Part shown: positions 1-64,000 of the stretch, one piece after another
Layout: every line of letters begins with the position of its first letter
Numbering within the stretch: position 1 is the first letter of the stretch
From: Parazoarcus communis
GTDB taxonomy: Bacteria; Pseudomonadota; Gammaproteobacteria; Burkholderiales; Rhodocyclaceae
DNA length: 64,000 nt
Assembly (NCBI RefSeq): GCF_003111645.1
Contig: NZ_CP022187.1
Location: forward strand, 3,534,001-3,598,000
Direction: 5' to 3'
Translations under genes and position numbers: made by a program
Notes under the pieces: model-generated
Seen by the model: the letters and a program-made list of their open reading frames with translations, nothing else
The model's database searches: none
What the model was told of the DNA's origin: nothing

Positions 1-132
1 ATGGACTTCGTCATGGGCCTGGTCGACCGGGTGGTGGTGATGGAGTTTGGCGAGAAGATCGCCGAAGGCCTGCCCGAAGACGTGCAGAAAGACCCCGCAG
101 TGCTTGAAGCCTATCTGGGTGGGGTGGAGTGA
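1..132 (+). CDS. livG: Branched-chain amino acid ABC transporter ATPase, C-terminal end (LivG-like)
   Basis: This is the last 43 residues of an ABC ATPase whose start lies before the window. The visible text ([15 protein letters not shown], then [10 protein letters not shown]) is the usual end of LivG, the ATPase that works with LivF to drive branched-chain amino acid import at the inner membrane. Its TGA overlaps the ATG of livF, so the two are translationally coupled. Calling it LivG rather than a second LivF rests on gene order and the tail motif; the catalytic motifs are outside the window. Confidence 0.8.
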
Positions 133-935
133 TGGAAACCAACATGGCAAACACACCGAACGACGCGGCAAGCGCGGCGAACACCCCGAAGAACAAGGTG
201 CTCGAGATCCAGGACCTGTGCGTGTCCTACGGCAAGGTCGAGGCGCTCTCCAACGCCAACCTGGTGGTGGGCGAAGGCCAGATCGTGACCGTGATCGGCC
301 CCAACGGCGCGGGCAAGACGACGATGCTGTCGGCCATCATGGGCGTGCTCGGCTCCAGGGGTCAGGTGCAGTTCGACGGCAACATCGAGTCGGTGCCCGA
401 GGTCGAGCGCATGGTCGCGCGCGGCATGAACCTGGTGCCCGAGAAGCGCGAGCTCTTCGGCGAGATGACGGTGGAAGACAACCTCACGCTGGGCGCCTTC
501 CAGCGCTACCGCATGGGGCACCGCGATCAGGCGAAGACGATGGAAGAGGTCTACACCCTGTTCCCGCGCCTGAAAGAAAGAAGAAGCCAGCTCGCCGGCA
601 CCCTGTCGGGCGGCGAGCGCCAGATGCTGGCGGTGGGCCGCGCGCTGATGGCCAAGCCCAAACTGCTGATGCTCGACGAGCCCAGCCTCGGGCTGGCGCC
701 GCTGATCGTGCGCGAGATCTTTCGCATCATCGCCGAGCTGCGCAAGCGCGGGGTGTCGATCCTGCTGGTGGAGCAGAACGCACGGGCCGCGCTGCAGGTG
801 GCCGACTACGCCTACGTGCTCGAGACCGGCGCGATCGCCATGGAAGGGCCTGCCGTGCAGCTGCGCGACGACCCCCGTGTGATCGAGGCCTACCTCGGAC
901 TCGGCGGCAAGCATCAGGCGATGCTGGCCACCTGA
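132..935 (+). CDS. livF: Branched-chain amino acid ABC transporter ATP-binding protein LivF
   Basis: Cytoplasmic ATPase of a HAAT-family importer. Visible motifs are Walker A GPNGAGKTT near residue 56, signature LSGGERQ near 158 and Walker B LLMLDEP near 175. The length of 267 residues is slightly above the usual 235-240 because of a low-complexity N-terminal stretch rich in Asn and Ala. The ATG at 132 overlaps the livG stop; a GTG lies directly before it, and the next ATG at 144 (MANTPN) is also possible. It is the last gene of its operon in this window, so the substrate (branched-chain amino acids, or an aromatic or amide compound as in many Rhodocyclales) cannot be decided from here. Confidence 0.92.
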   Translation: METNMANTPNDAASAANTPKNKVLEIQDLCVSYGKVEALSNANLVVGEGQIVTVIGPNGAGKTTMLSAIMGVLGSRGQVQFDGNIESVPEVERMVARGMNLVPEKRELFGEMTVEDNLTLGAFQRYRMGHRDQAKTMEEVYTLFPRLKERRSQLAGTLSGGERQMLAVGRALMAKPKLLMLDEPSLGLAPLIVREIFRIIAELRKRGVSILLVEQNARAALQVADYAYVLETGAIAMEGPAVQLRDDPRVIEAYLGLGGKHQAMLAT

Positions 936-938
936 AGG

Positions 939-964
939 GGGAGGGCGGCGCCTGCTGCCCTCCC
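939..964 (+). terminator. GC-rich hairpin after livF
   Basis: GGGAGGGCGGC at 939-949 pairs with GCTGCCCTCCC at 954-964 (one G-T wobble) around a 4-base loop, immediately after the livF stop. There is no T-run, so it is a weak or mRNA-stabilising hairpin rather than a classic intrinsic terminator. Confidence 0.4.
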
Positions 965-1040
965 GCCGGTGCCCGGCCGAAGCCACGGGCATTTCACCTA
1001 ACACGTCGTTTGACACGACAGTCGGACAAGGACACAAATC

Positions 1041-1640
1041 ATGGAAGCGCTGCGTATCATCCAGGACGAACATCAGTCGCTGGCGGCCATCCTTCACGCC
1101 ATCCGTCACATGATCAAGGAGATCGGCGAAGGCAAGCTGCAGCCGGACTTCGCCCTGCTGAAGGCCATGGTGCACTATCTCGATGCCTATCCGGAGAAGA
1201 AGCACCACCCCAAGGAAGACCAGTACCTTTTCGCCATCCTCAAGAAGCGCACCAGCGAGGGCGCCGAGGCGATGGCGAGGCTCGAACAGGAGCACGCGGT
1301 GGGTGACGATCGAATCAAGGCGCTCGAGGCCGCACTGCATCAGTACGCAAGTGGCGCGCGCGACGGCTTCGACGCCTTCTCGCAGGCGTTCGAGCGCTTT
1401 GCCGAGTTCTATCGCAATCACATGCTGCTCGAAGAACACGTGATCCTGCCGCTGGTGAAGAAGTACTTCACCGCGGACGACTGGGCCGAGGCAGCGGCAG
1501 GTTTCCGCGAAAACGCCGATCCGATGGCGGGCACCGGCGATCCGGCCACGCACGAAGACTTTCAGCGAATCTTTTCCAGGCTCGTCGCGGCCGCGCCTGC
1601 ACCGATCGGCCTCGGCGGCGGACCCTACAAGGCTGACTGA
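1041..1640 (+). CDS. Hemerythrin HHE domain protein
   Basis: A 199-residue cytoplasmic four-helix protein. The N-terminus MEALRIIQDEHQSL and the later HHPKEDQYLF, EQEHAVG and NHMLLEEHVILP blocks give the spaced His/Glu ligands of a di-iron hemerythrin fold. Relatives bind oxygen or nitric oxide, or help repair iron-sulfur clusters under oxidative stress. It stands alone between livF and the HU gene, with an AAGGA ribosome site before the ATG. No signal peptide is present. The family is secure; the physiological ligand is not known from sequence. Confidence 0.88.
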   Translation: MEALRIIQDEHQSLAAILHAIRHMIKEIGEGKLQPDFALLKAMVHYLDAYPEKKHHPKEDQYLFAILKKRTSEGAEAMARLEQEHAVGDDRIKALEAALHQYASGARDGFDAFSQAFERFAEFYRNHMLLEEHVILPLVKKYFTADDWAEAAAGFRENADPMAGTGDPATHEDFQRIFSRLVAAAPAPIGLGGGPYKAD

Positions 1641-1878
1641 AGGGCCTGTTCCGGCACGCTCGGGGCAGAACACGTTCCACCTTCGTCAGTACTTCGGAGT
1701 ACCATCTGCGGCTGCTCCGGCGGGCGCCGAATGCCATGAGTGTGCCGAATGTCTCAAAGATGACGCTGCATAGTGCTTTCGGGTTGTTACTGACTGCGCC
1801 AGTGCGTGGGACAGTGCTAGAATCCGCCGGTAGATCCAGTATTTCATTCCGTACACACCAATCAAATCGAGGAAAAGC

Positions 1879-2157
1879 ATGAACAAAGGTGAATTCGTCG
1901 AAGCCCTGGCCGACCGTCTGGATGTTTCCCGCGCTCAGGCTGATCGCGCGCTGTCCTCCGTGCTCGACATTGTTGCCGAACAACTCTCCAAGGGCGACAA
2001 GATTGCCTTCACCGGCTTTGGTTCTTTCGAAGTGTCCAAGCGCGCTGCACGCACCGGTCGCAATCCGCAGACCGGCGCAGCCATCGAAATCGCCGCTTCC
2101 AGCGTGCCGAAGTTCACCGCTGGCGCAACGCTGAAGGCCGCCGTAAACGGCAAGTAA
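1879..2157 (+). CDS. hupB: DNA-binding protein HU
   Basis: A 92-residue nucleoid protein of the HU/IHF family that binds and bends DNA without strong sequence preference. It begins MNKGEFVEALADRL and carries the FTGFGSFEV strand and GRNPQTG at the base of the DNA-binding arm. The length is standard. It is monocistronic: a possible -10 (TAGAAT at 1818-1823) lies upstream and a strong terminator follows. IHF subunits are less likely because the arm and the ASSVPKFTAG ending are HU-like. Confidence 0.93.
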   Translation: MNKGEFVEALADRLDVSRAQADRALSSVLDIVAEQLSKGDKIAFTGFGSFEVSKRAARTGRNPQTGAAIEIAASSVPKFTAGATLKAAVNGK

Positions 2158-2179
2158 TATCCGCAGGGTTCGCTGATGA

Positions 2180-2216
2180 GGCGACGACGCACCGTAGTGT
2201 GCTCGTCGCCTTTTTT
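2180..2216 (+). terminator. Intrinsic terminator after hupB
   Basis: The stem GGCGACGA/TCGTCGCC (2180-2187 with 2203-2210) has an inner GCAC/GTGT pairing and is followed by six T residues at 2211-2216. It sits 23 bases after the HU stop codon. Confidence 0.9.
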
Positions 2217-2237
2217 GCATCTTTCGTAAATGAACCT

Positions 2238-2266
2238 TCGACAGCAGGACAGAAAGTCTTTATAAT
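2238..2266 (+). promoter_or_regulatory. Sigma-70 type promoter for the rhlE helicase gene
   Basis: TCGACA at 2238-2243 (5 of 6 to the -35 consensus), a 17-base spacer, then a perfect TATAAT at 2261-2266. It lies between the hupB terminator and the helicase gene, so transcription should start near 2273 and leave a leader of about 330 bases. Confidence 0.75.
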
Positions 2267-2605
2267 CCGCCCCGTTGTGCAATGCAGCAGCAGGGCCTTA
2301 CAAGGTTGAGATGCGGAAATTTTTCCGCCGGACCGGCCCCAGGGACTGTTATCACAGCCCCATCGCCCCCGACCTCCCGCCAGAATCCTCTCGTTCTTCC
2401 GATCGATTGGCATCGCGACAACCGGTTGGTGCCGATGCGCGGTCTTCAGGCTTGCCTGATGACCGGCCCACGCCCATCGCGCGCTTGTCGCCCGACGCTC
2501 CGGAACTGCCTACCCGCAGTTGCGTGGCGGCGCGATGCCTTGTGGTCCGAATTTTCGGATCCGAATCCGTCTGGCCACAAGCCAGCCAGCAATACAGGAA
2601 GAATC
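2267..2605 (+). other. Long 5' leader of the rhlE mRNA
   Basis: About 330 bases between the predicted start of transcription and the helicase ATG. The helicase reading frame stays open upstream to 2282, but the translated text there (PSRACRPTLRN and so on) is not helicase-like and no good internal start was seen. Long leaders are common on cold-shock and autoregulated DEAD-box helicase mRNAs. I could not assign a known RNA family. Confidence 0.5.
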
Positions 2606-3949
2606 ATGACATTTCAGAGCCTCGGCCTCGCCGACGAACTCATCAAAGCCGTTGAGCAAACCGGTTACACCATCCCGACCCCGGTGCAGATGCAGGCCAT
2701 TCCCGCCGCCATCTCCGGTTCGGACCTCCTGGTGTCCAGCCACACCGGTAGCGGCAAGACCGCAGCCTTCACGCTGCCGTCGCTGCACAAGCTCATCGAC
2801 CGTCGTCCGGCGCCTGGTGCAGGTCCGCGCGTTCTGGTGCTGACGCCCACTCGCGAACTTGCCCAGCAGGTCGAGAAAGCGGTGCAGACCTACGGCAAGG
2901 CACTGCGCTGGCTCAACACCGCCTGCCTCGTTGGTGGCGCGCCCTTCTTTGCCCAGGTCAAGCAACTGCAGCGTCCGGTTGACGTTGTCGTCGCCACGCC
3001 GGGCCGTCTGCTCGATCACCTGAACCGTCGCAAGATCAAGCTCTCCGACGTTGAAGTGCTGATCCTCGACGAAGCCGACCGCATGCTCGACATGGGCTTC
3101 GCCGAAGACATCGACGCTATCGTTGCAGCAACCCCGGCCCAGCGCCAGACCCTGCTGTTCTCGGCAACGCTTGATGGCGTGGTCGGTCGCATGGCCGAGC
3201 GCATGACGCGCAACCCGCAGCGCATCGAGATCGAAGTCGCCAAGGAAGACCGCGGCCAGATCGAGCAGCGCCTGATGTTCGCCGATGACATGGGTCACAA
3301 GAGCCGTCTGCTCGAGGCCCTGCTGGGTCACGACGGCCTGCAGCAGGCCGTGGTGTTTACCGCGACCAAGCGCAGCGCCGACGAGCTGTCGCTGAGCCTC
3401 CAGGAAAAGGGCTTCTCGGCCGCAGCGCTGCATGGCGACATGCACCAGACCCAGCGTAACCGTACCCTCGACCGTCTGCGCCAGGGCCGCATCGGCGTGC
3501 TGGTCGCAACCGACGTTGCCGCGCGCGGTATCGACGTTGCCGGCATCAGCCACGTGATCAACTTCGATCCCCCGCGTCAGGCAGAAGACTATGTGCACCG
3601 TATCGGCCGTACCGGTCGTGCCGGTCGTGACGGTATCGCGATCACCCTGTCGGGCCCGCGTGAAACCGGCCTGATCCGTGCGATCGAGCGCTTCACCGGT
3701 GACCGTCTTGAAGTGCACACCATTCCCGGCATGGAGCCGTCGCCGCGCAAGCCTTCGGGCCCGCGTCCGGCAGGTGCAGGCAATGGTCGTCGCTTCGGTA
3801 ATGGCGGTGGCTACGGCCGTCCGGCAGCCGGCAACGGCGAACGCCGTGGCTCGGGTGGTGGCGGCGGTTTTGGTGGCCGCGACGGTCATCCGTCGAGCCG
3901 CAGCGAGCGCAGCCATGGCGATCGCCGTGACCGCACTTCGCGCGGCTAA
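2606..3949 (+). CDS. rhlE: DEAD-box ATP-dependent RNA helicase, RhlE family
   Basis: A 447-residue RNA helicase for RNA remodelling in ribosome assembly or mRNA decay. Motifs in order: Q motif YTIPTPVQ (21-28), motif I TGSGKT (47-52), PTRELAQQV, DEAD (155-158), SAT in LLFSATL, and motif VI HRIGRTGRAG. A basic, Gly/Arg-rich tail of about 80 residues follows the core, as in RhlE proteins. The ATG at 2606 was chosen because the Q motif starts 20 residues later and the upstream in-frame sequence is not conserved-looking. The gene is monocistronic, with its own promoter and a bidirectional terminator. Confidence 0.93.
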   Translation: MTFQSLGLADELIKAVEQTGYTIPTPVQMQAIPAAISGSDLLVSSHTGSGKTAAFTLPSLHKLIDRRPAPGAGPRVLVLTPTRELAQQVEKAVQTYGKALRWLNTACLVGGAPFFAQVKQLQRPVDVVVATPGRLLDHLNRRKIKLSDVEVLILDEADRMLDMGFAEDIDAIVAATPAQRQTLLFSATLDGVVGRMAERMTRNPQRIEIEVAKEDRGQIEQRLMFADDMGHKSRLLEALLGHDGLQQAVVFTATKRSADELSLSLQEKGFSAAALHGDMHQTQRNRTLDRLRQGRIGVLVATDVAARGIDVAGISHVINFDPPRQAEDYVHRIGRTGRAGRDGIAITLSGPRETGLIRAIERFTGDRLEVHTIPGMEPSPRKPSGPRPAGAGNGRRFGNGGGYGRPAAGNGERRGSGGGGGFGGRDGHPSSRSERSHGDRRDRTSRG

Positions 3950-3972
3950 GCCTACAGGGCTGCAGCAGACGT

Positions 3973-4002
3973 AAAAAATCCCGCTTCGGCGGGATTTTTT
4001 TT
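3973..4002. terminator. Bidirectional intrinsic terminator between rhlE and nusB
   Basis: An A-run, the stem ATCCCGC/GCGGGAT with a TTCG tetraloop, then an eight-base T-run. With A residues on one side and T on the other, it serves both the plus-strand rhlE and the minus-strand rib-nusB transcripts. Confidence 0.93.
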
Positions 4003-4058
4003 GCCTGGTAAGGCGCGGCGCAGGTCGCCCTGCGCCCGCGCGGCGGGCGCCGGTCGCG

Positions 4059-4505
4059 TCAGCCCTTGGCTGCGCGTGCGGCTTCGACTTCTTCCGGGCG
4101 GATGTTGGCAGCGAGCTTGTCGAGCACGCCGTTGACGAAGCGATGGCCGTCGGTGCCGCCAAAGCCCTTGGCCAGTTCGATGGCTTCGTTGATTACCACG
4201 CGGTAGGGCGTTTCGAGGTTGTGCCGCAGTTCGTGTGCGCCCATCAGCAGGATGGCGTGCTCGATCGGCGACAGTTCATTCACCGGGCGGTGGATCAGCT
4301 TTGCGAACGAGGCCTGCAGCGACTCGACGTTCTCGAGGGTGCCGTGCAGCAGGCTGACGAAGAGTTCGCGGTCGACCTTGTCGAGATTCTCGGTGTCGGC
4401 CTCGAGGTGCTTCTGCACCGAGGTCATCGAGTTTCCCGACAGCAGCCACTGGTACACGCCTTGCAGTGCAAGCTCGCGTGCGCGACGACGGGCCATCTTG
4501 CTCAT
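4059..4505 (-). CDS. nusB: Transcription antitermination factor NusB
   Basis: A 148-residue RNA-binding protein that joins NusE (S10) on boxA to prevent premature termination of rRNA transcription. The all-helical NusB pattern is clear: [17 protein letters not shown] at the start and, near the C-terminus, [16 protein letters not shown] and [12 protein letters not shown]. It overlaps the ribH stop by 4 bases (ATGA) and is the last gene of the rib-nusB unit, a very common proteobacterial arrangement. Confidence 0.96.
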
Positions 4506-4972
4506 GGCAGTACCTTCATCAGATTGGCCATCTCGACTGCCGCACGGGCGCAGTCGCTGCCCTTTTCGTGCGTACGGGCGATGGCCTGGTCGTCGTCCTC
4601 GGTGGTGAGCACGCCGTTGGCGATCGGGATGCCGGCGTCGAGGCCGACACGGGTGATGGCGGCGCCCATCTCGTTCGAAACCAGTTCGAAGTGGTAGGTT
4701 TCACCACGGATCACCGCGCCGAGCGCGATCAGGGCGTCGAACTTGCCGCTGCTGGCGAGTTTCTGCAGCACCAGCGGGATTTCGAGTGCGCCGGGAACGG
4801 TGGCGATGCGGATCAGATCGGGTGCGACGCCAAGCTCGAGCAGCTCTGCGGTACAGGCCGACAGCAGGCCTTCGCAAACGTCCTGATTGAAACGGCTCAT
4901 GACGACTGCGATACGCAGGCCCTTGCCGTTCAGGTCGCTTTCGTACTCATGGATGTTTTCGTAACGTGGCAT
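4502..4972 (-). CDS. ribH: 6,7-dimethyl-8-ribityllumazine synthase
   Basis: A 156-residue lumazine synthase that condenses 3,4-dihydroxy-2-butanone 4-phosphate with the ribitylamino-pyrimidine in the penultimate riboflavin step. It shows the substrate-binding [12 protein letters not shown], the [11 protein letters not shown] block and the [14 protein letters not shown] motif with the catalytic His. It lies 102 bases after the RibB-type gene and overlaps nusB. Confidence 0.96.
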
Positions 4973-5074
4973 GGTTTCGATTCAATATTAGGTTGGTTTG
5001 TGGGCGGTGCCACGCATGGCACCCCGCGCAGGTGAAGGGTCAGGGCGCAGGTGCGCTGACCGCTTCGCTTGCGC

Positions 5075-6163
5075 TCAGTCCTGGTCGACGAAACCCGTGA
5101 TCTCGAGGCCGAAGCCGGTCATGCTCGGAATCTTGCGCGGGTTCGATAGCAGCCGCATCTTGCCGACATTGAGCGCACGCAGAATCTGCGCGCCCACGCC
5201 GAACAGGCGGGCATCCCATTTCACCGGACGGTCCGCGGTACCGGTCAGGCCCGCCAGCAGTTCGCGACCGGACTGGGGGCGGTAAAGCAGCACGATCACG
5301 CCGGCGTCGGCCGCAGCAAGCCGTGCCAGCGAGTGATTGACCGGGAAGCTGTGACGATTGCTTTCGGGGTCGAGAAAGTCCACGACCGAGATCGGCTCGT
5401 GCACCCGCACCAGGGTCTCGTTCTCGGGACGGATGTCACCGCGCGACAGGGCGAAATGCACGTCGCCGGAGGTCTTGTCCTCGAAGGCGGAGAGCAGGAA
5501 GGTGCCGTGCGCGGTCTCGACTTCCTTCTCGGTGACTTTTTCCACCAGGTGCTCGTTTGCTGCGCGGTACTCGATCAGGTCGCGGATGGCACCGATCTTG
5601 AGACCGTGCTCCTTGGCGAACTCGATCAGGTCCGGCAGGCGGGCCATGGTGCCGTCGTCCTTGAGGATCTCGCAGATCACCGATGCGGGTTCGACGCCCG
5701 CGAGGTGGGCGAGGTCGCAGCCGGCTTCGGTGTGGCCGGCACGGATGAGCACGCCGCCCTTCTGGGCGGTGAGCGGGAAGATGTGGCCCGGCATCACGAT
5801 ATCGTCCGGCGTGGCATGGCGGGCCACGGCGACCTGCACGGTGCGGGCGCGGTCATGGGCCGAAATGCCGGTGGTGACGCCGGTGGCGGCTTCGATCGAG
5901 GTGGTGAAGGCGGTGCCGTGCGGGGTGCGGTTGTCGCGCACCATCTGCTGCAGGCCGAGCTGGCGGCAGCGCTCTTCGGTGAGGGTGAGGCAGATCAGGC
6001 CACGACCGAAACGGGCCATGAAGTTGATGGCCTCGGGGGTGACGAACTCGGCTGCCATCACGAGGTCACCCTCGTTCTCGCGGTCCTCTTCGTCGACCAG
6101 GATCACCATCCGGCCGGCCTTGATCTCGGCGATGATGTCGGAAATCGGAGCGAGTGCGCTCAT
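5075..6163 (-). CDS. ribBA: 3,4-dihydroxy-2-butanone 4-phosphate synthase with degenerate GTP cyclohydrolase II domain (RibBX type)
   Basis: A 362-residue fusion. The N-terminal half (about 1-200) is Rib[18 protein letters not shown] holds the acidic metal ligands, with [10 protein letters not shown] and [13 protein letters not shown] following; it makes DHBP from ribulose 5-phosphate. The C-terminal half has the RibA fold position but lacks the Cys-x10-Cys-x-Cys zinc site and the rest of the GTP cyclohydrolase II active site, so GTP ring opening must be encoded elsewhere. The ATG at 6163 is used because RibB homology begins there ([11 protein letters not shown]). It lies 19 bases after ribE. 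No FMN riboswitch was seen. Confidence 0.92.
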
Positions 6164-6182
6164 GTTGGGGTCCTTTCCAGTG

Positions 6183-6800
6183 TCAGGCTTGTTGCGCCTG
6201 CTCTTCTTCGGTGCGCCAGGCGAGCATGCGCTCGACGTAGCGGGCAATGAGGTCGATTTCCAGATTGACCCGGCTTCCGGCCTTCAGGTGCTTGAGGTTG
6301 GTCACCTCGACCGTGTGCGGAATCAGGTTGATCGAGAAATCACGATGTTCGACCCGGTTGACGGTCAGGCTGACGCCATTGACCGTGATCGAGCCCTTTT
6401 TGGCGATGTAGCCGGCAATCGCAGCCGGCGCGCGGATCACGAGCTCGTGGCTTTCGCCGACCGGCTCGAACTTCACCACTTCGCCCACGCCATCGACGTG
6501 GCCGGTTACCAGGTGACCGCCAAGGCGGTCGGCCATGCGCAGCGCCTTCTCCAGGTTCACCTCGCCACCGGCCTGATCCAGCCCCACGGTGCAGTTCAGC
6601 GTCTCGCGCGAAACGTCGAACTTCACCTTGGCGCCATCGCGCGCGATTACGGTGAGGCACACGCCACTGTTGGCGATGCTGTCACCGACAATCACGTCTT
6701 CCAGGTCGAGTCCGCGGGTGTCTACGGTCAGCCGCACGCCGTCAGCGAGGGCTTCGATGTGTTCAATGCGGCCGACTGCCGCGACGATGCCTGAGAACAT
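6183..6800 (-). CDS. ribE: Riboflavin synthase, alpha subunit
   Basis: A 205-residue enzyme that dismutates two 6,7-dimethyl-8-ribityllumazine molecules to riboflavin. It shows the invariant N-terminus MFSGIV and the two lumazine-binding repeats: NSGVCLTV with [13 protein letters not shown], then INGVSLTV-like NGVSLTV with PHTVEVTNL. It is the first gene of the ribE-ribBX-ribH-nusB unit on the minus strand. ribD is not next to it in this window. Confidence 0.95.
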
Positions 6801-6974
6801 GAAGGGACTGAAGGAAAAGGAGAAAAGCGGGATTGTAGGCGAAACCGGCGGCTTCGGCGCGATTCAGACTGCCCTTTGCCACCCGGGAGCTGCCCGTCAA
6901 GGCCTTCCGGCAGCGGAATGCCGGGCGTTCGCCGGCCCCCGTTCGCGCCTGCAGAAACGGCTTGTGCAGGGGCA

Positions 6975-8795
6975 TCAGCGGGCGCGGTCGAGCACTTCGG
7001 CAAACGCCTGTGCCGGCATGAATCCGACCACACGCAGGCCATCACGCTCCTTGCCTGCGGGATCGAAAAAGATGATGCCGGGAGGGCCGAACAGGCCGAA
7101 GCGCTTGAGCAGCGCCTTGTGTTCGTCGTTGTTGTCGGTGACGTCGGCCTTGAGCAGCAGCATCTGGCTCATGCGTCCGGCCACCTGCGGGTCGGAGAAG
7201 GTGTAGCGCTCCATCTCCTTGCACGAGACGCACCAGTCGGCGTAGAAGTCGAGCATCACCGGACGGTCTGTGGCGGCAAGGCGGGCGTCGAGTTCGGCAA
7301 TCGACCCGACCTTCTCGAAGGCCGGTGCGGGGTTGGTGGCGGCGGCTTCGGCGCGGAGGACGGCCAGCGGCTGCAGCGGATCGCGCGAACCCGCCATGGC
7401 GCCCACCAGCATGGCAGCGCCACTGATCAGCAGCATCACGCCCACGCCCTTCCAGAAGCGCTGCCAGCCCTTGGCGCCGGGCGGCAGGGGGTCGATGGCG
7501 TGCAGGAAAATGCCCGAGAACAGGAGCAGTGCGGCCCACGCAAGCATGCTGGCCAGTGCGGGCAGCACCGGCATCAGCATCCACACCGCAACCGCCAGCA
7601 GGAGTACGCCGAAGGCCTTCTTGACGCCTTCCATCCAGGGCCCCGTCCTGGGCAGGACCGAACGTGCAGCGAGACCCACGGCGAGGAGCGGCATGCCCAT
7701 GCCGAGCGCCATCACGAACAGCGCGCCGCCGCCGAGCACCGCATCGCCCGTCTGCGCGATGTAGAGCAGGGCTCCGGCCAGCGGTGCGGCGACGCAGGGG
7801 CCGACGATCAGTGCCGAGAGTACGCCCATCACCGCCACCCCACCGAGGTGGCCACCCTTGTTGTGACTGGCGGTATCGGCCAGCTTGCTCTGCAGCGACG
7901 ATGGCAGTTGCAGTTCGTAGAAGCCGAACATGGACAGCGACAGCGCAACGAACACCAGCGCAAAGCTCGACAGCACCCAGACGTTCTGCAGCGCGGCCGA
8001 CAGCAATGTGCCGGTAAGGCCGGCGGCCACGCCGGCAGCGGCATAGGTGACGGCCATGCCCAGCACGTAGGCGAGCGAAAGCATGAAGGCGCGGCCGCGC
8101 GAGATGTGGTGACCGTGACCGACGATGATGCCCGACAGGATGGGGATCATCGGGAAGGTGCAGGGGGTGAAGGCCAGCAGCAGCCCAAAGCCGAAGAAGC
8201 TCGCCAGCACCAGCGGGATGCTTGCATTCCTGAGCAGGCCGGCGATGCGGCCGCTCTCGTCGCCGCTGACCGCAGGTGCTGCGCCGGATGTCGTTGCGGC
8301 CAGTGTCGACGCTGCCTTCGGCGCCTGGTCGAGCGCACGCTGCAGCAGGCTGTTGCCGGCCGGTGCCGCGCTTGTGGTGAGGTCGATGTCGGCTGATTGC
8401 GGGGTGGGCGGATAGCAGATGCCGCCGTCCCAGCAGCCCTGGCTGCTGACATGCAGTACGAAGCGCTCGACGTCGGCCGGCGCGGTGACCGGCAGCAGGA
8501 TGCGCAGCTCACCGCGATAGGTTTCGACTTCGCCGAAAAACTCGTCCTGCTTGATCTTGCCGGGCGGGCGGTCGGGTTCGCCCAGCACCACGCTCGCGGG
8601 CTCGGCGTCGAAACGGAACTTGCTGCCGTACAGGTAATAGTCGGGCGCCACGTCGAACACGACCTCGACCGTTTGCCGGTCGAGCGCACGGGCCGTCATC
8701 GCAAAGGCCTTTTCCGGCTCGATGGGGTCGGCCGCCTGGCCGGGCAGGGAAAACAGGCTCGCCAGCAGGGCGAGCAGGATCAGCAGACGTTGCAT
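6975..8795 (-). CDS. dsbD: Thiol:disulfide interchange protein DsbD
   Basis: A 606-residue inner-membrane protein that passes electrons from cytoplasmic thioredoxin to periplasmic DsbC/DsbG and cytochrome c maturation. A signal peptide (LLILLALLASLF) leads into the alpha domain with the Cys pair in SQGCWDGGICYPP. The beta domain of about eight membrane helices has the redox Cys in TPCTFPM and GPCVAAP. The C-terminal thioredoxin-like gamma domain carries WCVSC. All three Cys pairs are present and the length is standard. It starts 15 bases after cutA and is probably cotranscribed with it; dsbD follows cutA in many betaproteobacteria. Confidence 0.95.
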   Translation of the reverse strand: MQRLLILLALLASLFSLPGQAADPIEPEKAFAMTARALDRQTVEVVFDVAPDYYLYGSKFRFDAEPASVVLGEPDRPPGKIKQDEFFGEVETYRGELRILLPVTAPADVERFVLHVSSQGCWDGGICYPPTPQSADIDLTTSAAPAGNSLLQRALDQAPKAASTLAATTSGAAPAVSGDESGRIAGLLRNASIPLVLASFFGFGLLLAFTPCTFPMIPILSGIIVGHGHHISRGRAFMLSLAYVLGMAVTYAAAGVAAGLTGTLLSAALQNVWVLSSFALVFVALSLSMFGFYELQLPSSLQSKLADTASHNKGGHLGGVAVMGVLSALIVGPCVAAPLAGALLYIAQTGDAVLGGGALFVMALGMGMPLLAVGLAARSVLPRTGPWMEGVKKAFGVLLLAVAVWMLMPVLPALASMLAWAALLLFSGIFLHAIDPLPPGAKGWQRFWKGVGVMLLISGAAMLVGAMAGSRDPLQPLAVLRAEAAATNPAPAFEKVGSIAELDARLAATDRPVMLDFYADWCVSCKEMERYTFSDPQVAGRMSQMLLLKADVTDNNDEHKALLKRFGLFGPPGIIFFDPAGKERDGLRVVGFMPAQAFAEVLDRAR

Positions 8796-8810
8796 CGTGT
8801 TCTTTTCGTG

Positions 8811-9146
8811 TCAGGAGGCGGGTGCGTCGGGCGCGGTTTCGTTCTCGATCCAGCCGAGGTAGGCGGCGAGGCCAAGCTCGATAGGGACTGCAACAATCTC
8901 GGGAAGTTCGTAAGGGTGCGCTTCAAGGATTGCCGCCTCGAGCGCGGCGTAGCGCGCGGCAGTGGTCTTGATCAGCATCGGCACCTCGGTGCTGCGCTCG
9001 GTTTCGCCCCGCCAGCGATACACCGATGTGCAGGGGGCAAGGATGTTGACGCAGGCGGCCAGGCGCCGGGCGACCAGGTGGCCGGCGAGCGCATCGGCCG
9101 CAGGCTGGTCGGGCAGGTTGGTGAGGACGATCAGGTTCGGAGTCAT
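8811..9146 (-). CDS. cutA: Divalent-cation tolerance protein CutA
   Basis: A 111-residue trimeric protein of the CutA1 family, historically linked to copper tolerance. The core motif ARRLAACVNILAP, then YRWRGE and HPYELPEIVAVPIE, are diagnostic. It is the gene before dsbD, with a 15-base gap. The exact role in the cell remains unsettled for the family. Confidence 0.93.
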   Translation of the reverse strand: MTPNLIVLTNLPDQPAADALAGHLVARRLAACVNILAPCTSVYRWRGETERSTEVPMLIKTTAARYAALEAAILEAHPYELPEIVAVPIELGLAAYLGWIENETAPDAPAS

Positions 9147-9256
9147 GGCGTGGATCGTGCGGGAGCGTGAGCGTGAGCGCCATTATCGCGGAGTCGCGAC
9201 GATCGCGGCTTGCCTTCAGTCAATTCGGCCGCGACCGCGTCCCGCCGCTGCGCGGG

Positions 9257-9814
9257 TCACGGCAAGGGCTGAATACGGCCCGCGAGTTCGAGCGCGTCGC
9301 CGGCGATGCGCATGACGACGAGTTCGCCCGAAGCCGGATAGACCCCACTCAGCGCCGTGATGTTCACCTGGTGGGTGACCAGGATCAGTGGCCCCGCTGC
9401 GGTGTCCGCGTCCCGCACCAGGGCGCGCACGGCGGCGCTGCGCTCCGCGGCGTGATCGCGCTCGTTGAAGAAGGAGTCCAGCGCCGGCGTCGGAATGACC
9501 GGGCCGAGGCCGAGCAGGCGAGCGGTGTCGAGGCAGCGGCACCAGCGACTCGAGTGGATGGTGGCGCGGGTGATGCCCTGCGCGCGCAAGCGTTCGCCGG
9601 TGGTGGCGGCCTGAGCGCGCCCGGCGGGGGAGAGGTTGCGCTGGGTGCTGCAGTCCCCGAGCACGAAGCCCGCCGGGTCTCCGATGCCGGGGGCGGGCGC
9701 ATGGCGCATCAGCGCCACATGTCCGCCCGCACGGAGGGCCGCCCAGAGGGATTCGTCATCGGCGATCGCCCCTGTGCTGAACAGCAACAACAGGCAGGTC
9801 ATCAGGTTTCTCAT
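9257..9814 (-). CDS. Secreted histidine phosphatase superfamily protein (SixA/phosphoglycerate mutase fold)
   Basis: A 185-residue protein with an N-terminal signal peptide ending near GAIADDE. The phosphatase core is RHAPAPG, preceded by VALM, with the nucleophile His; SSRWCRCLDTA gives the second Arg and LVTHQVN the second catalytic His. It should act in the periplasm on a phosphoester; the substrate is unknown. I chose the ATG at 9814 rather than 9826 because the upstream ATG lies inside the GGAG ribosome site that serves 9814. It is 110 bases upstream of cutA and may be a separate unit. Confidence 0.85.
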   Translation of the reverse strand: MRNLMTCLLLLFSTGAIADDESLWAALRAGGHVALMRHAPAPGIGDPAGFVLGDCSTQRNLSPAGRAQAATTGERLRAQGITRATIHSSRWCRCLDTARLLGLGPVIPTPALDSFFNERDHAAERSAAVRALVRDADTAAGPLILVTHQVNITALSGVYPASGELVVMRIAGDALELAGRIQPLP

Positions 9815-10061
9815 GCTGGTCTCCATTCTTGCATTTCACGAGCGGTGCTGTGCGGGCGCGCCGCAAGTCCGGCTTGCGTCCGACGCGCGCCGGGTTTGCG
9901 CCTGATCAAGCCTCCACCGTTAGCCCCTAGGTAGAATCCCCGAGCGCGCACCAGTGCGCGTAGAGCTACGCTGAGGGCCGCAGCATGATGTTCGAAGGCT
10001 ATGTCTAAAGGTATAGAATTCGATGGCATGTTCAGGGCTGTTGATTGTCAGGAGAATGTTG

Positions 10062-10718
10062 ATGTCTCATACGAATGCCAGGCCGTTTCTGGCCTCGGCC
10101 TGCTGCCTGCTTGTGCTCGGCGGGCTGTCGCTACCGTCGTTCGGCGCGGCAGATGCGGTTGCGGCAGACAAGCTGGTCGCACAACTGCAACGCAGCCCGG
10201 CCGATCTGCAGGCGGCGCAGGCCGAGGGCAGAAAGTCCTCGGCTTTCTGCGCAAACTGCCACGGCGAGACGGGCATCAGTCGCTATCCCGAAGTCCCCAA
10301 CCTGGCTGCTCAGCATCCCGACTATCTGCTCAGGCAGATCGATGCCTTTCTGACCGGCAAGCGCAAGAATGAGTTCATGCAGGGGCTGATGAAGGTGCTC
10401 AGCGAACGCGACAAGGCAGCCATCGTGCTTTTTTATGCGGCCGCTCCGGTGCAGGCCGCGACTGCGCCCGGCCCCCGTGCCGCGGAGGGTGAGGCGCACT
10501 TTGCCAAGCTGTGCGCGCGCTGCCACCGCGACGATGCACGCGGGGGCGACACGTTTCCCCGTCTGGCCGGGCAGCAGCGCGAATATGTCCGCCTCAGTCT
10601 GACGCGCTATCTGACGCAGTCGGGAGAACGTTTCTATGCGCCGATGACGGCAGCCGTCACCCAGCTCGGCAGGGACAACATCGACGCCGTCGCCGACTAC
10701 CTCTCCGGGCTGAAGTAG
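10062..10718 (+). CDS. Periplasmic diheme cytochrome c (c4-like)
   Basis: A 218-residue secreted protein: signal peptide (FLASACCLLVLGGL), then two CxxCH haem sites, CANCH and CARCH, each in a cytochrome c lobe (GETGISRYPEVPNLAAQ after the first, FPRLAGQQREYV after the second). Cytochromes of this type carry electrons to terminal oxidases or other periplasmic enzymes. Ribosome site GGAGA precedes the ATG at 10062; an in-frame ATG at 10056 is also possible. It lies 79 bases upstream of the TonB receptor and may be the first gene of that unit. Confidence 0.9.
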   Translation: MSHTNARPFLASACCLLVLGGLSLPSFGAADAVAADKLVAQLQRSPADLQAAQAEGRKSSAFCANCHGETGISRYPEVPNLAAQHPDYLLRQIDAFLTGKRKNEFMQGLMKVLSERDKAAIVLFYAAAPVQAATAPGPRAAEGEAHFAKLCARCHRDDARGGDTFPRLAGQQREYVRLSLTRYLTQSGERFYAPMTAAVTQLGRDNIDAVADYLSGLK

Positions 10719-10797
10719 GGGCCGCTTCAGGCGAACCGTCACGGCATGTGCCGCACATTCGGCATGTGAATCAAACGCCGAAACCGGCTTGGAAACA

Positions 10798-12804
10798 ATG
10801 AATCAAGATGCCGCACAGAAACTGACGCAGGACCGGCGGCTACGATCGCTTGTTCTCGCCCTTGCAATCGGATTCGCGTCCCATGGCAGTGGCGTGTCTG
10901 CCGCAGTGGCTGATGAGCTCGAGCTCGCCGAGCTGTCACTCGACGACCTGCTGCGAATTGAAGTCGTGGGTGCGACGCGCTACGCGCAGCCCCTGGCCGA
11001 CACCCCCGCCTCGGTCACGGTCATTGGCGCTGACGAGCTGCGGAACCAGGGCTATCGCAATCTCGGTGAGGCGCTTTCCACCGTGCCCGGCGTGTTTACG
11101 TCCAGCGATCAGAACTATACGTACCTCGGCGTCAGGGGCTTCAACCGCTCCGGCGATTACAACTCCCGCGTGCTGCTGGTCACCGACGGCGCCCGGCGCA
11201 ACGACGCACTTTTCGATCAGGCCCTGATCGGCAATGAGTCTCCGGTCGAGATCGACTGGATCAAGCGCCTTGAGTTCGTGTCCGGCCCGTCCTCGGCGGT
11301 CTATGGCGGCAACGCGCTGTTCGGGATCATCAACCTGGTGATGCTCGACGGTGGCGATGTCAATGGCACGCGAGTCAGTGTCGATGCGGGCAGCGGGCAG
11401 AGCCGGCGCGTCGGCGTGGTCGCCGGCCAGCGCATGGAGGGCGGGGGCGACTGGTTCCTTGGCTTCGCCGCCTACGGTGCCGAGGGCAAGGACCGCTACT
11501 ACCAGGAATACGACAGCGGCCTGAGTGACGGCTGGGCGCGCGGCCTCGACGGTGAGCACTACCGCAAGGTCTATGGCAAGTTGAGGCTTGGCAACTGGCG
11601 TCTGCTGGGCAGCTTCGCGACGCGTGAAAAGGCGATGCCGGGCGCGCCATATGGCACGGTTTTCGGCGAACCCGGCAGCGAGATCCTCGACCGCAGTTCG
11701 CTGATTGAGCTGTCCCACGATGACACCCTGAGCACCGGGTGGCGGCAGCATTTTTCGGTCTTCAGCGGTGCCTACCTTTACCGGGGGGACTACCGCTATG
11801 TGGGCGGGGTTGCCAATCGCGACGAGGCTGTCGCCGACTGGAGCGGACTGAACTACCGGCTGAACGGAACCGCAGGTGAAGATCACCGCTGGATGCTGGG
11901 TACCGAAGCGCAGTGGAACACCACCCTGAAACAGCGCAATTTCGATCGGGATCCCTACACAGAGGTCCTGAACACCAACAGCCCGTCGAGCACGTTCGGT
12001 GTGTTCGTGCAGGACGAGTGGCGTTTCCGCCCGCAGTGGCTGCTCAATCTGAGTCTGCGTCACGACAAGCACAGCGACTACGCCGCAATCGTTTCGCCCC
12101 GGCTTGCGCTGATCTACCAGCCCGACCGGGATCTGACCCTGAGAGCGGCCTACATGCATTCGTATCGGCCGCCCAATGCCTACGAACGCTACTATGCCGA
12201 CGGGGTGTTGCAGAAGGCAAATACGGATCTCGATCCCGAGTGGATCCGCAGCGTCGAGCTCGCGGCCGATGTTCGTCTCGGTCGCAGCGGCCGGGCCGGG
12301 GTCAGCATCTACCGCAACGACATCTACGACATGATTGCCGAGCAGCTCGACGCGAACGACGGAATGTGGGCCTATGCCAATCTGCCGCGAGTACGGGTTC
12401 ATGGCGTCGAAGTCGATGCCGAACACAGCTGGTCGGGCGGGTATGTGCTCCGCGGCAGCCTCGCATGGCAAGGTTCGCGCCTGAACGAGGGCGGCAGCCT
12501 GAAAAACTCGCCGGCCCTGCTCGGGAAGGTGGTGTTCTCGATGCCGCTGGATCTGCGCTGGAAGCTGTCCGGCCAGTGGCTGGGCATGACGTCCCGCCAG
12601 TCGAAAGCGGATCGGGTTTCCGGTCACGGCGTGCTCAACGTCGTGCTGTCGTCGGCCCCGTTTGCCGGTTGGGGCGAGTGGAGCGTCGGCATCTACAACC
12701 TCACGGATCAGCGCTACACCGACCCGGCCTCGTCTGCCTTCGTGCAGGACAGCATCGACCAGGACCGGCGGCAGATTCGCGTGCGCTGGCAGGTGGCGCT
12801 GTGA
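10798..12804 (+). CDS. TonB-dependent outer membrane receptor
   Basis: A 668-residue outer-membrane barrel with a plug domain. After a signal region ending near SGVSAAVADE comes LSLDDLLRIEVVGA, then the plug (ASVTVIGADELRNQGYRNLGEAL, VRGFNRSGDYNSRVLLVTDG in part, FVSGPSSAVYGGNALFGIINLV). The rest is barrel strands such as WLLNLSLRHDKHSDYAAIVSPRLAL in part, ending RQIRVRWQVAL. No STN signalling domain is present. Its stop overlaps the GTG of the YfiR-like gene, so the receptor is tied to c-di-GMP signalling rather than to a transporter. The ligand is unknown. Confidence 0.9.
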   Translation: MNQDAAQKLTQDRRLRSLVLALAIGFASHGSGVSAAVADELELAELSLDDLLRIEVVGATRYAQPLADTPASVTVIGADELRNQGYRNLGEALSTVPGVFTSSDQNYTYLGVRGFNRSGDYNSRVLLVTDGARRNDALFDQALIGNESPVEIDWIKRLEFVSGPSSAVYGGNALFGIINLVMLDGGDVNGTRVSVDAGSGQSRRVGVVAGQRMEGGGDWFLGFAAYGAEGKDRYYQEYDSGLSDGWARGLDGEHYRKVYGKLRLGNWRLLGSFATREKAMPGAPYGTVFGEPGSEILDRSSLIELSHDDTLSTGWRQHFSVFSGAYLYRGDYRYVGGVANRDEAVADWSGLNYRLNGTAGEDHRWMLGTEAQWNTTLKQRNFDRDPYTEVLNTNSPSSTFGVFVQDEWRFRPQWLLNLSLRHDKHSDYAAIVSPRLALIYQPDRDLTLRAAYMHSYRPPNAYERYYADGVLQKANTDLDPEWIRSVELAADVRLGRSGRAGVSIYRNDIYDMIAEQLDANDGMWAYANLPRVRVHGVEVDAEHSWSGGYVLRGSLAWQGSRLNEGGSLKNSPALLGKVVFSMPLDLRWKLSGQWLGMTSRQSKADRVSGHGVLNVVLSSAPFAGWGEWSVGIYNLTDQRYTDPASSAFVQDSIDQDRRQIRVRWQVAL

Positions 12805-13349
12805 GCCTGTCTGCGATGCGTTGTCTCGTTCTGGTCTGCGCCGCCGTGCTGGCGTTCGCGGTCGCGCTGCCCGGCCATGCGATTGCTCAGCATCGGGCGC
12901 CCGAGCCCGACCTCAAGGCGGCCATCCTGATCAACATGCTGCTGTTCATCGACTGGCCAGTGACCGGCGCGCAGTCGGACAAAGCCCTGTCGGTGTGCTA
13001 CTTCAGGGACAGTCCGGTTGCGGACGCGCTGGTCGTGCTCGATGGCAGGATGATCCGCAACAGGCTGCTCAGCGTGAAGCAGGTCGATGCCAGTGCGCTC
13101 GGCCGTTGTCATGCAGCCTATCTTGCGCCGGGCGACAATGCGCTGCTGAGCCACATGCGCGGCGACGTACTGCCCGGCGGCGTGCTGCTTGCCGGTGACA
13201 CGCCGGGCTACCTTGACCGTGGAGTCATGATCAACCTCGAGCTGGCCGCGGGGAAAGTCGCCTTCGATGTCGACCTGTCTGCACTGCGCCGCTCCGGGCT
13301 GAGCCTGAGCTCGAAGGCGCTGCGTCTTGCGCGTTCGGTGAGGGAGTAG
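12801..13349 (+). CDS. YfiR-like periplasmic protein (DUF4154 family)
   Basis: A 182-residue protein with a signal peptide (LVLVCAAVLAFAVALPGHA) and a mature part typical of YfiR/DUF4154: LKAAILINMLLFIDWP, LSVCYFRDSPVADAL, GRCHAAYLAP and the C-terminal FDVDLSALRRSGLSLSSKAL. In Pseudomonas, YfiR is the periplasmic repressor of the diguanylate cyclase YfiN. The GTG at 12801 overlaps the receptor's TGA; an ATG at 12816 is an alternative. The next gene, two bases after the stop, has the YfiN-type CHASE8 sensor, so direct control of that enzyme is a reasonable inference. Confidence 0.88.
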   Translation: MSLSAMRCLVLVCAAVLAFAVALPGHAIAQHRAPEPDLKAAILINMLLFIDWPVTGAQSDKALSVCYFRDSPVADALVVLDGRMIRNRLLSVKQVDASALGRCHAAYLAPGDNALLSHMRGDVLPGGVLLAGDTPGYLDRGVMINLELAAGKVAFDVDLSALRRSGLSLSSKALRLARSVRE

Positions 13350-13351
13350 GC

Positions 13352-15277
13352 ATGCCCTTCGCACACCGCATTCCGCGCGCTCACCGCCTGAGTTTCCTGT
13401 CGACCGGCCTGGCACTGCTCATTGCCTTCGTCCTGCTGATCGTTCATCAGTATTTCGTCGGGCGCCAGGTCCTGCTTGACGACCTCGCGACCGAAGCGGC
13501 GATCATCGCCGAGAACAGCAACGCTGCGGTGGTGTTCAATGATGCCGGCGCAGCGGGCGAGATCATTGCGGCCATCCGCCTGACGCCGCGCATCCTGTCG
13601 GGGGCACTGTACCGTGCCGACAACAGTTTTCTGGCCTCGTGGCCGGAGAATGATCCTGCGTTTCCGCCCTCGCTGGAGCCGGACATCGACGGCGACTGGC
13701 TCGGCGCCAATGCGTTGCCGAGCGAAACCACGCTGGGTCTGATGGGTGGGGTGATGCGCGAATCGGTTCGGGTGGAGGATGGCACCGTCGGCACCCTGAT
13801 CCTGAATGTGGATTTCAGCTCCCTGTACTGGCGCCTGCTCGAATATGCGGGCGGTGTGCTCGGTATTGCATCGGTGGCGCTGAGCCTCGCCTATCGTCTC
13901 ACCAGCAGGTTGCGCAAGCAGGTGTCCAGCACTGAACGACGCCTGGAGCGCCTCGCCCTGTACGACCATGTCACCAGCCTGCCCAACCGGCGCCTGTTCG
14001 AACAGGAGTTGCGCAAGGCTGTTGGCCGTGTCGGGCGCGACGCGAATTCGGCTGCGCTGCTTTTCCTGGATGTCGATGACTTCAAGAAGGTCAACGACTC
14101 TTTCGGCCACGAGGTCGGTGATCAGGTGCTGTGCATGATCGGGCAGCGCCTGTTGCACACCGTGCGCAACGGCGATGTCGTTGCGCGCATTGGCGGGGAC
14201 GAGTTTGCCGTGGTGCTGTTCGATATCGGTGGCCCGGACAATGCGGCAATGGTGGCCCGTAACCTGATTGCGGCGATCGGCAAGCCGTTTTCGACCGAGC
14301 CCACGCCGACCCATATCGGGCTCAGTGTGGGCATCGCCATGATGCCGGTCGATGGCGACGATCCGGCTGCCTTGCTGCGCCACGCCGACATGGCGATGTA
14401 TGTCGCCAAGGCACAGGGCAAGAACCGCTTCCAGTTCTTTTCCGAGGCGATTGACGGCAAGGTGCGCCAGGACCTCAGGCTCGAGTCCGCCTTGCGTCAG
14501 GCGCTCGAAAACAATGGCACTGGCCTCTGGGTCGCCTATCAGCCCAAGTTGTGCGCGAAAACGCGAGCGGTGGTCGGTGTGGAGGCGCTGACGCGCTGGC
14601 GCATGCCGGATGGTCAGGTGGTTTCGCCGGGCGAGTTCATTCCGGTGGCGGAACGCACGGGCCTGATCTCCGCGCTCGGCGACTGCATGCTGGAACGGGT
14701 CTGCACGGATCTCGGCGTTCTGAGAGGCGCCGGTTTCGAGTTCCCCACGGTCGCCGTCAACGTGTCCTCGCACCAGCTGCTTCAGGGCGAGGCCCTGGTT
14801 GAGCACTTCTGCGACACGATTGCCGCCCACGGCGAATCCGTGTGCAGGTTCGAGGTCGAGCTCACCGAAAGTGCATTGACCGATGCGCGTGGTGCCACGG
14901 TGCTCGAGGCGTTTCGCGTTGCCGGCTTCAAGCTGTCCATCGACGACTTCGGCACCGGCTACTCGTCGCTGGGTTATCTGAAGCGTTTCGATGTGAGTAC
15001 GCTGAAGATCGACCAGGGCTTCGTGCGTGACCTGCCGGCGGACCAGGAGGGTGCGGCGATCGTCATCGCCGTCATCCAGATGGCGCATGCACTGGGCATT
15101 GACGTGGTGGCCGAGGGTGTCGAAACCGAGGCCCAGGCAGACTTCCTGCGTGCCAACGGATGCGACGTGCTGCAGGGCTATCTGCTAGGCGTACCGATGC
15201 CGGTGAGCGAACTTGCAGAGTATCTGCACAAGCACCGGACGCTTGCAAAGCGTGTGCTTGCGGGGCATCCGATCTGA
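13352..15277 (+). CDS. Membrane-bound CHASE8-GGDEF-EAL protein (YfiN-like, bifunctional)
   Basis: A 641-residue inner-membrane protein. One helix near 17-36, a periplasmic CHASE8 sensor (AAIIAENSNAAVVFND, IRLTPRILSGALYR), a second helix near 165-185, then GGDEF (ARIGGDEF, I-site RNGD five residues before) and EAL (GVEALTRW, NVSSHQL, ELTES, DDFGTGYSSLGYLKRF, EGVETEAQ). Both active sites look intact, so it could make and break c-di-GMP. YfiN itself has no EAL. It is the third gene of the receptor-YfiR-cyclase unit, with GAGGGA before the ATG. Confidence 0.93.
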   Translation: MPFAHRIPRAHRLSFLSTGLALLIAFVLLIVHQYFVGRQVLLDDLATEAAIIAENSNAAVVFNDAGAAGEIIAAIRLTPRILSGALYRADNSFLASWPENDPAFPPSLEPDIDGDWLGANALPSETTLGLMGGVMRESVRVEDGTVGTLILNVDFSSLYWRLLEYAGGVLGIASVALSLAYRLTSRLRKQVSSTERRLERLALYDHVTSLPNRRLFEQELRKAVGRVGRDANSAALLFLDVDDFKKVNDSFGHEVGDQVLCMIGQRLLHTVRNGDVVARIGGDEFAVVLFDIGGPDNAAMVARNLIAAIGKPFSTEPTPTHIGLSVGIAMMPVDGDDPAALLRHADMAMYVAKAQGKNRFQFFSEAIDGKVRQDLRLESALRQALENNGTGLWVAYQPKLCAKTRAVVGVEALTRWRMPDGQVVSPGEFIPVAERTGLISALGDCMLERVCTDLGVLRGAGFEFPTVAVNVSSHQLLQGEALVEHFCDTIAAHGESVCRFEVELTESALTDARGATVLEAFRVAGFKLSIDDFGTGYSSLGYLKRFDVSTLKIDQGFVRDLPADQEGAAIVIAVIQMAHALGIDVVAEGVETEAQADFLRANGCDVLQGYLLGVPMPVSELAEYLHKHRTLAKRVLAGHPI

Positions 15278-15391
15278 CCGCTACTGTGCACAATCGCGTG
15301 GATGGCAAGCGGATGTGTCGGCTATCATGCGTCTGCCGATGTCTATAGCTAAAGCATTATTGCCTCGTGTCGTGGAAGGAGCCGGGAGCCA

Positions 15392-18300
15392 ATGAGGGTT
15401 CTCGCTTCGCTCAAGTACGTGCTGTCGCCACGCGCTGTCATCGGCTGGGCGGTGCTGCTTGTGGCCCTGTTCATCTACTGGGCTTCGCTGCTGCAATCGA
15501 ACGAGCAGCAACTGCTCGATGCCGAGCGTCAGGCCCGCCTGCGCGCCGGCCAGACGGCACAGGCGCTGGCCGCACAGGTCGAGTCGATGGTGCTCGATAT
15601 CGATCATATCGCGCGCAACATGGCGTCGGCGTGGATTTCGGGTGACGATGAGCGCTTGCGCCAAGCCGTTGTCGAGGCGAGCGACGCGCTTCCTGAAGGG
15701 GCGCTGGTTCAGGCCAGCGTGGCCGACGGCGAAGGCTACATGGTGTTCTCGAATCTCGGCCTGCCCGCTGAAGGTGAATCCCGGGTGTCCATCGCCGACC
15801 GCGCCCATTTCAAGGCGCACGGGTCCGGCATCGTGCCTGCGCTCTACATCAGTCACCCGGTCTTCGGTCGTGTGTCGCAGCGCTGGTCGGTGCAGTTCTC
15901 CCGGCCGGTCCTGACGCATGGCGTGTTTGCCGGCGTCGTCGTGATCTCGATCTCGCCGGAGTATCTCGCCCAGTCTTTCCGTCAGATCTTTCCCGATCCG
16001 ACCGACGTGGTGGCGTTGCTGCGCGAAGACGGGGCCTATCTGACGCGTTCGCACCTGCTGGAAGAGGTGCTGGGCAAAAGCGTTCCCGACGTGCGGCCCT
16101 TTATCGGTGACCTCGGGGCGCAGCAGGGCAGTTACGATGCCGTTGCCGCCGTGGATGGCGTGGAGCGTTTCTACGCCTGGCAGCGCGTGGCAGCTTACCC
16201 GGTGGTCGTCAGCCTGGGGCTGGACAAAGGCGTGGCGATGGGTGGGATCGCGGAAGCCGTCGATGCGGCGGTCCTGCACAACCTGTTCGGTTCGGCGCTG
16301 CTCTTGCTGGCCGCGGCCTGGATTACCTGGCTGTTTGCGCAGAAGCGTCGCGACTTTGCACATCTGAACGAAAGCGGGGAGCGCTTTGAACTCGCTCTGC
16401 GCGGGGGAGACCTCGGATCGTGGGACTGGGATCTTGCGAGCGGCAGGATTCAGGGCAATGCGCGCTGGGCGCAGATGCTGGGTTATGACGAGGACGAGGC
16501 CGAGCATGACCTCAAGTCTCTGTCCAGGCTCACGCACCCGGACGACTGGGACGCCGTGCAGTCTGCGCTCGATGCGCATTTCCGGGGCGAACGCGACTAT
16601 TACGAAGCCGACTACCGGGCGCGTCACCGCGACGGTCACTGGGTCTGGGTGCATAGCCGTGGCGAGATCATGGCACGCGACAAGAACGGCGACCCAGTGC
16701 GGATGGTTGGCACGCATCTGGACATTACAGAGCGCAAGCTGGCCGAAGCGCGCGAGCTCGATCTGCGGGCGCGGCTGTCCAAGCTGGTCGAGCAGGTGCC
16801 GGGGATGGTGTATCAGTATCTCGAACGCACCGACGGCACGTCCTGCTTTCCTTACGTCAGCCCCGGGGTTATCGACATCTATGGCATTTCGCCGGCTGAG
16901 GTCGAGGTATCGGCAGCAAGAGTCTTTGCCGTCATTCATCCGGACGATCTGCTGCGGGTGAAGGCCTCGATTCGCGACTCGGCCCGTCAGCTCTCCATCT
17001 GGCGCTGCGAGTATCGCGTCTGTACCGAAGACGGCAAGGTTCGCTGGCTGCTCGGGCATTCCAGCCCGGAGCGCACGCCCGAGGGCCATACACTGTGGCA
17101 TGGCTACATTCAGGACGTGAGCGAAGCCCACGCAGCGGCCGACGCCCTGCGCCACAGCGAAGCGCGTCTGCGCCTCACCGTGGCCGCGGTTCGGGACGGC
17201 TTGTGGGAGTGGGATCTGGATAGTGGCGAAGCGCAATGGGATGCGCGCTGCTACAGCATGGCGGGATACGCCGAGGGCGCCATCGAGTCCACCCACGACG
17301 CGTTCATGGCGCTCGTTCACCCCAGGGACCGGGCGCGCATCAAGTCGAGTCTGTCCAATCAGATCCGCTTCAGGCCGGATGAGGTCGCCACCGAAGAGTT
17401 CCGTGTAAAGAAGGGATCGGGCGACTGGCTGTGGATCGAATGGCGGGGAAGCGTCGTCGAGCGTGAACACGGTGTCCCGAAAAAGATGATCGGCACCATT
17501 ACCGATGTCACCCAGAGGGTGGCCGCCAACCAGTTCCGGCGTGCGCTGCTGGACCAGAATGCGGCGGCAATCGTGGTGTCCTCCCCTGACCGGTATGTGC
17601 TGTATGCCAATGAGCGCGCACACCAGATCTTTGCGCCGCCGGGGGAGATGCTGCAGGGGGTGGAGTTGCGCACCCTGCATGTCGACGATGCGTCGTGGCA
17701 GGCCATGGGCGGGTACGTCGACACGCTGCGTGCAAGCGGGTTTGCGCGCTTCGAGTATCCGCTGCGCGACGCCGACGGCAAGGCGCGCTGGTTCGACATG
17801 CATGGCACGGTGCTCGATCAGGAGCAGCCCGACAGCGAGATGCTGTGGACCCTGGTGGATATCACCGAACGAAAGGCCGCAGAAGCGGCGCTCATCACCG
17901 AGCGCACACGTCTGACCGCACTGCTCGAGCGCTTTCCCGGTGGCGTACTGCTGGAAGACTCGGCCGACCGGATCGTGATGGTCAACCAGGGCTTGTGCGA
18001 GCTGCTGTCGATTCCCTTGCCGTCGTCTTCGCTGGTGGGCATGACGCGGCAGTCGCTGGGCGAGCGCTTTCCCGAACTCGACCTGAGATGGCTGCAGCTC
18101 GAAGAGGGGGCGCACGTTGGGCTGGCACACACGATCGAAATCGACGCGGCGGGCAACCAGGCGTTTGAAGTCGATTGGGTGACGATCATGCATGGTGACG
18201 AGCGCCTCGGCCATGTATGGCTGGTGCGCGACATTACCGGGCGTAAGCTCTATGAAAGAAAGCTCGCCGCCCTGGCGGCCACGGACCCGCTGACCACGCT

Positions 18301-18790
18301 GCCCAACCGCCGCAGTTTCATGGCCGAGCTCGAACGCACGGTGGCCGAACAGCAGAGCGTGGACGACCGTCCGGGTGCCCTGTTGATGCTGGACATCGAC
18401 CACTTCAAGCGGGTCAACGATACTTACGGTCATCCGGTAGGCGACCGCGTGCTCAAGCACCTGGCAGACGTGATCACCAAGGTGTTGCGGCGAGAGGATG
18501 TCGCCGGGCGCCTGGGGGGCGAGGAGTTTGCCGTCCTGCTGCGCGGTACGACGAACGAGACGTCCTTCGGCCTGGCCGAACGTTTGCGGTGGGCGGTATG
18601 CAATGCGCCGCTCGATTGCGACGATGGCCTGATCCAGATCACGATCAGTATCGGCCTGGCCGTGTTTGATGGCGCTCCGGCAGAGAGCATGCTATCGCGT
18701 GCCGACCAGGCCCTTTACGAAGCCAAGGAAGGCGGGCGTAACCGGGTGTGCATGTGGTCGGGGGGCGGGCGTCTATTGAGCGCCGGATAA
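15392..18790 (+). CDS. Sensor diguanylate cyclase with periplasmic cache-type domain and five PAS modules
   Basis: A 1132-residue protein: membrane helix near 16-32, periplasmic dCACHE-like sensor (LDIDHIARNMASAW to VVVSLGLDKG), second helix near 290-312, then about five PAS/PAC units between 330 and 950 (GSWDWDLASG, FPYVSPGVIDIYG, GLWEWDLDSG, AIVVSSPDRYVLYANE, GVLLEDSADRIVMVNQ) and a C-terminal GGDEF with GRLGGEEF and I-site RRED. No EAL. It begins 114 bases after the GGDEF-EAL gene and may be cotranscribed. The PAS count is by eye. Confidence 0.92.
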   Translation: MRVLASLKYVLSPRAVIGWAVLLVALFIYWASLLQSNEQQLLDAERQARLRAGQTAQALAAQVESMVLDIDHIARNMASAWISGDDERLRQAVVEASDALPEGALVQASVADGEGYMVFSNLGLPAEGESRVSIADRAHFKAHGSGIVPALYISHPVFGRVSQRWSVQFSRPVLTHGVFAGVVVISISPEYLAQSFRQIFPDPTDVVALLREDGAYLTRSHLLEEVLGKSVPDVRPFIGDLGAQQGSYDAVAAVDGVERFYAWQRVAAYPVVVSLGLDKGVAMGGIAEAVDAAVLHNLFGSALLLLAAAWITWLFAQKRRDFAHLNESGERFELALRGGDLGSWDWDLASGRIQGNARWAQMLGYDEDEAEHDLKSLSRLTHPDDWDAVQSALDAHFRGERDYYEADYRARHRDGHWVWVHSRGEIMARDKNGDPVRMVGTHLDITERKLAEARELDLRARLSKLVEQVPGMVYQYLERTDGTSCFPYVSPGVIDIYGISPAEVEVSAARVFAVIHPDDLLRVKASIRDSARQLSIWRCEYRVCTEDGKVRWLLGHSSPERTPEGHTLWHGYIQDVSEAHAAADALRHSEARLRLTVAAVRDGLWEWDLDSGEAQWDARCYSMAGYAEGAIESTHDAFMALVHPRDRARIKSSLSNQIRFRPDEVATEEFRVKKGSGDWLWIEWRGSVVEREHGVPKKMIGTITDVTQRVAANQFRRALLDQNAAAIVVSSPDRYVLYANERAHQIFAPPGEMLQGVELRTLHVDDASWQAMGGYVDTLRASGFARFEYPLRDADGKARWFDMHGTVLDQEQPDSEMLWTLVDITERKAAEAALITERTRLTALLERFPGGVLLEDSADRIVMVNQGLCELLSIPLPSSSLVGMTRQSLGERFPELDLRWLQLEEGAHVGLAHTIEIDAAGNQAFEVDWVTIMHGDERLGHVWLVRDITGRKLYERKLAALAATDPLTTLPNRRSFMAELERTVAEQQSVDDRPGALLMLDIDHFKRVNDTYGHPVGDRVLKHLADVITKVLRREDVAGRLGGEEFAVLLRGTTNETSFGLAERLRWAVCNAPLDCDDGLIQITISIGLAVFDGAPAESMLSRADQALYEAKEGGRNRVCMWSGGGRLLSAG

Positions 18791-18874
18791 GGCAGGAATT
18801 TCCTGCACTTCATTCCACCGCCACGCCTGAACGGTTAGGCTTCGGCCGGTCGCCCCCAACGCCCCCTGTCTTTC

Positions 18875-20167
18875 ATGGATCACCGGACTGTTCTCCGCAT
18901 CGCCCTGCCGGTGATGCTCTCCAACGCGTCTACGCCGCTGATCGGCGTTGTCGACACGGCCATCGTCGGGCGCATTCCCGATCCCGCCTATATCGCAGCA
19001 GTGGCGCTGGGCGCACTGGTGTTCACTTTTGTGTTCTGGGGCTTCGGCTTCCTGCGCATGGGCACCACGGGCCTGACTGCGCAGGCGCTAGGCAGCGGCG
19101 ATACCGAAGAGCTGGTGGCCGGGCTGGGGCGGGCCTTGCTGATCGCCGCGGTGGTCGGAGCTGCGCTGGTCGGCCTGCAGTGGCCGATACGCGAGATCGC
19201 CTTTGCGCTGCTCGAAGCCAGCGACAGGACCGAGGGCCTGGCGCGCAGCTATTTCGATATCCGCATCTGGGCCGCACCCGCCACCCTGGCCAACTATGCG
19301 CTGCTGGGCTGGTTCATCGGGCTGGGCCGCACCGACATCGGTCTGGTGCTGCAGCTGGTGCTGAACATCGTCAATATCGCGCTCGACGCCTTCTTCGTGC
19401 TCGGGCTGGGGCTCGACGTGCGCGGTGTGGCGCTCGGTACCCTGTTTGCCGAATACTTCGCCGCCTTGGTCGGGCTGGCGATCGCCGTGCGCTACATGCG
19501 CCGTCACGGCGCGCAGCTGCGTTTTGGCAATCTGCTGGTGACCGAGCGGCTGAAGCGCACGCTGGCGGTGAACCGCGACATCATGATCCGCTCGCTGGCG
19601 CTGATCTTCGTATTTGTCTGGTTCATGGCCCAGGGCGCACGCTATGGCGATGTCACGCTGGCTGCCAATGCAGTGCTGATGCAGTTCGTATCGATCAGCG
19701 CCTATTTTCTCGACGGGCTCGCCTTTGCTGCAGAGGCCCTGGTGGGGCGTGCGCTGGGTGCGCGCGACCGCGCCGGCTTCCGTGCGGCGGTCCGCGTCAG
19801 CACCCTGTGGGCGGTGTTCGTCGCCCTGCTGGTCAGTAGCGTCTACTTCGTTGCAGGGCCCTGGGTGGTGGATGCACTCACCACCGACCCGGAAACCCGT
19901 GCGGCGGCCCGCATCTATCTCCCGTGGGCGGCTCTCGCGCCGCTTGCGGGCGTACTGGCCTTCCAGCTCGACGGCATCTTCATCGGTGCCACGCGCAGCA
20001 TCGAGATGCGCAACGCCATGCTGTTCTCGACCGCGGTCTTCGTGCTGGCCTGGTGGCTGTTGCAGCCCTGGGGCAATCACGGCCTGTGGGCTGCGCTCTA
20101 TGTGAACTACGTGGCGCGCACGTTCTCGCTCGGCTGGTATTTCCCGGCGCTGGCGCGGCTCGACTGA
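18875..20167 (+). CDS. MATE family efflux transporter (DinF-like)
   Basis: A 430-residue inner-membrane protein with about twelve helices. The N-terminus RIALPVMLSNASTPLIGVVDTAIVGR is the DinF/MATE hallmark, and a second half-repeat is present (IMIRSLALIFVFVWF to AFAAEALVGRALGARDR). MATE proteins export cationic drugs or metabolites using proton or sodium gradients. The substrate cannot be told from sequence. It lies 84 bases after the cyclase gene and 67 before the phosphatase gene. Confidence 0.93.
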   Translation: MDHRTVLRIALPVMLSNASTPLIGVVDTAIVGRIPDPAYIAAVALGALVFTFVFWGFGFLRMGTTGLTAQALGSGDTEELVAGLGRALLIAAVVGAALVGLQWPIREIAFALLEASDRTEGLARSYFDIRIWAAPATLANYALLGWFIGLGRTDIGLVLQLVLNIVNIALDAFFVLGLGLDVRGVALGTLFAEYFAALVGLAIAVRYMRRHGAQLRFGNLLVTERLKRTLAVNRDIMIRSLALIFVFVWFMAQGARYGDVTLAANAVLMQFVSISAYFLDGLAFAAEALVGRALGARDRAGFRAAVRVSTLWAVFVALLVSSVYFVAGPWVVDALTTDPETRAAARIYLPWAALAPLAGVLAFQLDGIFIGATRSIEMRNAMLFSTAVFVLAWWLLQPWGNHGLWAALYVNYVARTFSLGWYFPALARLD

Positions 20168-20234
20168 GGCGTGCGGGCAGGGCCCGCAGCCGTGGTGTTC
20201 GGGTGTGGCCTGCTGCAGGCGATAGAATGAGGCC

Positions 20235-21512
20235 ATGACACATGCCGCTCCTGCCTTTTCGCTCGACCATGCCGGCCTGCTCGGCGCCCTTGCCGCCCAC
20301 GACAGGCTGCTCATCATCCAGGACCTGGACGGTGTCTGCATGGGCCTTGTTCGCGACCCGCTGACCCGCAGCATCGAGTCCCGCTACGTCGAAGCGGCGC
20401 GCAGGCTCGCGGGGCAGTTCTACGTGCTCACCAATGGCGAACACGTCGGTCGCCGCGGCGTGAATGACATCGTCGACAAGGCGCTCGATGTGCCTGCCGA
20501 TGCGCAGGATCACGGCCTCTATCTGCCTGGACTGGCCGCTGGTGGCGTGCAGTTTCAGGACCGTTACGGGGCGGTGTCGCACCCCGGCGTGAGTGACGAT
20601 GAGCTGGCCTTCCTGCAGGCCGTGCCCGCGCGGGCAGAGCGCTTTCTGCGCGAACTGCTGGCGACGGCGCCGTTCGGGCTCGATGCGGGCGAGATTGACG
20701 ACGCAGTGGCGTCGACCGTGCTCGACAACATCGCTTCGCCCACCATCAACATCAACCAGCTCTACCACCGCTTCGGCGCACAGCCCGCGCGCTACCGCCA
20801 GCTGCAGCAGGCAGTGGAAGCGTTCATGGACGGGCTGCAAAGCGAGGCGGCGAGTGCCGGGCTCGAGCAGGCCTTCTTCGTGCACCTCGCGCCCAATCTC
20901 GGCACGGATGCGCAGGGCCGCGAGCGCATCAGGCATGGCGACGCCAGCAGCGCCGGCACCACCGATTTCCAGTTCATGATCCGGGGGGCGGTCAAGGAGG
21001 TCGGCGTGCTGGTGATACTCAATCAGTACTACTTCGAGCACACCGGTCACTATCCGCTGGGCGAGCACTTCAACGCCCGCCAGGCTCCGCGCGATCACGG
21101 CGAACTGCTGCAACTTGCGCGCACGCACTTCGATCCCGCGCACATGCCGCTCATCGTGGGGGTCGGCGATACGGTCACGTCCAGTACGCAGACGGTGGAC
21201 GGGCAGCGCCTCCAGTTGCGTGGCGGCAGCGATCGCGGCTTTCTCACGCTGGTACAGGCGCTGGGCGAAACCTTCGGCGCCGGCAGCACCGTGATCTATA
21301 TCGACAGCAGCGGTGGCGAGGTGCGTCGTCCCGGACTGGACGCGAGCCATCTGCAGCTGCATGCCGCGGACCCGGCGCTCGAACCCTGGCCCGCGCTGGA
21401 GGGCATCACCGACCCCGCTGACCCGCTGCGGCTCGATTTTGTGTTCTGTGGCGGTCACGCGCAGTACGTGCCCTTCTTCTGCGCCCTCGCCGAGCGTCGC
21501 GCACCACGCTGA
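20235..21512 (+). CDS. stpA: Glucosylglycerol 3-phosphatase family protein
   Basis: A 425-residue protein of the StpA/GgpP family, which removes phosphate from glucosylglycerol 3-phosphate to give the compatible solute glucosylglycerol in cyanobacteria. Visible hallmarks are LLIIQDLDGVCMGLVRDPLTR (part, with DxDG), FYVLTNGEHVGRRGVN, TTDFQFMIRGAVKEVGVLV in part and IVGVGDTVTSS. The length fits the family. The synthase gene (ggpS) is not in the window. A GATAGAAT with GAGG precedes the ATG. Family assignment is from remembered sequence pattern; activity in this host is inference. Confidence 0.82.
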   Translation: MTHAAPAFSLDHAGLLGALAAHDRLLIIQDLDGVCMGLVRDPLTRSIESRYVEAARRLAGQFYVLTNGEHVGRRGVNDIVDKALDVPADAQDHGLYLPGLAAGGVQFQDRYGAVSHPGVSDDELAFLQAVPARAERFLRELLATAPFGLDAGEIDDAVASTVLDNIASPTININQLYHRFGAQPARYRQLQQAVEAFMDGLQSEAASAGLEQAFFVHLAPNLGTDAQGRERIRHGDASSAGTTDFQFMIRGAVKEVGVLVILNQYYFEHTGHYPLGEHFNARQAPRDHGELLQLARTHFDPAHMPLIVGVGDTVTSSTQTVDGQRLQLRGGSDRGFLTLVQALGETFGAGSTVIYIDSSGGEVRRPGLDASHLQLHAADPALEPWPALEGITDPADPLRLDFVFCGGHAQYVPFFCALAERRAPR

Positions 21513-21536
21513 CCGCGGCGTGCGAGTGTTGCTGGC

Positions 21537-21869
21537 TTACGCCGCTGACGACGCTGTGCTGGCGTGCGTTTCGATCTCCACGATTCCGTCGACCACGCGC
21601 AGCGGGATCTTCGGCAGGCTGCATTCCTCGCCCCGCACGCAGCTGCCGTCGCGCCCGTCGAACACCCACTCATGGACGGGACAGGTGAGGTAGCGGCCGT
21701 TGAACTCGCCACGGTAGAGCGGAACGTTCTGATGCGGGCAGAGCCCGTTGAAGGCCTGCAGCTCGCCGCCTTCCGGCCACAGCAGGATGACTTCGCGTCC
21801 TTCAACGGTGTAGGGCGCCGCATCGCCTTCCATCAGGCTGCTCAGCCTGCACACCGGGGTGTAAGGCAT
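21537..21869 (-). CDS. Rieske [2Fe-2S] ferredoxin-like protein
   Basis: A 110-residue soluble protein. CPHQNVPL and CPVHEWVF give the C-x-H ... C-x2-H ligand set of a Rieske cluster, in the spacing of dioxygenase ferredoxins and nitrite-reductase small subunits. It has no signal or membrane anchor. Its partner oxygenase or reductase is not nearby, so the electron acceptor is unknown. It is convergent with the phosphatase gene. Confidence 0.85.
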   Translation of the reverse strand: MPYTPVCRLSSLMEGDAAPYTVEGREVILLWPEGGELQAFNGLCPHQNVPLYRGEFNGRYLTCPVHEWVFDGRDGSCVRGEECSLPKIPLRVVDGIVEIETHASTASSAA

Positions 21870-21971
21870 GTTTCGATCTCCGTCGGGTTTGAGACAGGAA
21901 GGCGGGAGTTTGCCCTCGACCTCACGCGACGAGCAATTCTGGGGCCTGTTCCGTGATTGAGGCGCGTTCGA

Positions 21972-22394
21972 CTACTCGTCGACATGACGTTCCAGATCGC
22001 CTGCGCGGCGTTCCCGCAGCCGCCACGCCTCCGCCAGTTTCACGATCTGCGCGCGCAGCACGTCGCCCATCCCGGTGTCGGCGCTGTGACTGAGCGCTTC
22101 CAGGCTGCGCGCAATCCGGCGTGCATCGGCGTGCGGCGTGGCAATCGCCTGGCGCGAAAGCAGGGCGAGCAGTCCGGCAAGCGCGGGCTGATGCTCGATG
22201 CTGCCGCCACCGCAGGCGGCGGTGCCCCCCGGGCTGTCGAGCAGGGCGCCAAGTTGCTCAAGTGCCTTGCGGCCGCTGGCCGCCGAGCGCGGACTGCCGG
22301 TGGCGAGGTGGTGAGCGATGCTGTTGCGCAAGGCCTCGATGAGCGCGTCGAGCTCGTGGGGCGAGGATGCGGTGTGGTCGTGGGTGATGGGCAT
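21972..22394 (-). CDS. Unrecognised 140-residue cytoplasmic protein
   Basis: I do not recognise this protein. It starts MPITHDHTASS, is rich in Ala, Leu and Arg, looks largely helical (ELDALIEALRNSIAHHL, ALAGLLALLSRQAI, LRAQIVKLAEAWRLRERR) and has no signal peptide or membrane helix. The ATG at 22394 is preceded by a strong AAGGAGG 11 bases upstream, which favours it over in-frame ATGs at 22421 and beyond. It diverges from the interrupted gene at 22529. Confidence 0.55.
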   Translation of the reverse strand: MPITHDHTASSPHELDALIEALRNSIAHHLATGSPRSAASGRKALEQLGALLDSPGGTAACGGGSIEHQPALAGLLALLSRQAIATPHADARRIARSLEALSHSADTGMGDVLRAQIVKLAEAWRLRERRAGDLERHVDE

Positions 22395-22528
22395 GTTGCG
22401 GGTGTCCTCCTTCATGTGCATGGTGGCGCTTCGGCCATTCGGGCAGCGCAGCGCTGCAGTTGGCACCATCCGTGCTTATTCGATTCCCGATCTGAATCAC
22501 GCAAACGTATCGCAGCGAAGGAGCAAGC

Positions 22529-23074
22529 ATGCTGTCAGTGGAAGAAGCGCGGGCGCGTCTGAAGACCAGACCCCTGCCGGCCAATCCGTGGGTGTTCGCA
22601 AGCGATGAGGCAATCATCATCAAGGCGGACTACACCGACACCATCGAGCGCATGCTGCGCTGGGTGCCAAGAACCCGATAGAGCCCGCGCCAACGGTGCT
22701 GGATCGTGCCCCTGTCCGGGCTGGAACTGGTGCGCTCCGTGTTGCCCGAACTGAGCCGGCTCGCCGAAGCCATGCAGGAGACACCCGTAGCACCCGAGTC
22801 GGCACCCACCGCGGGCAATGTCGATGGCGACGACGCCGAGGCCAGGACGTGGTTCCGTGACAGCGCACGCTTGCTGTATGGCAGCGACTGGCAGCGTGAA
22901 ACCGCACGCGCCCTTGGTCGCGATGAAGCTGCGCTTGCGTGCTGGCTGGTCGGTGAGGGCGTCATGGAAGACTCGCCGGCAATCCTGCTGAACGAAATGC
23001 TCGCGCTGATGCGCCGGCGCAGTGTCGATATCAGCGCCGCGGCCGATGTGCTGGCGCAGCGCATCGCGTCATGA
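22529..23074 (+). pseudogene. Small HARP-like protein gene interrupted by an in-frame TAG
   Basis: A strong start (GAAGGAG before ATG at 22529) opens 50 codons (MLSVEEARARL to RWVPRTR) to a TAG at 22679. The same frame then stays open to 23074. Reading through TAG gives a 181-residue protein. The join, RWVPRTR-stop-SPRQRCWIVPLS, matches the R-W-P-x-x-R-x-W-x-V-P spacing of HARP-type DNA-binding modules, where a Trp is expected at the stop, so TGG to TAG is the simple explanation. The distal part has an HTH-like DWQRETARALGRDEAAL. A restart at GTG 22706 has no good ribosome site. Function unknown. Confidence 0.6.
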
Positions 23075-23103
23075 ACACCTGCGTCCGCAAGCGTCCGGTG
23101 ACA

Positions 23104-23586
23104 TCAGAGCGTGCGCACCTGGTCGGCGTTTGCGGCGAAGGCAAAGTGATCGGCGCGATCGAAGACCTCGGTGGGGACATCGTAGACAAACTGGTTCTCG
23201 AACCAGGCGCTGGCGTAGGGCATGAACACCGTGTTTGCCGGCAGTTCAGTCAGCGTATCGCCGCCGCCCAGCAGTGCCGAGCCAAAGCCGCTGTTGCCTG
23301 CGAGCGGTACATTGTCGTCACCGAAGACCTCGAACTGAACAAAGATCTTGGCCGCTTCGACACCGCCCTCGGATGTCTTGATGCCGGTGACGCGGATGTT
23401 CTGGAAACGGCGCCCGACCGTGCCGTCATCGAGGAACTGGAAGAACTCCTGGAGTTTGCCTTTCTTGACCACGGTGCTTTCCAGAACGGGCACACCCAGT
23501 TGCGTCATGCTCAAGCCTTTGGGTTTGGCGTCCTTCAATTCGATCTGTGTCGTCTTCTCAGCCAATGCGGGCACGATGTTCTCCAT
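23104..23586 (-). CDS. Unrecognised 160-residue protein
   Basis: I do not recognise this protein. It begins MENIVPALAEKTTQIELK, lacks a signal peptide and looks rich in beta strands (FQNIRVTGIKTSEGG, AAKIFVQFEVFGDD), with a Gly-rich turn GFGSALLGGGD. A TTG at 23625 would extend it by 13 residues, but the ATG at 23586 is preferred. It is convergent with the interrupted gene, ending 29 bases from it. Confidence 0.5.
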   Translation of the reverse strand: MENIVPALAEKTTQIELKDAKPKGLSMTQLGVPVLESTVVKKGKLQEFFQFLDDGTVGRRFQNIRVTGIKTSEGGVEAAKIFVQFEVFGDDNVPLAGNSGFGSALLGGGDTLTELPANTVFMPYASAWFENQFVYDVPTEVFDRADHFAFAANADQVRTL

Positions 23587-23734
23587 GGTTTGGTTGTCGA
23601 CAAAGGTGCGACAAAAGCGCGACAAAAAGACCGCCTTGCGCGCTGCATGGAGCCGATAAGCAGGTTCGATGCCAATCCGCTGCGCCCTCCGACCCTGACC
23701 GGGTGGCGCGCTCCATCACCCATTTCCCGGAAAC

Positions 23735-24070
23735 ATGTTCAACATGAAACAGCCCCCACTCCTGCAACGCCTGAGAGCGAAGAAACGCAGTCAGGCGATG
23801 ATCGTCGGCCTCACCTGGTACACAGAAGAAACCTGGGCACAGGTCAAGGCATGCGCCACCGACCCCGAGTGCTTCGAAGACTCGTTTGAAAAATGGAAGG
23901 CGATGGCGGTCAGGGCGCGCAGGGAATTTCAGCGCGCGGGCGTGCGGGCCATCGAGTGCCAGATTGTTCCCGATGAGTTGTCAGCCTGGTGTGTGCTGAA
24001 CGGGCAGCAGAACAACGCGACGTCGAGGGGCGAGTACGTATCGGAAAAGCTGAGCGCGAGCGTTGGATAG
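23735..24070 (+). CDS. Unrecognised 111-residue protein
   Basis: I do not recognise this protein. It begins MFNMKQPPLLQRLRAKKRSQAM and has LTWYTEETWAQVKACATDPECFEDSFEKW followed by a basic helix (AMAVRARREFQRAGVRAIE). Trp and acidic residues are frequent and there is no signal peptide. ATGs at 23735 and 23744 are both possible. It converges on the panE-like gene with 22 bases between the stops. Confidence 0.55.
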   Translation: MFNMKQPPLLQRLRAKKRSQAMIVGLTWYTEETWAQVKACATDPECFEDSFEKWKAMAVRARREFQRAGVRAIECQIVPDELSAWCVLNGQQNNATSRGEYVSEKLSASVG

Positions 24071-24092
24071 ATCGGGCGGGGCCGCCCCGCGC

Positions 24093-25067
24093 CTAGCGCA
24101 GGCCGCGGCTCTGTGCGAACACCCTCACTAGGCCGAGCAGGGCCGAAATGTTGGGGACGGCAATGCCGGCCTTGCCCGCAATCTCGTGCACCACGCTCAG
24201 CAACGCGTCGATTTCAAGCCTGCGTCCGGCTTCGACGTCCTGCAGCATCGACGTCTTCATGGCGCCCATGGAGCGCGTGATGTCGTTGCGTGCTGCCGGC
24301 GCCTGGCCAACCGGGCAGCCGATGTACTCCCCGATGCTCGCGGCCTCTTCCATGATGCTGACGCAAAAGGCATTTACCAGCGGATCGTCGAGCAGGCGGT
24401 CCGAGGTGGCGCCGGTGAGTGCCGAGATTGGATTCATGGTCATGTTGCCCCAGAGCTTGAACCAGATCTCGCGCTGAATGTGTTCGCTCAGGGTGATGTC
24501 GAGCCCCGCGTCGGCGAGCGTTGCCGCCACCGCCCGGGTTGCGTCGGAGGGGGCTCCAAAGGGCTCGCCGATGATCAGGCCGTTTCCCATTTTCTGGATG
24601 CTGACACCGGGTTCGGCAGTGCTGCAGGCAATGTGCACGACACAGCCGATGATCTGCGCCGAAGGGATCTTCGAACGCAGCGCGTTTTCCGGGTCGACGC
24701 TGCTGAGCACCGCGCCCTCGAGCGGCCCCGGAAGCCCGTCGAAAAACCACCAGGGCACGCCGTTCATCGCGGTCATGACCTTCGTTTCGGGGCCGATCAG
24801 GGGTGCAATGCCTGCAGCGACTGCTGCCATCGCCGGCTCCTTCACGGCCACGATCACCAGATCCTGCGGGCCGAGTTCGGCCGGGTCCGCCACCGCACGC
24901 ACCGGGTAGTGAGTGCGCTTGCCGTCGGCCTCAAGCCCCAGTCCATTGTGCTGGAGCGCGTCGAAGGTGGCACTGCGCGCGACGACCGACAGTGCGCGTC
25001 CGCTGGCGGCAATGTGCGCGCCAATCACCCCCCCCACGGCTCCCGCGCCATACAGGCAGATTCTCAT
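24093..25067 (-). CDS. panE: 2-dehydropantoate 2-reductase family protein (ApbA/PanE)
   Basis: A 324-residue NADPH-dependent reductase. The N-terminal Rossmann fold starts at once with ICLYGAGAVGGVIGAHIAASG; QDLVIVAVKEPAM and TAMNGVPWWFF follow, and the C-terminal domain has the catalytic-region KLWGNMTMNPISALTG. PanE makes pantoate for coenzyme A, but many genomes have several paralogues acting on other 2-keto acids. The isolated position and the PWWFF insert typical of a sub-group make a non-pantothenate role possible. Confidence 0.82.
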   Translation of the reverse strand: MRICLYGAGAVGGVIGAHIAASGRALSVVARSATFDALQHNGLGLEADGKRTHYPVRAVADPAELGPQDLVIVAVKEPAMAAVAAGIAPLIGPETKVMTAMNGVPWWFFDGLPGPLEGAVLSSVDPENALRSKIPSAQIIGCVVHIACSTAEPGVSIQKMGNGLIIGEPFGAPSDATRAVAATLADAGLDITLSEHIQREIWFKLWGNMTMNPISALTGATSDRLLDDPLVNAFCVSIMEEAASIGEYIGCPVGQAPAARNDITRSMGAMKTSMLQDVEAGRRLEIDALLSVVHEIAGKAGIAVPNISALLGLVRVFAQSRGLR

Positions 25068-25237
25068 GTGTGCTCCCGATCAGCATGTGCGATTGATGTC
25101 CACAGTTTGGCGGTGGACGGCCGTGCCTGACAACATCAGAAGGGATTCTGCTGCCCGGTGGCGTGATTCGACCTTGCCCCTGCTTGCACCGGGTGGCGTG
25201 CGACGTAGAATCGCTGTTTTAGCTATCAGGATATGCG

Positions 25238-26122
25238 ATGGGCCAATTCCAGAAAGGCATTCTCGCCCCGCTGCCCGCACAGGCTCGTCATCTTTTCTTC
25301 GCCATCGAATCGATCGAAGCACTGCCTTCCGCGCTCGATGCGCTGGCGGGGCTGGTGGATGGCGAGTCGACGGTGGCAGGTTTTGGCGAGTCGGTGCGTC
25401 ATGCGCTGTCGGGTTCGCTGGACGGGCTGCGGGTGTTCCCGCCGATCTCGGGCGTCGGTGTCGACGTACCTTCGACCCAGCATGCCCTGTGGTGCTGGCT
25501 GCGCGGCGAGGATCGCGGCGAACTGCTGCACCGGGCACGCGCGATCGAGGCCGCAGTGGCGCCGGCGCTGGTGCTGGTGCAGGCGACCGACACCTTCTGC
25601 TATGACAACGGTCGCGACCTGACCGGCTACGAAGACGGCACCGAGAACCCCGAAGGCGACGACGCGCTGGCCGCGGCTTTTGTCGCAGAGGGCGCCGGAC
25701 CGGGTGCGGCAGGTGGCAGCTATGTCGCGGTTCAGCACTGGCGGCACGCGCTCGACACCTTCGCCGCCATGCCGGCGGCGGAGCAGGACAATGTCATCGG
25801 GCGGCGCAGGAGCGACAACGAGGAACTCGACGATGCGCCGGCGTCCGCGCACGTGAAGCGTACGGCGCAGGAGAGCTTCGAGCCCGAAGCCTTCGTGCTG
25901 CGGCGCTCGATGCCGTGGGTGGAAGGGCGTGAGGCGGGGCTGCTGTTCGTTGCCTTCGGCCATTCGCTCGACGCCTTTGAGGCGCAGTTGCGACGCATGG
26001 CGGGGCTGGACGATGGCATCACCGATGCGCTGTTCCGTTTCAGCCAGCCGACGACGGGCGGCTATTACTGGTGCCCGCCGATGTGCGACGGGCAGATGGA
26101 TTTTCGGGTGATGACGGGCTGA
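25238..26122 (+). CDS. Dye-decolorizing (Dyp-type) haem peroxidase
   Basis: A 294-residue haem peroxidase of the bacterial B-type. The hallmark GxxDG sits in GYEDGTENP (distal Asp), the proximal His region is ASAHVKRTAQESF and the distal Arg block is LFVAFGHSLDAFEAQLRRM. It has no Tat or Sec signal, so it is cytoplasmic or loaded in an encapsulin shell; no encapsulin gene is nearby. It oxidises phenolics or porphyrinogens using hydrogen peroxide. It converges with katG, placing two peroxidase genes tail to tail. Confidence 0.92.
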   Translation: MGQFQKGILAPLPAQARHLFFAIESIEALPSALDALAGLVDGESTVAGFGESVRHALSGSLDGLRVFPPISGVGVDVPSTQHALWCWLRGEDRGELLHRARAIEAAVAPALVLVQATDTFCYDNGRDLTGYEDGTENPEGDDALAAAFVAEGAGPGAAGGSYVAVQHWRHALDTFAAMPAAEQDNVIGRRRSDNEELDDAPASAHVKRTAQESFEPEAFVLRRSMPWVEGREAGLLFVAFGHSLDAFEAQLRRMAGLDDGITDALFRFSQPTTGGYYWCPPMCDGQMDFRVMTG

Positions 26123-26124
26123 GA

Positions 26125-26162
26125 CGAACTCGGCGCAAGCCCGTGGGCCTGCGCCGAACTCG
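26125..26162. terminator. Hairpin between dyp and katG
   Basis: CGAACTCGGCGCA (26125-26137) pairs with TGCGCCGAACTCG (26150-26162) with two mismatches, and inner GCCC/GGGC adds to the stem. It lies between two converging stops. There is no T-run, so termination strength is uncertain. Confidence 0.5.
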
Positions 26163-26172
26163 CTCCTGGACC

Positions 26173-28461
<2,289 letters not shown>

Positions 28462-28571
28462 CTATCGAATTAAATTCATTGGAGTCTTAGGGAAAATGTA
28501 TCGATGATGGCCAAGTTAAAAAGATTTTCCCTATCGCGAGCTCGTTCCGCACAAGCGCTGCGAGCCGCGCT

Positions 28572-29279
28572 TTACGTGTTGTGCCCGTTTTCTCTGGCAC
28601 GGCGGGTGTCGGCGTATTGCCGGGCGCTGTCAACCAGTGCCTTAAACAGTGCTCGGTGGGTGACCATGGGTAGCAGAAACTCCGGGTGCCATTGCACGCC
28701 CAGCAGAAAACCATAGTCAGGGTCTTCGATGGCCTGCACGATGCCGTCGAGGTCGCGCCCGGATATACGGAGTCCTTCGCCGGCGCGATCAATGGCCTGG
28801 TTGTGCAGGCTGTTGATGCGCTGCGTACCATCCCCGACCAGGCGCGCAAGCATTGAGCCGGACTCGACGTGCAGCCGCTTGAGCGGCAGCACCGTCCAGC
28901 GGTTCGAGGTGCGACGGCGGCGCGAACGCAGTTCCTGGAAGAGGCTGCCGCCGCGGAATACGTTGAGGAGTTGCGCGCCGCGGCAGATGCCGAGGATCGG
29001 CAGCCGGCGCGCCAGCGACAGCTCGATGACGTGCATCTCGAGGGCGTCGCGCTCAGTGTCGTGGAGGGGTTCGACCTCGGGTTCGGCGGCATAGAGGGCA
29101 GGATTGACATCATGGCCGCCCGTGATCACGACGCCGTCGTAATGATGCTGCAGCGATCTGTCACTCGGGCGGATGTGCACAGGTTTTCCGCCGTACCATC
29201 GCACGGCACCGGCAACGAGCGCCCGCGGCCCCGCAGCGCCCTTCTCGGGGCCGGTGATGGCAATCAGTGGGCGAGCCAC
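28572..29279 (-). CDS. Class I glutamine amidotransferase-like hydrolase (peptidase C26)
   Basis: A 235-residue cytoplasmic protein. RPLIAITGPEKG starts the fold; the nucleophile Cys is in LGICRGAQLLNV, and His-x-Glu is in GVQWHPEF. This is the PuuD/gamma-glutamyl-GABA hydrolase type, which cleaves gamma-glutamyl amides. I placed the start at GTG 29279, where homology begins; it overlaps the amidoligase stop by 16 bases, indicating coupling. It is the third gene of the cyclotransferase-amidoligase-amidotransferase set, so it probably cleaves or supplies the amide made there. Confidence 0.82.
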   Translation of the reverse strand: MARPLIAITGPEKGAAGPRALVAGAVRWYGGKPVHIRPSDRSLQHHYDGVVITGGHDVNPALYAAEPEVEPLHDTERDALEMHVIELSLARRLPILGICRGAQLLNVFRGGSLFQELRSRRRRTSNRWTVLPLKRLHVESGSMLARLVGDGTQRINSLHNQAIDRAGEGLRISGRDLDGIVQAIEDPDYGFLLGVQWHPEFLLPMVTHRALFKALVDSARQYADTRRARENGHNT

Positions 29280-30262
29280 TTGCGTTCGACCTCGTCGGCC
29301 CAGTCGTCGATCAGGCGCTTGATCGGGTTGCGCACGATCTCCAGGTATCGCGCTCCACATGCGCTCAGGCGCTCCGGATCTGCCGCCAGCCGTTCGACCT
29401 CGATCCAGTCGTTCCATGCACAGTGCAGCCCCCAGCCGGGGCGACCGATCTCGCAGTCGGGTAACCGGTAGTGAAAGGCGGGCCGCGGCTTGATGCGCGG
29501 GTCGTCGGTCGCGCGGCGCACGCGGGGAGCATCGAGTTCGAGGAAAAGGGGGAGCAGGTCGAGGGCGCGGTTTCGCGTCGGGTTGGCGTCGAGATAATCC
29601 TCAATCAGCGTGGCGCGATCCGGCCGGTATCCGGGAGCGAGTACCCGCGTTACGTAGTCGACGGGGAACGGATCGACGTAGCTCGTCACTCGGCGCGAAA
29701 CGTCGATGTCGGCCCGTGCGAACAGCCAGTCGTAGAGGCACAGGAAAGCCTTCAGATAGGCGGCGATGGAATCCGCATCGGCGCCTGGGATTTCCACGTT
29801 CAGCTGCATTCCGAACGCATTGACGAGGCGGTCGGATGTGCCGCGTGCGCCAGCCTTGCGCAGATGTGCGATCAAGCCTTCGACTTCGCCAAGGCGCGCC
29901 ATCGGCAAGGGCGGGCTGACGACTTCGAGCGGTACCAGCGGGGTCGCAAGCCAACTCAGTACTTCTTCGGTGGACTTGCCGATGCCGCCCGCGAGGGTTT
30001 CTTCATCGTGGTGCTCGCGTCCAAGCTGCTTCAACAGCGCGAAATCGAGTTCGATCACCCACTCGCCGGCCGCATCCCCGGTGAGCACGCGCTCATACCG
30101 CCCGCGGCTGCCGATGCGGGCGCCGATGCTTTCGGCGACAATCCCGGCCAGTGCGTCGAGGGTAAAGCCATTCATCTCGAGCTCCACGCCGACGCGACGC
30201 GGCGTGCCGTCCGGATTCAGTGTCTGCAGTGGCATGAGCAGTGCAGGTGCTTCGTGTGCCAT
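29264..30262 (-). CDS. Putative amidoligase (glutamine synthetase/GCS-like, Amidoligase_2 family)
   Basis: A 332-residue enzyme of the ATP-dependent carboxylate-amine ligase superfamily. VGVELEMNGFTLDAL near residue 23 is the acidic metal-binding strand; WVIELDFALL and PLEVVSPPLP supply the next two, and VNAFGMQLNVEIPG a later one. These proteins are predicted to form amide bonds, often on peptides. ATG 30262 follows an AAAGGA. It starts 44 bases after the cyclotransferase stop and overlaps the amidotransferase gene. This neighbourhood type is described in comparative genomics; the substrate is unknown. Confidence 0.8.
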   Translation of the reverse strand: MAHEAPALLMPLQTLNPDGTPRRVGVELEMNGFTLDALAGIVAESIGARIGSRGRYERVLTGDAAGEWVIELDFALLKQLGREHHDEETLAGGIGKSTEEVLSWLATPLVPLEVVSPPLPMARLGEVEGLIAHLRKAGARGTSDRLVNAFGMQLNVEIPGADADSIAAYLKAFLCLYDWLFARADIDVSRRVTSYVDPFPVDYVTRVLAPGYRPDRATLIEDYLDANPTRNRALDLLPLFLELDAPRVRRATDDPRIKPRPAFHYRLPDCEIGRPGWGLHCAWNDWIEVERLAADPERLSACGARYLEIVRNPIKRLIDDWADEVERKWLAH

Positions 30263-30306
30263 GTTGTGCGTGTCCTTTCTCAAGTCGGGGGCGGTCGCCC
30301 TGTCAC

Positions 30307-30741
30307 TCACGGCTGCAGCCTGCGATAAACCCAGGCCGCCTGGCCATCGTCGAGATCCATCTCGACCCGTGCATACCGAATACCGCGGCGCTCATAGCGA
30401 TCGAGCGCGCCGAGTTCGGTGGCTGAAACCTCGAATACCACACCATCAACCCGCGCCGTCGCGTCGGGCACGATGTTGAGCCCCGCTACGTCAAAGCTGG
30501 ACAGCTGTGCACGGCGGGCCTCAGCCCCGCGGCCCATCACCAGCCAGCGCACCGGGCGGTACTGCAGCGTCCCGTAGGCGAACACACGATGAGCGCGCGT
30601 TACGTCGATCACCGAGAGCCCGGGTGGAGGCAGATAGCCATAGGGGCTGAGCAGCTGAAACCACAGGTAAGCGCTTGCAACAGCGACTGCTGCACCGAGG
30701 CCGGCAATACTCAACGCGAGTCTGCGCTGTGGTTTTCTCAT
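30307..30741 (-). CDS. Membrane-anchored gamma-glutamylcyclotransferase-like protein (AIG2/GGCT fold)
   Basis: A 144-residue protein with one N-terminal membrane helix (about 9-29, LSIAGLGAAVAVASAYLWF) and a GGCT domain: VFAYGTLQ is the substrate-binding loop, and VFEVSATELGALDRYE carries the expected acidic residue. GGCT enzymes release 5-oxoproline from gamma-glutamyl amines. With the anchor first, the domain would face the periplasm if the helix spans N-in. It is first in the set with amidoligase and amidotransferase. ATG 30741 was chosen since upstream residues are not domain-like. Confidence 0.75.
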   Translation of the reverse strand: MRKPQRRLALSIAGLGAAVAVASAYLWFQLLSPYGYLPPPGLSVIDVTRAHRVFAYGTLQYRPVRWLVMGRGAEARRAQLSSFDVAGLNIVPDATARVDGVVFEVSATELGALDRYERRGIRYARVEMDLDDGQAAWVYRRLQP

Positions 30742-31097
30742 GCACACGGTTCCATTCTCGCCACCGGAAAAGCTAACTCCTGATGGACAGGGAAGCCGAC
30801 GCCGGGGTTCCTGCGCTGTGCCGCAGACATGGCAGTTGCGGTCAGGTGCGTGGCGTGCTCTGGTTGGTATCACCGGTTACGAAGGCCTGCAGCGAGCAGG
30901 CGCGCATGGCAGGCAGAGATCATTCAGAGCTATTGCACCACTGCTATCGACTACAAGATCGAGAAGGTCGCGGCTGCATCGAGAAACATACAACTGGTGC
31001 AGGCTTCTGCGTAAACTTCGATACCTTTGGCGGCGCCAACATGTGGATCAAAGTGTGTCAAAGGGGTCAGAGTCGTTTGATCACCCTGCGTATCGCC
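30742..31097. other. Intergenic stretch with one REP-like repeat
   Basis: About 356 bases between the 5' end of the cyclotransferase gene and the 3' end of a GGDEF gene. Apart from the repeat at 31058-31083 I see no supported gene, and the open frames here are short and of non-coding character. The promoter for the minus-strand cluster should lie close to 30742-30850 but I cannot name its elements. Confidence 0.5.
31058..31083 (+). repeat. REP-like repeat copy 1
   Basis: Contains GGGGTCAGAGTCGTTTGA flanked by TCAAA and TCA. It lies 15 bases beyond the stop codon of the SnoaL-GGDEF gene. The same core occurs at five other sites in the window. Confidence 0.8.
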
Positions 31098-32129
31098 TCA
31101 GTCCGTGCGCGGTGCGTCGGCGACGTACATACAATTGCGCCCTGCTTGTTTGGCGCGGTACAGCGCCCGGTCTGCCTGCTCTACAAGGAACTCGGGTGGG
31201 TCGTTCCGGGAAGGCGTCAGGCTGGCCACGCCAAGGCTGGCGGTGACGATGCCTGCGGGTACGCCGGCATGTGGCAGTGCCAATGAACGGATTTCATCCA
31301 GCAGATGGTTGGCGAACTTCACTGCGTCGTCTCCGCCAGTCTCGGGTAATAGCACGACGAACTCTTCGCCGCCGAAACGCGCCACCAGGTCTCCCGCACG
31401 GCGGCCCGACTGCGCCAACAGCCTGGCTAACGCTTGCAGACACGCGTCGCCCGCGAGGTGTCCATTTGTGTCGTTGAAATGCTTGAAGAGATCGACGTCG
31501 AGCATGACCAGCGACAGCGGCGCGCCGGAGCGTAGTCCGCGGTCCCATTCCCGGGAAAGTGCCTGATCGAAGCTCCGGCGGTTAGCGACGCCGGTCAGGC
31601 CGTCGGTGTTGCTCAAGGCCTCAAGCTTTCTGTTTGCTTCCGCCAGGGCGTGAGTGCGCGTTTCGATCAGCGCTTCGAGCTCGCGATTGCGCTCACGCAA
31701 GTTAACCATCGGGTAGATTTCATCGTCCCCGGCGAGACCGAATGGAATTGAGATGCTGCTGTGTGCAATTTTCCAGGCATCGCCTTCGAGGCGGAAGATC
31801 AGCACCAGACGCGCCGTTTCCCGCGCCAGAATGTTTTCCGGAAAAGGAAGGTGGATGTGAAAGAAGGCAGTCACCGCGACCACATCGTCGGCCAGATCCT
31901 GAAGCGCCAGATCCAGCATTTCGATGTGGAGGCGCTCGGGCACCTGTGCGAAATCCAGCTTGGTGATGCGAACCCATTCAGCCCTGTCGGAGACCAGAAC
32001 ATCGCTGCTGCCTGCGTAGCCACTGAAGTTTTCGCTGAAGCACGTTATCAGGCGCTCGTCGCGCGAGGCATACATCTCGATGTAGTCCTCGAACAGGGAC
32101 TGGATCAGGCGCTGGCGTATAGGTGGCAT
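31098..32129 (-). CDS. Diguanylate cyclase with N-terminal SnoaL/NTF2-like domain
   Basis: A 343-residue soluble protein. Residues 1-130 look like an NTF2/SnoaL-like fold (LIQSLFEDYIEMYASRDE, FSENFSGYAGSSDV, WKIAHSSISIPF), a short coiled linker follows (LRERNRELEALIETRTHALAEANRK in part), then GGDEF with ARFGGEEF, I-site RAGD and DVDLFKHFNDTNGH. It should make c-di-GMP in the cytoplasm in response to something bound by the N-terminal cavity. No membrane segment. REP-like copies flank the gene on both sides. Confidence 0.9.
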   Translation of the reverse strand: MPPIRQRLIQSLFEDYIEMYASRDERLITCFSENFSGYAGSSDVLVSDRAEWVRITKLDFAQVPERLHIEMLDLALQDLADDVVAVTAFFHIHLPFPENILARETARLVLIFRLEGDAWKIAHSSISIPFGLAGDDEIYPMVNLRERNRELEALIETRTHALAEANRKLEALSNTDGLTGVANRRSFDQALSREWDRGLRSGAPLSLVMLDVDLFKHFNDTNGHLAGDACLQALARLLAQSGRRAGDLVARFGGEEFVVLLPETGGDDAVKFANHLLDEIRSLALPHAGVPAGIVTASLGVASLTPSRNDPPEFLVEQADRALYRAKQAGRNCMYVADAPRTD

Positions 32130-32151
32130 GGAGCCGGCCGTCTTGAGGAGT

Positions 32152-32180
32152 TGATCAAAGGGGTCAGAGGCGTTTGGTCG
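32152..32180 (+). repeat. REP-like repeat copy 2 (diverged)
   Basis: TGATCAAAGGGGTCAGAG followed by GCGTTTGGTC, with two changes from the common core. It lies 22 bases upstream of the SnoaL-GGDEF start, in the same orientation as copy 1, so the gene sits between direct repeats. Confidence 0.7.
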
Positions 32181-32203
32181 GTGGCGTTGGCAGCGGCTTT
32201 CAT

Positions 32204-32539
32204 CTATACGATCACTTTGCCGTAGCTACCTCGTTCCATTTCCACAACTTCGGCTGTGATCGAGGTGTTGCTGAAGCCAAGTGCGCGTAACTGTGCGACA
32301 ACGGTACTGGATAGATGTGATCGTTGTTCGGGTGTTCGCCCGGACAGGATTTTCAGCGCAACGTGAATGAAAGCGGATTTCCGCGGACCTGTCAGATAGC
32401 TGCTGAAACTCTGTGCCCGCACCTTTATATCATTGCCATCCGGGCCAAAAAGACCGGAATGCAGGGCGGCTTTAAAGACTTCGCTCACCAGCTGGTCACT
32501 ATCAAAGTCTGTCGAGTGCTCGATGATGCAATGTGGCAT
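32204..32539 (-). CDS. hpcD: 5-carboxymethyl-2-hydroxymuconate Delta-isomerase
   Basis: A 111-residue tautomerase-fold enzyme of homoprotocatechuate degradation. After the initiator Met comes the catalytic Pro (MPHCIIEHSTDFD), and the later KSAFIHVALKILSGRTPEQR is family-typical. ATG 32539 is set by the need for Pro at position 2. None of the other homoprotocatechuate genes are in the window, so it is an orphan here, placed between two diguanylate cyclase genes. Confidence 0.85.
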   Translation of the reverse strand: MPHCIIEHSTDFDSDQLVSEVFKAALHSGLFGPDGNDIKVRAQSFSSYLTGPRKSAFIHVALKILSGRTPEQRSHLSSTVVAQLRALGFSNTSITAEVVEMERGSYGKVIV

Positions 32540-32837
32540 TTCGTGTTCCCTGGATGAAACGTCCCTGGCCTGAGGAATGTGGGGAGCGCCCCGGCCCTGG
32601 CGCACAGCAGTCAAACCGCGACCGCGCAATCGGCATCGCGTCGCCCCCTATACGATAGACGATACCGCAGTACCAATGGGGCAGACAGCATGGATGCCGT
32701 CTTCAACTGGCGCAGGGGCCGTCCCCCATTGGAGGGGGAGCGGTCAGCCGGCGTTCCTCGCTACCCGGCTTCCCTTGGACGAAGGCGTCTGAGCCCTTTG
32801 AACTTGCGCGCGCGGTTCGTTTGGGAGGCGGCGTGCC

Positions 32838-34385
32838 TCAGCTCCTTGCGTGACTGATGATGCGGTTGCGGCCGCTGTTCTTTGCATCGTAGAGCGCACG
32901 GTCGGCGGTTCGGATCAGGGCTTCGGTGGTCGTGCCGCCTCCGTGCGCGATGCTGATGCCGATGCTCAGGGTGAGCTTCAGCGTTGTGCCGTCGACCAGA
33001 AAGGGAAACTGCTCGACGCTGCTGCGGATGCGCTCGGCGACAGCCCAGGCGGTGTCGTGCCCTGCGCCGGGCAGGATGACCGTGAACTCCTCCCCGCCGT
33101 AGCGTGCGACGAGGTCTTGCGGACGCACGCAGTCACGTATCAGGCGGGCCACGGACTGCAGCACGTGGTCGCCGCTGCGGTGGCCGTAAGTGTCGTTGAC
33201 CCGCTTGAAGAAATCGATGTCGATCATCAGCAGTCCGGATGTGCTGTCATCGTGGCGGATGCGCTGCAATTCATTGTGCAGGGCCCGCATGAAGACATCC
33301 TGCCGCAGCAGGCCGGTCAGCGCATCGCGCTCTGCGCGCTCCAGATAGTCATCGCGCTCTTGCCGGGTTTCGTTCAGGCGGAGATAGACATGAGTGATGA
33401 CCCGGTCGGCGATCAGCAGCGTGCCCAGTCCGATCAGCAGGCCAGCCCCCACCAGGAGTGCAATCGCGCGGTCATATCGGTCTTCGCTTGCAGAAACGTC
33501 CATCACCAGCAGCATCCGGCCCACGCTGCGCCCGGATGCGTCGCTCAGTGGTGTCGTTTCCACGACCAGGCTGCGAGCGGCCACCCGTGCACGTGCTACT
33601 TCGGTGGAAGAGGTCGCAGCCAGCAGCAGACGGTGTGGAACGTCGGTGCGGTCGGAGCCCTCGGGACGCCCCACCACCACGTGGTCCGGGAAACGGTCCC
33701 AATCGTGGTTGCGCCCGATCATGCGCATGCCTGCCTCCCAGCGCTCGCGCTGGACATGTTTCTTTTCGACGAGTGAATAGAGGCTCACGCCGGTCAGCGA
33801 ATGCAATTGCTCCAGTGTGCGGTCAATCTCGATTCCGAGTTCGATGTAGCCAATCCGCTGGCCGGAGGTGTCAGTCCAGGGGTGGACCACGCGCAGCGTA
33901 AAGATGCCCATCGGCCCCAGCTCCAGGCCAGCGCTCGGTTTGCCCGTGCGCTCGGCCTCGCTGAGCGTGTAGCGGTTGATCTCGTCACCGCGGCGTTCCG
34001 GGGCCTGCACGCGAAGGAACATGCGGCGATCCGGTGCAATGAAGTAGAAATGGGTGATGTTGTGCCTGGCGCGCAGGACGGCGTAATAGGGCTGTGCCAC
34101 CGCGCGCAGTTCGTCAAAGTCACGGCGGACGAAGGCCTGCTGCAGGTCGGCATTTCGCGTGAGCAGTTCGAGCAGGCCGCTAAGCTTGTCGGAGTCCCGG
34201 TCGATTGCGAGTTTCAGGGCGGACTTGACGCCTTCAACCGCAATCGAACGCTGTTCGTCGATCGCCCGGCGTTCGCGCAAGAACTCTGCTACGCCGACCA
34301 CCAGCAGCAAGGTCAGCAAGCCTGCGGCAAGAGGCAGCAGCAGCGCCCGCTTGTAATCGGCAAGAGAGTTCAGCTTTGTGACCAT
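32838..34385 (-). CDS. Membrane diguanylate cyclase with periplasmic double-cache sensor
   Basis: A 515-residue inner-membrane protein: helix near 15-32, periplasmic sensor to about 285 (ITHFYFIAPDRRMFLRVQAP, YIELGIEIDRTLEQL) resembling the double sensory domain family, second helix near 297-318 (LLVGAGLLIGLGTLLIADR), then GGDEF with ARYGGEEF, I-site RPQD and DIDFFKRVNDTYGH. No EAL. The sensor family binds small ligands such as aldehydes, amino acids or carboxylates. Monocistronic; about 300 bases downstream, up to the hpcD start, hold no gene I can support. Confidence 0.9.
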   Translation of the reverse strand: MVTKLNSLADYKRALLLPLAAGLLTLLLVVGVAEFLRERRAIDEQRSIAVEGVKSALKLAIDRDSDKLSGLLELLTRNADLQQAFVRRDFDELRAVAQPYYAVLRARHNITHFYFIAPDRRMFLRVQAPERRGDEINRYTLSEAERTGKPSAGLELGPMGIFTLRVVHPWTDTSGQRIGYIELGIEIDRTLEQLHSLTGVSLYSLVEKKHVQRERWEAGMRMIGRNHDWDRFPDHVVVGRPEGSDRTDVPHRLLLAATSSTEVARARVAARSLVVETTPLSDASGRSVGRMLLVMDVSASEDRYDRAIALLVGAGLLIGLGTLLIADRVITHVYLRLNETRQERDDYLERAERDALTGLLRQDVFMRALHNELQRIRHDDSTSGLLMIDIDFFKRVNDTYGHRSGDHVLQSVARLIRDCVRPQDLVARYGGEEFTVILPGAGHDTAWAVAERIRSSVEQFPFLVDGTTLKLTLSIGISIAHGGGTTTEALIRTADRALYDAKNSGRNRIISHARS

Positions 34386-34840
34386 GTCGGGTCGTGATCC
34401 TTGCCGGGAAAGGCCCGGTAAACAGGAGCAGTCGTGAAACTGAAGATGGGCTCTGCATCGTCGCTATCTTTTGGGGCGCTGTAAATTGGACGAAAGCCAT
34501 AGAGCGCGCAGCCGCAGCCTCTCAGACCCTCTGCTCTCACGCCGTTGCTCCGCCGCACGCGGGCAACTCCCCGTTCAAGCGTGTTGCAGCTTCCGCCAGC
34601 ACTGGCGGGCTGAGGCGAAAGGCGAGGAGGACGAGCGGGTTCGTGAAAATTCAGAAGGAGAATCAAAAGGGTCAGAGTCGTTTGATCCTTTCGCGGATGC
34701 GCAAATGCCAAGATGCTCCGGCCGCACTGGCTATTCCTGCGACTTCAAACGACTCTGACCCCTTTGGTCCTGTCGGTTGTGCTCGGAGGCGAGAACGGGG
34801 ATAAATTCAGCAACATCCGCGATCACGTTAAACTTGATGT
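34386..34840. other. Intergenic region between two diverging cyclase genes, with a REP-like pair
   Basis: About 455 bases between two divergent GGDEF genes. It holds the inverted REP-like pair at 34661-34770. Both promoters must lie here, but no convincing -35/-10 set was seen. No supported coding region. Confidence 0.5.
34661..34770. repeat. REP-like repeat copies 3 and 4, inverted pair (REPIN-like)
   Basis: Copy 3 (34661-34687, plus) reads AATCAAAAGGGTCAGAGTCG with TTTGATC after it. Copy 4 (34744-34770, minus) reads TTCAAACGACTCTGACCCC with TTTGGTCC after it. They face each other across 56 bases of unrelated sequence, the arrangement of a REP doublet. Confidence 0.8.
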
Positions 34841-36910
34841 ATGTCTCCGCCACGCGCACGGTTCGGGTTTTTCCTTCGGTTTCCGCTGGGCGCAATCCTG
34901 ATTGCGTTGTGCGGATGGACTGCTGCTGCTCATGCCTTGGACGCTGTCACGCTTCAACTCAAATGGAGCCACGCTTTTCAGTTCGCCGGCTACTACGCCG
35001 CGAAGGAAAAGGGCTACTACCGCGAGGTGGGGCTTGATGTCGCAATACATGAAGCCCGTCCGGGAGATGACCCGGTAAAAAACGTGCTTGATGGCAATGC
35101 CCAGTATGGGGTTGGTAATAGCAGCCTGCTTCTGGCGCGAAGTTCGGGGCAGCCCGTGGTGGTGCTGGCCGTCCTTTTTCAGCATTCGCCTGTGGTGCTG
35201 CTTGTCCGCCGCGAGGGATCGGTTCAGGGAATTCACTACATGGCGGGCAAGCGCCTGATGATCGAACCCCAGTCCGACGAACTGTTGGCCTATCTCAAGC
35301 AAGAGGGCATCCCCTTGGCCGGTATTACCCGCGTCGAGCACAGTTTCCGGCCACAGGACCTGATTGACGGCAAGGCAGATGCGATCTCTGCCTACGTGAC
35401 CAACGAGCCCTACTTTCTGGATCGCACGGGCTTCGAGTATCACACCTACACCCCGCGCTCCGCTGGCATCGATTTCTATGGCGACAACCTGTTCACCACC
35501 GAACATGAGCTGCGGAAGAATCCTGCCCGTGTAAAGGCATTTCGTGAAGCGAGCCTGCGTGGTTGGCAGTACGCGATGGCGCACCCTGAAGAAATCGCCG
35601 ACCTGATCCTGGACAAATACTCGCAGCAGCATCCCCGAGAGTTCTACCTGTTCGAGGCCCGCCGCATGGAGCCGCTCTTTCGAACGGATCTGGTCGAGAT
35701 CGGGTACATGAACCCAGGTCGCTGGCGTCATATTGCGGACACCTACGCCCAGCTTGGCTTGTTGCCGGAAAACTTTGTGTTCGACGGATTCGTCTATAAC
35801 GCCGAATCAGAGCGTGATCTGACCTGGCTCTACCTCGCAGGCATCGTGCTTGTCATCGTGAGTGCCGTCGCGTTCTATATTTATCGCATCAACAGGCGCC
35901 TGACCCTGGCACTGATCACCAGCAAAAGGGATCACGAGCTGCTCAGGGTCAGTGAGGAGCGGCATCGCCTGTTGGCTGATAACGCCACCGACGTGATCTG
36001 GACGATGAATCTCGATGGTCAATTCACCTATGTCAGCCCATCGGTGGAGAAGCTGCGGGGATATAGCAGCGAAGAGGTCATGCGGCAGTCCATGGAACAG
36101 GCATTGACCGCAGCGTCCATCCCGATTGCAAAGGAAGCACTTGAAAACTCCATTGCAGCGATGGTTCAAGGCAAGCCCTTTGTAGAGTTTCAGGGCGAAC
36201 TCGAACAGCCGTGCAAGGACGGATCAACCGTTTGGACCGAAGTGAGCACCTCTGGCATGCGAAACGCTGCCGGTGAGTTTTTTGGCATCCTGGGCGTGAC
36301 CCGGAACATCACCAAGCGCAAGCAGATGGAAGATCAGGTGCGGCAGCTCGCCTTCTATGACCCGTTAACGAAGTTGCCAAATCGTCGGCTACTCAACGAT
36401 CGGCTCACTCAAGCGATGGCTATCAGCAAACGCGGTGGTTGCTACGCTGCAGTGATGTTTCTCGATCTGGACAACTTCAAGCCACTTAACGACAAATATG
36501 GGCATGCCGTCGGAGACCTGCTACTGATCGAGACGGCGGACCGGCTGAAGAAATGTGTGCGTGAAACCGACACCGTGGCTCGCTTCGGCGGTGATGAATT
36601 TGTGGTGTTGATCAGCGAGCTGATGGAGGATCGAGCTGAATCAGAAGCGCTGGCCGTGCGCATTGCCGAGAAGGTTCGCAGTTCTTTAGCCAAAGCCTAC
36701 GTCCTGACAGTGCAGCACGAAGACAAAGCTGACGGCATTGTGGAGCACCAATGTACGGTGAGCATCGGCATTGCACTGTTCATCAGCCATGATGCGACCG
36801 AGGGCGACATCCTCAGGCGTGCGGATACAGCCATGTATCAGGCAAAAGAGGCTGGGCGTAACAAGATTTGCTTTTACGACGCTGACCTTTTGGAAACAGG
36901 CAGCCTCTGA
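34841..36910 (+). CDS. Diguanylate cyclase with fused NMT1/THI5-like substrate-binding domain and PAS
   Basis: A 689-residue inner-membrane sensor. A signal or anchor (LGAILIALCGWTAAAHA) leads to a periplasmic solute-binding domain of the NMT1/SsuA type, residues about 33-310 (VTLQLKWSHAFQFAGYYAAK in part, GNAQYGVGNSSLLLAR, DGKADAISAYVTNEPYFL). A membrane helix near 330-350 follows, then PAS (LADNATDVIWTMNLDGQFTY) and GGDEF (ARFGGDEF, I-site RETD, DLDNFKPLNDKYGH). It would read a pyrimidine-, sulfonate- or nitrate-like ligand directly into c-di-GMP synthesis. Its stop abuts the converging gene's stop. Confidence 0.92.
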   Translation: MSPPRARFGFFLRFPLGAILIALCGWTAAAHALDAVTLQLKWSHAFQFAGYYAAKEKGYYREVGLDVAIHEARPGDDPVKNVLDGNAQYGVGNSSLLLARSSGQPVVVLAVLFQHSPVVLLVRREGSVQGIHYMAGKRLMIEPQSDELLAYLKQEGIPLAGITRVEHSFRPQDLIDGKADAISAYVTNEPYFLDRTGFEYHTYTPRSAGIDFYGDNLFTTEHELRKNPARVKAFREASLRGWQYAMAHPEEIADLILDKYSQQHPREFYLFEARRMEPLFRTDLVEIGYMNPGRWRHIADTYAQLGLLPENFVFDGFVYNAESERDLTWLYLAGIVLVIVSAVAFYIYRINRRLTLALITSKRDHELLRVSEERHRLLADNATDVIWTMNLDGQFTYVSPSVEKLRGYSSEEVMRQSMEQALTAASIPIAKEALENSIAAMVQGKPFVEFQGELEQPCKDGSTVWTEVSTSGMRNAAGEFFGILGVTRNITKRKQMEDQVRQLAFYDPLTKLPNRRLLNDRLTQAMAISKRGGCYAAVMFLDLDNFKPLNDKYGHAVGDLLLIETADRLKKCVRETDTVARFGGDEFVVLISELMEDRAESEALAVRIAEKVRSSLAKAYVLTVQHEDKADGIVEHQCTVSIGIALFISHDATEGDILRRADTAMYQAKEAGRNKICFYDADLLETGSL

Positions 36911-37738
36911 TCAGAGGACAGGCTTGTTGCTGCTGCCTTCGCGTTGCTCTACCGCTTTCTGGCGCAGGCCCTCAACCCAGGTTTTGGTGGCCAGCTCGGC
37001 GTTAACCCAGTTCTTCACATCAATCATCTCGGCGGAGACGCGGGTGGCCGGCTTGGCCTCCCCGGGCGAGATGTTGTATTGCAGCATGCTGGCGCAATCG
37101 TCAAGGCTGACGACCCGCGGCGTCTGAAAGCGGCTGAAATCATGCTGTCCGCCTTTGCGCGCATACACCATGTCGAGAATGCTCTTGGCGTTGCGACCGC
37201 CCGCATCGGGAATCGGAATTCCGATTCCATTTGGGCTGGTGTTCAGGCAATTGCGGTTACCGCCATCGAACTGCCAGTTGATATTGGCAGGCGTCTGAAC
37301 TGTCGGCGCGCCATATTTCTCCAGAACGGCAGCGCGAAACTGCCCGTTGGTCACCGGATCGACCCTGTTCTCAATGGTGCGGCGCACGGCTACCAGCTTG
37401 CCGCCCTTGGGTGGCGGCGAGAAAAAGAGGTTGAAGGTATCCGTTCGGCGCTTTCCATCCACAAACCCGTCGACATGGGCGACGATCATGTGGGTGAAAT
37501 CCTCTGTGCGGTGGTTGTTTAGACCGTCGCTGTAACCAAAAGAGAGCCGGGACTCGTTGATGCTCTGTTCATTCACACCGTGCACCCTGAGCGCCTTCAG
37601 CGCTTCTTCTGGCGACATGCCAAGTGTGATACCGGCAATATCGAACTTGCCGGCATCGGCGGCATGGGTGAGAGGAGCCAAGCAACAGGCGGTTGCGGAG
37701 ACGATTGCGGCGAGGGTCACGGTCTTCAGCTGCAGCAT
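36911..37738 (-). CDS. Secreted protein of unknown function, 275 residues
   Basis: I do not recognise the family. It has a clear signal peptide (LAAIVSATACCLAPLTHAAD) and a mature domain beginning FDIAGITLGMSPEEALKAL, a motif seen in many small periplasmic or lipoprotein modules. Later come RRTDTFNLFFSPPPKGGKLV and KYGAPTVQTPANINWQF. Two mature Cys (RNCLNTS, DDCASML) may form a disulfide. It converges directly on the preceding gene with zero bases between stops. An inverted REP pair lies upstream. Confidence 0.65.
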   Translation of the reverse strand: MLQLKTVTLAAIVSATACCLAPLTHAADAGKFDIAGITLGMSPEEALKALRVHGVNEQSINESRLSFGYSDGLNNHRTEDFTHMIVAHVDGFVDGKRRTDTFNLFFSPPPKGGKLVAVRRTIENRVDPVTNGQFRAAVLEKYGAPTVQTPANINWQFDGGNRNCLNTSPNGIGIPIPDAGGRNAKSILDMVYARKGGQHDFSRFQTPRVVSLDDCASMLQYNISPGEAKPATRVSAEMIDVKNWVNAELATKTWVEGLRQKAVEQREGSSNKPVL

Positions 37739-37819
37739 GCCAAGAACTCCGGAGTTTCAGGCGATAACGTTAAATTACTGACCAAAGCGACAGGTAGTCA
37801 AGCGCCTATAGCCGCAAGG

Positions 37820-37879
37820 GATCAAAGGGGTCAGAGTCGTTTGAAATCTGGATTTCAAACGACTCTGACCCCTTTGATC
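37820..37879. repeat. REP-like repeat copies 5 and 6, perfect 29-base palindrome
   Basis: Arms at 37820-37848 and 37851-37879 are exact reverse complements with only TG between them. Each arm holds GGGGTCAGAGTCGTTTGA or its complement. In RNA this would be a long, nearly loopless hairpin. It sits between the start of the secreted-protein gene and the stop of the RpiR gene, both on the minus strand. Confidence 0.9.
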
Positions 37880-37905
37880 TCTATGCATCGCCCTTGTTGC
37901 GATGG

Positions 37906-38766
37906 CTACAGCTCTTCCAGCCCTTCATGCAGCCTTTCCGCTGCGCGCAGCCGGTTGCCTGCTTCGACTTCCGGCCGGTTTGCCAGTGCTGATACGAGCA
38001 GGTTGAGCACGCTCATTGCCGCTGCATAGGAGTCGAATCGGCCGGAGCCGCTCGTTTCGCAGGCGATGCGCCAGGTGGCGTCGACTTCCTTTGCGGGCGT
38101 TGTTGCGTCCATCAGCACAAGCACCGGCACGCCGGCTTTCTTTGCGTGGCGTGCGATTTCGGCGACCACCGGTACGCGGCGGCGGAAGGCGAGGATGACG
38201 AGCATGTCGTCGGGGCCGAAGGCGGCGAGGTCTTCGCCGATGGTCTGACCGGCCTGCGGGAGCAGGGCGACGTGGTTCTTGAGCAGCACGAGCTGGCGCG
38301 CAAAGTACTGCGCCAGGGCGTGGCTGTTGCGGTAGCCAACCACGCCGACCCGGCGGGCGCGGGCGAGGCTGGTGATGGCGGGCTCTACGACGCCGCTGGT
38401 GAGCTTCTCGAAGGTACGGGCAAGGTTCTGCAGGTCGCGCCTGAGGTGTTCGCCGAAGGCTTCTTCCGAGGCGGCGGGCAGGTCGGATGCGGCCTGCAGG
38501 CCGGGGGCGCCCCAGCGTTGCGCCTCGCGCGCTTCGCGTCGGGCGGAGGCGAAACCGTCGTAGCCAACACGCTGGATGAAGCGGGTGACTGCGGCTTTGG
38601 AGCTGCCCGCGATGGCCGCCAGCTCGGTGGCTGAGTGGGTGGCAAGCAGGGCGGGCTGCGCGGTGAGCAGCTGCGCGAGCTTGTGCTCGGAGTCGGGCAG
38701 GGTTTCGCTGAGCGCTTCGATGCGTTCGTCGATCGGCTTGAAGCGTTTGGCGGGCTTGGGCGTCAT
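37906..38766 (-). CDS. MurR/RpiR family transcriptional regulator
   Basis: A 286-residue regulator: N-terminal HTH_6 domain (LAAIAGSSKAAVTRFIQRVGYDGF, about 55-78) and C-terminal SIS sugar-isomerase-like domain (VGVVGYRNSHALAQYFARQL, ILAFRRRVPVVAEIARHAKK). RpiR proteins respond to phosphorylated sugars or other metabolites. It is the last gene behind the TRAP/DpaL/amidohydrolase genes, separated from the nitrilase-fold gene by 77 bases that contain a hairpin. It is the obvious candidate to control that unit. Confidence 0.9.
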   Translation of the reverse strand: MTPKPAKRFKPIDERIEALSETLPDSEHKLAQLLTAQPALLATHSATELAAIAGSSKAAVTRFIQRVGYDGFASARREAREAQRWGAPGLQAASDLPAASEEAFGEHLRRDLQNLARTFEKLTSGVVEPAITSLARARRVGVVGYRNSHALAQYFARQLVLLKNHVALLPQAGQTIGEDLAAFGPDDMLVILAFRRRVPVVAEIARHAKKAGVPVLVLMDATTPAKEVDATWRIACETSGSGRFDSYAAAMSVLNLLVSALANRPEVEAGNRLRAAERLHEGLEEL

Positions 38767-38812
38767 GCGCGGGGCTGCTCTCGGGCGTGGGTTCTCATTG
38801 ACGGGGTGTTGC

Positions 38813-38838
38813 TGCCGGCGCCACCCGCGGCGCCGGCA
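38813..38838 (-). repeat. Perfect GC hairpin between the amidohydrolase and RpiR genes
   Basis: TGCCGGCGCC (38813-38822) and GGCGCCGGCA (38829-38838) pair perfectly around a 6-base loop. Without a T-run it is more likely an mRNA-stability or partial-attenuation hairpin that lowers rpiR expression relative to the upstream genes. Confidence 0.5.
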
Positions 38839-38843
38839 ATGGC

Positions 38844-39791
38844 TCAGGCAGGTTCGACCGGGCCCTTGGTGTCGACGATCAGGCGATAGGTTTCCGGTTC
38901 GCGATGCAGGCCGAAGTTGAAGACATTGTCCTTGAGCTCGCGACAGCGGTCGAGATCGCACACCGAGGTCACCAGTTCATCTTCCACCGTGGAGCACATC
39001 GCCACCATTTCGCCGGTGGGCGCAATGATGCAGCTTTGGCCGAGCAGATCGCAATCTTCTTCCTTGCCGGCCTTGGCGATGCCGACGATCCACATGCCGT
39101 TCTGATAGGCGCCAGCCTGCATGACCAGGTGGTTGTGAAAGCCTTGCAGGTGGTCGTGCTCGGGCACCGGCGGGTAGTGGATGGGGGTGTTGTAGCCGAT
39201 GAAGGCCATTTCCACGCCCTGCAGGCCGAGCACGCGGTAGGTTTCGGGCCAGCGACGGTCGTTGCACAGCGCCATGCCAAAAATGCCTTTCTCCGCGGCG
39301 GCCTGCGCGCGCCAAGCCCCGAAGCCGAGGTTGCCGCGCTCGAAGTAGCGCTTTTCCAGATGCTGGAATGCGCGCCAGGGTTCGTGCTCGCGGTGGCCGG
39401 GCAGGTGCACCTTGCGGTACTTGCCGACGATGGTGCCGGTCGGGTCGACCAGGATCGAGGTGTTGTAGTGGTGGGTGACGCCGTCTTCCTGCGCCAGTTC
39501 GGCGTAGCCGAGGTAGAAGCCGATACCGAGCTTCCTGGCTTCCTCGAACAGAGGCAGGGTTTCCGGGCCGGGCATTTCCGTCTCGAACCAGGCGTCGATC
39601 TCGGCCTGGTTCTCGGTGTACCAGCGCGGAAAGAAGGTAGTGAGTGCCAGTTCGGGAAAGGCGACATAGTGGCAGCCACGGGACTTGGCTTCGCGCATCA
39701 GGTCGATCATGCGCGCGACGACCTGACGCCGCGACTCTGTGCGGGCGATGGGGCCGAGCTGGGCGGCGCCGACGGTGATCTTGCGGCTCAT
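38844..39791 (-). CDS. Nitrilase-superfamily amidohydrolase, N-carbamoyl-D-amino acid hydrolase-like
   Basis: A 315-residue enzyme with the Glu-Lys-Cys triad: Glu in VAFPELALTTFFPRW, Lys in KYRKVHLPGH and Cys in MALCNDRRWPETYRV. The last block is the D-carbamoylase signature, so it likely hydrolyses an N-carbamoyl or related amide to free amine, CO2 and ammonia. ATG 39791 overlaps the HyuC-like stop by 4 bases. With a second, metal-dependent amidohydrolase upstream, the two may act on opposite stereoisomers or successive bonds. Confidence 0.85.
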   Translation of the reverse strand: MSRKITVGAAQLGPIARTESRRQVVARMIDLMREAKSRGCHYVAFPELALTTFFPRWYTENQAEIDAWFETEMPGPETLPLFEEARKLGIGFYLGYAELAQEDGVTHHYNTSILVDPTGTIVGKYRKVHLPGHREHEPWRAFQHLEKRYFERGNLGFGAWRAQAAAEKGIFGMALCNDRRWPETYRVLGLQGVEMAFIGYNTPIHYPPVPEHDHLQGFHNHLVMQAGAYQNGMWIVGIAKAGKEEDCDLLGQSCIIAPTGEMVAMCSTVEDELVTSVCDLDRCRELKDNVFNFGLHREPETYRLIVDTKGPVEPA

Positions 39792-41044
39792 GCGGGTTCT
39801 CCTGCCGGCAGTGTGGCGCCCGCGAGTTCGCACAGAACGGCGAGCAGCACATTGGCACCGGCTTCGATATGTTGGGGGTGGGTGTATTCGCGGACGTTGT
39901 GGCTGATGCCGTCGACGCTGGGCACAAAAATCATGGCCGTCGGGCACACCGGCGCCATCATCTGGGCGTCGTGGCCGGCGCCGCTGGGCATGCGCCGGGT
40001 GCTCAGGCCCTGGGCGAGGGCGTGGCGTTCGATGCGGTCGGTCATTTCCGGGGCAAAGGGCACCGGGGCAAAGCGGGCGAGCTTGCGGGTGTTGATGTCC
40101 ACCTTCTCGGCGTCACGCAGGGCGTCGAGGTGCGCGGCCAGCCGGGATTCGGCGCGTTGCAGCAGGGCTTCGTCGGTGTTGCGCAGGTCGACGGTGAGCA
40201 CGGCGCGGTTGGGCACCACGTTGACCAGGTTGGGGAAGAACTCGATACGGCCGACGGTGGCGACCTGGTCGCCGCCAAACTCCTGCGCCAGTTCGCGCAC
40301 GAAACTGATGATCGATCCCGCCGCCCAACCAGCGTCGCGACGCAGCGACATCGGGGTGGTGCCGGCGTGGTTGGAGGTGCCGAGGATCTCGATCTCGGTC
40401 CAGGAGATGCCCTGCACGGATTCGACGACGCCAATCTCCGTGCCTTCGCGGTCGAGCACCGGGCCTTGCTCCACGTGCAGCTCGACGAAGGCGTGCGGGG
40501 CGGCGGCCGGTGTCGGCGCGGTGCCGGCGTAGCCGATGCGGGCGAGGTTTTCGGCCACGGTGCTGCCGTCGATGCCTTGCGTCTGCAGGGCTTCGTCGAG
40601 CGCGAGCTCACCGGTGAACACGAGGCTACCCATCATGTCGGGGGCGAAACGTGCGCCCTCTTCATTGGTGAAGAATGCCACCGCGAGCGGGCGTTCGGTC
40701 TCGATGCCGGCGTCGTTGAGGCTGGCAATCACTTCCAGCCCGGCGAGCACGCCCAGATTGCCGTCGTAGCGGCCGCCGGTGCGCACGGTGTCGATGTGCG
40801 AGCCGGTCATCACCGCCGCGCCCGGCACGCGGCCGGCACGGGTGCCGACCACGTTGCCGATGGCGTCCACCGTCAGGCTGAGCCCGAGTTCGCGCATCCA
40901 GTCGCAGACCAGGTCGCGTCCGGCCTTGTCCTCGTCGGACAGGGCCAGACGGGCGCAACCGCCGCCGTCGATGGCGCCGACGTCGGCCAGCTGTGCGATG
41001 CGCTGTTGCAGGCGTTCGCCCTTGATGCGCAAGGTGGCGCTCAT
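39788..41044 (-). CDS. Zinc-dependent amidohydrolase (N-carbamoyl-L-amino acid hydrolase / allantoate amidohydrolase family)
   Basis: A 418-residue M20-family enzyme. Metal ligands are in TGSHIDTV, GRYDGNLGVL, FTNEEGARF and VELHVEQGPVL; the dimerisation domain has GTSNHAGTTPM and the late SGAGHDAQMMA and ISHNVREYT complete the site. The family cleaves ureido groups from N-carbamoyl-L-amino acids, ureidoglycolate or allantoate. Four-base overlaps with dpaL before and the nitrilase-fold gene after make it a core member of the operon. Confidence 0.9.
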   Translation of the reverse strand: MSATLRIKGERLQQRIAQLADVGAIDGGGCARLALSDEDKAGRDLVCDWMRELGLSLTVDAIGNVVGTRAGRVPGAAVMTGSHIDTVRTGGRYDGNLGVLAGLEVIASLNDAGIETERPLAVAFFTNEEGARFAPDMMGSLVFTGELALDEALQTQGIDGSTVAENLARIGYAGTAPTPAAAPHAFVELHVEQGPVLDREGTEIGVVESVQGISWTEIEILGTSNHAGTTPMSLRRDAGWAAGSIISFVRELAQEFGGDQVATVGRIEFFPNLVNVVPNRAVLTVDLRNTDEALLQRAESRLAAHLDALRDAEKVDINTRKLARFAPVPFAPEMTDRIERHALAQGLSTRRMPSGAGHDAQMMAPVCPTAMIFVPSVDGISHNVREYTHPQHIEAGANVLLAVLCELAGATLPAGEPA

Positions 41045-42309
41045 GATCTTGCTCCTGGCCGTCCTTCCACCGCCTCGGCGCTGCGCCCCACGAGCTTGGT
41101 GTACAGCTCGGGGTCGGTGGCGCCTTCGCTGCCGAACAGCAGCACCCGGCTGTCCGGGCCGAGGTCAAGGGTGGCGGCCATCTGCGGACGGGAGCACGCC
41201 ATCAGCAGCGCGGCAAGGCCGGCAACGGCGGATTCACCGGCGGCAAGCGGCTGGTCGCCGAAGGGCGCATCGGCCAGCAGGCGCATGGCGGTGACGGCCG
41301 CTGCGTCGGGGATGGTGAGGAAGTCGCTGGTGCCGGCCTCGAGCACTTCCCATGCGATCAGTGATACCTCTCCGCATGCGAGGCCCGCCATCAGGGTGTC
41401 GAGATCGCCGTGGACGGCAGTCGGGGCGCCGGCCAGCGCCGAGGCGTACAGGCAAGCGGCGCGGTCGGGTTCGACCACGATGAAGCGGCCGCGCTTGTTG
41501 CCAAGGCGCTCCCACATCTGTGCACAGACCGCGGCAGCCAGGCCGCCAACACCGCCCTGGATGAGGACGTGGGTGGGGGGCTGGTCTTCGGGCCACTGGC
41601 GCAGTGCTTCTTCGACCATGACCGAATAGCCCTGCATGACGTCGCGCGGCACATCGGTATAGCCGGGGTAGGAGGTGTCGGAAACGATGAAGCGGCCGTG
41701 TGCCTTGGCGTCAGCGTCGGCGGTGCGCACGGCGTCGTCATAGTTGCCGGCGGTGCGGATCACCTCTGCGCCATAGTGAGCAATCGCGGCACGGCGAGCT
41801 TCGGACACGGTGGCGTGAATGTAGATCACGCACTTGCAGCCGAAGGTCTGTGCCCCCCAGGCCACCGAGCGGCCGTGGTTGCCGTCGGTGGCGCAGGTGA
41901 CGGTGATGCCGGAAACGATGTCGGCAAACCTGCCATCGATCAGGTCGCGGCTGCTGGCGTCCTGCCCGGTACGGCGCAGGATCTCCTTTTTCAGCAGGCG
42001 CAGCACGGCGTACGCACCGCCCAGCGCCTTGAAGCTGCCGAGGCCGAAGCGGCTGGCCTCGTGCTTGTAATGGATGGCGGCCACGCCGGCGGCGCGGGCC
42101 ATGCCGGCCAGATTCACCAGTGGCGTCGGCGCGTAGCCGGGCCACTCGCTGATCTCGGTCATGGCTTCGGCGTGTGCGGCCAGACTGAGGATGGGCTTGA
42201 GCCGATCCGGGTAGGGGCCTGCCGCCGCCCCTGCCGCGCCGGCGCAATGCGCCAGCGGCAGGACAGTCAGCTGACCGGGAAGGTCTAGCGTGGACATGGA
42301 CATGCTCAC
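41041..42309 (-). CDS. dpaL: Diaminopropionate ammonia-lyase
   Basis: A 422-residue PLP enzyme that converts 2,3-diaminopropionate to pyruvate and two ammonia. The PLP Lys is in GLGSFKALGGAYAV, and the family signature CATDGNHGRSVAWGAQ, VQGYSVM-like VMQGYSVMVEEAL and QGGVGGLAAAV are present. This matches YgeX/DpaL rather than threonine dehydratase. ATG codons at 42309, 42303 and 42297 are all possible; the first overlaps dctP by 4 bases. Its presence fixes the likely end product of the operon's pathway. Confidence 0.9.
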   Translation of the reverse strand: MSMSMSTLDLPGQLTVLPLAHCAGAAGAAAGPYPDRLKPILSLAAHAEAMTEISEWPGYAPTPLVNLAGMARAAGVAAIHYKHEASRFGLGSFKALGGAYAVLRLLKKEILRRTGQDASSRDLIDGRFADIVSGITVTCATDGNHGRSVAWGAQTFGCKCVIYIHATVSEARRAAIAHYGAEVIRTAGNYDDAVRTADADAKAHGRFIVSDTSYPGYTDVPRDVMQGYSVMVEEALRQWPEDQPPTHVLIQGGVGGLAAAVCAQMWERLGNKRGRFIVVEPDRAACLYASALAGAPTAVHGDLDTLMAGLACGEVSLIAWEVLEAGTSDFLTIPDAAAVTAMRLLADAPFGDQPLAAGESAVAGLAALLMACSRPQMAATLDLGPDSRVLLFGSEGATDPELYTKLVGRSAEAVEGRPGARS

Positions 42310-43331
42310 TTGGAGGCGGCCTCGACAGCCTGTTGCAGGGAGCTCAGCATGTCTTCGCCTTCCTTGCCGAAGGTGTCGACGATGTAGGCTTTCACGGCCG
42401 GCTGTGCAGCGTCACGGAAGGCGGCTTTTTCTTTCGCGGTCAGCGTGGTCACGGTCATGGTCTTGGCGAGTTCCGGCAGACCCTTGGACGAGGCTTCGAT
42501 GATGCGGCTGATGCCACGGTTGGCGACAATTGCGCTCTTGGCGGCGTTCTTCACCACGATCTGCTCTTCAGGCGTCAGGCTGTCAAAGAACTTGCGGTTG
42601 ATCACCCAGACGTACGGTGCAAACAGATGGTCGGTAAGGGTGATGTGCTTCTGCACTTCGTTGAACTTGGCCATGGCCACGATGGGGATGGGGTTCATCT
42701 GGCCGTCGGCGACGCCGGTCTGCAGGGCTGTGTACACCTCTGCCCATGCGATGGCCGCCGGCTGACCGCCGAGGCTGCTGATCACGCGCTTGTGCGATTC
42801 CAGCGTCTGGGTGCGGATCTTCAGGCCCTTCATGTCGTCCGGGGTCTTGATCGCTTTCTTCGAGTTGGTGATGGCGAAGAAGCCGCCTGAGTCACCGAAG
42901 CCGAGCACTTCCATGCCGGTCTTCTTCTCGATGTCGTCGCCCAGCTTCTTGCCGAAGGGGCCGTCGAACACGGTGTAGGTGGTGGAGATGTCGGGGAAGA
43001 CGAAGGGCATGTCGAGCACGCCGATCATCGGGTAGGTGCTGGCAAAGCCACCCACCGAGAACACGCCCGACTGCACCAGCCCGGCCTTGACCTGGGACAG
43101 CACCTCGTTGTCCTTGCCGAGCTGGCCGCTGGGGAAGGTCTGCACCTTCACCGAGCCACCCGTGCCGGCTTCGACCAGGTTCTTGAACACGGTGACGAGG
43201 GCGCCAGTGGTGCTTTCGAACGGATCGTCCACGTTCAGGTGATGCAGCTTGATGATCTTTTCCGCGTGGGCCGGGGCAACGGCAAAGACCATGGTGGTGG
43301 CGACGGCGGTGAGCAGGGTCTTGAGCTTCAT
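42306..43331 (-). CDS. dctP: TRAP transporter solute-binding protein, DctP family
   Basis: A 341-residue periplasmic protein with signal peptide (LLTAVATTMVFAVAPAHAE). DctP features include TFPSGQLGKDNEVLSQV, LKIRTQTLESHK with the carboxylate-binding Arg, and PIPIVAMAKFNEVQKH. It delivers an organic acid or amino-acid-like carboxylate to DctQM. AAGGAG lies 8 bases before the ATG. It sits directly before dpaL, suggesting the cargo is a carboxylate that ends up as diaminopropionate. Confidence 0.93.
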   Translation of the reverse strand: MKLKTLLTAVATTMVFAVAPAHAEKIIKLHHLNVDDPFESTTGALVTVFKNLVEAGTGGSVKVQTFPSGQLGKDNEVLSQVKAGLVQSGVFSVGGFASTYPMIGVLDMPFVFPDISTTYTVFDGPFGKKLGDDIEKKTGMEVLGFGDSGGFFAITNSKKAIKTPDDMKGLKIRTQTLESHKRVISSLGGQPAAIAWAEVYTALQTGVADGQMNPIPIVAMAKFNEVQKHITLTDHLFAPYVWVINRKFFDSLTPEEQIVVKNAAKSAIVANRGISRIIEASSKGLPELAKTMTVTTLTAKEKAAFRDAAQPAVKAYIVDTFGKEGEDMLSSLQQAVEAASK

Positions 43332-43343
43332 GGGTGGAACTCC

Positions 43344-44633
43344 TTAAGGTTGGACGTAACCGAACAGGCGGGGAACAAACAGGGTGAGATCTGACCAGTA
43401 AGTGATCAGGAACAGGATCGCGACCTCGGCAATCAGGAACGGGGTGAGGGCGCGGGCGATACGCTCCATCTTTTCGCCGGTGACCGAGCACAGCACGAAC
43501 AGGCAGGCGCCAACGGGGGGGGTCATCAGCGAGATGTTGAGTGCAAGGATGATCATGATCCCGGCATGAACCGGATCGATGCCGACGGCTGCGGTGAGGG
43601 GGCCGAGTACGGGTGCGAGGATGATCAGCGCGGCGGTGATGTCGAGGAACATGCCGACGAAGAGCAGCAGTAACAGGATGAGGGCGAGCACGCCTTCCTT
43701 GCTTGACGCCACCGACAGCATGGCCTGCGCGATCATCTGCGGGATCTGATGAAAGGTCAGCCACCACGACAGGATGGAGGCCGCGGCGATGATCAGGAAT
43801 ACGCTGCCGGTGATGCGCGCGGTGCGGATCAGCATGATGCCGACCTGGCGCAGCGTGAGGGTGCGATAGATGGCGAAACCGACGAACATCGCATAACCCA
43901 CCGCAATCGATGCGGCTTCGGTCGGGGTGACGATGCCGAACAGGATGCCGCCAAGGATGATCGCTGGCATGGTGAGCCCGATCAGGCTGTCCTTGAAGCT
44001 GATGAGAATGGACATCAGGCTGGGGCGGTCCTCGCCCTTGGGCAGGCCGAGCTTCTTGCCCAGCGCGGCAATGACGCCCATGCAGATGGCGCAGATCAGG
44101 AGTCCGGGGACGATGCCGGCGGCGAACAGGCCGGCGATCGACACGCCCATGATGGAGCCGTAGATCACCATCAGGTTGGAGGGCGGAATGGTGGGGCCGA
44201 TGATCGAGCCCGCTGCCGTGACGGCACAGGCGAAGGGCTTGCTGTAGCCCTGTTTAACCATCGCCGGCACCAGGGTGTTACCCATCGCGGCGGCATCCGA
44301 CACGGCGGCACCGGTCATGCCGGCGAACAGCACCGAAGCCACCATGTTGGCGTGGGCGAGGCCGCCGCGCAGGTAGCCGACCAGCGACAGCGCAAAGGCG
44401 ATCAGGCGCTGGGTGATGCCGGAGGCGTTCATCAGCTCGCCGGCGAGGATGAAGAAGGGCATGGCCATGAAGGTGAACATGTCCAGGCCTTCGAAATAGC
44501 GCTTTGGCGCCATGGCAAGGAAGGACACGTCGCCCAGCTGAACCAGCCCGATCGCGCCGGAGATGCCGATGACGACGCCGATCGGCATGCCCAGCAACAT
44601 AAGACCAAAGAAGGCGACTGCAACAATCCACAT
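43344..44633 (-). CDS. dctM: TRAP transporter large permease, DctM
   Basis: A 429-residue inner-membrane protein with about twelve helices, the sodium-coupled transport subunit. LLGMPIGVVIGISGAIGL opens it; MPFFILAGELMNASGIT, GSIIGPTIPPSNLMVIYG and the late LNISLMTPPVGACLFVL are DctM signatures. Twelve bases separate it from dctP and ten from dctQ. Confidence 0.95.
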   Translation of the reverse strand: MWIVAVAFFGLMLLGMPIGVVIGISGAIGLVQLGDVSFLAMAPKRYFEGLDMFTFMAMPFFILAGELMNASGITQRLIAFALSLVGYLRGGLAHANMVASVLFAGMTGAAVSDAAAMGNTLVPAMVKQGYSKPFACAVTAAGSIIGPTIPPSNLMVIYGSIMGVSIAGLFAAGIVPGLLICAICMGVIAALGKKLGLPKGEDRPSLMSILISFKDSLIGLTMPAIILGGILFGIVTPTEAASIAVGYAMFVGFAIYRTLTLRQVGIMLIRTARITGSVFLIIAAASILSWWLTFHQIPQMIAQAMLSVASSKEGVLALILLLLLFVGMFLDITAALIILAPVLGPLTAAVGIDPVHAGIMIILALNISLMTPPVGACLFVLCSVTGEKMERIARALTPFLIAEVAILFLITYWSDLTLFVPRLFGYVQP

Positions 44634-44643
44634 GATGGCCGGC

Positions 44644-45165
44644 TCAGTAGGGAACAGCGGCCGTTTCGGCGCGCGGCAGGTTGACGAAGTCGGTGAGCAG
44701 TCGCACCCCGAACTGGAAGGCGGCCAGCGCCGAGGACACCGGTACGGCGGCGAAGGGGACTTCCATCGTGAGGCCGAACAGGGTGGAGAACTGGGTGCGG
44801 CCTTCGAGGGTCATGTCGATGCCGTAGATGAACATGAAGACGAAGAAGCCGACGGTGAGGCCATCAGTGGTCAGCTTCAGATAGCGGCGTGCAGTTTCGG
44901 GCAGGCGGGAGGGAATGAGGTCGAGGCCGACATGTTCGCGCCACCATGCGCCGCATGACACGGCCAGCAACGCGGCCCAGATCATCAGGTAGCGCGAAAG
45001 CTCTTCGGTCCAGCTGATCCCGTCCTGGGTGAAGTAGCGCCCGCCGACACCGAGCCACACCACCAGCACCATGACCGCAATCAGGCCGGCGCACAGCCAT
45101 TCGACCACCCGGTTCAAGCGGCGACCGATGCCTTCAATCCTCTGCGCCAGCGCGGCCAAGCTCAT
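44644..45165 (-). CDS. dctQ: TRAP transporter small permease, DctQ
   Basis: A 173-residue inner-membrane protein with four helices. LIAVMVLVVWLGVGGRYF, WTEELSRYLMIWAALLAVSCG and EHVGLDLIPSRL are typical of DctQ. CAGGAG precedes the ATG. It is the first gene of the seven-gene unit; the upstream region holds a candidate operator overlapping a -10 element. Confidence 0.92.
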   Translation of the reverse strand: MSLAALAQRIEGIGRRLNRVVEWLCAGLIAVMVLVVWLGVGGRYFTQDGISWTEELSRYLMIWAALLAVSCGAWWREHVGLDLIPSRLPETARRYLKLTTDGLTVGFFVFMFIYGIDMTLEGRTQFSTLFGLTMEVPFAAVPVSSALAAFQFGVRLLTDFVNLPRAETAAVPY

Positions 45166-45560
45166 GCATGACTCCTGAATATTGTGTTGAGTGTTTTTGG
45201 GCCGCGGTAGCGGCGTGTTGAATTCACTCTAAAACACAAATTTCAGAATCGCAAGTTTGAAATTATAGTTTCCAATGTGGTGCGTGCAGCGGACTTAGGG
45301 CACCAGCATTGTGCGCTGCAAGATATTGAGCATTAAGGGAAAGTTCGGTTTTTGCGACTTTTCGGGTGCGGCTGCGCACTGAAACGAAGCATGCTGCTTT
45401 GCGAGACAAATGCGGTGCGGCGCTCGTGCGGCGGAGCGATCCGCAGTGAGGACGGTGCAGCATTCTGCCCATTGCAGACATGAGCGCTGGCGAAGCCAGA
45501 CAGGGCACGTCCGCGTGAGCGGGATGCGCAATTCGGGCCGGGCGCGTGCCGGTCCGGGGG
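45166..45560. other. Intergenic region upstream of dctQ
   Basis: About 395 bases between the dctQ start and the 3' end of a cytochrome gene. The first 110 bases are AT-rich and hold the candidate promoter and operator. The remaining 280 bases toward 45560 contain no gene I can support and no clear terminator. Confidence 0.5.
45259..45272 (-). promoter_or_regulatory. Candidate operator overlapping the -10 of the TRAP/dpaL unit
   Basis: GAAATTATAGTTTC is a near-palindrome (GAAA...TTTC). On the minus strand it contains TATAAT (45262-45267), a good -10 for dctQ, whose ATG is about 95 bases away. A wider repeat, AATTTCA at 45239-45245 and TGAAATT at 45258-45264, overlaps it. The RpiR protein of this unit is the likely binder, by inference only; the -35 is weak. 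Confidence 0.45.
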
Positions 45561-45983
45561 TCAGCGCGTGCGATAGAGTGCGTGGCAGGCCACGCAGGAG
45601 CCCGTCAGCCTGGGCAGGGCGGCCATGGCCTTGGTGGCATCGCCCGTGGCGGCTGCGCGGGCAAACGCGCTGGCCGCGGCATGTCCGTCGCGGCCGAGGC
45701 CGTGCATCTCGATCGGCATCTGCGGGCCGGGGCGGGCGTCGTAGGGCAGCGCGGCGTTCTTGCCCATGGCGGTCTGTCCAAGGCGCTGTTCGGCCACTTC
45801 ACCGGCTTCGCGGACCTTGTTGGACGCGAGCAGCGTGATGATCTCGTTGAGGGCGAGAAGGTTGTCGAGCATTTCCTTGCGCAGGGTTTCCTGTGCGGCG
45901 GGTGGCAGGGGCGCCAGAAAGCGCGTGTCCTGCGCGAGGGCGGGGGTAGTGAGCAGGGCAGCAAGCAGAAGCAGTCTTTTCAT
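45561..45983 (-). CDS. Periplasmic monohaem cytochrome, class II-like (C-terminal CxxCH)
   Basis: A 140-residue secreted protein: signal peptide (LLLLAALLTTPALAQ), helical body (EMLDNLLALNEIITLLASN, VREAGEVAEQRLG) and a single haem motif CVACHALYRTR at the extreme C-terminus. Haem at the C-terminal end of a helical bundle is the cytochrome c'/c556 arrangement. ATG 45983 places the signal peptide at the start. Similar in plan to the lipoprotein cytochrome at 55809. Confidence 0.8.
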   Translation of the reverse strand: MKRLLLLAALLTTPALAQDTRFLAPLPPAAQETLRKEMLDNLLALNEIITLLASNKVREAGEVAEQRLGQTAMGKNAALPYDARPGPQMPIEMHGLGRDGHAAASAFARAAATGDATKAMAALPRLTGSCVACHALYRTR

Positions 45984-46054
45984 GGCGTTATCCATCCATT
46001 CGTAATCGAACAATGCGCGCTCCGCCTGCCGCCCCGGAGGGCATGCGCCCGGGC

Positions 46055-46396
46055 TCAGACCTTGCGCAGGTAGCAGGCCTTGAGCATGAAGTTGCCGGCG
46101 TCCATCTTGCAGTCGACCTCGTGATCGCCGCCGACGAGGCGGATGCTCTTGACCTTGGTGCCGACCTTCAGTGTGGTCGACGAGCCTTTGACTTTCAGGT
46201 CCTTGATCAGCACCACCGAGTCGCCGTTGGCGAGGACATTGCCGTTGGCATCCTTTACAACAGCCTCGTCATCTTCGTCGGCGCCGGTCACTTCGGCCAT
46301 CGGCCATTCGTAGCCGCAGTCCGCGCACACGTAGTTTTCGCCGTCCGGATAGGTGTTCTCCAGGGTGCATTGGGGGCAGGCGGGTATGGCGGACAT
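46055..46396 (-). CDS. yjdM: YjdM family zinc-ribbon protein (formerly PhnA)
   Basis: A 113-residue protein: N-terminal zinc ribbon with CPQC and CADCGYEW, then the PhnA domain ([26 protein letters not shown] in part) ending CYLRKV. Despite the old name, this protein is not shown to be a phosphonatase. Length and both Cys pairs are complete. It lies 72 bases upstream of the cytochrome gene. Confidence 0.93.
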
Positions 46397-46423
46397 GATC
46401 GTGTTCCAGTGACAGTGAGCCCG

Positions 46424-48112
46424 CTAGTTTAGGTTATCGGACCCTTGTGGGGAAATCCGATACACGCGTACTTCATACTCACTCAATGCAAAAGACATTA
46501 AGTCGTCATGCGAGGCGACTTTCATGTTGGCCAGTATGCAATCGGCACGGCGAAGGGTGAAGCCGGCATGGCGGTAGCGTGCCGGCCGCGCGCTGAGGTT
46601 GCAGATCACCACGAAGCCGTCGTCACCGAGCACGCGGGTGTAGGCGTAGATCTGCGGGTTGTCCCTGAGCAGCAGGGTGTAGTGGCCATGCACCAGCGCC
46701 GGCTCGGCGGCGCGCAGGGCGATCATGCTGCGGTAGAAGTTCAGCACCGAGTGCGGATCGCGCTGCTGCTGCGCGACGTTGACCTCAGGGTAGTCGGGGT
46801 TCAGCGGCAGCCATGGCCTGCCCGTGCTGAAGCCCGCGTTGTGGCTGTCGTCCCACGGCATTGGCGTGCGCGAGTTGTCGCGGGCGGTGAGCGCCATCTC
46901 GTCGAAGATGGCGGCTTCGTCCATGCCGCTGGCGCGCATCTCCGCGATGCGGTGTTTGGCGAACACATCGTCGAAGTCGGCGAGGCTGTGGAACACGGTG
47001 TTGGCCATGCCGAGCTCCTGCCCCTGGTAGATGAAGGGCGTGCCCTGCATCAGGAAGTACATCGCGGCGAGTGCCGTGGCGCTGGCGCTGCGGTGATGCT
47101 GCGAGTCGCCCCAGCGTGATACGACGCGGGGCAGGTCGTGGTTCTCGAGGTAGAGCGCGTTCCAGCCGCGGCCGTCGAGTTCGCGCTGCCAGCGGCTCAG
47201 GATGGTCTTCAGCCGGCGCACATCAAGCCCGGCGCGCGGGTTGCCCGACCACAGGTGCCAGTGTTCGAATTGCAGGATCATCGACAGTCGCCCGCGGGTG
47301 TCGCCCACCCAGGTTTCGGCCTGATGCGCGCTGATGCCGTTGGCTTCGCCCACCGTCATGATGTCGCCGTGGTCGAAGGCGTCGCGGGCCATCTGGTCGA
47401 CGTAGTCGAGCACGCCGTCGACATTCATGTGGAAGTCATAGGCCGGCACAGGCCTGTGAGGTGGCGCACCGGGCACATCGGGCAGGCCGGGCGCCTTCTT
47501 CATGTGGGTGATGGCATCGATGCGGAAACCGTCCACGCCCTTGTCCATCCACCACCGCACCATGTCGCAGATGGCGCTGCGCACGTCCGGGTTCTCCCAG
47601 TTGAGGTCGGGCTGGCGCGCGGTGAACAGGTGCAGGAAGTACTGGCCGGTGGCCGCGTCATACTGCCAGGCCGGCCCGCGGAAGATGCTCTCCCAGTTGT
47701 TGGGCGGGTGGCCTTCCTTGCCGTCGCGCCACACATACCAGTCGCGCTTCGAGTTGTCGCGTGCGCTGCGCGACTCGACAAACCACGGGTGCTCGTCGCT
47801 GGTGTGATTGACCACCAGGTCGAGAATGATGCGCATGCCTCGGCGCCGGGTCTCGGCCATCAGGCGGTCGAAGTCGGCCATGGTGCCGAACTCGTCCATG
47901 ATGGCCTGGTAGTCCGAGATGTCGTAGCCGTTGTCGTCGTTTGGCGAGCGGAAAATCGGGCACAGCCAGATCACCGTGATGCCGAGCCACTGCAGATAGT
48001 CGAGGCGGGCGAGCACGCCGGGCAGGTCGCCGATGCCGTCGCCGTTGGTATCCATGAAGCTGCGTGGGTAGAGCTGATACACAACCGCTTCGCGCCACCA
48101 TTTGTTCTTCAT
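46424..48112 (-). CDS. GH13 alpha-glucosidase / oligo-1,6-glucosidase type
   Basis: A 562-residue cytoplasmic glycoside hydrolase. VVYQLYPRSFMDTNGDGIGDL opens the barrel; LDLVVNHTSD, GFRIDAITHM (nucleophile Asp), MTVGEANG (acid/base Glu) and YLENHDLPR (third Asp) give the full GH13 site. It cleaves terminal alpha-glucosides from short oligosaccharides, possibly acting as a transglucosidase. ATG 48112 is fixed by homology. It diverges from the GH5 gene, with about 220 bases between. Confidence 0.92.
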   Translation of the reverse strand: MKNKWWREAVVYQLYPRSFMDTNGDGIGDLPGVLARLDYLQWLGITVIWLCPIFRSPNDDNGYDISDYQAIMDEFGTMADFDRLMAETRRRGMRIILDLVVNHTSDEHPWFVESRSARDNSKRDWYVWRDGKEGHPPNNWESIFRGPAWQYDAATGQYFLHLFTARQPDLNWENPDVRSAICDMVRWWMDKGVDGFRIDAITHMKKAPGLPDVPGAPPHRPVPAYDFHMNVDGVLDYVDQMARDAFDHGDIMTVGEANGISAHQAETWVGDTRGRLSMILQFEHWHLWSGNPRAGLDVRRLKTILSRWQRELDGRGWNALYLENHDLPRVVSRWGDSQHHRSASATALAAMYFLMQGTPFIYQGQELGMANTVFHSLADFDDVFAKHRIAEMRASGMDEAAIFDEMALTARDNSRTPMPWDDSHNAGFSTGRPWLPLNPDYPEVNVAQQQRDPHSVLNFYRSMIALRAAEPALVHGHYTLLLRDNPQIYAYTRVLGDDGFVVICNLSARPARYRHAGFTLRRADCILANMKVASHDDLMSFALSEYEVRVYRISPQGSDNLN

Positions 48113-48333
48113 TTCTCGCGGCTCCCGGGTGCCATTCTGCGATCCTGCTGCGTCGTCGATTGTAGGCTTCGTGCATGCCGCCGGCGAGCGGATTGTGCGC
48201 ATGGATTTTCGCGCTGGATGACGCGGGTAATCGCCCCAAGGTGCGCGCCCAGGCGTAATCTTGTCGGCATGGCAGCGCATGTGCGTTCCTTGTTCAGGGC
48301 GCGTGAAGATGACCCTTTTGCGGGAGGTGTGCG

Positions 48334-49439
48334 ATGGATGCGACAGGCATGAAATTGCGTGGCGTCAACCTCGGTAGCTGGCTGTTGCTGGAAAAGTGGA
48401 TGGTGCCCAGCGTGTTCGAGGGGCTGGCGGCGACCGATGAAACCACCTGGTGTGCGGAGATGGGTTCGGGGCGAGCGACAGGCTGCGCAAGCACTGGGAA
48501 AGCTTCGTGACCTACGAGGACTTCGCCTGGATTGCCGAGCGGGGTCTCAATGCGGTGCGGATTCCGGTCGGGCACTGGATTTTCGGCCCCGATTATCCCT
48601 ACCACCCCGGCTATGGCGAGAACCGCCACCCCTTCGTCACCGGCGGCATCGACGTGCTCGACCGGGCGATGGACTGGGCGCAAAAGCTCGGCCTGCGGGT
48701 CATGCTCGATCTCCATGCCGCGCCGGGGTGCCAGAACGGCTTCGACAACGGCGGCATCATGGGCGTGGTCGAGTGGCATACCAAGCCCGAGTACCTCGAG
48801 CATTCGCTGCTGGTGCTCGAGCGCCTGGCCGAACGTTACCGCGCCCACCCCGCGCTGCATGCGATCGAGGTGCTCAACGAGCCGCGCTGGGATGTGCCGA
48901 CCGAGTACCTCAAGGCCTACTACCTTGCGGCCTACGACCGCATCCGCAAACACTGCCCGGCAGAGCGCGTGGCGGTGGTGTTTCACGACGGCTTCCGCTC
49001 CTACCGCGAGTTCCTCGGCTTCATGCAGGCGCCGCAGTGGCAGAACGTGATTTTCGATTACCACCGCTACCAGTGCTTCGACCGTCGCGACATCGATACC
49101 GACATCTACGGCCACATGACCAAGGCTGCCATCGAGTGGCGCGACGAGGCCGATTCGATCAACGCCGCGATGGGCTTGCCCGCGGTGTGTGGCGAGTGGA
49201 GCCTGGGGCTGGATCTGCAGGTGGTGTCGCTGTGGGCCGAAGGGCCGTACAACCACGCGCTTGAGCACATGGACGCGTTCCAGCAGGATGTGGCCAGCCG
49301 TGGCTACGCGGCGGCGCAGTTGCTGGCCTTCGAGAAGCTGTTCGGCTGGTTCTTCTGGAGCTATAAAACGGAAACCACGCCCGCCTGGTGCTTGCGCGAG
49401 TCGGTCGAGCGCGGCTGGCTGCCGTCAAGTTTCCGGTAA
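48334..49439 (+). pseudogene. GH5 glycoside hydrolase (exo-beta-1,3-glucanase type) with a single-base frameshift
   Basis: GGAGGT and ATG 48334 start a clear GH5 N-terminus (MKLRGVNLGSWLLLEKW from the second Met) that runs out of frame after GAG ATG GGT near 48467. The protein continues in another frame from GFGASDRLRKHWESF to 49439 with WIAERGLNAVRIPVGHW, VLNEPRW (acid/base Glu) and VCGEWSLGLD (nucleophile Glu). Adding one base at 48464-48470 restores a 368-residue enzyme. Either a true frameshift or a sequencing indel. No signal peptide, so a cytoplasmic beta-glucosidase role would be expected. Its end overlaps the converging gene by 15 bases. Confidence 0.8.
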
Positions 49440-51266
49440 GAGCTTCGTCGCCGGCGCGGTGGTGCCTGCCGTGCCGGTCTTGGCGTCGGTCGCAGCCGCC
49501 TGTGGCGGACGCACGCGTCCGCCGCGCAGGCGATTGAGCACCAGCTTGCGATCGTAGAAGTGATCGAGGCCGTTGTGCAGGCTGATGTTGAGCAGGGTTG
49601 CACTGGGCAGCTCGTGGTGCAGCAGTTCCAGGGTGTCGATCTCGTCCTTGGCGTCGAAGGCGTCGGTCGCTTCCTCGATGAACACCCAGCCCGGTTGCTG
49701 CAGGAACAGCCGTGCGATGCCGAGGCGCTGCTGTGCCCGCAGTGGCAGCGCCCGTCCCCAGTCGTCATGGTCGTCCAGCCGCGGTGCGAGCCACGCGATG
49801 CCGGCGCACTCCAGCGCACGGTGCAGACAGGGAGCGGTGTAGTGGCTGGCGTCATGCGGGTAGCTGAGCACCGCGCGCAGGCTGCCTTCGGGCAGGAAGG
49901 GGCGCTGCGGAATGAACATCATGTTATGTCCCGCAGGCAGGCTGATGACGCCGCTGCCCCAGGGCCACAGCCCGGCCACGGCCTTGAACAGGCTGATGGT
50001 GACGGCGGGGTCGCCGGTGATCAGGATGCGTTCGCCGTGTCGTACGTGCAGGTTGAAATCGTCCAGCAGCACCTGCCCCGAAGGCGAGGCCAGTTGCAGG
50101 TGGCGGATGTCGAGTTCGGCGTGGACCGATTGCTGCAGCTCGATCTTTTCCTTGCCGGTCACTTTCTGCCGATCCTGCGCTTCGAGTTCCAGCATTTCCT
50201 CATGCAGGCTGACAATACGGTCGATGGAGGCGCGGCAGCGTGCCAGCTCGCCGAGGTTGTCGATCGGCCACGAAAGCGCCGAGGTCAGGCGCTGGAAGGC
50301 CTGTGCGGCCTGCATCAGCAAGCCGAGGCTCATTGCACCGGCGATGTACTGCGGCGCGGCGATCAGGATCGGAAACACCGGCAGCAGCGTGCCGTAGCCG
50401 GTCGAAAACGAGATGATGCCCAGATACGCAAAGGTCTGGCGGTCCCAGCCGCGACCGACGTCCTTGAACAGGCGATCGGCACTGCGCCGCTCCAATGGCT
50501 CGCCATGCATCAGGGCAATGGCTTCGGAGTGTTCGCGGGCGCGCGCCAGGCCGAAGCGCAGGCTGGCTTCAACTGACTGCAAACGGTTGGTGGTGCGGAT
50601 CAGCGGTCGCCCCAGCAGCAAGCCGAAAATCGTGCCAACACCGGCATAGACGAAAGCCATCAGCACCATGTAGCCCGGAACGGAGTACTCGGTGCCGGGC
50701 AGGTTCGCGCTTCCCGATACGCTGAGCAGGATGTCGATGAAGCTGCCGAGGATGAGAATCGAGTACAGCAGCGAATGCGCCAGCCCGACTGCAGCCTCGG
50801 TAGCGATGCGGATGTCCTCGGCGATACGCCCGTCCGGATTGTCGTGCTCTCCGCTGGAGAACTGCAGGCGGTAATGGTTGGCGTGCGACAGCCATTCGTC
50901 GAGCAGCAGGCTGGTCATCCATCGTCGCCAGTCGAGCTGGACCCAGCGCTTGACGTGCATGTGCAGCGCGGTCACCCCCATGGTGAGGGCAAAGATCAGC
51001 AGGAAGGTCAGGATCAGGCGCAGAAATTCGCTGAGCGAGCGATCCTCAAGTGCGTCGAACAGCTCGCGATGCCAGTAGCTGACCCAGATGACCAGGCCGA
51101 CCTGGGCCGCGGTGAGCACGAACAGCGACAGCACCGCGCCGCGGACGGTCCATTTGCGCTCGCAGTTCCAGTAGTCCCGGGCCATGCGTGCGAACTGCCA
51201 CGCTGCGTCGCGGCGCACGGCGGGTGGAGGCGATGTGGAAGCTGCGTCCGCTTGCATCTGTGTCAT
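49425..51266 (-). CDS. SbmA/YddA-like ABC membrane-ATPase fusion with degenerate nucleotide-binding domain
   Basis: A 613-residue half-transporter: about six membrane helices (to residue 340) of the ABC_membrane_2 type (WVQLDWRRWMTSLLLDEWL, IAEDIRIATEAAV), then an ATPase domain. The P-loop reads ITGDPAVTISL instead of G-x-x-G-x-G-K-S, so the Lys is gone. The signature reads LPLRAQQRL instead of L-S-x-G-E-Q-Q-R, and Walker B ends EEAT rather than DEAT. The switch His is kept (SLHNG). The fold is intact but ATP hydrolysis is doubtful. Possible proton-driven use, as in SbmA, is inference. Confidence 0.85.
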   Translation of the reverse strand: MTQMQADAASTSPPPAVRRDAAWQFARMARDYWNCERKWTVRGAVLSLFVLTAAQVGLVIWVSYWHRELFDALEDRSLSEFLRLILTFLLIFALTMGVTALHMHVKRWVQLDWRRWMTSLLLDEWLSHANHYRLQFSSGEHDNPDGRIAEDIRIATEAAVGLAHSLLYSILILGSFIDILLSVSGSANLPGTEYSVPGYMVLMAFVYAGVGTIFGLLLGRPLIRTTNRLQSVEASLRFGLARAREHSEAIALMHGEPLERRSADRLFKDVGRGWDRQTFAYLGIISFSTGYGTLLPVFPILIAAPQYIAGAMSLGLLMQAAQAFQRLTSALSWPIDNLGELARCRASIDRIVSLHEEMLELEAQDRQKVTGKEKIELQQSVHAELDIRHLQLASPSGQVLLDDFNLHVRHGERILITGDPAVTISLFKAVAGLWPWGSGVISLPAGHNMMFIPQRPFLPEGSLRAVLSYPHDASHYTAPCLHRALECAGIAWLAPRLDDHDDWGRALPLRAQQRLGIARLFLQQPGWVFIEEATDAFDAKDEIDTLELLHHELPSATLLNISLHNGLDHFYDRKLVLNRLRGGRVRPPQAAATDAKTGTAGTTAPATKLLPET

Positions 51267-51530
51267 TCCGGTCGCAGCGGATCCCCGCGATGTGGCAGGC
51301 CGCAGGCCGCGGAAGCGGGGGGATGTGGCTGCAACTGCAGCCGGTTAGCGCTCTTGTCTGCAGCCCTCATGGTCATTGCGCCTTCGCCGCATGCACTCTT
51401 GTTTTGTATACCGCTGAGAGTATCGCAAAGGCCCGGATTTGCCGTGATCAGTTTGCACGTTCGGAGAAAAATTTTTGCGTGGCACGCCGTGCGGAAACGC
51501 ACCGGCTGCGCGTGACGCCGGGCTGGGGTG

Positions 51531-51839
51531 TCAGTGGCGGCGCAGTGTGCCCAGTCTGAGCAGCACCATGTTGAGTTCGCGCTGAAGCAGCGTCCGCTGC
51601 TCGTCGTCGGGGGGCCGTGCGAGGGCCTCCCGAAGGTCGGCCAGCTCCTTGCGCAGTCGTACCTCGGGCGGGGTGAATCCGGCGTTCTTGAGCACCCGGT
51701 TGATCATGCGCTGTTCGCCGGACACGAAGAGCTCGTCGTCGAACACGAGCGGACGCCCCGCGCCGGGCAGGTTGTCCACCTCGCCGCGACGGATGGCGTC
51801 TGCAATGCGTTGTTCGGCGAGGATCTCGAAAATCGACAT
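51531..51839 (-). CDS. DUF1992 (DnaJC28-type conserved domain) protein
   Basis: A 102-residue protein of the DUF1992 family: LAEQRIADAIRRGEVDNLPGAGRPL is the signature, followed by MINRVLKNAGFTPPEVRLRKEL. The family is widespread and uncharacterised, probably cytoplasmic. It starts 12 bases after the stop of the GH13_18 gene, so the two are probably cotranscribed. Confidence 0.92.
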   Translation of the reverse strand: MSIFEILAEQRIADAIRRGEVDNLPGAGRPLVFDDELFVSGEQRMINRVLKNAGFTPPEVRLRKELADLREALARPPDDEQRTLLQRELNMVLLRLGTLRRH

Positions 51840-51851
51840 CGGCGAGCGGCT

Positions 51852-53294
51852 TCAGACCCGGTAGCTGATCTCGTGGCCGGTGTCCGAGTCGGTGCAGGTC
51901 ACCGTGGCGGTGCGGAAGTTCAGGTCGACGAACACCTGCGCACTGTGCGGGCCGTTGCGCCAGCCCATCGACACGCTGGAGTCGTTCGAGTAATGCAGCT
52001 CGAACTCGCCGTCGAAGGCCGGGTGCGTCGAGCGCAGTTCCATCAGCTTGAACTGGCGCCGGGCAACCTCGCTGCCGAGGGCTGCGACCGCTTCGTCCAC
52101 GGTGTAGTAGTGGCGGTTGATGTCGCGCGCCTCGCCGGTTTTCTCCATCAGCTCGAAGTCGTTGCGACCGGCCAGCAGGCCGACGTAATAGACCTGCGGG
52201 ATGCCGGGCGTGAACATCTGGATTGCGCGCGCCGCAATGTAGGCGTCGTCATTGCACTGCAGGGCTTCGAAGAACGTGCAGGTGAGCTGGTAGATGGCGC
52301 CGACGCTGTGGGCATTGGCCGCCGAGCGGCGCAGGATGGGGTCGGCGCTGCGATCGGAGACATTCTTGATGACCGCTTCGACGTGGTAACGGGGCAGGAT
52401 GTCCTCGACGTCGGGAATGCAGATGCCGTCATGGGTGTCGAGCACGGTGACCTGGTTGTGCGGGCACATTCGCAGCCAGGACTTGAGATAGCTGCTGTTG
52501 AGGTCCATGAGCGCATGCAGCAGCAGGGGCGGCAGGGCGAAGGCGTAGGCCCACATGCCGCGGCGGGCAATCGCGTACTGATAGCTCGGGTGGTCGTGGA
52601 CCTCGGGCATGATCTCGATGCCACGTTCGGCGGCGGTCTTGCGGAACCATTCCAGAATGCGCCACACGTCCGGTTCGACCAGGAAGCAGCTGGTGCCGAT
52701 CTTCTTGGTGGTATAGCCGAAGGCGTCCAGTCGCAGCAGCTTGACCCCACGTTCACCGAGGAAGGTGATGGTGTCGGTCATCATCGCGTAGGTTTTCTCG
52801 GCGTTGTAGTCGAGGTCGATCTGGCTCTCGCTGAATGTGCACCAGACGCGGCCATGCGTGCCGTCGGCGAAGGTGACGTCGCGGAAGGGTTCCTTCTCCT
52901 TGCGGATGTGGATCTTGGCGAGATCGTCAGGGCCGATTTCGCCCAGCGCGTCGACATCGACGAACAGGGATGCGTATTCGGAGGCCTTGCCCTTCTTCTT
53001 GAAGTCCTGGAATTCTGGCGACTGATCCGAGATGTGGTTCAGGATCAGGTCGAGGCAGACGTCGTAACGGCTGGCGATGCGCTCAACGTTCGCCCAGTCA
53101 CCGAAGACCGGGTCGATCTCCTTGTGCGTCAGGGGCGAGAAGCCGCCGTCGGCATTGGACGGAAACGGGGGCAGCAGGTGCAGTCCGCCGATCGCCTTGC
53201 CCAGGTGCTGTTCGATGAAATCGGCAAGATCGTTCAGGTGGGTGCCGATCCGGTTCGGGTAGGCAATGAGCTGCACCTTGTTCTTGAGCGCCAT
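51852..53294 (-). CDS. GH13_18 glycoside phosphorylase (sucrose / glucosylglycerol / glucosylglycerate phosphorylase-like)
   Basis: A 480-residue cytoplasmic enzyme that exchanges an alpha-glucoside bond with phosphate to give glucose 1-phosphate. KNKVQLIAYPNRIG opens the barrel; LLRLDAFGY holds the nucleophile, MPEVHDHP the acid/base Glu and VLDTHDGI the third Asp, with FALPPLLLHAL as in sucrose phosphorylase. The acceptor loop differs from the Bifidobacterium enzyme, and relatives act on glucosylglycerol or glucosylglycerate. The glucosylglycerol phosphatase gene in this window makes glucosylglycerol a credible substrate. Confidence 0.88.
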   Translation of the reverse strand: MALKNKVQLIAYPNRIGTHLNDLADFIEQHLGKAIGGLHLLPPFPSNADGGFSPLTHKEIDPVFGDWANVERIASRYDVCLDLILNHISDQSPEFQDFKKKGKASEYASLFVDVDALGEIGPDDLAKIHIRKEKEPFRDVTFADGTHGRVWCTFSESQIDLDYNAEKTYAMMTDTITFLGERGVKLLRLDAFGYTTKKIGTSCFLVEPDVWRILEWFRKTAAERGIEIMPEVHDHPSYQYAIARRGMWAYAFALPPLLLHALMDLNSSYLKSWLRMCPHNQVTVLDTHDGICIPDVEDILPRYHVEAVIKNVSDRSADPILRRSAANAHSVGAIYQLTCTFFEALQCNDDAYIAARAIQMFTPGIPQVYYVGLLAGRNDFELMEKTGEARDINRHYYTVDEAVAALGSEVARRQFKLMELRSTHPAFDGEFELHYSNDSSVSMGWRNGPHSAQVFVDLNFRTATVTCTDSDTGHEISYRV

Positions 53295-53581
53295 GTATAA
53301 CTCTCCCTTTATCAGGTGCCTGCCGCGTCACTGCGCGCACACCGCATCTCGTTCTTTTACAAGATACGGGGCCACCGGCCCGGGCGCAAGCCGGTGTCGT
53401 GCGTGATGCACACGACTGGGGTGGCATATGGACGAAGCGCACTGATGCGGTGCGTGTCACTGCTTGTGCAGCACGATGGCTGCGGCTCTGCTGGCAGGCC
53501 TGCCCCTTGCTTGGGAACGCTACTCCGTTCCCATCGACAGTCACCGTGCTTCCCAAGATTTTCCACCGCAGCAATGAGTCC

Positions 53582-55702
53582 ATGAACATGAACATGAACC
53601 TGACCATGAGCAGGATGCTGGACGGTTCGCGCATCCTCGATACCCTGATGAACAACCTCGAGGGCATGGCCTACCGCTGTGTGGACGACGAACACTGGAC
53701 GATGATCTTCGTCAGCCAGGGCTGTGCAGGCCTGACCGGATACACCGCGTCGGAACTGATCGATCAGACCTGCATCTCGTGGGAACAACTGACCTTTGCC
53801 GAAGACCGGCACCGAGTGCGTGCGGCGATCCGCGCGGCGGCCGATCGGGGGCGACGCTTTGCCGTGGAGTACCGCATCGTCAAGCGCTGCGGCGAACTGC
53901 GGTGGGTGGTCGAACGCGGTGTGGCCGTTGCCGATGAGCATGGCGAGTGCGTCATCGAAGGCTTCATCGAGGATGTCACCGAGCGGCGTGCAACGCTCGG
54001 TGCGCTTGAGCAGGCCGAAAGCCGCTACCGGAACATCTTCGAGCACGCTTCGGAGGGCATCTTCCAGACCACGGAGGATGGGCGCTACCTTGCGGCCAAT
54101 CCGGCCCTGGCCCGGCTGTACGGTTACCCGTCGCCCCAGTCCCTGATCGAAAACCTGTCGGATATCGGGCGGCGCCTGTATGTCGACCCGAAGCGGCGCG
54201 ATGAATTTCACCGCCTGATGCAGGCTCATGGCGAGGTCCTCAACTTCGAGTCCGAAGTCTTTTGCCATGACGGGTCGCGCATCTGGGTGTCGGAGAATGC
54301 TCACAGCGTGCGCGGGCCGCAGGGTGAGCTGCTCTGCTACGAGGGTACGGTGCAGGATATCTCGGAGCGCAAGCATTACCAGGCACAGCTTGAGCGCCAG
54401 GCAAATCACGACATGCTGACCGGTCTGCCCAACCGGGTGCTGCTGGGCGACCGGCTCAATCAGGGCATTGCCCGTGCCGAACGCCTTGGCTGCCGCCTGG
54501 CGGTTGTGTTCATCGATCTCGACAACTTCAAGTTCATCAATGACAGCCTGGGGCACAAGGCTGGCGACGATCTGCTCACTGCGATCGCCGGGCGCTTCTC
54601 CAACTGTTTGCGCAGTTCGGATACCGTGGCGAGGCTTGGCGGTGACGAGTTCGTGCTGGTGCTGAACGATCACGATGAGCTCAGCAGTGTCATCTCTCTG
54701 CTCGACCGGGTGCTGGCCGAGATTGGCCGCCCGGTGGCGCTGTCCGGCCGCGAATTCCAGGTCGGTGCGAGCCTCGGCGTTGCGCTTTATCCCGACGACG
54801 GGCGTGATGCGCAGAGCCTGCTCAAGCACGCCGATGTCGCAATGTATGCGGCCAAGGATCGGGGGCGAAACAACTTCCAGTTCTTCACCCGGGAGCTCAA
54901 CCGGGTCGCCGAAGAACGGCTCAATCTTGAAGCGGCAATGCGTGCCGCGCTCGAGCGGGGCTGTTTCGAAGTGCATTACCAGCCGAAGGTGAACCACCTG
55001 CGCCGCATCGTTGGCGTTGAAGCGCTGGCGCGCTGGAATGACCCCCAGCTTGGGTCCATCGGTCCTGACCGCTTCATTCCCGTCGCCGAGGAGACGGGTC
55101 TCATCGTCCCGCTGACCACGACCATCCTGCGCCAGGCCTTTGCCGCCGCGCGGCGCTGGAACCTCGGCCGCGAGCATCCCCTGCGCGTGGCGGTCAACCT
55201 GTCGCCGCGGCTCTTCCTGAGCGGTGATATCGTCGCGCATGTCGCTTGCTTGCTGGGCGAAGTCGGTCTGTCGCCATCTCAGGTCGAGCTTGAGGTGACC
55301 GAAACCGTCTTTCTCGGCGACAGCGACAGGGCGGTCAGTATCCTGCGCGAATTCAAGTCGCTCGGCGTCAGCCTGGCGATGGATGACTTTGGCACCGGCT
55401 ACTCGTCACTGAGCTACCTGCGGCGCTTTCCGCTCGATATCATCAAGCTCGATCGCTCGCTGGTGACCGACCTTGAGCATGAAGAGGAAGTGGCCATGAT
55501 TGCCCGTGCCGCGATCTCACTCGGGCAGAGCCTGCGCAAGACGGTGGTTGCCGAAGGCGTGGAAACCCAGGCCCAGTTCGACTTCCTGCGCTTTCAGGGG
55601 TGTGACGAATTCCAGGGCTACCTGTTGTCGCGGCCGGTGCCCGAGGCCGCGCTGAGCCAGCTGCTCGCCGATGGTGGTGTGATCCCGAAGAAGCCGGTCT
55701 GA
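53582..55702 (+). CDS. Soluble PAS-PAS-GGDEF-EAL protein
   Basis: A 706-residue cytoplasmic protein: two PAS modules (FVSQGCAGLTGYTASELI; IFEHASEGIFQTTEDGRYLA), GGDEF (ARLGGDEF, I-site RSSD, DLDNFKFINDSLGH) and EAL (GVEALARW, NLSPRLF, EVTET, DDFGTGYSSLSYLRRF, EGVETQAQ). Both enzyme sites are intact, so it could act as cyclase or phosphodiesterase depending on PAS input. The start at ATG 53582 (MNMNMNLTM) is preferred since the upstream open frame is not domain-like. It diverges from the GH13_18 gene across 287 bases. Confidence 0.92.
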   Translation: MNMNMNLTMSRMLDGSRILDTLMNNLEGMAYRCVDDEHWTMIFVSQGCAGLTGYTASELIDQTCISWEQLTFAEDRHRVRAAIRAAADRGRRFAVEYRIVKRCGELRWVVERGVAVADEHGECVIEGFIEDVTERRATLGALEQAESRYRNIFEHASEGIFQTTEDGRYLAANPALARLYGYPSPQSLIENLSDIGRRLYVDPKRRDEFHRLMQAHGEVLNFESEVFCHDGSRIWVSENAHSVRGPQGELLCYEGTVQDISERKHYQAQLERQANHDMLTGLPNRVLLGDRLNQGIARAERLGCRLAVVFIDLDNFKFINDSLGHKAGDDLLTAIAGRFSNCLRSSDTVARLGGDEFVLVLNDHDELSSVISLLDRVLAEIGRPVALSGREFQVGASLGVALYPDDGRDAQSLLKHADVAMYAAKDRGRNNFQFFTRELNRVAEERLNLEAAMRAALERGCFEVHYQPKVNHLRRIVGVEALARWNDPQLGSIGPDRFIPVAEETGLIVPLTTTILRQAFAAARRWNLGREHPLRVAVNLSPRLFLSGDIVAHVACLLGEVGLSPSQVELEVTETVFLGDSDRAVSILREFKSLGVSLAMDDFGTGYSSLSYLRRFPLDIIKLDRSLVTDLEHEEEVAMIARAAISLGQSLRKTVVAEGVETQAQFDFLRFQGCDEFQGYLLSRPVPEAALSQLLADGGVIPKKPV

Positions 55703-55808
55703 ACGCCCCAGTCGGGTGCAGGGGAACTTCCGGCGCCGTGGAAGCACCTATAATGCGCCCCTCCATCGGGTGCCTGTTACCCGACCCACTCCTCACCGGA
55801 TACCCTGC

Positions 55809-56258
55809 ATGTCGCGATTGATCTTGTCTTCCATTCTTGTCCTGCTTGCCCTGACTGCCTGTAATCAGACGGTGGAGGACACCAGGCCGGGGCAGCCGGT
55901 GAAACATCGTCAGGACGCGTTCAAGGCGATGCTCCGCGCCTTTGAGCCGATGGGCGTCATGCTTCGAGACAAACAGTACGACGCCGGAAAATTCGCCGAA
56001 CTGTCCGCCGAACTGGTGGCGCGCCGGGATGCACCGTGGGCGTACTTCACCGCCGATACGCTCTATCCGCCGACCAAGGCCACGGCCGCGGTGTGGGAGC
56101 GTGCAGATGAATTCGAGCGCGAGCGTGAGGCCTTCTTCGCGGTGACCGACGCGTTGCTTGCAGCGGCGCAGACGCGTGAGCTCGAACAGGTCGGGCCCGC
56201 GTACGACAAGGTGTACGACAGCTGCAAGTCCTGCCACAACGACTTCAAGAAGAAGTGA
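55809..56258 (+). CDS. Lipoprotein cytochrome c' (class II)
   Basis: A 149-residue protein with a lipoprotein signal (LVLLALTAC, lipobox Cys at 19) and four-helix body (DAFKAMLRAFEPMGVMLRDK, FAELSAELVARRDAPW) ending in the haem motif YDSCKSCHNDFKKK. This is the PF01322-type cytochrome c' plan, anchored to a membrane. Such proteins bind nitric oxide or carry electrons. It begins 106 bases after the GGDEF-EAL gene. Confidence 0.88.
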   Translation: MSRLILSSILVLLALTACNQTVEDTRPGQPVKHRQDAFKAMLRAFEPMGVMLRDKQYDAGKFAELSAELVARRDAPWAYFTADTLYPPTKATAAVWERADEFEREREAFFAVTDALLAAAQTRELEQVGPAYDKVYDSCKSCHNDFKKK

Positions 56259-56312
56259 CCCGACGAGGATCCGTCGTCGCCCGTCCGCTGCGTCATTCTG
56301 GCGGGCGTTGTA

Positions 56313-56326
56313 TTTGTGCACAAATT
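56313..56326. promoter_or_regulatory. 14-base perfect palindrome upstream of the 7TM cyclase gene
   Basis: ATTTGTGCACAAAT is a perfect palindrome in an AT-rich patch within a GC-rich genome, about 115 bases before the cyclase ATG. It looks like a dimeric regulator's operator. The regulator is unknown. Confidence 0.45.
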
Positions 56327-56348
56327 GATGCATTTGGTCTCGTTAATA

Positions 56349-56379
56349 CATAAATCCACTGCATTTGCGTGGATTTATG
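56349..56379. repeat. Inverted repeat upstream of the 7TM cyclase gene
   Basis: CATAAATCCAC (56349-56359) and GTGGATTTATG (56369-56379) are exact inverted repeats across 9 bases (TGCATTTGC). The spacing fits a two-turn operator as well as an RNA hairpin. It lies 60 bases before the ATG at 56440. Confidence 0.55.
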
Positions 56380-56439
56380 AAATATGGTGTGCGGGTTGTG
56401 TCGTGCGGCACTCCGCAGTCATGAGGCAGATGGGCATTG

Positions 56440-58305
56440 ATGCGCGCATTCCTGAAACGAGTCACGAACGGCCCGGCCCCCGGCCCCCGGGCGCCTGAAA
56501 TCCCGGTCAGATCCATGCTGACGCCGGGCCGCATTGCCATCTTTGTGCTGTTTTGCCTGCGTCGCGCATGCGTCGCAGCGATGCGCCCGGCGCTGGCGTC
56601 CGGCCTCCTGTGGTTTGCGTTGGTGAGTGTGTCGTCCGTCCATGCGCAAGGCGTCGTGCTGGACGGTCTGTCGTCCGGGATGCTCGGGCGCGCGGGCACG
56701 GTGATGCTCGAACATGGCAGTGCGTTCTCCGCGGAGGAGGCGCTGGCACTGCAGCGCCAGGGCGCGTTCAAGGGCGCCGGGGTGGCGGTTCCCAAGTTTG
56801 GTATCGGATCGCAGCCGGTGTGGTTCCACCTCTCCGTCGACAATCGCGGTGACCGTGCCGTGTCCCGGCGATTGCTTGCGGGGGTGTCCTGGATCGAACG
56901 CCTCGACGTCTTCATCGTGCGCGGCGGGGTGCCGGTCTCGCAGTGGGGGGCGGGCGATGGCGACGCGAGCCGCCGTCATCCGCTGGGCAGTCTGGGCTAC
57001 GCCTTCGATCACGACTTCGAGCCGGGAATCACCGAGATCCTGTTGCGTGCCGAGACCGCCGACCCGCTGGTGTTGCCGGTTCGCCTGTTGAGTCCGGATG
57101 CCGCGACGGCGGCAATGCGCTTGCAGGACTACGGCTACGGCATGCTGTATGGCTTCCTGCTGGCGCTGATTGCCTACAACGCGATGCTCTACGCCGGACT
57201 GCGGGACAGCAGTCACCTGAACTACGCGCTCTATCTCGCCACCTTTATCCTGCTCAATATCTCCTACTCGGGGCGCGGCTATGAATGGCTGTGGCCGGAG
57301 AGTGTCATCTTCCAGCAGTACGTCACGCTGGTGCTGATGGTGCTGTTTGGCTGTGCCGGGCTGCGCTTTGCCTCCAGCTTTCTTGAGCTCGGACGGCTGC
57401 ATCCGCAGGCCGAGCGTGGTGTGCGCGTCCTCATGTGGATCGGGTTGGGGGCCATTGCACTCACTGTCGTCATGCAATCGCAGGCTGCGGCAGCGGTGGT
57501 GGCGTTTGTTTTCGTGCTCGCTTTCTCGGTGCTGATGGTCGGGCTCGGCGTGCTGAGCCTGCGCCACGGGCGGCGGCCGGCCAGTTATTTCCTGGCCGGT
57601 GCGGTGGTGGCGATGGCGGGGGCCGCGGTGACCGCGACGAGTGTGTGGGCCGGCTTGCCGTACTCCGAAGCCTTCTTTCATGCCGCGGAACTGGGCATGG
57701 TGGTCGAGGGCAGCCTGCTGGCGCTGGCCCTGGCTTACCGCATGCGCCTGGTTCAGGCTGCACGCACCGAGGCCGAGCATCTGTCACGCATCGATCCGCT
57801 GACCGGCTTGCTGAACCGGCGCGCCTTTCTCGGCCTGGCTGAAGGTGTGTGGAGCACGGCGGCGCGCAAGGGGCGCCCGCTGTCGATCATCCTGATCGAC
57901 CTCGACCATTTCAAGGCAATCAACGATACCTACGGGCATGAAACCGGTGATCGGGCGCTGATGGCGGTTGCCGGCGCCCTGAATCGCAATTGCCGGCGCG
58001 GAGACATCTCCGCACGGTGGGGCGGCGAGGAGTTCATCCTGCTGTTGCCGGAAACCAGTGCGGAGCAGGCCCGCACAATGGCCGTCCGCCTGCTGTCGGA
58101 TATCCGCTCCATGCCCGTTTCGGATCAGGCCGGTGCAGCCTGTCTGTCGGCCAGTCTCGGGGTTGTCGAACGCAGGAAGCATGAGGTGCTCGAAGCCCTG
58201 ATCCGCGAGGCCGACGGTTGCATGTACGAGGCCAAGCGCGCCGGGCGCGGCTGTGTTCGCGGCGTGTCGGATGCACGCGGGGACACCGCGCTCGCAGCCG
58301 ATTGA
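56440..58305 (+). CDS. 7TMR-DISM diguanylate cyclase
   Basis: A 621-residue membrane protein: signal (LASGLLWFALVSVSSVHAQ), periplasmic 7TMR-DISMED2-type domain (VWFHLSVDNRGDRAVSRRLL), seven helices from about 215 to 440 (YGMLYGFLLALIAYNAMLYA onward), then GGDEF (ARWGGEEF, I-site RRGD, DLDHFKAINDTYGH). The periplasmic domain is thought to bind carbohydrates. ATG 56440 makes a long leader before the signal peptide; ATG 56581 would put the signal first, but no ribosome site favours it. Two palindromes lie upstream. Confidence 0.9.
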   Translation: MRAFLKRVTNGPAPGPRAPEIPVRSMLTPGRIAIFVLFCLRRACVAAMRPALASGLLWFALVSVSSVHAQGVVLDGLSSGMLGRAGTVMLEHGSAFSAEEALALQRQGAFKGAGVAVPKFGIGSQPVWFHLSVDNRGDRAVSRRLLAGVSWIERLDVFIVRGGVPVSQWGAGDGDASRRHPLGSLGYAFDHDFEPGITEILLRAETADPLVLPVRLLSPDAATAAMRLQDYGYGMLYGFLLALIAYNAMLYAGLRDSSHLNYALYLATFILLNISYSGRGYEWLWPESVIFQQYVTLVLMVLFGCAGLRFASSFLELGRLHPQAERGVRVLMWIGLGAIALTVVMQSQAAAAVVAFVFVLAFSVLMVGLGVLSLRHGRRPASYFLAGAVVAMAGAAVTATSVWAGLPYSEAFFHAAELGMVVEGSLLALALAYRMRLVQAARTEAEHLSRIDPLTGLLNRRAFLGLAEGVWSTAARKGRPLSIILIDLDHFKAINDTYGHETGDRALMAVAGALNRNCRRGDISARWGGEEFILLLPETSAEQARTMAVRLLSDIRSMPVSDQAGAACLSASLGVVERRKHEVLEALIREADGCMYEAKRAGRGCVRGVSDARGDTALAAD

Positions 58306-58353
58306 CTGCCGCGGTCCGGACGTTCGTGCTGCGCGCCCCTTGGAGCAGCAGGC

Positions 58354-58551
58354 TCAGCCCAGTGGCTTGATGAAATAGCTCATGATCGTTGCAGAGGCCT
58401 CGCCGTCAGCAAGGATTGCCGCGGTCCATTTCGGGATGGCTTGTGCCGCCCAGATGACAAACACCGCAAGCACGATCTTGCGGCCACGCGTCATGGCGTG
58501 AAGGCGCTCCATCACCTCGGCTGAAGCGCCGTGTTCCTTTGTCTCTCTCAT
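58354..58551 (-). CDS. Small single-helix membrane protein, 65 residues
   Basis: I do not recognise this protein. It has a polar N-terminus (MRETKEHGASAEVMERLHAM), one hydrophobic helix (IVLAVFVIWAAQAIP) and a short tail ending FIKPLG. The composition suits a genuine small inner-membrane protein. The GAGCGGGC before the ATG is a weak ribosome site. Confidence 0.5.
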   Translation of the reverse strand: MRETKEHGASAEVMERLHAMTRGRKIVLAVFVIWAAQAIPKWTAAILADGEASATIMSYFIKPLG

Positions 58552-58726
58552 TGCCCGCTCCTTGCTCGACGCCGGGTTTGACCCGGTCTGGATGCAACTG
58601 CCCGGCAGGTCCGGACCTCGCCTTGTGTGGCAGATGCATGTTGGAGAAGGAGCCTTTGCGGATCTTCAGTCCCGCGCACGAGCCTGCGGGGTGTCGCCGA
58701 TGCCGGGCCGGCTTTTCTCCATTCAT

Positions 58727-60877
58727 TCAGCGTAGTCGGCGCTGGCGGAGTTTCAAGGCGAGTCTTGCGGGGCGGGCGGACTCAGTCCCACATGCCGCGC
58801 ATCTTCGCGGCCAGATCGAGCGCCGCCTGACGCGATGCGGGCGTGCCGCGCAGCTCGGGGGCGGCTCCGGCCACGTGTGCTGCTCGAAGTGCGGCAGCAG
58901 GCGGTTGGGAATGAAGCGGGTGCGCCCGGCATAAACGTGGCGGTCGCCCATGCCCGGCTGCTGGGTGACGTAGAAGCGCTGCGGCACGATGAGGTCGAGG
59001 TGGTCCTTCGCGCGCGTCATGCCGACATAGAGCAGGCGGCGCTCTTCTTCGATCTCTGCGGTGTGGCGGGTGGCGATGTCGGACGGGATGCAGCCATCCA
59101 CCACATTGAGCACGGTCACTGCGTTCCATTCCTGACCCTTGGCTGAGTGCAGGGTGGACAGGATCAGGTAGTCCTCGTCCAGCAGCGGCATGCCGGCCTC
59201 GTCGCTGGTGGCGCTGGGTGGGTCGAGCGTGAGCTCGGTGAGGAAGCGCTGCCGGCTGGGATAGGTGGCGGCAATGCGTCCGATCTGCTGGATGTCGCCC
59301 TGACGCACGGCCGCGTCGTCGTACAGGCGTGGCATCTGCGCTTCGTACCAGCGGCAGGCCAGCTCGAAGCTGGTTGGCCACGGCGCATCGTCGCGGCCGA
59401 GGTGCTCGACCAGCGCGGCGAACTCGTTCCACGCCTGTTGAGCCGCATCGGGTACCGGCTGTTCGGCGAGCAGGGCACAGCCCTCGGGCGCGGTACACAC
59501 GTTGTCGAGGATGCGGCCGGCGGTCTTGGGGCCGATGCCGGCCAGCAACTGCACGACCCTGAAACCGGAAACGCGGTCGCGCAGGTTCTCCGCCCAGCGC
59601 TGCAGCGCGAGCACGTCCTTGACGTGGGCGGCTTCGAGAAACTTGAGCCCGCCGAACTTCACGAAGGGGATGTTGCGCCGGGTCAGCTCCATCTCCAGCC
59701 GGGCGCTGTGACTGGCGGCGCGGAACAGCACCGCCTGCTGCTTGAGCCGGATGCCTTCCTCACGGCGGGCGAGCGCGCGTTCGACCACGTAAGCGGCCTG
59801 ATCGGCATCGTCGCGCACCGACACCAGTCGCGGTCTGGCGCTGCTGTCGCGCTCGGACCACAGATCCTTGCTGTAGCGCTCCGCCGCCTGCGCGATCACC
59901 GCATTGGCCGCCTCGAGGATGGGGCGGGTGGAGCGGTAGTTCTGCTCCAGCGTCACGCGGTGAGCGGGCGGGTCGAAGCTTGCGGGGAAATCGAGGATGT
60001 TGCGCACCGTGGCGCCGCGAAAGGCGTAGATCGACTGCGCATCGTCGCCGACCACGGTGAGGCCGAGCCCGTCCGGTTTCATGCCCAGCAGGATCTCGGC
60101 CTGCAGGTGGTTGGTGTCCTGGTATTCATCCACCAGCACATGCTGGAACAGGCCGCCGACCTCTGCCGCCAGCGCGGGATCGGCCACCATGTGTGCCCAG
60201 TACAGCAGCAGGTCGTCGTAATCGAGCACCTGCTGTGCCTGCTTGGCGGCGACATAGGCGCGGAACAGGGCTTTCAGGTCGTCCGCCCATTCTGCGCACC
60301 ACGGAAAGGTCGATTGCAGCACGTCCTTCAGCGGCGCACGTGTATTGACCACCGCCGAATAGATCGCGAGACAGGTGCTTTTCTGCGGGAAGCGCTTGCT
60401 GCGCGAGGACAGCCCCGCCTCGTGGCGGGCGAGGTTCATCAGGTCGGCGGAGTCTTCGCGGTCGTGGATGGTGAATGCCGGGTCCAGCCCGATGCGCCCC
60501 GCGTACTCGCGCAGCAGGCGCGCACCGATGCCGTGGAAGGTGCCCGACCATTGCAGGCTGGCCTGCGCCAGCCAGGGTGTGTCTGCCGCCGCCTGGCCGA
60601 GAATGCGTTGCACCCGTCGCCCCATTTCGTCCGCCGCACGGCGCGAGAACGTGAGCAGCAGAATGCGTCCCGGGTCGGCCCCGCCGACGATCAGGCGCGC
60701 AACGCGGTGGGCCAGGGTGTTGGTCTTGCCCGAGCCGGCGCCGGCAATGACCAGTAGCGGCCCGGGAATCCCGTTGCTGCCGTCACCGATGCCAAACTCG
60801 ACCGCCTTGCGCTGGGCGGGGTTGAGGCGGTCGAGCCAGTCTGAAGGCGTGGCGGGCGGAGTCTGGGAACGGGTCAT
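58727..60877 (-). CDS. UvrD/Rep family DNA helicase with apparently frameshifted C-terminus
   Basis: A superfamily 1 3'-5' DNA helicase, about 716 residues as read. LNPAQRKAVE (Q motif), GAGSGKT (Walker A), LVDEYQDTNHLQ (Walker B), VVGDDAQSIYAFRGA, LEQNYRST, STLHSAKGQEW and LLYVGMTRAKDHL are all present. The last 45 residues (RPHRVRRRSIWPRR) are Arg-rich and unlike the family. Another frame gives ASRQAALDLAAKMRGMWD and stops at 58782, the family ending. Restoring one base in the G5 run at 58857-58861 gives a 698-residue protein. ATG 60877 is preferred to 60931. Confidence 0.88.
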   Translation of the reverse strand: MTRSQTPPATPSDWLDRLNPAQRKAVEFGIGDGSNGIPGPLLVIAGAGSGKTNTLAHRVARLIVGGADPGRILLLTFSRRAADEMGRRVQRILGQAAADTPWLAQASLQWSGTFHGIGARLLREYAGRIGLDPAFTIHDREDSADLMNLARHEAGLSSRSKRFPQKSTCLAIYSAVVNTRAPLKDVLQSTFPWCAEWADDLKALFRAYVAAKQAQQVLDYDDLLLYWAHMVADPALAAEVGGLFQHVLVDEYQDTNHLQAEILLGMKPDGLGLTVVGDDAQSIYAFRGATVRNILDFPASFDPPAHRVTLEQNYRSTRPILEAANAVIAQAAERYSKDLWSERDSSARPRLVSVRDDADQAAYVVERALARREEGIRLKQQAVLFRAASHSARLEMELTRRNIPFVKFGGLKFLEAAHVKDVLALQRWAENLRDRVSGFRVVQLLAGIGPKTAGRILDNVCTAPEGCALLAEQPVPDAAQQAWNEFAALVEHLGRDDAPWPTSFELACRWYEAQMPRLYDDAAVRQGDIQQIGRIAATYPSRQRFLTELTLDPPSATSDEAGMPLLDEDYLILSTLHSAKGQEWNAVTVLNVVDGCIPSDIATRHTAEIEEERRLLYVGMTRAKDHLDLIVPQRFYVTQQPGMGDRHVYAGRTRFIPNRLLPHFEQHTWPEPPPSCAARPHRVRRRSIWPRRCAACGTESARPARLALKLRQRRLR

Positions 60878-60977
60878 GACTGTAATTCTATCCAGTTCCG
60901 CGCCCGCTTTGGTGCTCGTCCTGCTCTGCAAACGTCAGCAAATTGATTGCACGCGTTGCTGCGCGTGCCTTCCCTGC

Positions 60978-61388
60978 TCAGGCCGGGGTGTCTTTTGATC
61001 GGGTCGCTGACGATGGGACGACCGGATCGAAGGGAAACAGGCCCGCCCGAAAGCTCTTTGCCATGAATTCGGCGCGGCCGATGGCGAGCTTTGCGGTTTC
61101 GGGGGGCAGGATCTCTTCGGCGGCTTCGCGGAACAGCGCCAGCCACTGTCCGAAGTGCTCGCGCGTGATCGGCAGGCGCATGTGCACCGGGAATGGATGG
61201 CCGGCGTAGCGCTTGGTGCCGAGCAGGGCGTTGGACCAGAAGTCGGTAACGATGGCGAGGTGGTGATCCCAGTCGCCGACGGCGTTGTTGAACACCGGGC
61301 CCAGGTCGTCATCCAGCCGGGCCCGATCGTAGAAAACCTGCACAAGTTCGGCGATCTGGGCTTCGGTGACGGCAGGTGCTTCGGACAT
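60978..61388 (-). CDS. Group III truncated hemoglobin
   Basis: A 136-residue globin. VQVFYDRARLDDDLGPVFN, DWDHHLAIVTDFWSNALLG, YAGHPFPVHMRLPIT and HFGQWLALFREA match trHbIII, with the proximal His in HFGQW. These bind oxygen or nitric oxide in the cytoplasm. ATG 61388 is the first plausible start. It is 100 bases upstream of the helicase on the same strand. Confidence 0.9.
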   Translation of the reverse strand: MSEAPAVTEAQIAELVQVFYDRARLDDDLGPVFNNAVGDWDHHLAIVTDFWSNALLGTKRYAGHPFPVHMRLPITREHFGQWLALFREAAEEILPPETAKLAIGRAEFMAKSFRAGLFPFDPVVPSSATRSKDTPA

Positions 61389-61495
61389 GATGGTTCTCTT
61401 GAGGACGGGTTTCTGCATCGGGAAATATAGCCGATAAGCGGAGCGGCCATTTTTCTGCGTGACCCTGGCAGATGTGCTTCGGCGCGGCCGCGTAC

Positions 61496-62338
61496 TCAGA
61501 CGCGTGCGCTCATCCCTGCGAATTCGAGCAGATCGTCGATGAACGCATCGCGCTTCCACAGGTGCGGGGCATGATCCACGCCCTCGTATATGTGCAGTTT
61601 CGCGTTCGGCAGCTGGCTGGCCACGTACTCGGCGGTGGCGGTCGAGTAGAAATTGCTCTCGCCGCCGTAGATCAGCAAGGTCGGAATGTTCATCTGTGCC
61701 AGCACCGGGCGATAGTCGGCTGCGGTCAGGCTGTCCCAGCAGGCGATCAGGGGGGCGGGTGCCAGCTTTCGCAGGCGCTGACGCATGGCCTGGATGCCCT
61801 CGGTATTCGCGGCATAAGCCCTTGCGGCCGCTGCGTTGTGGCCGTCTGCCACCAGGCGCAGCACCGCTTCGGCAAAGTCCTCGCGTAGCGCAGCCATGAA
61901 GGCTTCATTGCGCTGCGCGTCGAAGTCGCCATACACGCCGAGCTTCCAGCGCTCGTCGGTCAGCAGGCGTGGAGACTGGTCGAGAATGACGGCACGCCCC
62001 AGTCGCTCGCAGCCGAAGTCGCGCACGTACTGCCACAGCGTGAGCGCGCCCATCGAGTGACCGACGACAACCGCGTCGCGCACATCGTAATGCGCCAGCA
62101 ACAGGTGCAGATCCTGTGCCATCCGCTGCACGGTCGGCACCGTTGTGGTCAGTGGCGCGTGCCCGCCATGGCCACGGGCATCCCAGCGAAAGATGCGGAA
62201 GTGCGCGGCCAGTGGCTCGATGAAGGGCGTCCAGTCGCGGTGGCTCGAGGTCCAGCCGTGCAGCAGCACCAGCGGGCGCCCCTGGCCGGAAATACGCAAG
62301 TGGATGGTTTCGCCGTCGTCGGCGGTCAGCGTGTCCAT
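61496..62338 (-). CDS. Alpha/beta hydrolase
   Basis: A 280-residue cytoplasmic hydrolase: oxyanion region VLLHGWTSSHRDW, nucleophile elbow VVGHSMGALT with Ser, acid region TLLIYGGESNFYS and the late VDHAPHLW with the catalytic His. The family covers esterases, lipases, haloalkane and C-C hydrolases; nothing nearby narrows it. It starts 44 bases from the DUF364-like gene's end. Confidence 0.88.
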   Translation of the reverse strand: MDTLTADDGETIHLRISGQGRPLVLLHGWTSSHRDWTPFIEPLAAHFRIFRWDARGHGGHAPLTTTVPTVQRMAQDLHLLLAHYDVRDAVVVGHSMGALTLWQYVRDFGCERLGRAVILDQSPRLLTDERWKLGVYGDFDAQRNEAFMAALREDFAEAVLRLVADGHNAAAARAYAANTEGIQAMRQRLRKLAPAPLIACWDSLTAADYRPVLAQMNIPTLLIYGGESNFYSTATAEYVASQLPNAKLHIYEGVDHAPHLWKRDAFIDDLLEFAGMSARV

Positions 62339-62382
62339 GGGGCAGGATTATACGGGCTGCATGCGTATGGACTGTTACGTGA

Positions 62383-63231
62383 TCACAGTCGGGCCAGCAG
62401 CGCCTCGAAGCCCGGATAGTTGTCGCGGGTCAGGCCGTACTTGCTTGCGCTGGCGCTGCGCGTTCCGCTTCTTAGCGCGTCGATGAAGGCTGCAGGGTCG
62501 GTGATCCAGCTGCCACCGACGAAGGTGACGCCGCGGGCGAACAGGGCGTCGGGCAGACAACCGGCGCTGGGGCCGATCATCGCGAACCAGCGTGCCTGGC
62601 GGCAGCAGCCGAGCATCCGGTCCAGGGTGTCGTTGAGCAGGAGTGTGCTGGTCGAGACCACCTTGGTGCAGGTGGCGAGTGCTTCGGCGTCGGTCGTGAC
62701 CCGGTAGCCTTCATGCTCGCCCGCGAGCTCGGCCTTGAGTTCGACCACGGTCAGCCTGGCACCGGCCTCGATGATGCGGCCCAGCAGGGGCTTGAACAGG
62801 CCGATCATGCCGATCGCTTCGCCTGGCGTGGGCTGCAGGCTGCCGATGGAGTCGGTGCTGTCGTCAGGGCGGAAGCCGGCGCGGTCGTACAGGCAGCGGG
62901 TCAGGGCATTGGCGGCAGCAAAGCCGAGGGTCTTGTCGATGCCGCTGCCGCTGGCGTAGCGCCGGGCGAGGTCGAGCGCATCGGTGCCGGTGAGGGCCGT
63001 GCGCGTCGGGTGTGCGTGCAGATGCGCGAGGGTGTCGTCGAGCAGCACGTAGGACAGGCCGAGCGAACCATCGTCCAGTTCGATTGCGCAGAACTCGCCA
63101 CGGCCATCGTTGTTGGGCTGCGCGGGCGGCAGGTGCAGTGCGCGGATGCGGGGCAGCGGGCTGCGGGCCGCGAAGCGTTCGAGCTGGGCGAGGTAGTCGT
63201 CCGCAAAACGTGCGGGCTTGGCGGTGGTCAT
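62383..63231 (-). CDS. DUF364/DUF4213-like protein (putative heavy-metal chelation fold)
   Basis: A 282-residue cytoplasmic protein. SLGLSYVLLDD with GIDKTLGFAAANALTRCLYD and VGMIGLFKP-like IGMIGLFKPLLGRI resemble DUF4213 plus DUF364. ADALATCTKVVSTSTLLLNDTL-type text and WFAMIGPSAGCLPDALFARGV are the C-terminal Rossmann-like part, with Cys in LGCCRQ and GCLP. Function is unknown; relatives are linked to metal or cofactor chemistry. ATG 63231 overlaps the VWA gene by 4 bases. Confidence 0.75.
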   Translation of the reverse strand: MTTAKPARFADDYLAQLERFAARSPLPRIRALHLPPAQPNNDGRGEFCAIELDDGSLGLSYVLLDDTLAHLHAHPTRTALTGTDALDLARRYASGSGIDKTLGFAAANALTRCLYDRAGFRPDDSTDSIGSLQPTPGEAIGMIGLFKPLLGRIIEAGARLTVVELKAELAGEHEGYRVTTDAEALATCTKVVSTSTLLLNDTLDRMLGCCRQARWFAMIGPSAGCLPDALFARGVTFVGGSWITDPAAFIDALRSGTRSASASKYGLTRDNYPGFEALLARL

Positions 63232-64000
63232 GTCTGGTCCTGATCCGGAAGGTGCTCGCCGCGGTGCAATCCTGCACGGACGGCGGCAGAGGCGGTGTCG
63301 CCGGCAACGGTCGAGCGACGGTTTTCGGGGCTGCGCAGCGCTCCGGGGAAGTACATTGCGGTGAGGCTCTTGGAATGAACGGGCGAGTCGGCATCCGATG
63401 CGCCGAAGCGACGCCAGTCGCGCACCCACAGGACGTCATCGGCCAGTTCGAGCAGGCCGATGGTTTCGCGGTCGCCGATCAGGATGGCCTGAACGCGCAG
63501 GCCCAGCGTCGTCTTGGCCTGATCGAGGCGGCTGACGACATCGGCGGTGGCGCCGAATGCCCCGTCCGACGCCAGCAGCAGATCGGCCTGGCGCCATTGT
63601 GCGGCGTCGAGTTTTTCGATCGCCCGCTCCAGTGGACCACAGATGTCGGTGCCGCCGCGAAAGGTCTGCCCGAGAAAGCGGATCAGGCGTTCGATGCCGC
63701 CGGCGTCGACGCCGAGCTCCATTTCCACCAGCTCGTCGGGACCGCCGAACGCAAACACATGGCATGCACGATGTTGCGCGTGGGCGCTGCGCACCGCTTC
63801 GAGGACAGTGGCCTTGGCGACGGCCTCTGCGCCACCCTGCATCGAGCCCGAGGTGTCGACGCAGATCAGCATGGGGCCCGTCTCCATGCGTCGGTCGGGC
63901 GCGGGCCGTGGTTGCGGACGCAACACGGGTGAGCGGTGCTGGCGAACTTCTGCCATGCGGTCGTCGTCTTCGTACGCGAGCAGGGTGCGTTCGGCGCGGC
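63228..64000 (-). CDS. VWA domain protein, C-terminal part
   Basis: The open frame runs off the window end, so the N-terminus is missing. The visible 256 residues hold a von Willebrand A domain with a complete MIDAS: ICVDTSGSMQG (DxSxS), FRGGTDICG (Thr/Asp) and LLASDGAFG (Asp). Such CoxE/YehP-type proteins pair with MoxR AAA+ ATPases to load metals or remodel complexes. The 4-base overlap with the DUF364-like gene ties the two together. An ATG at 63956 exists, but homology-like sequence (AERTLLAYEDDDR) precedes it. Confidence 0.85.
   Translation of the reverse strand, partial: RAERTLLAYEDDDRMAEVRQHRSPVLRPQPRPAPDRRMETGPMLICVDTSGSMQGGAEAVAKATVLEAVRSAHAQHRACHVFAFGGPDELVEMELGVDAGGIERLIRFLGQTFRGGTDICGPLERAIEKLDAAQWRQADLLLASDGAFGATADVVSRLDQAKTTLGLRVQAILIGDRETIGLLELADDVLWVRDWRRFGASDADSPVHSKSLTAMYFPGALRSPENRRSTVAGDTASAAVRAGLHRGEHLPDQDQT

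Follow-up and report, generated by a model that had tools for sequence, protein, structure and literature searches.

Can a TonB-dependent receptor (TBDR) act as the outer-membrane input of a Yfi-type signalling module from which YfiB is missing? The question is raised by three genes of Parazoarcus communis that touch or overlap on the plus strand of the window, i.e. the whole stretch of 64,000 nucleotides analysed here. They encode a TBDR of 668 residues (10798..12804; ATG 10798, TGA 12802-12804), a YfiR/DUF4154 periplasmic protein of 182 residues (12801..13349; GTG 12801, TAG 13347-13349) and a CHASE8-GGDEF-EAL inner-membrane enzyme of 641 residues (13352..15277). The start of yfiR overlaps the receptor stop by 4 nt (GTGA) and the enzyme ATG at 13352 lies 2 nt past the yfiR stop, precisely the arrangement described in an earlier note on this DNA. 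The genome encodes eight plug-domain TBDRs, yet a single DUF4154 protein and a single CHASE8 protein, and since the latter two both lie here, in genes that touch or overlap, the trio is more than chance. We put a probability of about 0.6 on the reading that the receptor is the outer-membrane input of a YfiB-less Yfi module with interchangeable outputs (a kinase or, as here, a GGDEF-EAL enzyme), so that three proteins would form a relay across the envelope.

The three proteins and their surroundings

The receptor carries a plug (PF07715, E 3e-20, aa 66-177) and a TonB barrel (PF00593, E 3e-37, aa 298-635), both over the Pfam cut-off; at E 0.01 only plug and barrel families were matched and no STN domain. 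Its model is rich in strands, with a mean pLDDT of 75.9. YfiR matches the DUF4154 YfiR/HmsC-like family (PF13689, E 1.3e-29), and its model (pLDDT 88.3) has the YfiR fold, superposing on P. aeruginosa YfiR (4zhu) with a VIA Z of 17.4 and an rmsd of 2.4 over 141 aligned residues. In the enzyme, Pfam finds CHASE8 (E 1.8e-13, profile positions 3-76 of 102), GGDEF (E 2.6e-49) and the EAL domain that the earlier note had already named (E 3.5e-66), and no HAMP. The GGDEF, RxxD and EAL motifs are present together with all five further EAL motifs searched for, and from these motifs both domains look functional. The CHASE8 region contains the sequence NAAVVFND (aa 57-64), whose AAVVF motif (aa 58-62; 13523..13537, plus strand) corresponds to the proposed YfiR-binding patch of YfiN (PMC3375315). 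Its Phe is invariant in 153/153 aligned CHASE8 regions (21/21, 82/82 and 50/50).

What else surrounds the trio? A diheme c-type cytochrome with two CxxCH motifs (CANCH, CARCH) and two Pfam Cytochrom_C stretches lies directly upstream (10062..10718, plus strand) and had been proposed as part of the module. We rejected this candidate: relatives occur at 3 of 180 loci, all in the same genus, and at L241, a named record covering one of the three, and the cytochrome is probably outside the module. Downstream, a dCache_1/multi-PAS GGDEF protein recognized by Pfam (15392..18790, plus strand) is a genus-level neighbour. The siderophore or corrinoid suggested earlier as ligand found no support, since the window contains neither a match to the 19-bp Fur-box consensus with up to three mismatches nor an Rfam family at gathering cut-offs; Fur box and riboswitch were thus dropped as ligand hints. 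A consensus search of 9800-15500 gave no sigma-70-like promoter. We saw no sign of a plasmid home, the sole matches being 36-44 bases long and all inside the EAL region.

Conservation of the linkage across genomes

Is this gene order common among YfiR genes? We collected 183 of them (102 of 108 places in the window's family and, leaving out the genome studied, 40 stretches for 56 places at class level and 40 for 70 at phylum level) and counted a neighbour as direct when the gap between profile matches was below 450 nt. A TBDR lies directly upstream of 120 and a CHASE8 region, by a home-made profile, downstream of 153; Pfam at E 0.01 recovers CHASE8 in 152 of these 153 (21/21, 82/82 and 49/50). 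The linkage that the earlier note proposed to survey is therefore conserved. For 63 YfiR genes no TBDR is directly upstream: in 10 cases it is the next gene downstream instead, 6 genes are close to the end of their contig, and the majority of the remainder lack a nearby TBDR. In the family, the order TBDR-YfiR-CHASE8 occurs at 69 of 102 YfiR genes, with kinase (52) or GGDEF-EAL (17) outputs, and all 17 CHASE8-GGDEF-EAL enzymes are TBDR-linked. A single-sequence scan for relatives gave none; a scan with this clade's YfiR alignment found 23 named loci (4 of them already in the sample), every one of them TBDR-YfiR-CHASE8-GGDEF, with a visible EAL in 21. Likewise, a BLASTP search with the receptor among the open reading frames of the fetched loci, which are mostly linked receptors, returned itself and YfiR-linked receptors as the best 30, and placed the nearest other receptor of its own genome at rank 130. 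The recurrence of this operon-like unit in many bacteria suggests that encounters of the receptor outside the cell may be reported inside as a c-di-GMP signal.

Does the receptor then take the place of YfiB? With a home-made profile, no same-strand OmpA-like gene was detected at the 120 TBDR-linked YfiR genes or within 6 kb on either side of the present locus; 7 of the 63 others have one. This absence, the conserved linkage and the preserved contact patch between YfiR and CHASE8 partly support the earlier note's proposal, in which the receptor would stand in for YfiB and relieve YfiR. The partners also differ in a cysteine pair of YfiR. The equivalent of Cys145-Cys152 is absent from the window protein, and among the aligned YfiRs (2 of 183 were left out as too short) the pair is present in 7/7 OmpA-linked proteins, in 2/3 GGDEF-linked ones where neither OmpA nor TBDR was detected and in 0/171 others, by a search pattern that was relaxed after a stricter first version. 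Its lack in TBDR-linked YfiRs is, at the level of alignment, a new partner-specific signature. Mapped on the YfiR tree, the type of neighbour (TBDR, OmpA or none) has to change 31 times and the output 14 times; receptor adjacency is thus labile.

A shared N-terminal box and a possible relay

The YfiR-adjacent receptors have a further, newly recognized sequence feature in common: an N-terminal SLEELL box ahead of the TonB box. In the window it follows soon after a likely signal peptide (LAELSLDDLL, aa 43-52; 10924..10953, plus strand), and L43, L48 and L51 are invariant in 22 aligned receptors. The segment IEVVGAT (aa 54-60; 10957..10977, plus strand), which we take to be the TonB box, sits before the plug, with V56 and A59 invariant. 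Residues 21-72 of the model have a pLDDT below 50.

Among the matches listed for a box model trained solely on YfiR-linked receptors (25 of 28 from the window's family), 83 of 95 box receptors in the family lie within 5 kb of a YfiR gene, vs 2 of 55 receptors without the box. At class level, 52 of 53 listed box receptors belong to YfiR-bearing genomes (rows to E 3.6e-7, own genome excluded; later rows start at model position 10 or beyond), as do 61 of 64 at phylum level. Of the class-level matches, 27 of 53 are distant from YfiR though their genome bears one, 23 of these in three genomes. Listed box receptors from genomes with no detected YfiR number one in the class, three in the phylum and three in the family, the last from one genus. 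The co-occurrence may also stem from descent of one operon. For the NCBI TOL_0244 receptor model, 14 of 15 listed above-cut-off matches start at position 1-3 and the fifteenth is at a contig edge; many weaker matches start at 14-15, all taken irrespective of where YfiR lies.

How could such a box act? We propose that, at rest, YfiR on the AAVVF patch of CHASE8 would keep the GGDEF-EAL enzyme in one state. A presumed ligand, bound or moved by the receptor with or without TonB, would free the flexible, periplasm-facing N-terminus with its SLEELL and TonB boxes. The freed N-terminus could then dock on YfiR and take it, and the net c-di-GMP output of the enzyme would shift, upward or downward. The outer-membrane TBDR would thereby replace YfiB, which contacts the YfiR pocket through Met59 (PMC4655355) or Phe57 (PMC4887326), both beside its N-terminal linker. 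Also in favour of the relay, the receptor TOL_0244 was reported sevenfold up on C28 alkane vs Tween 80; OmpS, which is related to it, reportedly senses alkanes and sets off chemotaxis (PMC6304351).

Alternatively, the receptor could be a plain transporter whose imported ligand binds YfiR, seen as a single lobe of the substrate-binding-protein fold, so that loaded or empty YfiR switches CHASE8 with no signalling contact to the receptor. Indeed, after YfiR itself the YfiR model comes closest to 3lkv (Z 13.2) and L-Trp-bound 3lft (Z 12.7), both binding proteins, and L-Trp and vitamin B6 are ligands of P. aeruginosa YfiR, albeit with reported affinities of 35-77 mmol/L (PMC4887326). Moreover, binding proteins occur between a box TBDR and a sensor gene: in L221 and L222, from one genus, an ABC_sub_bind protein holds the place of YfiR before a periplasmic-sensor GGDEF gene (in L221 sCache_4-GGDEF by Pfam, scored as CHASE8 by our home-made profile), and in L234 an NMT1-like protein precedes a hybrid kinase that matches dCache_1 weakly. 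Import followed by sensing would, however, leave the conserved N-terminal box unexplained, and we consider it unlikely. Less likely still is mere co-expression, in which receptor and enzyme share lifestyle and promoter while YfiR acts on the enzyme without the receptor. It would fit the labile adjacency on the tree and the 12 of 102 family YfiR genes that have a CHASE8-kinase without a TBDR directly upstream, but the box tracks YfiR-bearing genomes also when receptor and yfiR are not neighbours, a pattern not expected from shared transcription alone.

We regard as very improbable that the module is an envelope redox sensor read by the second, kept cysteine pair of YfiR, with the receptor linkage secondary. 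This pair, Cys66 (12996..12998) and Cys103 (13107..13109; both plus strand), aligns with Cys71 and Cys110 of P. aeruginosa YfiR and is found in 21/21 TBDR>GGDEF-EAL and 76/82 TBDR>kinase YfiRs, and redox behaviour was reported for YfiR (PMC4655355) and HmsC (PMC5550408). In the genus, dsbD and cutA are found close to the module, but their relatives otherwise occur only at two loci without YfiR. Moreover, Cys145-Cys152, reportedly essential for folding of P. aeruginosa YfiR, is missing here, and the receptor gene would be left without a reason.

Extending our preferred relay, YfiR might be a general periplasmic coupler for TBDRs, replaceable by binding proteins, and the SLEELL box its docking peptide; YfiB-less Yfi systems would then be an unrecognized receptor-driven class signalling across both membranes to kinase or c-di-GMP outputs, a generalization we hold tentatively, at somewhat below even odds.

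Relation to known signalling systems

A known signalling route of TBDRs is STN/FecR; if the relay is true, they gain a second way that reaches kinases and c-di-GMP, and the ten-residue box peptide makes the idea directly testable. TBDR transducers with an STN domain and FecR/FecI-type sigma regulation use the TBDR as sensor, as the proposed relay would, whereas the window receptor has no matched STN and the output encoded with it is a c-di-GMP enzyme.

Variable outputs are already known: Malone et al. 2012 describe modular YfiR-YfiN[PAS] systems without YfiB that have GGDEF-EAL, HPT or kinase outputs, and report distant Yfi systems as almost always YfiB-less, which leaves their outer-membrane input open. 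The section of that paper on such systems names no receptor, and the word 'TonB' is absent from its main text; here, a box-bearing TBDR is the commonest neighbour. A literature search at listing level, with subscription journals mostly outside, found no publication on a TBDR-YfiR link.

The TBDR/YfiR/kinase triad is known as well, through NCBIfam NF053590, NF053591 and NF053592 (TOL_0244, TOL_0243 and 'HK near YfiR-like'). It shares the receptor-YfiR input and a related sensor with the window, but its output is a kinase instead of GGDEF-EAL. The window proteins miss each of these cut-offs by a wide margin (115.5/645, 74.3/125 and 83/194), and a kinase-type locus of the same family, L046, scores 644.7/645, 133.2/125 and 172.8/194.

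HmsCDE of Yersinia combines a YfiR-fold protein, a PAS/CHASE8 enzyme and an outer-membrane partner. The same traits unite the window with YfiBNR/AwsXRO of Pseudomonas, including a YfiR-fold periplasmic protein and an enzyme with the AAVVF patch (PMC3375315). In YfiBNR, YfiR keeps the enzyme repressed unless it is sequestered at the outer membrane. YfiN is a PAS-HAMP-GGDEF protein with no EAL, while the window enzyme has an EAL and a spacing too tight for much HAMP: 180 residues from the CHASE8 match start to GGDEF, where six of the seven OmpA-linked enzymes have 218-225 and the seventh 153. The window YfiR further differs from that of YfiBNR in lacking the Cys145-Cys152 pair, and where YfiBNR has the OmpA-like lipoprotein YfiB in the outer membrane, the window has a TBDR.

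The receptor-YfiR-enzyme unit and its recurrence

The earlier note had placed the stop of a TonB-dependent receptor (TBDR) over the start of yfiR and a CHASE8-GGDEF-EAL enzyme 2 bases further on, and the coordinates bear this out. By Pfam, the receptor (10798-12804) contains a plug and a barrel; yfiR (12801-13349, DUF4154) starts within its stop codon, and the enzyme (13352-15277; CHASE8, GGDEF, EAL) begins 2 bases after yfiR. As the genome (one contig, 4.57 Mb) encodes 8 plug-domain receptors and a single protein each of the DUF4154 and CHASE8 kinds, its sole YfiR and sole CHASE8 enzyme adjoin. Among the fetched loci, which hold mostly linked receptors, the best 30 matches of the window's receptor were itself and YfiR-linked receptors, and the closest other receptor of its own genome ranked 130. 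A dCache_1/multi-PAS GGDEF gene (15392-18790) follows the unit; full-length relatives were found only in same-genus loci.

Is this arrangement a common setting of YfiR genes? DUF4154 was found in 73 of 150 family genomes and in 32 of 229 and 50 of 200 genomes of the class and phylum samples. From 180 fetched stretches we obtained 183 YfiR genes and classified their neighbours (less than 450 nt between profile matches) with profiles seeded from the window's proteins or, for kinase and OmpA, from the loci. A TBDR lies directly upstream of 120/183 YfiR genes and a CHASE8 protein downstream of 153/183, with CHASE8 recognized by Pfam in 152 of these 153. In the family (102 YfiR genes), an upstream TBDR is combined with a CHASE8 kinase in 52 cases, GGDEF-EAL in 17, GGDEF in 1 and another output in 2, and stands without CHASE8 in 8; loci without TBDR comprise 12 CHASE8-kinase, 6 CHASE8-GGDEF (OmpA-like gene in 4 of 6) and 4 with neither. 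The class (41 genes) gave 14 kinase, 3 GGDEF-EAL and 2 CHASE8-free loci with TBDR and, without TBDR, 8 kinase, 5 GGDEF-EAL and 9 with neither partner; the phylum (40 genes) gave 16 kinase, 1 GGDEF-EAL, 1 GGDEF and 3 CHASE8-free loci with TBDR and, without TBDR, 11 kinase, 4 GGDEF (OmpA in 3 of 4) and 4 with neither. L158, counted among the 21 loci with TBDR and GGDEF-EAL, has a kinase match ahead of GGDEF as well. Ten of the 63 YfiR genes lacking an upstream TBDR have one directly downstream, as in L171 (order CHASE8-GGDEF, YfiR, TBDR).

Scanning named genomes with an alignment of the window's YfiR clade returned 23 relatives (4 of them loci already in the survey), including Azoarcus, Rhodoferax, Azonexus, Propionivibrio, Formivibrio, Duganella and Pseudoduganella. 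TBDR-YfiR-CHASE8-GGDEF was present in 23/23 and EAL visible in 21, the other two being truncated by contig ends. Locus L241 (Azoarcus sp. L1K30, of the window's genus) and L034 of genome G067 are one and the same stretch of DNA. The conserved linkage for which the earlier note proposed a survey of DUF4154 genes thus recurs, and the unit is a real, conserved module.

Other arrangements were also seen. Classical yfiR-yfiN-OmpA-type loci occur in the same family alongside the TBDR type (L033, L119, L123, L124), L033 of G067 belonging to the window's own genus. A DAHL-domain histidine kinase lies immediately 5' of a YfiR gene without TBDR in L162:6574-8370 and L163:4035-5858. Three loci (L037, L039, L043) show a tandem TBDR pair, then YfiR and a CHASE8 kinase, with an extra GGDEF-EAL gene downstream. 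At L131:3164-7987, receptor and CHASE8 matches share a single long open frame with YfiR in a different one; a frameshift in the draft genome may be the cause.

Two kinds of YfiR and the CHASE8 enzyme

A YfiR tree of 182 rows, built by a quick method, contains a clade of 10 (SH-aLRT 99) made up of the OmpA-linked rows, 2 GGDEF-linked rows and the P. aeruginosa YfiR; another clade, of 19 (SH-aLRT 91, not starred), takes in 16 of the 21 TBDR>GGDEF-EAL rows. The tree requires 14 changes of output and 31 of neighbour state (TBDR, OmpA, none); adjacency was therefore gained or lost more often than output. Cys71-Cys110 is kept in 21/21 TBDR>GGDEF-EAL, 76/82 TBDR>kinase and 7/7 OmpA rows, and Cys145-Cys152 occurs in 7/7 OmpA rows, 2/3 GGDEF-linked rows in which neither OmpA nor TBDR was detected, and 0/171 others. 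Among residues with roles reported for YfiR/YfiN (in PMC4655355, PMC4887326 and PMC3375315), Phe151 and Pro178 are kept in 1/82 and 4/82 TBDR>kinase rows and each in 0/21 TBDR>GGDEF-EAL rows; Phe162, Leu181 and Leu183 are mostly kept (20/21, 20/21 and 21/21 TBDR>GGDEF-EAL; 64/82, 76/82 and 60/82 TBDR>kinase).

The AAVVF patch reported for YfiN (in PMC3375315) is exact in the window's enzyme; a loose form occurs in 21/21 TBDR>GGDEF-EAL and 73/82 TBDR>kinase proteins, and its Phe is invariant in 153/153 aligned CHASE8 regions. The enzyme has GGDEF, the RxxD site and every EAL motif sought, and its relatives share them with few gaps. From CHASE8 match start to GGDEF we counted 167-181 residues in 16/21 TBDR-linked enzymes and 218-225 in 6/7 OmpA-linked ones. 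Because of this shorter spacing, HAMP seems to be absent in most TBDR-linked enzymes.

The N-terminal receptor box and possible routes of the signal

Receptors adjoining YfiR share a segment, LxxLSLExLLxxEV, ahead of the TonB box (SLEELL box, aa 43-52 of the window's receptor). Model A1 for it spans 50 columns and 28 receptors (25 from the window's family), all YfiR-linked, so that the association with YfiR is partly circular; on most other receptors its match starts only at about position 10-14. Among the 150 family matches listed, 95 receptors have the box, 83 of them within 5 kb of YfiR and 3 more at ~5.1 kb; of the 55 without it, 2 lie within 5 kb, one of these truncated by a contig end. 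Among the class matches listed, 25 of 53 box receptors are near YfiR, 27 have it elsewhere in the genome (23 of them in three genomes) and 1 is in a genome lacking it; 49/63 receptors without box are in genomes without YfiR. For the phylum the matches listed include 64 box receptors, 47 near YfiR, 14 with YfiR elsewhere and 3 in genomes without YfiR; no box receptor was among those listed for G563, G497 and G533, whose fetched YfiR genes are OmpA-linked (L199, L200, L205). The NCBI TOL_0244 model gave a similar split, by score alone, among the matches listed. Since L43, L48 and L51 are invariant across 22 receptors in a stretch without confident structure (AlphaFold pLDDT <50 for aa 21-72), we suggest that the box may be a docking peptide.

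Alternatively, an imported ligand could be sensed by YfiR or a binding protein. This is favoured by loci with a binding protein at YfiR's position: the gene order in L221:7872-11946 and L222:7878-11946 is box TBDR, ABC_sub_bind protein (312 aa), membrane/periplasmic-sensor GGDEF gene, and in L234 a box receptor and a hybrid kinase flank an NMT1-like binding protein. YfiR was not detected in the searched genomes of the genus of L221 and L222; a third locus of that genus, L223, has no such gene adjoining the receptor on the receptor's strand. The sensor of L221 is sCache_4 by Pfam, not CHASE8, and going by its name is presumably Cache-like. CHASE8 is described as a Cache-like sensor (PMC8846402). 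Moreover, the nearest folds to the YfiR model, after YfiR, are the binding proteins 3lkv and 3lft. As to a ligand, box TBDRs without YfiR lie by dsbD/cutA relatives and ribBA (L226:2926-9076, L224:2980-10988), in L226 with ribBA on one side and a lumazine-binding (ribE-like) gene on the other, and in the window ribE, ribBA, dsbD and cutA are all upstream of the unit; the ribE/ribBA surroundings might hint at a flavin.

Comparison with known systems

A literature search, judged from listings, found no paper on a TBDR-YfiR link; a term search of a 2022 review of c-di-GMP inputs (PMC8846402) found neither TonB nor YfiR, and the main text of Malone et al. 2012 lacks the term TonB. NCBIfam names a TBDR (TOL_0244), a YfiR-like protein (TOL_0243) and a nearby kinase. 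The kinase-type locus L046 scores 644.7, 133.2 and 172.8 on these models, with cut-offs of 645, 125 and 194, whereas the window's proteins score far lower. According to PMC6304351, TOL_0244 of Thalassolituus increases with C28 alkane; the paper also describes OmpS, a relative of TOL_0244, as detecting alkanes and triggering chemotaxis. Malone et al. 2012 describe YfiR-YfiN as a modular core whose output may be GGDEF-EAL, HPT or a kinase, and report YfiB to be missing from nearly all distant systems. The module described here is a variant of the Yfi type, and what is new is the receptor as its probable input in a putative relay.
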